From contig JALFNQ010000214.1 of NCBI GenBank assembly GCA_022773965.1, positions 1 through 32,772 of the forward strand: a stretch of DNA of 32,772 nt, read 5' to 3'. The notes under the pieces were generated by a model. The model did no database searches. It saw only the letters and a list, made by a program, of their open reading frames with translations, and was not told the origin of the DNA. Below are positions 1 through 32,772 of this stretch, one piece after another. Every line of letters starts with the position of its first letter. Positions within the stretch are counted from its first letter, which is position 1. This DNA comes from Lachnospiraceae bacterium (GTDB taxonomy: Bacteria > Bacillota > Clostridia > Lachnospirales > Lachnospiraceae). Position numbers and translations under genes: made by a program.

Positions 1-1323
1 ACATGGATCGGACTTGGAAACGCTGTGATCGGTTCCCTGCTGGCATGGGTTATTTTGGGACGCCGTACGCGTGTCATGACCCAGCATCTGGATTCTGCAA
101 CCATGCCGGAGTTTTTTGGCAAGCGTTTTGACAGTCCGGCATTAAAGATCTGTGCATCTGTCATCGTATTTATTTTCCTGATTCCGTATACAGCATCTCT
201 TTACAACGGACTTTCCCGTCTGTTTGGAATGGCATTCAACATCGATTTTAAGCTGTGTATCATTATCATGGCAGTGCTTACCGGAATTTATGTCATTGCA
301 GGTGGCTACATGGCGACAGCGATCAACGATTTTATCCAGGGCTGCGTCATGCTGATCGGTATCGTGGCAGTCATCGGTGCTGTCTTAAATATGAATGGTG
401 GTCTGATGGGTGCTCTGGATGGACTGGCACGTATCGAGGATCCTGTGGTCTCAACGACACCGGGCGTATTTAATTCTTTCCTCGGACCTGATCCGATCAA
501 CCTTCTAGGTGTTGTCATCCTGACTTCACTTGGAACATGGGGACTTCCTCAGATGGTACAGAAGTTTTATGCAATTAAGAACGAGAATCAGATCCGTAAA
601 GGAGCAGTGATCTCGACATTTTTTGCATTGGTTGTATCCGGTGGATGCTATTTTCTGGGAGGATTCGGACGTTTGTTCTCTGATAAGATCGACATTGCAG
701 CGAATGGGTATGACTCTGTGATCCCTACAATGCTTTCCGGTTTGCCGGATCTTCTGATCGGACTGGTTGTGATCCTTGTCCTTTCAGCGTCCATGTCAAC
801 GCTTTCATCACTGGTTATCGCTTCCAGCTCTACGCTGACCATCGACGTGTTGAAAAACCACGTGATCAAAAAGATGGATGAGAAAAAGCAGCTGTTTTGC
901 ATCCGCGTGCTGATCGTGGTATTTATTGCGATTTCTGTAGTGATTGCGATTGTGCAGTATACAAACAATGTGACGTTTATCGCACAGCTCATGGGTGTTT
1001 CCTGGGGAGCTCTGGCAGGTGCGTTTCTTGCACCGTTCCTCTACGGATTGTACTGGAAAAAGACCACAAAGCTGTCTGTATGGGTCAGCTTTGTCTTTGG
1101 TGCAGGCATTATGGTATTGAATATGCTTGTGCGTAGTTCTTTCCCGACACTGCTGCAGTCACCGATCAACTGTGGTGCTTTTGCGATGCTCGCAGGACTT
1201 GTTATTGTGCCCGTTGTCAGCCTGATCTCACCGAAGCAGGATGAAAAGGAAGTGGACGAGATCTTCTCTTGCTACAACAAGACCACACAGGTGCGCAAGT
1301 CACAGTCACTTGGCAACGACTAG
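1..1323 (+). CDS. Sodium:solute symporter (SSS family), 5'-truncated by window edge
   Basis: Reading frame is open from base 1 (TWIGLGNAVIGSLLAWVILGRRTRVMTQHLDSATMPEFFGKRF...). Many hydrophobic TM segments; SSS-like motifs (GGYMATAINDFIQGCVMLIG, LGTWGLPQMVQKFYAIKNE). Confidence 0.9.
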   Translation, partial: TWIGLGNAVIGSLLAWVILGRRTRVMTQHLDSATMPEFFGKRFDSPALKICASVIVFIFLIPYTASLYNGLSRLFGMAFNIDFKLCIIIMAVLTGIYVIAGGYMATAINDFIQGCVMLIGIVAVIGAVLNMNGGLMGALDGLARIEDPVVSTTPGVFNSFLGPDPINLLGVVILTSLGTWGLPQMVQKFYAIKNENQIRKGAVISTFFALVVSGGCYFLGGFGRLFSDKIDIAANGYDSVIPTMLSGLPDLLIGLVVILVLSASMSTLSSLVIASSSTLTIDVLKNHVIKKMDEKKQLFCIRVLIVVFIAISVVIAIVQYTNNVTFIAQLMGVSWGALAGAFLAPFLYGLYWKKTTKLSVWVSFVFGAGIMVLNMLVRSSFPTLLQSPINCGAFAMLAGLVIVPVVSLISPKQDEKEVDEIFSCYNKTTQVRKSQSLGND

Positions 1324-1351
1324 ACTGGTATACTATAAAATGAAACATTTT

Positions 1352-1402
1352 AAAAACACCACCCGCTATGCAGGAAAATGTGTAGCAAGGTGGTGTTTTT
1401 TT
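1352..1402 (+). terminator. Rho-independent terminator after the symporter
   Basis: AAAAACACCACC ... GGTGGTGTTTTTTT inverted repeat with U-tract. The A-tract on the left arm also lets it serve the convergent minus-strand gene. Confidence 0.85.
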
Positions 1403-1416
1403 GACCGGATACGACA

Positions 1417-1761
1417 CTATTGCTGCTTCTGCCACAGTCTGCACAATTGCGTTAATTGTTGCAGCTGGTTGGTGGCACAGCGCTTTGCCTGGGAGGAAAG
1501 TGTGCGGTACATCTCCAGCAGCACCTGTTCATCGTCAGGCAGACGGGAAGGGTGCTTTTGATTGGAAAGACCAAGCAGATAATCAGTGGAGGTATCCAGA
1601 TAACGGCTGATCTGACAGAGCAGATCAAGGCTTAGCCACCGTTTGCCGGTGAGATAATTGTTAAGAGAAGTGCGGGAGACTTGCAGTACCTCTGCAAGAG
1701 TTCTCTGGGAAATGTGTTGCTGTTTCATGAGTTCGCGGATGCGCTGAATCGTTGCTTCCAT
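1417..1761 (-). CDS. XRE/Cro-CI family helix-turn-helix transcriptional regulator
   Basis: MEATIQRIRELMKQQHISQRTLAEVLQVSRTSLNNYLTGKRWLSLDLLCQISRYLDTSTDYLLGL is a typical XRE HTH. The ORF extends to 1839, but the internal Met at 1761 is the more plausible start. Confidence 0.85.
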   Translation of the reverse strand: MEATIQRIRELMKQQHISQRTLAEVLQVSRTSLNNYLTGKRWLSLDLLCQISRYLDTSTDYLLGLSNQKHPSRLPDDEQVLLEMYRTLSSQAKRCATNQLQQLTQLCRLWQKQQ

Positions 1762-1840
1762 TATGCTAATGCCCTTTCGCAGCGGTTCGCGGCCGTTCTG
1801 GTCCAAAACCGCCGCGTCCTTTCTTTTTTTAAAGAGCATA

Positions 1841-1855
1841 GTTCATAATGTGAAC
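1841..1855. promoter_or_regulatory. Perfect inverted repeat GTTCA-TAATG-TGAAC, candidate operator of the XRE regulator
   Basis: Directly read palindrome just upstream of the minus-strand HTH gene. Confidence 0.4.
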
Positions 1856-1941
1856 AAAACAGGTCGAAGCCACCGCCGCCGGGCTCGGAAAACATGATTG
1901 GATGACACGAAAAAATGTTGCTAGCAGGGAATGGTCACACG

Positions 1942-2676
1942 TTATTGCCAGCCGCCATCGATCGTCAGGATCTGACCGGTCAGATAGGTCGGTGCAGAAG
2001 CTAGCTGCCAGGCGAGTGCAGCCACCTCCTGGGGTTCCCCGTAGCGTCCCATAGGGATCTCTTTTTCCAGTTCGTTGCGCTCCTCTTTATCAAAGCAATC
2101 ATTCATGCGTGTATCAATAATTCCGCAGGCGATGGCATTGACGGTGACATTGCTGGGAGCGAGCTCCTTGGCGAGAGCTTTTGTAAAGCTGTTGACACCG
2201 CCCTTGGAGGCTGAGTATGCCACCTCGCAGGAAGCGCCCACATTGCCCCACACAGAGGAAATGTTGATGATGCTGCCTGATTTGCGGCGCACCATATAGG
2301 GAATTGCTTCGTGGCAGCAGGAAAAGACACTGGTCAGATTGGTGGCGATCACACGGTTCCAGTCTTCAATGGAAAGATCGGTGAGCAGTCCGATGTGGGA
2401 AATACCTGCATTGTTGACAAGTACATCGACTCCGTCAAAGGTATCGTGTATCTGGGCGAACATATCGCATACAAAAGAGTGGTCACTGATGTCACCGGGA
2501 ATGGCCAGCGTCTGTACCCCGCAGGTGCGGCTGAGCCTGTCTGCGTAGTCCTGCAGAAGTTCAATGTCATTTTTGCAATTTAATACGAGAGAGAAGCCTT
2601 CTGAGGCGAAACGAGCGGCAATCGCCTTTCCGATGCCATGGGAGGCACCAGTGATCAATATCGTTTTTGATTTCAT
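1942..2676 (-). CDS. SDR family oxidoreductase (FabG-like)
   Basis: N-terminal TGASHGIGKAIA, NNAG, catalytic YSASKGG, and C-terminal LTGQILTIDGGWQ are SDR/FabG hallmarks. Confidence 0.92.
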   Translation of the reverse strand: MKSKTILITGASHGIGKAIAARFASEGFSLVLNCKNDIELLQDYADRLSRTCGVQTLAIPGDISDHSFVCDMFAQIHDTFDGVDVLVNNAGISHIGLLTDLSIEDWNRVIATNLTSVFSCCHEAIPYMVRRKSGSIINISSVWGNVGASCEVAYSASKGGVNSFTKALAKELAPSNVTVNAIACGIIDTRMNDCFDKEERNELEKEIPMGRYGEPQEVAALAWQLASAPTYLTGQILTIDGGWQ

Positions 2677-2870
2677 GATTTTCTCCTAAAGTTTATATAT
2701 TTTTTATATATTTTATATCAAAAAGACTAGTTTTGAAAGAGATTATTTGGTAAAATTATATTACTACAAGTGAAGTGAGTCAATAGCTGTGCAGGATTGA
2801 TTTGCATCGCAGGTAGATCATGGCAGAGCACGTCATGATGTAAAATAAATCTCAAAGGAGATGGTCATTT

Positions 2871-3398
2871 ATGAGAATAACAATTAGTGGAAAAAACATC
2901 AATGTGACAGAGGGACTTCGCGCTGCAGTAGAAGACAAGCTCGCAAAGCTGGAAAAGTATTTTACTCCGGAGACTGTATGTAACGTGACACTCAGCGTAG
3001 AAAAGGATCGACAGAAAATGGAGGTCACGATTCCTATGAAGGGTCATATCATCCGTGCCGAGCAGCAGAGTGATGATATGTATGTGACGATCGACCTTGT
3101 TGTGGATGTCATCGAGGCACAGTTGAAAAAATATCGCAAAAAATTGATCAACAAGCAGCAGAATACCGACAGTCTTCGTAAGGAATTTGTAGAGGAAGAA
3201 GTAGCGGACGAGGAGGAGATTCGGATCGTTCGTGCAAAGAAGTTTGGTATGAAGCCCATGTTTCCGGAGGACGCATGTGTGCAGATGGAGCTTCTGGGAC
3301 ATAATTTCTTTGTATTCAGCAATGCAGAGACAGGAGAGGTTAATGTGGTTTACAGACGTAAGGATAAGAGCTACGGTCTGATCGAACCGGAATTTTAA
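2871..3398 (+). CDS. hpf: Ribosome hibernation-promoting factor, long form
   Basis: MRITISGKNINVTEGLRAAVEDKLAKLEKYF N-domain and C-terminal FFVFSNAETGEVNVVYRRKDKSYGLIEPEF tail. SD (AGGAG) upstream. Confidence 0.95.
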   Translation: MRITISGKNINVTEGLRAAVEDKLAKLEKYFTPETVCNVTLSVEKDRQKMEVTIPMKGHIIRAEQQSDDMYVTIDLVVDVIEAQLKKYRKKLINKQQNTDSLRKEFVEEEVADEEEIRIVRAKKFGMKPMFPEDACVQMELLGHNFFVFSNAETGEVNVVYRRKDKSYGLIEPEF

Positions 3399-3597
3399 GC
3401 TGTGAAGTGATCGTTGCGCTCACAGGAGCAAAGAATTGTGTGCAGTTCACATAATTTTGTCGAGAACAGTCGAAAATAAAAATGTTTTCATTTTGAAAAT
3501 TTTTGGCAAAAATGGTTGAAAAAGTACACAAATTGAAAATATTCTCCCTGTATGGTGCTGGCTATACTGGTTACATTACATACATCTGGGGGAGGAT

Positions 3598-4497
3598 ATG
3601 AACATGGTATATTATAGATTGGGCGATGTGATCAGAGAATTGCGTGATCGGTTGCACATGACACAGGAGGAACTGGCGTCAGGTATATGCTCCGTCAGTT
3701 CCATTGCAAAGATTGAAAAGGGCAGACAGATGCCTTCAGGTCATGTTGCGGAAGCAATCTTCCGCAGGCTGAAGGATTCTGGCTGCTTTTTTACTGGATT
3801 TGCACTGACGGAGGAGCTTCTGGCGATGAAGAGTTGGGAACGTGTGCTGACGCTGGCGAAAGAAAATAGAACGAGCGGTTCCCTGTTTGAGGAGCAGTTT
3901 TATGCATATGTACGTGTGTCAGAACGTATGGGGAACGGTACGGATCACGCGGTATTACTGCTGGAGCTGATGGAGATACTGGTAATGTCCATGCCGTTAG
4001 AGGAATTGTATAATGAAACTGCCAGACGCCGGACGTACACTTATCTGGAACTGTATATTTTGAACAGCATAGCTACCCAGTTCTATTATATGGAGAGCTT
4101 TGAATCTGCGAACCGGATCTTAGAGCGCGTGTATGAATATCTGCAGGAGTGGCATGTGGGTGGTGAGATGGCTCGTTATCTTTTGCCGGTTGTCTGTAAC
4201 AATCTGGCAGTAGTGAAGATGAGCAGTGGGCTGATTTATCCGGCGCGCCTCCTTTGCGATACAGGAATCAACTGCTGTCTGAATACCGGGCTGTTAGTGC
4301 CGCTGCCGGCATTGTATGGCAATCTCAGCAATGTGCTTTTTGAATTGAGGGAGACGGCAGCGGCCCAAAAGGCATATTCCCGGATGAATGTGCTGCGCGG
4401 GATGCTGACAGAATGCGAAGAGGCGGAAGGACCAGTGGAGCTGGAGCTTTTAAAGAATAACCTGTTGCGGTTTACAGGGTTACATTTCAAACCGTAG
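3598..4497 (+). CDS. Helix-turn-helix transcriptional regulator with C-terminal TPR-like helical region
   Basis: N-terminal XRE HTH (LGDVIRELRDRLHMTQEELASGICSVSSIAKIEKGRQMPS) followed by a ~220-aa all-helical region. Good SD (GGGGGAGG). Confidence 0.85.
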   Translation: MNMVYYRLGDVIRELRDRLHMTQEELASGICSVSSIAKIEKGRQMPSGHVAEAIFRRLKDSGCFFTGFALTEELLAMKSWERVLTLAKENRTSGSLFEEQFYAYVRVSERMGNGTDHAVLLLELMEILVMSMPLEELYNETARRRTYTYLELYILNSIATQFYYMESFESANRILERVYEYLQEWHVGGEMARYLLPVVCNNLAVVKMSSGLIYPARLLCDTGINCCLNTGLLVPLPALYGNLSNVLFELRETAAAQKAYSRMNVLRGMLTECEEAEGPVELELLKNNLLRFTGLHFKP

Positions 4498-4508
4498 CAG
4501 GCTTTTTT
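4461..4508 (+). terminator. Rho-independent terminator overlapping the 3' end of the HTH gene
   Basis: CCTGTTGCGGTTT (4461-4473) pairs with AAACCGTAGCAGG (4489-4501) as 13 bp including two G-U pairs. Followed by CTTTTTT. The stop codon TAG at 4495-4497 is in the right arm. Confidence 0.75.
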
Positions 4509-4513
4509 CGCAG

Positions 4514-4559
4514 GCGGCGTGCCAAAGACGTACATGAGCCATGAATTTGGCGCTGCCGC
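4514..4559 (+). other. Strong GC-rich hairpin between the HTH terminator and ddl
   Basis: GCGGCGTGCCAAA ... TTTGGCGCTGCCGC, 13 bp with a 1-nt bulge; loop contains CATGagcCATG. No U-tract follows. Confidence 0.55.
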
Positions 4560-4629
4560 GTTCCGGTAACGTGGCAGAAAAAGACTTGTCATCCATTACC
4601 AAAAGGAGTAGGATAGGAGAAAGAAAAAA

Positions 4630-4701
4630 ATGCATATACTTTTAAGAAATAGAAGCGCTGTTGTGGCTGGATATGATGAAACAGCCGGAACAGGCAGATA
4701 G
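4630..4701 (+). CDS. Candidate 23-aa uORF/leader peptide upstream of ddl
   Basis: MHILLRNRSAVVAGYDETAGTGR*, preceded by AGGAG about 10 nt upstream. Stop TAG ends 9 nt before the ddl ATG and is embedded in the ddl SD (ATAGGAG). Confidence 0.4.
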   Translation: MHILLRNRSAVVAGYDETAGTGR

Positions 4702-4710
4702 GAGAAAAAT

Positions 4711-5754
4711 ATGAATATCGTAGTTTTAGCAGGCGGACTGAGTCCGGAGAGGGATGTATCACTTGTAACGGGAAGCAATGTGTGTAAGGCTTTGAGAGAG
4801 AACGGTCATAAAGTGATCCTGATGGATGTTTTTATGGGGCGTGAGGGAAATGACGTGGAACACTGGTTTGAACGATCAGAGGAGGTCAGTGTGACGGTGA
4901 GTGGTATCGCAGAGACAGTACCGGATCTGGCAGCAGTCAAGGCGTCCCGGGCAGACCAGTCAGACTGTTTTTTTGGGCCGAACGTGATCGCATTGTGTCA
5001 GATGGCAGATATTGTATTTATGGCACTGCACGGAGAAAATGGGGAAAATGGAAAAATTCAGGCAGCCTTTGACCTGTTTGGTATCCGGTATACAGGTTCT
5101 GATTATTTGTCCAGCGCGATCGCGATGAATAAGGAATTGACAAAAAAAGTGCTGGCAGCAGGCGGTGTACCTGTACCCCGTGGATTTTCAGTGAAAAAAG
5201 GTGTGGAGACTGCCAAGCAGCCGGGCTTCCCGTGCGTGGTAAAGCCCTGCTGTGGCGGATCCAGTATCGGAGTGTCGATCGTCAATGATCAAAAGGAATA
5301 TGAGCAGGCACTGGAAGAGGCATTTCGCTGGGAGGAAGAAGTGGTTGTCGAGCAGTATATTCAGGGAAGAGAGTTTTCGATCTGCGTAATTGACGGTAAA
5401 GCATTGCCGATCATTGAGATCGCACCGATCAGTGGATTTTATGATTACAAAAACAAATATCAGGCAGGCAGCACGATAGAGACATGTCCGGCGATGCTTC
5501 CCGAGGTACAGACAAAGGAAATGCAAGGCTACGCAGAGCTGGCGGCAAAGGTGATCGGTCTGGACACCTATTCCCGTATGGATTTCCTGATGGATGATGA
5601 TGGACGTATGTATTGTCTGGAAGCAAATACGCTGCCCGGCATGACACCTACCAGCCTGATCCCGCAGGAGGCGGCAGCGATGGGTGTGAGTTATCATGAG
5701 CTGTGCGAGCAGCTGATTCAGATATCTTTAAAGAAAATGGAGAAATGTTCATGA
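4711..5754 (+). CDS. ddl: D-alanine--D-alanine ligase
   Basis: LAGGLSPERDVSLVTGSNV, ATP-grasp core (FPCVVKPCCGGSSIGVSIV), EANTLPGMTPTSLIPQEAAAMG. Confidence 0.95.
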   Translation: MNIVVLAGGLSPERDVSLVTGSNVCKALRENGHKVILMDVFMGREGNDVEHWFERSEEVSVTVSGIAETVPDLAAVKASRADQSDCFFGPNVIALCQMADIVFMALHGENGENGKIQAAFDLFGIRYTGSDYLSSAIAMNKELTKKVLAAGGVPVPRGFSVKKGVETAKQPGFPCVVKPCCGGSSIGVSIVNDQKEYEQALEEAFRWEEEVVVEQYIQGREFSICVIDGKALPIIEIAPISGFYDYKNKYQAGSTIETCPAMLPEVQTKEMQGYAELAAKVIGLDTYSRMDFLMDDDGRMYCLEANTLPGMTPTSLIPQEAAAMGVSYHELCEQLIQISLKKMEKCS

Positions 5755-7169
5755 AAGGTATGACATTAGAGCGTATGGAACAGGCATGCCATGCGCGTTT
5801 GTGTGGTGCCCCGGCAGATCAAAAGACGATCGGGCAGGCAGAGGCGGCTGGTATCGTCATTGACAGCCGTCAGGTGAAGGAAGGATTTGTCTTTGTGGCA
5901 TTGCCGGGAGAGCGCGTGGATGGTCATGATTTTATCCCGCAGGTATTTGCAAAGGGTGCCTTTGCGGTGGTGTGTGAGCGTGAGCCGGAGCAGGCAGAGG
6001 GCGTATGTCTGCTGGTGGATTCCTCAAAAGAAGCGCTCAAACAGCTGGCTGTGCTCTATCTCGATGAGCTGGATATTCCGGTGGTCGGCATAACGGGAAG
6101 CGTTGGCAAGACCAGCACCAAGGAAATGATCGCATCGGTATTATCGCAGAAATACCTCGTACATAAGACCGCAGGTAATTTTAATAATGAGATTGGTCTG
6201 CCACTCACCGTTTTTGGCTTGCGGCAGGAGCATGAGGTTGCGGTACTTGAGATGGGTATCTCTGATTTTGGCGAGATGAGCCGTCTGGCAGCAGTCGCGA
6301 GACCCAGAGTGTCTGTGATCACGAATATCGGTATCTGCCATCTGGAAAATCTGGGCACGAGAGACGGCATTTTAAAGGCAAAAACAGAGGTATTTGATTA
6401 TTTGAGGGACAATGCCACTGTAGTATTGAACGGCGATGACGACAAATTGTGCACGGTGGCAAAGGTGCAGGGAAAAGCACCGGTATTTTATGGCATGGGT
6501 GAGACCAGGCCGGATGGTGCTGCTTATGACAAAAAAGCGATTTTTGCGGATGCAGTTGAAAACAGGGGCCTTAGGGGAATTGATTTTGATCTGCATATGC
6601 CGCAGAGTACTCATCGTGTGCATGTGGCAATACCGGGAGCGCATAACGTGTACAATGCAATGGCAGCAGCGGCAGTCGGTCTGGCGATGGGACTGTCTGA
6701 GGCAGAGATCTGTGCAGGCATCGAGGCGGCGCGCACGATCGGCGGGCGCACCAACCTGATCGAAGCCGGTGGCTATCTTGTCATTGATGACTGCTATAAT
6801 GCAAACCCGGTATCGATGAAGGCTGCTCTGGATGTGCTGGCACAGGGGGAAGGACGTACCATCGCTGTGCTGGGCGATATGGGTGAGTTGGGAGCAGATG
6901 AAAAGCAGCTGCACTATGAGGTGGGAGTTTATGTGGCTAAAAAGCAGATCGACTGGTTGTTTGCGGCAGGTGAGCTCTCCCGGGAGCTGGTGCGCGGTGT
7001 CTGTGAATATCCTGATTTTACGACACAGTATGACTATTTTGGTACTGATGTGGAGACGTTGTGCGCGCGGGTGTGTGAATTTGCGCAGCCGGGTGATACA
7101 ATACTCGTAAAGGCATCACACTTTATGGACTATCCGAGGATCGTGAAGGCACTGACGGAAGAAAAATAA
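5751..7169 (+). CDS. murF: UDP-N-acetylmuramoyl-tripeptide--D-alanyl-D-alanine ligase
   Basis: GITGSVGKTSTKEMIASVL P-loop, NFNNEIGLPLTVFGL, DDCYNANPVSMKAAL, AVLGDMGELG. Start overlaps the ddl stop as ATGA (5751-5754). Confidence 0.95.
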   Translation: MKGMTLERMEQACHARLCGAPADQKTIGQAEAAGIVIDSRQVKEGFVFVALPGERVDGHDFIPQVFAKGAFAVVCEREPEQAEGVCLLVDSSKEALKQLAVLYLDELDIPVVGITGSVGKTSTKEMIASVLSQKYLVHKTAGNFNNEIGLPLTVFGLRQEHEVAVLEMGISDFGEMSRLAAVARPRVSVITNIGICHLENLGTRDGILKAKTEVFDYLRDNATVVLNGDDDKLCTVAKVQGKAPVFYGMGETRPDGAAYDKKAIFADAVENRGLRGIDFDLHMPQSTHRVHVAIPGAHNVYNAMAAAAVGLAMGLSEAEICAGIEAARTIGGRTNLIEAGGYLVIDDCYNANPVSMKAALDVLAQGEGRTIAVLGDMGELGADEKQLHYEVGVYVAKKQIDWLFAAGELSRELVRGVCEYPDFTTQYDYFGTDVETLCARVCEFAQPGDTILVKASHFMDYPRIVKALTEEK

Positions 7170-7181
7170 ATAACAAAAAAT

Positions 7182-7268
7182 AAAAGAGAAGCGATCCCGC
7201 TACTCGATTGCCCTTTCACTCGTCAGGCTCGTACGGGCAAATGGTATCGGGATATCGCTTCTCTTTTT
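7182..7268. terminator. Bidirectional branched terminator between murF and the convergent acyltransferase gene
   Basis: AAAAGAGAAGCGAT(CCCG) pairs with CGGGATATCGCTTCTCTTTT (18 bp, 2-nt bulge). An inner TTGCCC/GGGCAA stem sits inside the loop. U-tracts in both directions. Confidence 0.85.
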
Positions 7269-7288
7269 GTCTGCAATTTTTCTATCTA

Positions 7289-8032
7289 TTACATCTCTTT
7301 ATGCTTTTTCAACATCTGTGCAATCTCGGTCTGGCAATAATTTCCAAGCTTCTTTTTCTCTTCTTTGGAAAGTGTGTTCACATCAATGGGTGCACCGTAT
7401 TCCAGAATGACACGCGATCTGCGGATATAGGGAATGTGCTTTTCAAAAATATCGGCAGAGCCGGTCATCGCCATGGGAACGATCTTGCAGCCGGTTTTTT
7501 CAGCAATCTTTAAGCTGCCTTCCTTAAAGGGAAGCATCTCCAGCTCGTCGGCACCCTTACCTCTGGTGCCTTCCGGATAGATACACATGGAAATTCCGTT
7601 TTTTACATTTTCAATGCCGGCAAGGATCGTCTTTAAGCTCTCTTTGATATCATCACGATTGATAAACAGGCAGTTGAGCCTTTTCATCCACGTGGAGAGC
7701 AGCGGGATCTGCAACATGCTGTCCTTGGCGATATATCCGGTCAGACGCGGACAGCGCGCATAGGAGATCACGATGTCAAAATAACTGCGGTGGTTGCCGA
7801 TGTAGAGAACCGGTTCATCCGTGGGAACCTGTTCCTCGCCGATCACCGTCAGCTTTACGCCTGAGATCGCGCAAATGCACCGGAATGCCCATTGCACAAG
7901 ACGCAGCTGGGCAAGGGCAGCGGATGCCTTCCATTTTTCATTTTTGGAGATCAGCCAGAAAATGCCGAGAACGGGAATTCCCAGGATCAGATACAAAAAT
8001 ACAAACAATACTACAAAAAATGTACGAATCAT
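7289..8032 (-). CDS. plsC: 1-acyl-sn-glycerol-3-phosphate acyltransferase (PlsC family)
   Basis: Acyltransferase motifs NHRSYFD (block I), FINRDD, YPEGTRGKG (block III), and a PMAMTGS motif. Confidence 0.88.
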   Translation of the reverse strand: MIRTFFVVLFVFLYLILGIPVLGIFWLISKNEKWKASAALAQLRLVQWAFRCICAISGVKLTVIGEEQVPTDEPVLYIGNHRSYFDIVISYARCPRLTGYIAKDSMLQIPLLSTWMKRLNCLFINRDDIKESLKTILAGIENVKNGISMCIYPEGTRGKGADELEMLPFKEGSLKIAEKTGCKIVPMAMTGSADIFEKHIPYIRRSRVILEYGAPIDVNTLSKEEKKKLGNYCQTEIAQMLKKHKEM

Positions 8033-8115
8033 AATTTATAACCTCACATATATATTAAAAAATTATAACATAAAATTTACCAATCTGACAATATGTAAAT
8101 GAGAGGGAGGGTGCA

Positions 8116-8529
8116 ATGAAAAATATGAAAAAAAAGAGAATGGTGTTGTTGGCAGGTCTTTTGGCGTGTCTGTTTGCTGGCTGTAGTATAGAAACAGGGG
8201 AGCGTCAGAAGCTGTCGGAACCGGAATATACACTGGTGGCACAGGAGGATATTCCACAGGAGCTGATGGAACAGATTGAAGCTGAAAAAACAGAGGATAT
8301 GAAACTGACTTATGCGGATGATGGGGCTCTCTATATCGTGAGGGGCTATGGCCCGCAGCCGGGAGGCAGCAGTATACAGGTTCTGGAATTGTATTACACG
8401 GATGACGGGATCGTCTTTGATACGCAACTCGTCGGAGGTGGCGAAAACACGGGGGATGAGACCACAAGTGCATATCCATATATAGTGGTAAAACTGCTGT
8501 GTGGTGAACAAAATGTTGTGTTTGAGTGA
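8116..8529 (+). CDS. Small lipoprotein, possibly PrcB C-terminal-like
   Basis: Lipobox LLACLFAGC. YIVRGYGPQPGGSSIQVLELYYTDDGIVFDTQLVG resembles the PrcB-type fold as I recall it, without a search. Confidence 0.7.
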   Translation: MKNMKKKRMVLLAGLLACLFAGCSIETGERQKLSEPEYTLVAQEDIPQELMEQIEAEKTEDMKLTYADDGALYIVRGYGPQPGGSSIQVLELYYTDDGIVFDTQLVGGGENTGDETTSAYPYIVVKLLCGEQNVVFE

Positions 8530-8539
8530 TTTTTGGAGA

Positions 8540-8569
8540 TTGACACAACACTAGATGTTGTGGTATACT
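8540..8569 (+). promoter_or_regulatory. Sigma-A-type promoter for veg
   Basis: TTGACA (8540-8545), 18-bp spacer, TATACT (8564-8569). Confidence 0.75.
8548..8563. promoter_or_regulatory. NrdR-box-like palindrome in the promoter spacer
   Basis: ACACTAGATGTTGTGG matches the remembered NrdR consensus acaCwAtATaTwGtgt at 13 of 16 positions, including the conserved core. Confidence 0.4.
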
Positions 8570-8572
8570 AGT

Positions 8573-8640
8573 CCTGGCTGTCGAATACCCTGTTCGGCTT
8601 GAAGCATATGGTTGCTGCGAGCGTGAGAATATGATCCAGG
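8573..8640 (+). other. Potential structured 5' UTR (three-way-junction-like) upstream of veg
   Basis: CCTGG/CCAGG closing stem, GTCGAA/TTCGGC hairpin, and CATAT/ATATG hairpin, found by eye. The predicted TSS (~8576) would truncate the closing stem. Confidence 0.3.
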
Positions 8641-8653
8641 TGTGCAATTTAAA

Positions 8654-8695
8654 ATGAATTTTTGCATCAAAGAGGGGGAAACTGAACAGCTATGA
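8654..8695 (+). CDS. Candidate 13-aa uORF MNFCIKEGETEQL in the veg leader
   Basis: Start region AAATGAATTTTTGCATC is shared with the uORF at 10751. Weak SD (AGGTG, 11-nt spacing). Confidence 0.25.
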   Translation: MNFCIKEGETEQL

Positions 8696-8728
8696 AAGAA
8701 TTCAAAACAGCATAAGGGAGGAATAAGG

Positions 8729-8971
8729 ATGAAACAATCTGAAATCAACAAAGTGCGTGCTTCTGTGCACCAGCGTTGTGGCAACAAGGTTGTGATTCAG
8801 TTAGATCGCGGACGCAACAAGGTCGATATCCAGGAGGGTGTCATTCAGAACGCTTATCCCAGTGTATTTACTATTCTTGTAGACAGCACCGATGGACAAA
8901 ATCCACCGCAGCTTCTGTCCTTTTCCTACACTGATATCATTACCAGAGATATCCGAATGAAATTGTGTTAA
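8729..8971 (+). CDS. veg: Veg family protein
   Basis: MKQSEINKVRASVHQRCGNKVVIQLDRGRNKVDIQEGVIQNAYPSVFTILVD...SFSYTDIITRDIRMKL is characteristic of Veg. SD AGGGAGG. Confidence 0.92.
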   Translation: MKQSEINKVRASVHQRCGNKVVIQLDRGRNKVDIQEGVIQNAYPSVFTILVDSTDGQNPPQLLSFSYTDIITRDIRMKLC

Positions 8972-9026
8972 TTGCTTTGGAAGGGCAATACACACTTATG
9001 CAAAAAAGAATCGGTTAGATTCGCAT

Positions 9027-9083
9027 AAAGACCTTCATTTTTGAATACTTATAGTTAAGTAAGTCAAAAATGGAGGTCTTTTT
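9027..9083 (+). terminator. Rho-independent terminator after veg, overlapping the SD of the next gene
   Basis: AAAGACCTTCATTTTTGA (9027-9044) pairs with TCAAAAATGGAGGTCTTT (9064-9081) as 18 bp with one G-U. Followed by more Ts. Confidence 0.85.
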
Positions 9084-9085
9084 GT

Positions 9086-10675
9086 ATGGAAGCAGCAGAA
9101 TATTTAGAGTGTGAACGCCGCCAGATTCACGTGATCTGCGAAAAAGGCAAAGCGATCACACAGATCACACTGGACGACGACTACAATCTGGCGGAGTATA
9201 AGCCGGACATTTTAAAGATCATTGAAGACAAAGGGCAGGTACGCATGGAGGAGATCAAGGTGGAAACGGATCTCGTGCGTCTGCGGGGAGTACTGCACTT
9301 TGAGGTGCTTTATCGGAGTAATGGTGAGGACAGTTATTTCGGAAATCTTCAGGGAGAGATCCCCTTTCAGGAAAATGTACGGATGGAGGGAGCAGGGGAA
9401 TATGACCTGGTCTATGTGGATCCGCAAATTGAGGATCTGTCTATTGGCCTGATCAATTCCCGAAAGCTGGAGATACGATCACTGATCACCATGCAATTAC
9501 AGCTGCGGCAGCCCTGCGTGCATGCACTGGCGACAGACCTTAGCGGCAGTCCGGGAGAACATGTGCAGGTGCTTCGGGAGGAGATCGAGGCGCTGGAGCT
9601 TTTGGGTCAGAAAAAAGATACAAGCCGTTTCCGCACAGAGGTGTCTCTGCCCTCCAATAAGCCGGGAATCCGGGAGATCCTGTGGTATTCCATTCAGCCG
9701 CGGGGCGTGGAAAGCAGGTTAAGTGACGGGAAGATCGAGCTGGGTGGGGAATTGTTTGTACATATGGTTTATCTGGGGACGGAGGAATCAGGACAGCTGC
9801 AGTGCCTGGAACTGGCGGTGCCCTTGCAGACGCAGGTGGACGCGGAGGAGGCAGATCCGCAGCTGCTTTCGTGGGTGCGTGTGAGGCTGCTGAGCGGAGA
9901 ACTTGAGGCGGCGGAGGATTTTGACGGAGAGGAACGCATGCTGCAGCTTTCGGCAATGCTGGAGGTGGATTATACATTATGGCAGGAGCAGACACTGACA
10001 TTGCTGCAGGATGCATATGCCACAGACCGGGATCTGAACTGTGTCAGAGAGGATGTGACGCTGCAGCATCTGCTCGTAAAAAATGATTCACGGTTTCGGA
10101 TCAATGAGCGGATGAAGCTGGATACTGCCGCACAGGTGCTACAGATCTGTTCCTGCGCGGGAAATGTGCAGGTGGAAGAGGTGACTCCTGCGGAGGGAAG
10201 GCTGGAGGTGTCCGGAATACTGAAAATGAAACTGCTCTATATCGCTGCCAATGATGAGATGCCCCTTATGACCGTAGATGAAACGCTGCCGTTTTCCGAA
10301 GTGATCGAGGTGCCGGGGCTTCTGCCGGAGATGTCAGATATCAGCTATGAACTGGAGGCAGGGATTGACCAGCTGACAACGGCGCTGATCGACCAGAGCC
10401 AGGTAGAGTGCAAGGCACAGATCCGTCTTTGTGTGATCATTTTTGAAAATCTCCATGTGAAAAATGTGGAAAAAATCGATGTATCAGAGATGGATGAAAA
10501 GCAGCTTCGGATGCAGCCTGGAATGATCGGATATATTGTGAAAAATGGCGAAAAACTGTGGGATATCGCCAAGGCGCACCGGGTGACAATGAGGCAGTTA
10601 ATGGAGCAGAACGGGCTTGCAGATGAGACGGTTCATCCAAAGGATAAGCTTATGATCGTAAAGACCATTGGTTGA
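9086..10675 (+). CDS. sipL: SPOCS (DUF3794) and LysM domain protein, SipL-like sporulation protein
   Basis: Repeated SPOCS-type segments (e.g. GVLHFEVLYRSN..., GELFVHMVYLG..., GILKMKLLYIAAND...) plus C-terminal LysM (YIVKNGEKLWDIAKAHRVTMRQLMEQNGLADETVHPKDKLMIVK). Length about that of known SipL. Confidence 0.85.
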   Translation: MEAAEYLECERRQIHVICEKGKAITQITLDDDYNLAEYKPDILKIIEDKGQVRMEEIKVETDLVRLRGVLHFEVLYRSNGEDSYFGNLQGEIPFQENVRMEGAGEYDLVYVDPQIEDLSIGLINSRKLEIRSLITMQLQLRQPCVHALATDLSGSPGEHVQVLREEIEALELLGQKKDTSRFRTEVSLPSNKPGIREILWYSIQPRGVESRLSDGKIELGGELFVHMVYLGTEESGQLQCLELAVPLQTQVDAEEADPQLLSWVRVRLLSGELEAAEDFDGEERMLQLSAMLEVDYTLWQEQTLTLLQDAYATDRDLNCVREDVTLQHLLVKNDSRFRINERMKLDTAAQVLQICSCAGNVQVEEVTPAEGRLEVSGILKMKLLYIAANDEMPLMTVDETLPFSEVIEVPGLLPEMSDISYELEAGIDQLTTALIDQSQVECKAQIRLCVIIFENLHVKNVEKIDVSEMDEKQLRMQPGMIGYIVKNGEKLWDIAKAHRVTMRQLMEQNGLADETVHPKDKLMIVKTIG

Positions 10676-10700
10676 AATTCGCAGGTGGGCGTGTTATACT
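10672..10700 (+). promoter_or_regulatory. Sigma-A-type promoter for the NlpC/P60 gene
   Basis: TTGAAA (10672-10677), 17-bp spacer, TATACT (10695-10700). Confidence 0.65.
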
Positions 10701-10704
10701 ATTA

Positions 10705-10737
10705 CTGTATGCGGAAAAATTGATTTTCCGCATACAG
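10705..10737 (+). other. Perfect 14-bp hairpin at the predicted 5' end of the NlpC/P60 mRNA
   Basis: CTGTATGCGGAAAA-ATTGA-TTTTCCGCATACAG. No downstream U-tract. Confidence 0.7.
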
Positions 10738-10750
10738 TTGAGGGTTTGAA

Positions 10751-10804
10751 ATGGATTTTTGCATCCGACTGCAAGGGGTTTCACAGGAGGAACAAATAGA
10801 ATGA
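10751..10804 (+). CDS. Candidate 17-aa uORF MDFCIRLQGVSQEEQIE coupled to the NlpC/P60 gene
   Basis: SD GAGGG 6 nt upstream. Its TGA overlaps the downstream ATG (ATGA, 10801-10804). Confidence 0.4.
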   Translation: MDFCIRLQGVSQEEQIE

Positions 10805-12087
10805 TACGAGAGAAAAAAGGCAAGAGGATTATTGCAGCTGCACTGGTAGTTGCACTGGCGGGAGGCATGTCTCAGAATATCGGAGCATCTGCCATCCGGG
10901 ACGCACAAAATAAGATCAATGAGGCAAATGAGCAGCTTGACCAGACAAACAGTAAGATTTCTGATATAGAGAAAAAACAGAATACATTACAGCAGGAGAT
11001 TGATTCACTGGATTCAGAGCTTGTGGCACTTCTTCTGGATATTGAGGTCTTAAAGGATGAAATTGCACAGAAGGAGGCAGATATCGAGCAGGCAGAATCA
11101 GATCTGGAAGAGGCGCAGAAGACGGCAGATAAGCAATATGACAGCATGAAAAAGCGGATCCGTTTTATGTATGAGCGGGGGGATAATGCGCTGGTGGAGT
11201 CATTGCTTGGTGCGGGAAGTATGGCGGACTTTTTGAACCGTGTGGAATATTTTAACCAGATCTATGACTATGACCGGACGATGCTGACCGAGTATCAGGA
11301 GACGGTTGAGCAGGTGGCAGAGTTAAAGGACACATTGGAGCAGGAACAGCAGGACATGGTGGCATTAAAAGAAAATCAGGAGCACCAGTCCGAGGAATTG
11401 CAGACGATGCTGACGAAAAAGCGTGCCACCATGGATGATTTTGACACAAAGCTGGCACAGGCAGAGGCGCTTGCGGCACAATATAAAGAGACGATCAAGG
11501 AACAGAACGACATCATCGTTGCAGAGCAGGCGCGGATCGCCGCTGAGGAAGAGGAACGCAGACGTCAGGAAGAATTAAGACGCCAGGAGGAGCTGAAACG
11601 TCAGGAGGAAGAACGACGCAGACAGGAGGCACTGGCGCAGCAACAACAACAGCAGCAACAGAGCAGCAGTTCGGGGGAAAGCTCCGGCAGCAGTTCCGGT
11701 GGCAGTGTGGATGATGGAGGGGCAAATCCCAGCTACCAGACGAATGTCAGCGGTCAGGAAGTAGTTAATTTTGCTATGCAGTTTGTGGGAAATCCTTATG
11801 TTTGGGGCGGAACCAGCCTGACAAACGGTGCAGACTGCTCCGGTTTTGTGATGAGTGTTTTTGGACATTTTGGCATCAGTCTTCCCCATAGCTCTTATGC
11901 ATTGCGCAGCTGCGGACAAGGTGTCAGCTACAGCAACGCACAGCCGGGAGATCTGATCTGTTATAGCGGTCATGTGGCAATCTATATTGGAGGCGGCCGT
12001 ATCGTGGGTGCGCAGAGCTCTGCGGTGGGTATCGCTACACAGAATGCTACTTACCGGACGATCCTCGCAGTGCGCCGTGTCCTGTAA
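10801..12087 (+). CDS. Secreted NlpC/P60 peptidoglycan hydrolase with N-terminal coiled coil
   Basis: Signal peptide (RIIAAALVVALAGGMSQNIGASA), long coiled coil, Q/E/R-rich then S/G-rich linker, NlpC/P60 catalytic domain (YVWGGTSLTNGADCSGFVMSVFGHFG...QPGDLICYSGHVAIYIGGG). SD AGGAGG. Confidence 0.93.
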   Translation: MIREKKGKRIIAAALVVALAGGMSQNIGASAIRDAQNKINEANEQLDQTNSKISDIEKKQNTLQQEIDSLDSELVALLLDIEVLKDEIAQKEADIEQAESDLEEAQKTADKQYDSMKKRIRFMYERGDNALVESLLGAGSMADFLNRVEYFNQIYDYDRTMLTEYQETVEQVAELKDTLEQEQQDMVALKENQEHQSEELQTMLTKKRATMDDFDTKLAQAEALAAQYKETIKEQNDIIVAEQARIAAEEEERRRQEELRRQEELKRQEEERRRQEALAQQQQQQQQSSSSGESSGSSSGGSVDDGGANPSYQTNVSGQEVVNFAMQFVGNPYVWGGTSLTNGADCSGFVMSVFGHFGISLPHSSYALRSCGQGVSYSNAQPGDLICYSGHVAIYIGGGRIVGAQSSAVGIATQNATYRTILAVRRVL

Positions 12088-12153
12088 CATGCGTGGTTGC
12101 GGGCGCGGAAGCTGTGGGGTACATAGCAGTACGAATGAACCGGGGTGAATGTG

Positions 12154-12819
12154 ATGAGAGAACACCATATTGCGCAGCGGATAGGCAGGTGTCTGGCAGC
12201 AGTGCTGCTTGTCTGTGCGCTGTTCGGACTGGAGGGCTGCGGCCCCCGTATAAAGACGATTACCTTTAACGAGCATCTGGATGACACGGTGCTGGAGCTG
12301 GACGGTCAGAAATATCCCCTCCGTGAGCTGGCATTTTATGTGGCTTATGAGGAACAGATCATTCAGGAGCAGGCATTAGTTTATGATGCATCCAATCCAA
12401 ATGCCTACTGGAATACGCATATCAATGGCCATTTTATGCGGGTGCAGGCGCGGGATGAGGCCATGAGTCAGGCGATCCACGATCTCATTTTTTATGGGAT
12501 GGCAGGCGAGCTTGGCATGGAGTTGGATCAGGATGAGATCGATTATGCCACAGGACGCAGTGAGGATTTCTGGATGGATCTGGGAGAAAAAGCCCAGAAA
12601 CGGCTTGGCATTACACAAGAGGAGCTGACAGAGGATCTGCTGCGGATGGCGCTGGCGCAGAAATGCCAGCAGCTGTATGCGGCGATGCAGGATGCATTGG
12701 AGGAGGACTACAATGCGGATGGTGCCGCATATGAAACATTATTGGAAGCGCATACATACAAGATCAGAGACCGGATTTGGGAAGGGGTTTCCATGGGGCA
12801 TGTTACGCTGGATCAATAA
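12154..12819 (+). CDS. Putative lipoprotein, SurA-N/foldase-like helical protein
   Basis: Lipobox LFGLEGC near the N-terminus, helical body. A GTG start at 12145 is an alternative. Confidence 0.65.
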   Translation: MREHHIAQRIGRCLAAVLLVCALFGLEGCGPRIKTITFNEHLDDTVLELDGQKYPLRELAFYVAYEEQIIQEQALVYDASNPNAYWNTHINGHFMRVQARDEAMSQAIHDLIFYGMAGELGMELDQDEIDYATGRSEDFWMDLGEKAQKRLGITQEELTEDLLRMALAQKCQQLYAAMQDALEEDYNADGAAYETLLEAHTYKIRDRIWEGVSMGHVTLDQ

Positions 12820-12853
12820 CGAAAAAATATGAAACTAGAGGAGACAGATAAAA

Positions 12854-13771
12854 ATGAACATGCAACGAAACCGAATCAACATGGTATCAATGAGAAAACA
12901 GATCCGAATTGGGAGAAATGATCCGTGCTGGTGCAAAAGTGGCAAAAAATATAAACAGTGCCATATGGGGATGGATGAAAAGATCCAGAGGATACAGGAC
13001 GCAGGACACATTGTTCCCGACCACTCGATCATCAAAAATCAGGATCAGATCGCGGGCATCCGTCAGAGTTCAAAGATCAATATTGCAGTGCTGGATTATG
13101 TGGCTGAGCATATCAAAGAGGGCATTACCACGCAGCAGATTGATGACTGGGTATATGATCTGACGACGAAGATGGGCGGTATTCCCGCTCCCTTGAATTA
13201 CCAGGGTTATCCAAAGAGTGTCTGCACATCCATTAACAACCAGGTCTGTCATGGAATTCCGGACGAGAAGGTCGTGTTGAAGGAAGGCGATATCATCAAC
13301 GTAGACTGCTCTACGATCCTGAATGGCTATTTTTCCGATTCTTCCCGTATGTTCTGCATCGGTGAAGTCAGTCCGGAGAAAAAGCGGCTGGTAGAGGTCA
13401 CAAAGGAATGCTGCGACATCGGTCTCAAAGAGGTAAAGCCCTGGGGATTTCTGGGAGATATGGGGCAGGCGATCCATGATCATGCCTATGCAAACGGTTA
13501 TACGATTGTGCGGGAGATCGGCGGACACGGTGTCGGCATAGAATTCCACGAGGATCCGTGGGTCAGCTACAATTCCAGACGGGGAGAAGAGATGCTTATG
13601 GTTCCCGGAATGATCTTTACGATCGAGCCGATGGTCAATATGGGCAAAGTAGACATCTTTATTGATGATGACAACGGCTGGACCGCATATACGGAGGATG
13701 GTATGCCCTCCGCCCAGTGGGAGTACATGGTACTCGTCACTGAGGACGGGGCAGAGGTTCTGTCCTACTAA
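12854..13771 (+). CDS. map: Type I methionyl aminopeptidase with N-terminal SEC-C zinc motif
   Basis: [23 protein letters not shown] motif. MAP metal ligands in INVDCSTILNGYFSDSSRMF, GHGVGIEFHEDPWV, MIFTIEPM. Confidence 0.95.
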   Translation: MNMQRNRINMVSMRKQIRIGRNDPCWCKSGKKYKQCHMGMDEKIQRIQDAGHIVPDHSIIKNQDQIAGIRQSSKINIAVLDYVAEHIKEGITTQQIDDWVYDLTTKMGGIPAPLNYQGYPKSVCTSINNQVCHGIPDEKVVLKEGDIINVDCSTILNGYFSDSSRMFCIGEVSPEKKRLVEVTKECCDIGLKEVKPWGFLGDMGQAIHDHAYANGYTIVREIGGHGVGIEFHEDPWVSYNSRRGEEMLMVPGMIFTIEPMVNMGKVDIFIDDDNGWTAYTEDGMPSAQWEYMVLVTEDGAEVLSY

Positions 13772-14478
13772 TTTAATATATCTTCTGAATGCTGATCTTT
13801 ATTTTTGGCAAATACGGTCAGCTTATTATTCAGATCACAGGTGGCAAGCAGTACATCCTTGACGTCCGGATATCCGAGGGCGCTAAGCTGTGCCGTGAGC
13901 CACTTTTTTTCTTTCCCTGAATGATGCAGATTGTGTTCCATGATCCTTCCATCAAGTACAAGGGCAGCCGTCAGATCCTCCGTTTCCGGTTTTAAATTCA
14001 GGTCTGCAGGCGTGACGGGATGCTCCTCAGCCTTTGGCAGAAAGCTGAGTCTGCCATTTCCCTCCAAAATGACAGCCTGGAGCTTGGATATATCAAAATA
14101 ACCGCTGACACGGCATTGTTCGAGAAATTCGTTAAGATCGATTTTTGCTTTTTTCAGATTTTTCTCGTAAAGCGTGCCGTGATGGAGAAGAACCAGAGGC
14201 TTTCCGTTAAAAAAGCGCCTTGCCCAGATGGATTTTTCCGCGAGCATGGACAGGAGTACGGTAGTCAGGCCATAGATGATCATTGCCAGAAGCGGGCGGT
14301 GATAATCCTCCAGATTTGTTGCCAGCTCTGCGGCTATGGAGCCAATGGTGATGCCGTTGATGTAGTCAAAAAGACTCATTTGGGACATCTGACGGTAGCC
14401 CATGAGCTTTGTCAGTAAAAACAGAATGACCAGCGATGTGACGGATAAGATGAACGTGTGAACAAGTTCCTGTGTCAT
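13768..14478 (-). CDS. DUF421 (YetF-like) membrane protein
   Basis: Three N-terminal TM segments, then MGYRQMSQMSLFDYINGITIGSIAAELA and FLEQCRVSGYFDISKLQAVILEGNGRLSFLPK, typical of DUF421. Confidence 0.88.
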   Translation of the reverse strand: MTQELVHTFILSVTSLVILFLLTKLMGYRQMSQMSLFDYINGITIGSIAAELATNLEDYHRPLLAMIIYGLTTVLLSMLAEKSIWARRFFNGKPLVLLHHGTLYEKNLKKAKIDLNEFLEQCRVSGYFDISKLQAVILEGNGRLSFLPKAEEHPVTPADLNLKPETEDLTAALVLDGRIMEHNLHHSGKEKKWLTAQLSALGYPDVKDVLLATCDLNNKLTVFAKNKDQHSEDILN

Positions 14479-14490
14479 GATGGATTCTCC

Positions 14491-14763
14491 TTATCTGGCT
14501 TTCGTGGAAGATGCTCCGAGCTTTGAGAGCTTTTGCGCCTCGGTCAGCTCTTCACGTTTTCCAAGGCATCTCGGCGGCAATTCCCGTGAAATGTGCCGGT
14601 AAATATCTTTGGCATCCGCTCCTTCAGAAATGGCGGAATACTGAAGATCCGGGTCTTCTTCATATATAGTTTCATCGTAGAGTGACTGGTCAAAAATATC
14701 CTTGTAGGACATTTTGTGCCCGCATACATTGTCGTAAGAGCCCTGTCTGATCTTTTTTCGCAT
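14491..14763 (-). CDS. Hypothetical protein, 90 aa, downstream partner of DUF421 on the other side of 14480
   Basis: Intact ORF with SD (AGGAGG on the minus strand) just upstream. No recognised family. Confidence 0.6.
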   Translation of the reverse strand: MRKKIRQGSYDNVCGHKMSYKDIFDQSLYDETIYEEDPDLQYSAISEGADAKDIYRHISRELPPRCLGKREELTEAQKLSKLGASSTKAR

Positions 14764-14997
14764 ATTTTATCCAAACCTCCTTTTGGCACCTGTGCAGGTG
14801 TGAATCATATTCTTGCTTTAGTATTTGATTGATAAAGATTACTTATACTGGAAAAAACAGGTTGCTGGAACGGGGTACGAGTGAACTGCACCAAAAACAG
14901 TGAAAGATAGTGTTTTCATTGTTATCAAACTATGATATTCTAAATATATGTATGCTAAAATGGAGTAGTGTAAAGTCAACTATGAAAATAGAACAGG

Positions 14998-15032
14998 CAT
15001 AAGGACTTCATCACCTGCGGTGACACCTTATG
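14998..15032 (+). other. Two-stem hairpin immediately upstream of the SD of the MBL gene
   Basis: CATAAGG ... CCTTATG outer stem with TCACC-TGC-GGTGA inner stem. Confidence 0.5.
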
Positions 15033-15053
15033 TCAAAATTTGGAGGAGTGACA

Positions 15054-15878
15054 GTGAAAAAAAACCAGGTGACGATTCTCGGAGCGCGGGGAAGTATTCC
15101 GGTCAGCGGGACGCAATATGCAATCTATGGCGGAGCGACATCATGCGTTTTGCTGGAGACGGATTCACAGGCAGTGGTGTTTGATGCGGGAAGTGGTTTA
15201 TTGAATCTTCCGCAGAGCGTGTGGAAAGAACATAGGAAAGTGCATGTTTTTTTATCACATTTTCATCTGGATCATCTGATGGGGATACCGATGAGTCCCA
15301 TGATGTACGATGAGACTGCAGAAGTGGTCTTTTATGCGAAAAACGGAGAGAAAATCCCTCAGGTGTTCCAGCAGATGATGGCGGAGCCCTTGTGGCCCGT
15401 GGGACCCAGCTCGTTTCGCGCAAAGCTGGACTATCGCAGCATTGGCACGCAGCCGGTGATCTTGCGGGAGGAAGGTCAGGCAGAAAACCCGCTTGTGGTT
15501 GCGTCATTTCCAGTGACGCATCCGGGCGGCGCGCTGGCATTTCGTGCAAACTGGGACGCACACAGCGTTGTCTATGCTACGGATTGTGATCCGGACGAGG
15601 GAACGGGACGCCTGCTGGAACGTTTTGCGGCAGACGCAGACCTGTTTGTTTTGGATGCGCAATATACGGATGAGGAATACGAGCGGTGCAGGGGGTTTGG
15701 ACATCCGGGCATGAGAACCTCCGCGCAGATCATCACAGCCAGCGGGGCGGCGCGGGGATTGTTTTTCCATCATGCACCGAACCACACAGATGCGCAGCTG
15801 TATGAGATGGAAAAAAGCCTGCAGCAATATCGGGACAATATTTCTTATGCCAGAGAGGGAGAGGTCATCCCATTATGA
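15054..15878 (+). CDS. MBL-fold metallohydrolase (RNase Z / cAMP-phosphodiesterase-like group)
   Basis: VFLSHFHLDHLMG (HxHxDH), further His/Asp motifs (VTHPGG, YATDCDPDEG, GHPG, FFHHAPNHTD). The GTG at 15054 behind GGAGGAG is favoured over the ATG at 15030. Confidence 0.85.
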   Translation: MKKNQVTILGARGSIPVSGTQYAIYGGATSCVLLETDSQAVVFDAGSGLLNLPQSVWKEHRKVHVFLSHFHLDHLMGIPMSPMMYDETAEVVFYAKNGEKIPQVFQQMMAEPLWPVGPSSFRAKLDYRSIGTQPVILREEGQAENPLVVASFPVTHPGGALAFRANWDAHSVVYATDCDPDEGTGRLLERFAADADLFVLDAQYTDEEYERCRGFGHPGMRTSAQIITASGAARGLFFHHAPNHTDAQLYEMEKSLQQYRDNISYAREGEVIPL

Positions 15879-17347
15879 AAAACGATACACTGCAGAAAAT
15901 ATTGAATATCGGTATTGCATTTTCAAAGGAAAAGGATAGGGAGCGGCTGTTAGACCAGATACTGACAGCAGCCATGGACATGACACGTTGTGATGGCGGA
16001 ACGCTGTATATCAATAACGGAGATGCGCTGGAGTTTAAGATCATGATCACGCGGTCCAAAGGTATCCACGAGGGTGTGGGGGAGAATCAGACAACGTTGC
16101 CGCCGGTGCCTTTGTCAGAGAAAAACGTCTGCGCGTGCGGAGTATTATACCGCAGATTGATCAACATACCAGATGTATATCGCAGTGAGCGGTATGATTT
16201 TTCCGGACCGAAGAATTATGATGCGATGACCGGGTATCACACACAGTCGATGATGGTTGTGCCGCTGGAGGACGATAAGGAACATGTGATCGGCGTTGTC
16301 CAGCTGATCAATGCGTTGGATGATGAGGGGGAGATCATCCCCTTTCGGGAGGAATATGAGCAGATCCTGTTGGCGATGGGCTCGCAGGCGGCGATCTGTC
16401 TCGTAAATATGAATTATGCCCATCAGATCCGCGAAATGCTGGATTCCTATGTCAAGGTAATGTCTACGGCGATCGATGCAAGAACGCCTTACAATGCGAA
16501 CCATACGAAAAATATGGTTACCTATGCAACGCGTTTTATCTCCTGGCTGAAGGAAAAACATGCAGTTTGGGGATTCGACGAGAAAAAAATACAGGAATTT
16601 CTGATGAGTGTCTGGATGCATGATATCGGAAAACTGATCACGCCACTTGAAATTATGGATAAGCAGGACCGGCTGGCTGGAAATTATTTTCTGGTCATGA
16701 ACCGGCTGCAAAAGATCCGTCTGCTGACGCGGATCGCCCGGCTGGAAGGGCGGCTTGATGATGAAGTGTATGAACAATGTCTGGCAGAGATCAAACAGGC
16801 AGAGGAACTGGTGGTAAAGGTCAATGGGATCGGCTATCTTACGGATGAGCTGGCAGAGCAGGTGGAGCGTCTGGCAGAGCGTACTTATGAGGATGAGGAC
16901 GGTAATATACAGCTGTGGATCACACCGGAAGAGAAAGAACAGCTGCTGATACGCAAGGGAACATTGACACAGGCGGAGCGAAAGATCATGCAGGATCACG
17001 TGGAGAAAACGCGCATGATGCTGGAACAGATGACGCTCGGAGATGACTATAAGGATGTGCTTGAATGGGCACCGCAGCATCATGAGCTGCTGGATGGCAG
17101 TGGTTATCCGAGGGGATTAAAGGGGAATGAGATATGTACAGAAGTGCGTTTGCTCACGATTCTGGATGTATTTGAGGCGATGACGGCTATCGACCGGCCA
17201 TACAAAAAGCCGATGCCTGCGAAACACGCGTTCCGGATCCTGCATCAGATGGCGGATCAGGGGCAGATAGATGCAGATCTTTTGAATTTATTTGAGCAGA
17301 GCAATGCATGGGTTTCTGATGAGAGGAGCAGAGAGGAGCAGGAATGA
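15875..17347 (+). CDS. GAF domain and HD-GYP domain protein (putative c-di-GMP phosphodiesterase)
   Basis: N-terminal GAF (LTAAMDMTRCDGGTLYINNG...GVVQLINA), HDIGKLITP, HHELLDGSGYPRGLKGNEI, LDVFEAMTAIDRPYKK. ATGA overlap with the MBL gene. Confidence 0.9.
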   Translation: MKNDTLQKILNIGIAFSKEKDRERLLDQILTAAMDMTRCDGGTLYINNGDALEFKIMITRSKGIHEGVGENQTTLPPVPLSEKNVCACGVLYRRLINIPDVYRSERYDFSGPKNYDAMTGYHTQSMMVVPLEDDKEHVIGVVQLINALDDEGEIIPFREEYEQILLAMGSQAAICLVNMNYAHQIREMLDSYVKVMSTAIDARTPYNANHTKNMVTYATRFISWLKEKHAVWGFDEKKIQEFLMSVWMHDIGKLITPLEIMDKQDRLAGNYFLVMNRLQKIRLLTRIARLEGRLDDEVYEQCLAEIKQAEELVVKVNGIGYLTDELAEQVERLAERTYEDEDGNIQLWITPEEKEQLLIRKGTLTQAERKIMQDHVEKTRMMLEQMTLGDDYKDVLEWAPQHHELLDGSGYPRGLKGNEICTEVRLLTILDVFEAMTAIDRPYKKPMPAKHAFRILHQMADQGQIDADLLNLFEQSNAWVSDERSREEQE

Positions 17348-20300
17348 AAAAAAGACAGAATACGAACAGATGGAAACGGGCTGCGAGCGTTCTGACAGCG
17401 GTTGCAGTTACGTGTGCAATGGTGCTGACTTCGGTTGCACCAGCGTTTGCGGCGACAGCGCGTGCAACAACGATGAAGCTGGAAAAGACAGAGGGCACGG
17501 TTTCGCTGAAAACACAGAACGGGACGGCGCGCAGGATTACGAGCGGCATGCGTCTCTATAACGGCAATACGCTTGAAACAAAGGCGAAAAGCTATGCCTA
17601 TGTCAGTCTGGACAGTGCGAAAGCGGTAAAACTGGATCAGAGTACACTGGCAACGCTGCGTCAGAATGGAAAGGAACTGGAGCTTCTCGTAAAGAGCGGC
17701 AAGCTGTTTTTTAATGTCAGTCAGCCACTGACAGAAAAGGAGAGCATGAATGTCCGCACCTCAACGATGGTGACAGGTATCCGTGGAACCTGCGGTATCG
17801 TTGAGCATGTGACATCCACGACATCAAGGTTGTATCTCCTGGAGGGAAAAGTGACGCTCGGTTCCGGAGAGAATGCCACAACGATTCAGGGTGGACAGAC
17901 GGCTACAATTGTGGTGCAGCCGAAAAAGGAGACTTCGGGCGGTGGCAAGCCGGGAGAGAGCGAAAAAGAGCCGGTGAAGAAGATTACTGTCGAAAAGATG
18001 ACAGAGGAAAAGGTGCCTGTTTTTGCGATTCAGGAGATCGTGAAAGACCCGGTTCTGCAGGAAAAGATCGAGAAAACGACCGAACTTAAGGTTGAAAAGC
18101 TTGAGGTTGTGCTTGAGGAGGCAAAAAAAGCCGAAGAAGCCGGAAAAGATCCGGAGAAGGAGTCTGAAAAGGAAGAGGAGAAAGAAAAAGAGCCGGAGCA
18201 GACGATTCCGTCAGGTGGCGGTTCTGTGACGGTGGATCCGGCGCCGGGCAATCCGGGAACGAGTGATCCAAAACCGGAGGATCCGACACCGGAAGAGCCG
18301 GGAAAAGATGACCCCGAAACGGAAACGCCCGTCGACCCGGGGACACCGGAAGAGCCCGAGCCGGATACGCCTGTCGATCCAGGTATGCCGGAAGAGCCAG
18401 ACACGCCGAAAGACCCGACAAGAGCAACGCTGACAGGAAATGTCACATTTGCACAATTGAACGCGGCACTGGCGGAAAACGATGAGGTGATACTTGAGGG
18501 TGCGGTGACGTTAGACGCAGGTGAGCAGCTGCTGATCCCGTCCAATAAGACATTGGCTGTCAATGGCAGTATTTCGGGCGAGGGAACGATCAGCCTTGGA
18601 GAGGGAAGCACCCTTGCAAATAATGGAACGATCACGGCAGCAGATATGAATGATGCGGCGGCGCTCAGCAGCCGCGTCCGTACACTGACAGTGAGGTCTG
18701 TCAAAAATTCAGGGTGCATCCAATTGTCCGGTACTTATGCATCGGATGCAGCGTATACCTATTCAGAGGATGCGGTGTTGATCTGTGGAGATAAGGTTTC
18801 TGCGCTGTACGATGAACTGATGATGGTCGATTCAATGGGAGCTGTCACCAGCGGTACAAGTATAAAGTGTAATTATTTATATGGATCATCTTTAAATGCG
18901 TATGTGGCAGATTATCTGTATGAGCGTTCAACGACCGGTTATGTCAGCGGATCGTTCCAGCGGGATATTACGGTAAATTCTGATGTTACGGTGCGAGGTG
19001 CAGGAGGAATACATGGTGGCGTGCAGCTGTATATGTCCGGATATACGATTTGTGTTGCTGACGGAACATTGACACTGCATGGAGACATCAATGTCACAAG
19101 CAGTGGCAGCAAGCCCACCATGTCCCTGCAGGGTGGACACTTGAAGATGACGGGAGTCAGTGAGACAAACAACGCGATCATCCACAATATGGGATCAGGC
19201 TATGCGATTGCCGTGTCAAATGGATCCACGATCACGTGGGAAAATCCGAATATGCTTGTTGCCGCAGAGGGCGGAAATGGCCGTATCATCGAGGGTGTAA
19301 CGCTGAATGAGAATCAACAGCCGATTGTTCCCAATTTTATGACTGTGGCAACTGGAACGTTGGAGCTGACAGCAGATCAGACGATGTTGCGGTGTAATAC
19401 ACAACCGACAGAAACATCCTTGTATGGCGAAGTGACGCTATCAACAATAAAGGAAGCCTTTGGCGAATATGACAAGGTGCATATTCGTGAGGATGCAACG
19501 CTTCAGATTCCGCAGACTGAGAGTGAGCTTCTGATCCCGGCAGGCAAAGAGCTTGTTGTGTGGGGAACACAAAGTATCCCTACCGGAACAGCCATTCAGG
19601 TAGGCGATGGAAGTAAGCAGGCACTGTTATGTGTGACAGAAGGCTCTGAATTGACAGCAGGAGAGATCCATGTGTCAGCAGGAAGCCGTTTAGAGGATCA
19701 TGGTACGCTGAACTGTATCGGATTAACTGGTGGGACAGGCTCGGAGCTAATCAATAATTATAGCCTGAATGTGAATGGGACTATGCAGCTTTCAAATGGT
19801 GCAGTCTATGAAAATCATGGCGAAATGAATGGAATAGATCTGACCAGTGAAGGCGGCGCTGAGATAATAAATTCAGATGTTATCAAGCTGAGTGGTGCGT
19901 ATACTTCCAAGGGAACGGACAGCTATGATGATGGCGCTGTCGGAACGCTCATCAGTGAAGGCGAGTCGACTGCGATGCCAGGAGATCGATTGCTTTTGAA
20001 AGATTGGATGGTGTTAGAAGATTCTTCAGCGTCACAGAACTGTGTATATTCATTTGGTTTTAATCAGAATGTAGCTGACCATCTGGAAGAGCGTTCGCAG
20101 CTGCAGACTGTTACTGCATACGCTTGTAAAAATTTGATTGTGGCATCGCCCGTCAATATTAGAAGCAATTCTAATGGGTTGGAGCTGCAATTGGGAAGCT
20201 ATACGTTACAGATATCAAATGGTGGGGGACTGACTCTAGGCAATAATGTCAAGATTTTAAGTGAGAATTCCCGACAGACAGTATTGCTTTCGGGTAATGG

Positions 20301-22941
20301 AAGCCTTGAGCTGCTAGGTGGTACACATGGTGCCTGGATTTCTAACAACGGTGGCGGGTATGGAATTGCGCGTGCAGATGATGCTACAGGAAAGGTTACA
20401 TGGAGTTTCCAGTATAGTGGAGAGAAAGATCTTGGTATCACCGCAAACTCACTGGAATATACGATCCAGGGGTGTAGCATGAACACAGATGGCAGCATCG
20501 CAATGCCGGAATATGTGATCACAGAGGGTATTATGTATTATGCGGATGGCAGTCTGTATCAGCTGTATCCGTTACGTGCGACAACATTATCTGGTGAAGT
20601 GACGGCTGAAACACTGCAGAAAGCATATCTGGAATATGGAGTGATTACGCTTGATGAGGGTGCAACACTGAAGCTTAATGATGATGATGCATTTGTGATT
20701 CCGGGTGGTAAAATACTGAATATATATGGAGATCAGTCAATTCCGACATCGATAACGATTCAGGTGGGTGACGGACGAAAAGAAACACAGTTAAATTTTA
20801 ACGGTACCGCGACTGCCGGAGCTATTCGTGTCATGGCAAAGGGCCAATTTGATTCTGGAAAAGTGCTGAATTGTACAGAACTGACTTGTGCTGCAGATTC
20901 AAAAGCAAGTAATAATGGAGAACTGAACGTAAGTGGAACCGTACATCTGATGAGCGGTGCGTATTATGCAAACTATCAGACATTAAACGCGCAGGCATTA
21001 GAGAGCGAAGGCAGTGCTACGATTTATAATACCGGTTATATTGGATTGCAAGGAACATATACATCAGCCGGAACAGATACATATGAAGAGTGTGGGCTTG
21101 GAATATGCGTTTGCGGAACAGCGTCCAAAGCAATGCCGGAAGGACTACTACTTGTGAGGGAGAAGACAACGCCTTCTACGAATGTTTCAGAGCCGGAAAA
21201 TTTTGTGTATGCATCAGTTTTAAATCAGAGAGTAGCAAATTATTTGTGCGGACGTGCAAAAACAGGAAATGTGAATGCAAGTTTTTGCAGAAATGTGCAG
21301 GTGAAATCATCTGTAGAACTGGATGTAAAGCAGGATCAATCATCTACTGCCCATTATGGTATATATTTGGTGCTGGGAGAATATTCTCTGGAAGTAGCTG
21401 CTAACGTATTGACGATTGGATCAGATGTTAGTATTGGAAGTATTCATCCTGATCAGACGATTCTGCTTTCAGGTAACGCCGGGTTGGAGCTGGTTGGAGG
21501 GAGTCAGTTCAATGCCCAGATCAGCAATACGGGCGATGGCTATGTGATTGCCCGTGCCGATGATGCGACAGGAACTGTGTTCTGGCGTGACACAGGTATG
21601 GGTATGTGCTCCAGTGCAGATAAATTCGTACCGGACTGCAGCATAAACGCGGCAGATGGCACGGTATCTATGCCGGATTATGTAAATGTGCAGGGCATGG
21701 TAACGTACAAGGAGGGCACTCTGGGACTTACGGCGGTGCCGGATACGTTTACAGCTGCAGATGAAGTGACAACTGCGAAGCTGCAGGCGGCGTTACGGGC
21801 ATACCGTTCAGTCACGATTGATCAAACAGCAAAAGCGACCATGAGCGAAACAGATACACTGACGATTCCGTCTGGAAAGGTACTCTACGTGAATGCTAAG
21901 ATGACGCAGGTGGGTACAGCATATTCCGGTGGTTTTTCTATGAATAAGGGTTCCAGGATCGTAATAGAGCCGGGGGCGTACATGGAGGTCAGTGGTATTG
22001 TGATGGGAAACGGAACGATTGAAGCCCGGACAAGCAGCACCAGTGGAGGGGCTGCGCTGACCGTGCACACCGGAGGGCAGGTTGTTGCAGAAGAGATCAA
22101 TATTGGCAGCGGGGTAACGTTTACCAATAATGGAATCGTTGATATCGGAGCCCTGAATAGCGCCGGAGGAGCGACGATCAACAACACAGAGCTTATAAAG
22201 ATTCATACTGCATATAAGTATACGACAGAGGGTGTGACAGACACCTATACAGGTACTTATGCCAGTGTGCTGATCAGTAATGCAGAGTCCACAGCCATGC
22301 CTGCGGGGTCAGAGCTGTTAAATGCATATATCACAGGTGACAGCGGTACGAAGGAGCATGTGCAGTATTATTATGCGGATTATCTCAATACGCGTGCAGG
22401 TGATTATATCAATAAGATCATAGGAACCTACCGTGATGATAAACAACAGAAGCTTTGGTGGGATTTCCAGAAAAATGCACCTGTGAAGAGTGCTACAACG
22501 ACCACACTGACTGATTTTAATGCTGATCTGGGAACTTATTCCATTCAGGTTTCAGGTAAGCTGGTGCTGGATAACCAGACGTGCGGAACGATCACCGGCA
22601 GCGGAACGACGCTCTTTGACATGCAGGGTGGAACGCTGGACCTGACAGGAACGACAGGAACGCTTCAGTCTGGCATGACATCCACCGGAGAAATCACACC
22701 GGCAGACAGCTATGTGATCAAGGGCTCACAGTCGCCTTACCAGATCTACTGGAATAATCCGGGGCTTACGATGAGTGCGCCGAATGGATTAAATAAAACG
22801 GTAGACAACCTTTACCTCAATTCGGATGGATCGGCAGTTGTAAATCCTGACAATGCATATTTGGGAATTTTAAACGAATATCAATTAGTATGGGATGCAC
22901 CAACAAATACACTGGCAATAAGTCCGGTATCTGGTTCTTAA
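17344..22941 (+). CDS. Giant secreted FecR-domain protein (1865 aa) with P/E-rich linker and four large repeat modules
   Basis: Signal peptide (KRAASVLTAVAVTCAMVLTSVAPAFAA), FecR domain (TMKLEKTEGTVSLKTQNG...TSTMVTGIRGTCGIVEHV...LYLLEGKVTL), linker ETPVDPGTPEEPEPDTPVDPGMPEEPDTP, then repeated modules. ATGA overlap with the upstream gene. Confidence 0.92.
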   Translation: MKKRQNTNRWKRAASVLTAVAVTCAMVLTSVAPAFAATARATTMKLEKTEGTVSLKTQNGTARRITSGMRLYNGNTLETKAKSYAYVSLDSAKAVKLDQSTLATLRQNGKELELLVKSGKLFFNVSQPLTEKESMNVRTSTMVTGIRGTCGIVEHVTSTTSRLYLLEGKVTLGSGENATTIQGGQTATIVVQPKKETSGGGKPGESEKEPVKKITVEKMTEEKVPVFAIQEIVKDPVLQEKIEKTTELKVEKLEVVLEEAKKAEEAGKDPEKESEKEEEKEKEPEQTIPSGGGSVTVDPAPGNPGTSDPKPEDPTPEEPGKDDPETETPVDPGTPEEPEPDTPVDPGMPEEPDTPKDPTRATLTGNVTFAQLNAALAENDEVILEGAVTLDAGEQLLIPSNKTLAVNGSISGEGTISLGEGSTLANNGTITAADMNDAAALSSRVRTLTVRSVKNSGCIQLSGTYASDAAYTYSEDAVLICGDKVSALYDELMMVDSMGAVTSGTSIKCNYLYGSSLNAYVADYLYERSTTGYVSGSFQRDITVNSDVTVRGAGGIHGGVQLYMSGYTICVADGTLTLHGDINVTSSGSKPTMSLQGGHLKMTGVSETNNAIIHNMGSGYAIAVSNGSTITWENPNMLVAAEGGNGRIIEGVTLNENQQPIVPNFMTVATGTLELTADQTMLRCNTQPTETSLYGEVTLSTIKEAFGEYDKVHIREDATLQIPQTESELLIPAGKELVVWGTQSIPTGTAIQVGDGSKQALLCVTEGSELTAGEIHVSAGSRLEDHGTLNCIGLTGGTGSELINNYSLNVNGTMQLSNGAVYENHGEMNGIDLTSEGGAEIINSDVIKLSGAYTSKGTDSYDDGAVGTLISEGESTAMPGDRLLLKDWMVLEDSSASQNCVYSFGFNQNVADHLEERSQLQTVTAYACKNLIVASPVNIRSNSNGLELQLGSYTLQISNGGGLTLGNNVKILSENSRQTVLLSGNGSLELLGGTHGAWISNNGGGYGIARADDATGKVTWSFQYSGEKDLGITANSLEYTIQGCSMNTDGSIAMPEYVITEGIMYYADGSLYQLYPLRATTLSGEVTAETLQKAYLEYGVITLDEGATLKLNDDDAFVIPGGKILNIYGDQSIPTSITIQVGDGRKETQLNFNGTATAGAIRVMAKGQFDSGKVLNCTELTCAADSKASNNGELNVSGTVHLMSGAYYANYQTLNAQALESEGSATIYNTGYIGLQGTYTSAGTDTYEECGLGICVCGTASKAMPEGLLLVREKTTPSTNVSEPENFVYASVLNQRVANYLCGRAKTGNVNASFCRNVQVKSSVELDVKQDQSSTAHYGIYLVLGEYSLEVAANVLTIGSDVSIGSIHPDQTILLSGNAGLELVGGSQFNAQISNTGDGYVIARADDATGTVFWRDTGMGMCSSADKFVPDCSINAADGTVSMPDYVNVQGMVTYKEGTLGLTAVPDTFTAADEVTTAKLQAALRAYRSVTIDQTAKATMSETDTLTIPSGKVLYVNAKMTQVGTAYSGGFSMNKGSRIVIEPGAYMEVSGIVMGNGTIEARTSSTSGGAALTVHTGGQVVAEEINIGSGVTFTNNGIVDIGALNSAGGATINNTELIKIHTAYKYTTEGVTDTYTGTYASVLISNAESTAMPAGSELLNAYITGDSGTKEHVQYYYADYLNTRAGDYINKIIGTYRDDKQQKLWWDFQKNAPVKSATTTTLTDFNADLGTYSIQVSGKLVLDNQTCGTITGSGTTLFDMQGGTLDLTGTTGTLQSGMTSTGEITPADSYVIKGSQSPYQIYWNNPGLTMSAPNGLNKTVDNLYLNSDGSAVVNPDNAYLGILNEYQLVWDAPTNTLAISPVSGS
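18421..19410 (+). repeat. FecR-protein module A
   Basis: Starts RATLTGNVTFAQLNAALAENDEVIL; contains YVADYLYERSTTGYV and NAIIHNMGSGYAIAVSNGSTITWENP. Confidence 0.65.
19411..20577 (+). repeat. FecR-protein module B
   Basis: Starts TSLYGEVTLSTIKEAFGEYDKVHI; contains ESTAMPGDRLLL, NVADHLEERS, AWISNNGGGYGIARADDATGKVTW. Confidence 0.75.
20578..21749 (+). repeat. FecR-protein module C
   Basis: Starts TTLSGEVTAETLQKAYLEYGVITL; contains ASKAMPEGLLLV, RVANYLCGRAKTGNV, AQISNTGDGYVIARADDATGTVFW. Confidence 0.75.
21750..22941 (+). repeat. FecR-protein module D (C-terminal)
   Basis: Starts TAADEVTTAKLQAALRAYRSVTI; contains ESTAMPAGSELL, YYADYLNTRAGDYI, DSYVIKGSQSPYQIYWNNP. Confidence 0.65.
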
Positions 22942-22967
22942 TAGTACTTTTTATGTGATACAACAAT

Positions 22968-24833
22968 ATGAAACAGCGAGAAAGAACTGGTGGAATGAAA
23001 AAGGAACAAGCTTCAGCGAACAAACGCCCCTTTTGGCGTACACTCCTCGGCGGCGTAGCCGCCGGGGCACTCTTTGCCGGAATCTGCGCATCGAATCTCA
23101 TGTATGCGCAGGATTCCTTTGTGGCGGACGCACTTTATCAGCACGCAACGCCGCAGGACGGACAGATTGTGCTCATCAATATCGACCAGAAGAGTCTGGA
23201 TGCCCTCGGACCCTTTGCCTCATGGGGCAGGGCACTTATGGGCGATGTGATCAATACATTAAATCAGGATCCGGAGCAGTCACCGGCAGTGATCGCACTC
23301 GATGTGCTCTATGTCGGAGAATCTGACGATCCGGATGGCGATTCCTATTTGGCAGAAGCATGCGCAAACAGCTGTCCGGTGGTGACAGCGTGTGCAGGCA
23401 CCTTTGGTTCACAGCTTGTGGAAAATGCGGACGGCAGCTTTTACATGGACGATTACGCGCTGATCGCATATGATGAACCATATGAAGAACTGAGAAACGC
23501 CACCTGGCAGGGGCATATCAACTCCATGTTCGATGCGGACGGTATTCTCCGCCACGGAATCTGGCAGATCGACCTGCCGGACGGAGAGGAGATCCCGTCC
23601 TTTCACCGGCAGATCTACGAGCTGTACTCGGAACAGACCGGGCAGCAGGCAGAAGCGGTGCCTGTGACGGACAGCCATTATCGCTATTATATCCCGTTTC
23701 AGGGAAAACCGGGTGCCTACAGCGACGGTTATAGCGTGATCGATCTTTTAAATGGGGAGATCGATCCGTCGGCGTATGCCGGAAAGATTGTGCTGATCGG
23801 ACCCTATGCGGCAGGTATGCAGGATGATTTTGCCACCGCCATCGATCACGCCGGAAAGATGTACGGTATCGAGTATCAGGCAAATATGATCGATGCCCTG
23901 CTTCACGGGCAGACAAAGCGTGAGGCAGGCCGGGCACCACAGGTCGCAGCAGTGTTTGTGGTGACGCTTTTGTGGGCACTGCTCTTTTCCAGACGCAGGC
24001 TTCGCACAGTGATCGCAGGGTGGATCTGTACCGTGGCAGGCTATATTGGCATCTGCGTGGCAGCGTATGGAAAAGGCATCGTTTTGTCGCCGTTGTATAT
24101 ACCGTTGTCCGTGACGATCCTGTTCGTGTGCAGTATCGCTTCCGGGTATCTGCGGGCAGCGCTGGAAAAACGGCGCGTAACGGCAACATTCCAGCGTTAT
24201 GTGGCACCGGAGATCGTTGCGGAATTGTTAAAAGAAGGCTCCGATGCGGCAGCGCTTGGTGGAAAACTGTGTGACATTGCAGTGCTTTTTGTGGATATCC
24301 GTGGCTTTACAACGATGTCGGAGATCTTAGAGCCGGAGGAGGTCGTACAGATCCTGAACAGATATCTGACGCTGACCAGTACGTGTATTTTCGATAACGG
24401 CGGCACGCTGGATAAGTTTGTAGGAGACTGTACGATGGCATTCTGGGGCGCACCGCTGCCGCAGGAGGACAGTATCTATAAAGCGGTGAAGACGGCATTT
24501 GACATGATCGAGCGCTCGGCGGCATTGCAGAAGGAGCTGGAAGAAAAGTTTGGAAGAACGGTGAGCTTTGGTGTCGGCGTCCATTATGGACCGGCAGTCG
24601 TAGGAAACATCGGAGCGCCAAACCGCATGGATTACACCGCCATCGGTGATACGGTCAACACGGCGGCGCGGCTGGAGGCAAACGCTCCGGGCGGTTGCAT
24701 TTATGTCAGCCATGCGGTGGCGGAGGCGCTGACAGGGCGGGTAAGCTTCACTTCCCTTGGTGATACGGTGCCGCTCAAGGGCAAGGCAGCAGGTTTCGAG
24801 GTGCTGCGTGCGGAAAAAATTCTGGAAAAATGA
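22968..24833 (+). CDS. CHASE2 sensor domain plus class III adenylate/guanylate cyclase
   Basis: N-terminal TM, extracellular CHASE2-like region (VLINIDQKSLDALGPFASWGRALMGDVINTL...VIALDVLY...KIVLIGPYA), TM cluster, then cyclase catalytic motifs (VLFVDIRGFTTMSE, TLDKFVGDCTMAFWG, DYTAIGDTVNTAARLEA). Start may be 22995. Confidence 0.93.
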   Translation: MKQRERTGGMKKEQASANKRPFWRTLLGGVAAGALFAGICASNLMYAQDSFVADALYQHATPQDGQIVLINIDQKSLDALGPFASWGRALMGDVINTLNQDPEQSPAVIALDVLYVGESDDPDGDSYLAEACANSCPVVTACAGTFGSQLVENADGSFYMDDYALIAYDEPYEELRNATWQGHINSMFDADGILRHGIWQIDLPDGEEIPSFHRQIYELYSEQTGQQAEAVPVTDSHYRYYIPFQGKPGAYSDGYSVIDLLNGEIDPSAYAGKIVLIGPYAAGMQDDFATAIDHAGKMYGIEYQANMIDALLHGQTKREAGRAPQVAAVFVVTLLWALLFSRRRLRTVIAGWICTVAGYIGICVAAYGKGIVLSPLYIPLSVTILFVCSIASGYLRAALEKRRVTATFQRYVAPEIVAELLKEGSDAAALGGKLCDIAVLFVDIRGFTTMSEILEPEEVVQILNRYLTLTSTCIFDNGGTLDKFVGDCTMAFWGAPLPQEDSIYKAVKTAFDMIERSAALQKELEEKFGRTVSFGVGVHYGPAVVGNIGAPNRMDYTAIGDTVNTAARLEANAPGGCIYVSHAVAEALTGRVSFTSLGDTVPLKGKAAGFEVLRAEKILEK

Positions 24834-24867
24834 GGATGACCGATAGAGACACAGGAGAAGCAGGAAC

Positions 24868-25863
24868 ATGAAAAAACAAGGATTAATTTTTATTTTGACA
24901 TTGGCACTGACATGCGCCGGAAACCTTTCAACGCTGTCTGTACAGGCAGCAACGGATACACAGACGGAGGCAGCAGCTGACCAAGCCTCAGAAGCGTTTG
25001 CGGTGTCCGGCATCGCAAAGGATGGGAAAGGCGGCATGTATCTGGCAGACCGTGTGCACCATGTGTTGCGTATCCGCACCAAAAACGGGACATATCAGGT
25101 GCTTGCAGGAAAGGCGGACAAGTCCGGATATAAAAACGGGAGTGCCGCATCGGCGCGTTTTAATGCTCCGTGGGATGTGGTTGCCTACCAGGGTGGATGG
25201 CTGATCTCTGACAGCGAAAATCATGCGTTGCGGCTGTACAAAAATGGGAAGATAACAACCATTGCAGGTACAGGCAAGGCCGGATACAAGGATGCCACCG
25301 GGAAAAAAGCAAAATTCAACCGTCCCACCGGAATGGCGGAGGGGAAGAACGGAGAGATCTATCTTGCAGATACCGGAAATCATGTGATCCGAAGGATCGA
25401 TCAGAACGGCAGGGTAACGACCTACGCCGGAGGGAAAGCCGGCTGTGCGGACGGCACCTTGAAAAAGGCGCGTTTTTTGGAGCCCACGGGATTGTATTAC
25501 TATCAGGGAGCTCTGTATGTGGCCGATTCCGGTAACCACCGGATCTGCATGATCAAAAATGGTAAAGTGACCACAGTAGCCGGCAGTGCGAAAGGGATTG
25601 AAGGTTCACAGGATGGAAGTGCATTAAAGGCGCGTCTGTCCAATCCACAGGATATTTTTGTGACGAAACATGCGGTATACATTTCTGATACCGGAAACGG
25701 ATGTGTCAGAAAACTGTCCAAAGGAAAAGTAACAACATTGATAGATGCGTTTTCCATGAATGATGGTCGTACACCGGCAGAGCCTTGCGGACTGACCGTG
25801 CAGGGTGGAAAACTGTATGTAGGAGATATTTTTACAGAAGAATTATTGGAACTGGAATTATAA
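24868..25863 (+). CDS. Secreted NHL-repeat beta-propeller protein
   Basis: Signal peptide, then about five NHL-type repeats (FNRPTGMAEGKNGEIYLADTGNHVIRRID, FLEPTGLYYYQGALYVADSGNHRICMI, LSNPQDIFVTKHAVYISDTGNGCVRKL). Confidence 0.9.
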   Translation: MKKQGLIFILTLALTCAGNLSTLSVQAATDTQTEAAADQASEAFAVSGIAKDGKGGMYLADRVHHVLRIRTKNGTYQVLAGKADKSGYKNGSAASARFNAPWDVVAYQGGWLISDSENHALRLYKNGKITTIAGTGKAGYKDATGKKAKFNRPTGMAEGKNGEIYLADTGNHVIRRIDQNGRVTTYAGGKAGCADGTLKKARFLEPTGLYYYQGALYVADSGNHRICMIKNGKVTTVAGSAKGIEGSQDGSALKARLSNPQDIFVTKHAVYISDTGNGCVRKLSKGKVTTLIDAFSMNDGRTPAEPCGLTVQGGKLYVGDIFTEELLELEL

Positions 25864-25923
25864 TGAGTGCTGATCGTGACCGGTTATGTCACGATCAAAA
25901 GAGTATTGTTGGGGGAAGGTCAT

Positions 25924-26577
25924 ATGAAAATAGGAGAAATACCGGTGAACGCCACGATCCAGATTCGCGTGATAAAGGGTGAAAAACGGTTTGAATGTAT
26001 AGGCGTTGTGGTAGCCACAAGGGATGACGGACTTTATCTGACACCTATCAAATACGAGGGGCAGATGTTGGATTTTTCCAGTGACAAAATACAGATTCTG
26101 GTGTTTTATGTCAACTCTGACCGACAGGCCTTTGGCTGGAGCGGTTGTCGGATCCGAAAAGATATTTATCAGGGAAAGCTTTGTCATCTTTTGACAACCA
26201 AGCGTGACAGCGTCCGTGTGAACCGCCGTGGAGAACCCCGGATCCGCACAGAGTTGAATGCGGTGTTGCGCATTCTTTCAGATGATAATGAACGGGAGAT
26301 CGTTGTGCGAAACTACAGTGAGAATGGAATTGGATTTGTCTGTGCAAAACCGATTCAGGAGCGTGACTGGAAACCTGTCTCGATCATTTATGAGGACAGG
26401 TTGTATCAGCTGCGCATCGGTTTGCGTGTGAATATCCTGCGGGGCATGGAGCTGCCCAATGGTCTGTATAAATATGGCGGGCACATTATACAGCCGGAGG
26501 AGGCGTGGCTGAGCTATGTCAGAAATAAACTGGAAAAGATCAGACAGAACGAACAGAAGGACGGAGATCTGAAATAA
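25924..26577 (+). CDS. PilZ-domain protein (YcgR-like, putative c-di-GMP receptor)
   Basis: RVNRR (RxxxR) followed by NYSENGIGF ((D/N)xSxxG). SD GGGGGAAGG before the ATG at 25924. Confidence 0.8.
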   Translation: MKIGEIPVNATIQIRVIKGEKRFECIGVVVATRDDGLYLTPIKYEGQMLDFSSDKIQILVFYVNSDRQAFGWSGCRIRKDIYQGKLCHLLTTKRDSVRVNRRGEPRIRTELNAVLRILSDDNEREIVVRNYSENGIGFVCAKPIQERDWKPVSIIYEDRLYQLRIGLRVNILRGMELPNGLYKYGGHIIQPEEAWLSYVRNKLEKIRQNEQKDGDLK

Positions 26578-26592
26578 ATTCTACTGTTGGCA

Positions 26593-26621
26593 TTGACACC
26601 GGCAAGTGGCTGTGGTAGCAT
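26593..26621 (+). promoter_or_regulatory. Promoter for the amino-acid ABC transporter operon
   Basis: TTGACA (26593-26598), 17-bp spacer, TAGCAT (26616-26621). Confidence 0.65.
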
Positions 26622-26669
26622 GTCACCGAGGTAAAGTGTTAGAAAACACATGACAACAGGAGGGAAAAT

Positions 26670-27452
26670 ATGAAAAAGAATAAAGTATTAGCGGCACTTC
26701 TGGTTGCTGTGATGACTGCCAGTGTATTGAGCGGGTGCGGTTCCAAGGAAGATGACAAGACATTTACGGTAGGTTTTGATGCAGAGTATCCGCCTTACGG
26801 CTACATGGATGACAACGGTGATTATACCGGATTTGATCTGGAGCTGGCTGAGAAAGTGTGTGAGATGGAAGGCTGGACACTTGAGAAGAAGCCTATCGAC
26901 TGGAATTCCAAGGATATGGAGCTGGATAGCGGTGCCATCGATTGTATCTGGAACGGTTTTACCGTAGATGGCAGAGAGGATGACTACACATGGTCACAGC
27001 CTTATGTAGATAACAGTCAGGTGATCGTTGTGGCAGAGGATTCCGGTATCAGCACACTGGCTGATCTCGCAGGCAAGACTGTCGGCGTGCAGGCAGCAAG
27101 TGCGGCACTGACACTGCTTCAGGAGGATCAGGCTGAGCTGGCAGCTACCTTTGGCGGTCTGCAGGAGTTTGCTGATTATAATAGTGCTTTCGTAGAGCTG
27201 CAGGCTGGTTCTGTGGATGCGGTTGCGATGGATGTCGGTGTGGCAAATTATCAGATCAAGACCCGCGGTGAGGGATATACTATTTTATCTGAGGTATTAA
27301 ACTCTGAGAAATATGCCGTTGGCTTCAAGAAGGGAAATACCGAGCTCTGTGATATCGTGGATGCCGATCTGACCAAGCTGGCAGAGGACGGAACTATCGA
27401 AAAACTGGCTGAAAAGTACGATATTGCTGATTTGATCTGCATCGGAAAATAA
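26670..27452 (+). CDS. Amino-acid ABC transporter substrate-binding lipoprotein
   Basis: Lipobox VLSGCG, FTVGFDAEYPPYGYMDDNGDYTGFDLELAEKV, family 3 solute-binding pattern. Confidence 0.95.
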   Translation: MKKNKVLAALLVAVMTASVLSGCGSKEDDKTFTVGFDAEYPPYGYMDDNGDYTGFDLELAEKVCEMEGWTLEKKPIDWNSKDMELDSGAIDCIWNGFTVDGREDDYTWSQPYVDNSQVIVVAEDSGISTLADLAGKTVGVQAASAALTLLQEDQAELAATFGGLQEFADYNSAFVELQAGSVDAVAMDVGVANYQIKTRGEGYTILSEVLNSEKYAVGFKKGNTELCDIVDADLTKLAEDGTIEKLAEKYDIADLICIGK

Positions 27453-27496
27453 TTGAGAGAAAAGGAAGGAGCGACCACGCTCCGGGAGGAATACAT

Positions 27497-28162
27497 ATGT
27501 CTACCGCTATGATTTTTCAGCAGCTGGCGGGAGGAATGCTAAAGTCCATCAGTATTTTCTGTTGGACTTTACTTTTCTCTCTGCCGCTGGGACTTCTGAT
27601 CGCCTTTGGACGCATGTCAAGGGTGAAGATTTTTGGGCGTTTTCGCATTGTAAGAGGTATCACAAAATTGTATATTGATATCATGAGAGGTACGCCCCTT
27701 ATGCTGCAGCTGATGGTCGTTTTTTATGGCCCCTTTTACCTGTGGGGAGCGGATATCGGTGGTTTCCGTTATCCGGCCATCATTATCGCGTTTTCCATCA
27801 ACTATGCGGCATATTTCGCGGAGATTTACCGTTCGGGCATTGAGTCTATGCCAAAGGGACAGTACGAAGCGGCAGAAGTGCTCGGTTACACGAAAGCGCA
27901 GACCTTTGTATTTATCATTCTGCCGCAGGTGATCAAGCGTATATTGCCTGCAGTGACGAATGAGATGGTGACACTCGTCAAGGATACATCCCTCGCCTTT
28001 TCGCTGGCATATATGGAGATGTTTACGATCGCAAAACAGATTGCTGCAAAGGAGACGACCTTTGTGCCCTTCGCAGTGGCAGCTATCTTTTACTTTGTAT
28101 TCAACTGGATCGTGTCAGCCGGAATGACAAAAGTGGAAGAAAAACTCAATTACTACAGATAG
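27497..28162 (+). CDS. Amino-acid ABC transporter permease
   Basis: HisM/GlnP-like YIDIMRGTPLMLQLMVVFYG, AAYFAEIYRSGIESMPKGQYEAAEVLGYT. Confidence 0.95.
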   Translation: MSTAMIFQQLAGGMLKSISIFCWTLLFSLPLGLLIAFGRMSRVKIFGRFRIVRGITKLYIDIMRGTPLMLQLMVVFYGPFYLWGADIGGFRYPAIIIAFSINYAAYFAEIYRSGIESMPKGQYEAAEVLGYTKAQTFVFIILPQVIKRILPAVTNEMVTLVKDTSLAFSLAYMEMFTIAKQIAAKETTFVPFAVAAIFYFVFNWIVSAGMTKVEEKLNYYR

Positions 28163-28174
28163 GAGAGGCATGAA

Positions 28175-28936
28175 ATGGAAATTTTAAGAATGGAACATAT
28201 CAAAAAAAGCTTCGATGGTCTGGACGTATTGAAGGACATTTCGCTGTCTGTCAAGGAGGGCAAAGTGTTAGCGATCATCGGGCCTTCCGGCTCCGGTAAA
28301 TCCACGATCATGCGCTGCGCCGTCATGCTGGAGACGATCGATGGCGGAGAAATTGCATATGTGGGCGGAAAAGCTGCGTGGACCGATGAATCCGGGGACG
28401 TACATTATGCAGACAATGCTGCGCTAAAAGAGATACGGCGTGATTATGGTATGGTATTTCAGAATTTTCAGCTGTTTCCGCATTATTCCGTTTTGAAAAA
28501 TGTGATGGATGCACCGATCCGGGTGCAAAAACGCGAACGGACAGAGGTGGAAAAAGAAGCCAGGGAGCTTTTAGAAAAGATGGGACTTGCCGATAAGGCA
28601 GATGCCTATCCGTATCAGCTTTCCGGTGGTCAGCAGCAGCGCGTATCCATCGCCCGGGCGTTGGCGATGAATCCTAAGATTTTGTTTTTTGATGAGCCCA
28701 CATCAGCGCTGGATCCGGAGCTGACCGGAGACATTTTGCGCGTGATCAAAGATCTGGCAGCGGAGCATATGACGATGGTCATTGTCACCCATGAGATGAA
28801 CTTTGCAAAGAATGTGGCGGATCACATCATCTTTATGGAACACGGTGTGATCGTCTCAGAGGGAACACCGGAGGAAGTATTTGACGCCGGAAATACGAGA
28901 TTGCAGGAATTCCTTGGAAGATATGAGGCAGATTAA
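28175..28936 (+). CDS. Amino-acid ABC transporter ATP-binding protein
   Basis: Walker A GPSGSGKST, LSGGQQQRVSIARAL, Walker B ILFFDEPTSALDPE. Confidence 0.96.
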   Translation: MEILRMEHIKKSFDGLDVLKDISLSVKEGKVLAIIGPSGSGKSTIMRCAVMLETIDGGEIAYVGGKAAWTDESGDVHYADNAALKEIRRDYGMVFQNFQLFPHYSVLKNVMDAPIRVQKRERTEVEKEARELLEKMGLADKADAYPYQLSGGQQQRVSIARALAMNPKILFFDEPTSALDPELTGDILRVIKDLAAEHMTMVIVTHEMNFAKNVADHIIFMEHGVIVSEGTPEEVFDAGNTRLQEFLGRYEAD

Positions 28937-28966
28937 GAAAAAGATGGTATCTGCGAAGATACAAAG

Positions 28967-29030
28967 AAAAAGGACGGTTGTTCGCCGAATCTCATGTTGA
29001 TCGTGAGACTGGCTGGCTGCCGTCCTTTTT
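28967..29030. terminator. Branched bidirectional terminator after the ABC operon
   Basis: AAAAAGGACGG ... CCGTCCTTTTT with an inner TCTCA/TGAGA stem. Confidence 0.8.
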
Positions 29031-29118
29031 GATGCTGCAGGGATGCCAACCCGCAAATATGAAGTATATGCTTCACATCCAGATTGGGAGCGAAATAGTT
29101 GCGTGAGACGCTTTTTCC

Positions 29119-29376
29119 TTATTTCTGGCTTGCTTCAAGTGCAGCGCGGCACGCCTTGGCGAGCTGGTCGCCGCAGGATGTATTTTTAAAGCCGCAGCGG
29201 ATACCGCCGATCTTCTGTTCTACTTCAGCGACAGTCAGTCCCTCCACCAGTGCAGGGATCGCTTTCAGATTGCCGTCGCAGCCGCCGGTAAATTTTACAT
29301 TGTGTACCACATCTCCATCCAGATCCAGCTGAATCTGCGAAGAGCAGGTGCCGCTTGTTTTATATGTGTAGCTCAT
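29119..29376 (-). CDS. TSCPD-domain protein (TIGR03905-like)
   Basis: MSYTYKTSGTCSSQIQLDLDGDVVHNVKFTGGCDGNLKAIPALVEG...GIRCGFKNTSCGDQLAKA. Confidence 0.88.
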   Translation of the reverse strand: MSYTYKTSGTCSSQIQLDLDGDVVHNVKFTGGCDGNLKAIPALVEGLTVAEVEQKIGGIRCGFKNTSCGDQLAKACRAALEASQK

Positions 29377-29501
29377 TGTGTGTCCTCCTTTTATTGTGTA
29401 TCGGTGTTGTTCTAAACGTTGGTTATTGTAACACGCGCAAAGGGATTATTCAAGGGGCCTATCTTTACAAAACGTTTACAAAAGGTTCACAGGACTTATA
29501 C

Positions 29502-29530
29502 TTGTGAAATGCGCGCAATCGTGTTAATAT
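29502..29530 (+). promoter_or_regulatory. Candidate secA promoter
   Basis: TTGTGA (29502-29507), 17-bp spacer, TAATAT (29525-29530). Confidence 0.45.
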
Positions 29531-29653
29531 AAAACAGATAATGGTTATTGATCACATCTACAATGCGAGTGAACAATAACAGATCATGTGTATCATAGAT
29601 GCATATCTAAAAAGGTATGAAACATTACCGGACATAGTTAGGAGTATTTTTAT

Positions 29654-32224
29654 ATGAACCTGATAGAAAAAATGTTTGGAACCCATAGTGAGCGTGAGAT
29701 CAAGCGTATTCTGCCGCTGGTAGACAAGATTGAGGCACTGCGTCCCCAGATGCAGGCATTAACCGATGAGCAGATGGCAGAAAAGACGAAGGAATTTAAG
29801 GAGCGTCTGGCAAACGGTGAGACGCTGGATGATCTTTTAGTAGAGGCATATGCGCTTGTCCGTGAGGCAGCTGTCCGTGTGCTGGGCATGGAGCATTACC
29901 GTGTGCAGCTTTTGGGAGGTATTGTACTTCATCAGGGCCGTATTGCTGAGATGCGTACCGGTGAAGGAAAAACGCTGGTAGCAACGCTGCCCGCATACCT
30001 GAATGCCCTGGAGGGCAAGGGTGTCCACATCGTTACCGTGAATGATTATCTGGCAAAGCGTGACGCGGACGAGATGGGAAAGATCCATGAGTTTCTGGGC
30101 TTAAAGGTCGGCTGTGTATTGAACAGCATGGACAATGATGAGCGCCGCGAGATGTATAATTGTGATATTACTTATGTGACGAACAACGAGCTTGGCTTTG
30201 ATTATCTGCGTGACAACATGGTCATCTACAAGGAACAGCTGGTACAGCGCGGTCTGCACTATGTCATCATTGATGAGGTAGACTCAGTTCTCATCGATGA
30301 GGCGCGTACACCGCTGATCATTTCCGGACAGAGCGGCAAGTCTACCAGGCTGTATGAGGCCTGCGACATATTGGCACGTCAGATGCAGCGCGGTGAGGCC
30401 AGCGGCGAGTTTAACAAGATGGATGCCATCATGGGCGTGGAGATCGAGGAGACCGGAGACTTTATCGTCAATGAGAAGGACAAGGTGATCAACCTGACTG
30501 CGCAGGGCGTGGAGAAGGTCGAGAATTTCTTCAAGATTGAAAACCTGGCAGATGCAGAGAATCTGGAGATCCAGCATAATATCATTCTGGCGCTGCGCGC
30601 CCACAACCTGATGTTCCGTGACAAAGATTACGTAGTAAAAGATGATGAGGTACTGATCGTCGATGAGTTTACCGGACGTATCATGCCCGGACGTCGTTAT
30701 TCTGACGGTCTGCATCAGGCGATCGAGGCAAAGGAGCATGTAAAGGTAAAACGCGAGAGCCGCACTCTTGCAACGATCACCTTCCAGAATTTCTTTAATA
30801 AATTTGACAAAAAAGCCGGTATGACCGGTACTGCACTCACAGAGGAGAAGGAGTTCCGTGATATTTACGGCATGGACGTTGTGGAGATTCCCACAAACCG
30901 CCCGGTGATCCGTGTCGACCATCAGGATGCTGTATATAAGACAAAAAAAGAAAAATTCCATGCAGTTGTTGAGGATGTAAAGGCTTCCCATGCAAAAGGA
31001 CAGCCGGTGCTTGTCGGTACGATCACCATTGAGACCTCGGAGCTTTTGTCAAAGATGCTGAGTCGTGAGGGCATCAAGCATCAGGTATTGAATGCAAAGT
31101 TCCATGAGATGGAGGCTGAGATCGTATCTCATGCCGGAGAGCATGGAACAGTTACGATTGCTACCAACATGGCAGGTCGTGGTACCGATATCAAGCTGGA
31201 TGAGGAAGCGGTTGCAGCCGGTGGATTAAAGATCATCGGTACAGAGCGTCATGAGTCACGCCGTATCGATAATCAGCTGCGCGGTCGTTCTGGACGTCAG
31301 GGGGATCCCGGTGAATCCAAGTTCTACATTTCGCTGGAGGATGATCTGATGCGCCTGTTCGGTTCCGAGAAGCTCATGAGTATGTTCAATGCGCTGGGCG
31401 TTCCCGAGGGTGAGGAGATCCAGCATAAGATGCTCACAAACGCCATTGAAAAGGCTCAGATGAAGATCGAGAGCAACAACTTCGGTATCCGTAAAAACTT
31501 ACTGGATTACGACCAGGTCAACAACGATCAGAGAGAGATCATTTACGAGGAGCGAGCTCGCGTACTGAACGGCGAGAGCATGCGCGATTCCATCTACAAG
31601 ATGATGACAGATTTTGTGGAGAATGCGGTGGATACTTGTATTTCGGACGATCTGCCCCAGGAGGAGTGGGATGTGAATGAGCTGAACCAGATCATGATCC
31701 CGGTGATTCCGATGGAGCCTGTGACACCCGATGAGGTAAAAGGTTACAAGAACACGAAGGAGTTAAAGCACACCTTAAAAGAGCGCGCAGTCAAGCTGTA
31801 TGAGGCAAAAGAGGCAGAGTTCCCGGAGCCGGAAGCAGTGCGCGAGCTGGAGCGTGTCGTACTGCTAAAGACCATCGACCGCAAGTGGATGGCACATATC
31901 GACGATATGGATCAGCTCCGTCAGGGCATCGGTTTACAGTCCTTTGCACAGCGCGATCCGCTGGTTGAGTACAAGCTGGCAGGCTTTGAAATGTTTGATG
32001 CCATGACAGCAGCGATTGCAGAGGATACACTGCGCCTGCTGTTCCACGTGAAGGTAGAGCAGAAGGTAGAGCGTGAGCAGGTGGCAAAGGTGACCGGTAC
32101 CAACAAGGATGAATCACTGGCTGCTGCACCGAAAAAACGTGAGACAAAGAAAGTATATCCGAATGACCCCTGCCCTTGCGGAAGCGGCAAGAAATATAAG
32201 CAGTGCTGTGGCCGGCTGGGCTAA
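29654..32224 (+). CDS. secA: Preprotein translocase subunit SecA with C-terminal SEC-C
   Basis: [20 protein letters not shown] (Walker A), [60 protein letters not shown]-terminal [20 protein letters not shown]. Confidence 0.98.
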
Positions 32225-32265
32225 GATCGTGTTTGGTTGAACCGGATATGATTTATGGAGATAAG

Positions 32266-32772
32266 ATGATGAGAAAGCGATGGTTGCGGCAGATAATTTT
32301 TTTCGCGGTGCTCGTTTGCGTGCTTTTTGCGGCATGTCTGCCGGCGTTTGCAGCAACTGCATACGATGAAACAGACATTCGCCAGATCATGGAGCAGGCA
32401 TTTGCCAATGGTGATCCGGAAGTAGAGATTACGATTGACCGGACATTTTCGGTGAATCAGAATCAGGCAAAACAGGAGGCGGACGCGTATGCCCGTGAGT
32501 TGATCGTATTTTTGGAGGAAGCTGCCTTAAAAAACGGCAGGCTGATGAACGGCACTTCCTATACCATGGTGATCGCCGGGACACATACGGTCACTTACAA
32601 ATTTGATATTTCTCCGCAGTTTACAAAAAAGGTGACGGTGCTCACCTCAGAAAAATCTGCATATAAGCATGCGCTGAAAGCATTGAAAAAACGTGATTAC
32701 GTCACCTGCTTTTACGCAGAAGACGCCATGTACTATGATACCTTTGTGCTGGCATTGCAGCACCATCCGGAG
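32266..32772 (+). CDS. Secreted protein of unknown function, 3'-truncated by window edge
   Basis: Open frame to the window end: MMRKRWLRQIIFFAVLVCVLFAACLPAFAATAYDETDIRQIMEQAFANGDPEVEITIDRTF... with a clear signal peptide. Missing from the ORF track because no stop lies in the window. Confidence 0.75.
   Translation, partial: MMRKRWLRQIIFFAVLVCVLFAACLPAFAATAYDETDIRQIMEQAFANGDPEVEITIDRTFSVNQNQAKQEADAYARELIVFLEEAALKNGRLMNGTSYTMVIAGTHTVTYKFDISPQFTKKVTVLTSEKSAYKHALKALKKRDYVTCFYAEDAMYYDTFVLALQHHPE

Follow-up and report, generated by a model that had tools for sequence, protein, structure and literature searches.

A conserved CHASE2-cyclase gene module in Clostridia that may connect cAMP to c-di-GMP signalling

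Six co-directional genes were analysed in the window, by which we mean the whole 32,772-nucleotide stretch of contig JALFNQ010000214.1 (Lachnospiraceae bacterium, assembly GCA_022773965.1). Five of them, encoding a metallo-beta-lactamase fold (MBL) protein, a GAF-HD-GYP protein, a FecR protein, a CHASE2-cyclase and an NHL protein, form a conserved module, of which the PilZ gene that follows them is not part. These five genes probably constitute one operon for a circuit in which the FecR and NHL proteins would act on the CHASE2-cyclase, the resulting cAMP would be read by the GAF-HD-GYP protein to set c-di-GMP, and the MBL protein would be the eraser. The initial annotation had proposed a single circuit of exported parts with cAMP and c-di-GMP enzymes that included all six genes; neighbourhood, co-occurrence and fusion data bear this out for the five, and not for PilZ. 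Its "surface-sensing" label was a guess and is not kept here. The six genes are the following:

15054-15878, + strand: MBL gene, GTG start (Lactamase_B_2, PF12706, 44 bits)
15875-17347, + strand: GAF-HD-GYP gene (PF01590, 50 bits; HD_5, 116 bits)
17344-22941, + strand: gene for the FecR protein, 1865 aa (PF04773, 28 bits, at residues 76-170)
22968-24833, + strand: CHASE2-cyclase gene (PF05226, 127 bits; PF00211, Guanylate_cyc, 91 bits)
24868-25863, + strand: gene for the NHL protein, predicted to be secreted (PF01436, 72.5 bits)
25867-26577, + strand: gene for a PilZ-like protein (PF07238, 21.9 bits)

All six open reading frames were confirmed on the same strand, as were the 4-bp ATGA overlaps joining the first three genes (MBL/GAF-HD-GYP and GAF-HD-GYP/FecR) and the short gaps described for the last three (26 bp between FecR and cyclase, 34 bp between cyclase and NHL, and 3 bp between NHL and PilZ). 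The domain calls of the initial annotation were also sustained by Pfam scores over the cut-off for MBL, GAF/HD, FecR, CHASE2-cyclase and NHL, while the PilZ-like protein fell marginally below it (21.9 versus 22.5 bits), with both the RxxxR and NxSxxG motifs present. The GTG start of the MBL gene is preceded by GGAGG 8-10 bases upstream, and an in-frame ATG is also found at 15030. For the PilZ gene, the alternative ATG at 25924 has a better ribosome site and is the probable start rather than 25867, which would widen the gap after NHL to 60 bp. The 5' neighbours of the six genes are a YetF-type gene in divergent orientation and an M24 peptidase gene; on the 3' side lie an amino-acid ABC transporter, at 26670, and SecA. 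In a scan of the window, promoter- and terminator-like sites were no more frequent than in shuffled sequence.

The gene-neighbourhood comparison suggested by the initial annotation was carried out by searching public genome contigs with the cyclase only, disregarding its neighbours. The 80 loci retrieved belong to Lachnospiraceae, Oscillospiraceae and other Clostridia, and were annotated with profiles derived from the proteins of the window. Among the 35 well-flanked loci (at least 7 kb upstream and at least 2.5 kb downstream of the cyclase), FecR was found beside the cyclase in 30, HD-GYP in 25, MBL in 23 and NHL in 23. The commonest order, present in 8 loci, was MBL, HD-GYP, FecR, cyclase, NHL, which is that of the window.

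A lack of conserved co-occurrence, which the initial annotation had named as evidence against an operon, was looked for in two genome samples, 150 from the same family and 300 from the phylum, and the opposite was found. In the family sample CHASE2 was present in 30 genomes, FecR in 27 and both in 24 (24/6/3/117, Fisher p=4e-19; this and the following p-values treat genomes as independent). The window-type HD-GYP was detected in 21 of the 30 CHASE2 genomes and 2 of the 120 others (21/9/2/118, p=1e-16), and the window-type MBL in 13/30 versus 1/120 (13/17/1/119, p=8e-10). The association of CHASE2 with FecR was repeated in the phylum sample (30/6/6/258, p=2e-29). Each sample had 22 genomes in which FecR and CHASE2 lay on the same strand and within 10 kb, and all 49 FecR-CHASE2 pairs found within this distance (49/49) were on the same strand, so that FecR accompanies the CHASE2 cyclase across genera.

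The association is not complete, which counts against the circuit favoured here: 6 of the 30 CHASE2 genomes had no detectable FecR and 9 had no window-type HD-GYP, and in G004 and G011 the HD-GYP gene was located away from the cyclase. The cluster could also be a product of chance or drift without shared function, since gene order differs among loci and members are missing from some. Against this stand the odds ratios with CHASE2 across genera, about 90-215 for FecR, HD-GYP and MBL, p-values down to 2e-29, the uniform strand and several gene fusions. A chance cluster is thus extremely improbable and was rejected on the co-occurrence data.

The PilZ-like protein behaved differently. Among the annotated cyclase loci, a homologue beside the cluster was found solely in the window and in its near relative L006, and in L003 (cyclase identity 90%) a different gene follows NHL. 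PilZ was therefore rejected as a core member, leaving a five-gene module to which PilZ is a local addition.

The cyclase carries one transmembrane-like segment before its CHASE2 domain (residues 26-44) and three after it (323-341, 348-366 and 370-388). Both PF05226 and PF00211 scored over their cut-offs and all defining residues were present. The metal-binding D443/D487, the ATP-type K483/T557 and the transition-state N564/R568 were kept in 82-83 of 83 cyclase homologues, and the best reading of this protein is therefore a membrane class III adenylate cyclase with a CHASE2 input, with cAMP as its predicted product. A second CHASE2 cyclase was found on a short contig of the same genome. The initial annotation regarded cAMP synthesis as uncommon in Clostridia, which is only half right: the share of genomes with CHASE2 proteins, mostly cyclases, was 20% in the family sample and 12% in the phylum sample.

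In the GAF-HD-GYP protein the HD pair, the ligand histidines and the HHExxxGxGYP motif of HD-GYP phosphodiesterases are all present, and H210, H249, D250, H375, H402, H403, D431 and G410-Y411-P412 were invariant among 22 homologues. The best PDB match for the whole protein, by sequence and by fold, was PmGH of Persephonella marina (4mcw), which is its closest solved structure. Two features set them apart. A conserved, family-specific helical insertion of ~90 residues (about 262-350), missing in PmGH, separates the HD pair from the next ligand histidine, and the nearly invariant Tyr206 aligns with a PmGH glutamate that we take to be the third-metal ligand. The glutamate of the trinuclear PmGH-like subtype is thus lacking and a dinuclear site is expected; a third metal is not required for membership of the HD-GYP family. 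We infer c-di-GMP as the substrate, and the tyrosine at the third-metal position means that pGpG or 3'3'-cGAMP could be cleaved instead.

The GAF domain of this protein was placed closest to cyclic-nucleotide GAFs by sequence and by fold. When its profile was searched against every sequence in the PDB, GAFs of PDE5, PDE2, PDE6 and PDE10, the cAMP-binding CyaB2, PmGH and Lcd1 filled the first 21 places, and the next match was an unrelated chemoreceptor GAF with E=0.05. The fold comparison also retrieved the Lcd1 GAF with cAMP bound (5w10). Of the NKFDE signature, N146 and F157 were invariant, the lysine was mostly alanine and the acidic positions were loosely kept. The profile and fold matches suggest that the GAF could bind cAMP, the loss of the lysine being a point against. 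The cyclic-nucleotide type of this domain, which would be the specific link between the two messengers, was missed by the initial annotation.

The metal site also bears on a reading in which the cyclase makes cAMP, the GAF senses another ligand and the HD-GYP domain cleaves another cyclic dinucleotide, so that the operon would serve two signals in parallel with a single envelope sensor. The tyrosine in place of the third-metal glutamate and the ~90-residue insertion are compatible with it, as is the second-best PDB match of the HD-GYP protein, the 3'3'-cGAMP phosphodiesterase V-cGAP3. This reading is nevertheless improbable, as GGDEF outputs are exchanged into the same slot of the cluster (see below), which points to c-di-GMP, and the genome of the window contains 28 GGDEF matches.

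In the MBL protein the full di-metal ligand set (H69, H71, D73 and H74 of the HxHxDH motif, H156, D177 and H239) was invariant among 30 homologues. The predicted structure had a pLDDT of 95.7, and its closest folds were RNase Z, YhfI and PhnP; yeast cAMP PDE1 and Apyc1 ranked lower. Together these place it as a phosphodiesterase-type MBL, and it is considered a putative cAMP phosphodiesterase. Membership of two described families was rejected: the PDEase_II model (class II cAMP phosphodiesterase) matched just 1 of 30 members, and NF041851 gave 60 bits against a cut-off of 400.

At some loci the place of MBL is taken by an AP_endonuc_2 (Endo-IV-like) TIM barrel. Among 54 loci, 34 had the MBL, 10 the TIM barrel and none both, an exclusivity whose p=7.7e-6 ignores relatedness and is indicative only. 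The gene immediately 3' of the cyclase in L088 encodes a fusion of the TIM barrel with GAF-HD-GYP. The TIM barrel has a conserved His/Glu/Asp pattern resembling the set of nine metal ligands in endonuclease IV.

The FecR protein begins with a signal-like hydrophobic segment (residues 13-31), followed by the FecR domain, an acidic and proline-containing linker and four large C-terminal repeats of 330-400 aa each (359-689, 690-1078, 1079-1466 and 1467-1865), which were recovered by segment-wise self-BLAST and missed by whole-protein self-BLAST. Its length varies widely among the sampled loci, from 218 to 1681 aa. We regard it as the putative extracytoplasmic partner of CHASE2. The NHL protein has a single N-terminal hydrophobic signal-like segment, and SLH cell-wall domains were found in 10 of 19 NHL homologues, which places the propeller at the cell wall.

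Natural rearrangements of the cluster provide further support for a cAMP relay. The GAF is present as a lone protein in L036 and L049. In Butyrivibrio and others a GAF-GGDEF protein occupies the HD-GYP slot, and in L053, L058, L064 and L076 an MBL-GAF-GGDEF fusion lies 3' of the cyclase; matches to cyclic-nucleotide GAFs were again obtained for the GAFs of L032 and L058. In L085 and L086 CHASE2 is fused directly to a window-type HD-GYP, with neither GAF nor cyclase present, and in L085 FecR follows this fusion with a 4-bp overlap. Where CHASE2 touches HD-GYP directly, neither the messenger nor the GAF would be needed.

At other loci proteins with a cAMP-type CNB domain take the slot next to the cyclase, namely CNB-SpoIIE, CNB-DUF2225 (L097, L110 and L111) and HD-CNB (L021) proteins, and these replacements too favour a relay. 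CNB neighbours also bring in another explanation, namely that FecR and the CHASE2-cyclase are a sensory pair whose cAMP targets CRP-type regulators elsewhere in the cell, with HD-GYP and MBL as a separate and merely co-regulated unit. It would also agree with the phylum sample, in which most CHASE2 genomes had FecR and no window-type HD-GYP, and with the CHASE2 cyclases of S. meliloti, which act via the CRP-type Clr. However, the CNB neighbours found by profile sit where GAF-HD-GYP is missing, the GAF of the HD-GYP protein belongs to the cyclic-nucleotide class, and the CHASE2-HD-GYP fusions lack a GAF. Moreover, the two CRP/FNR-type proteins that scored over the cut-off in the genome of the window are, by eye, without the cAMP-phosphate-binding arginine of CRP, although the lack of a CRP-type receptor in a genome ~90% complete is weak evidence. 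We therefore judge this explanation unlikely, and somewhat less so than the two parallel signals considered above.

According to the single-operon circuit that we favour, the exported FecR protein and, in most cases, a wall-associated NHL propeller would report envelope state to the extracytoplasmic CHASE2 domain. The CHASE2 input would gate the membrane adenylate cyclase, and its cAMP would be sensed close by, by the GAF of the HD-GYP phosphodiesterase from the same operon. The GAF would in turn change HD-GYP activity and thereby the c-di-GMP level, most likely by activating breakdown. The MBL phosphodiesterase would remove cAMP and reset the circuit, and in the organism of the window the PilZ protein may serve as an additional reader of c-di-GMP. 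Activation is preferred to inhibition by analogy with Tlr0485, the one GAF-HD-GYP protein reported with cAMP, which is activated by it (PMC8846402).

The individual parts of the module have known relatives. In Campylobacterota the gene for a CHASE2 adenylate cyclase clusters with those for an exported protein with a FecR domain and for a cAMP phosphodiesterase (PMC9239204); those clusters include a TPR protein, their FecR is in the outer membrane, and no c-di-GMP enzyme was named as part of them, whereas the window has a GAF-HD-GYP, an NHL propeller and a Gram-positive-type envelope. In S. meliloti CHASE2 cyclases have an outer-membrane partner (PMC13001267). In the BiofilmReg operon of Burkholderiales a FecR-domain exported protein adjoins a CHASE2 sensor, and disruption of the regulator abolishes biofilm (PMC5192318), but there CHASE2 drives a histidine kinase instead of a cyclase.

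Direct control of c-di-GMP enzymes by cAMP has also been described. Tlr0485 of Thermosynechococcus is a GAF-HD-GYP c-di-GMP phosphodiesterase with cAMP reported as its activator; its described architecture is that of the window protein, and the passage on it mentions no co-encoded CHASE2-cyclase, FecR or MBL (PMC8846402). The same paper covers Lcd1 of Leptospira, a cAMP-dependent GAF-GGDEF protein. Its GAF is related to that of the window by profile and fold, and Lcd1 is a diguanylate cyclase, not a phosphodiesterase, being analogous to the GAF-GGDEF proteins that replace HD-GYP in Butyrivibrio. Bd1971 of Bdellovibrio is a c-di-GMP phosphodiesterase directly controlled by cAMP (PMC6717892), which uses CNB and EAL domains instead of GAF and HD-GYP. 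In the open-access literature no paper was found that joins a FecR/CHASE2-cyclase cluster and a cAMP-controlled c-di-GMP enzyme in one operon or that reports them from Clostridia, and nothing was found on HD-GYP with adenylate cyclase in Lachnospiraceae or on class III adenylate cyclase with c-di-GMP in Clostridia. The wiring of cAMP to c-di-GMP in a single operon was thus not found described.

On a broader and more tentative view, which we hold as possible and a little short of even, FecR-CHASE2 could be a general plug-in envelope sensor, and cAMP in gut Clostridia could serve as a private wire to an adjacent c-di-GMP enzyme (to SpoIIE-type phosphatases in relatives) rather than as a global CRP messenger, with either the MBL or the Endo-IV-like TIM barrel as eraser. 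If this is true, the TIM barrel would be a cyclic-nucleotide phosphodiesterase of a new class; the replacement pattern predicts this function for an uncharacterised family, and suggests that CHASE2 domains take their input from FecR partners. So far, a few individual enzymes are known through which cAMP and c-di-GMP signalling interact. In the present case a receptor, a cyclase, a reader and an eraser are apparently packaged in one operon of abundant and mostly unstudied gut Clostridia, which would make direct control of c-di-GMP by cAMP testable with three purified proteins.

The HD-GYP domain of the protein encoded at 15875-17347 holds a conserved helical insertion of ~90 residues (about 262-350), which is absent from PmGH of Persephonella marina (PDB 4mcw), the closest solved structure. 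Two genes upstream of the operon are related to sporulation and the cell wall, with no link to the proposed cAMP-c-di-GMP operon:
window 9086-10675, SipL-type SPOCS/LysM protein
window 10759-12087, PcsB-like NlpC/P60 hydrolase

The same genome encodes a second CHASE2-adenylate cyclase, preceded by a TetR-like regulator, and no FecR gene was visible beside it on its 3-kb contig:
G000:C130:1107-2930 (locus L001), second CHASE2-adenylate cyclase

Beside CHASE2 cyclases in other public-genome loci (L handles), the MBL slot is occupied instead by an AP_endonuc_2 TIM-barrel family, in one case fused to GAF-HD-GYP:
L102:10186-10977, TIM barrel
L103:9540-10352, TIM barrel
L089:13254-14039, TIM barrel
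L088:9777-12074, TIM barrel as N-terminal part
This family, which retains metal ligands resembling those of endonuclease IV, is a candidate new cyclic-nucleotide phosphodiesterase.

Some CHASE2 cyclases without GAF-HD-GYP are adjoined by proteins with cyclic-nucleotide-binding (CNB) domains (CNB-SpoIIE, CNB-DUF2225), and the second of two large HD-domain proteins in L021 ends C-terminally in such a domain (60.6 bits):
L097:8097-9275, CNB-domain protein
L110:6801-7931 (-), CNB-domain protein
L111:7565-8743 and 12581-13723, two CNB-domain proteins
L021:4283-8642, two HD-domain proteins upstream of the cyclase

A direct fusion of CHASE2 to the window's HD-GYP type, with neither cyclase nor GAF, also exists, as does a fusion to a SpoIIE phosphatase:
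L085:8657-10711, CHASE2-HD-GYP fusion
L086:7613-9655 (-), CHASE2-HD-GYP fusion
L109:11851-13791, CHASE2-SpoIIE phosphatase fusion
FecR and NHL genes lie upstream of the CHASE2-SpoIIE fusion, which would be an alternative output for this putative input pair.
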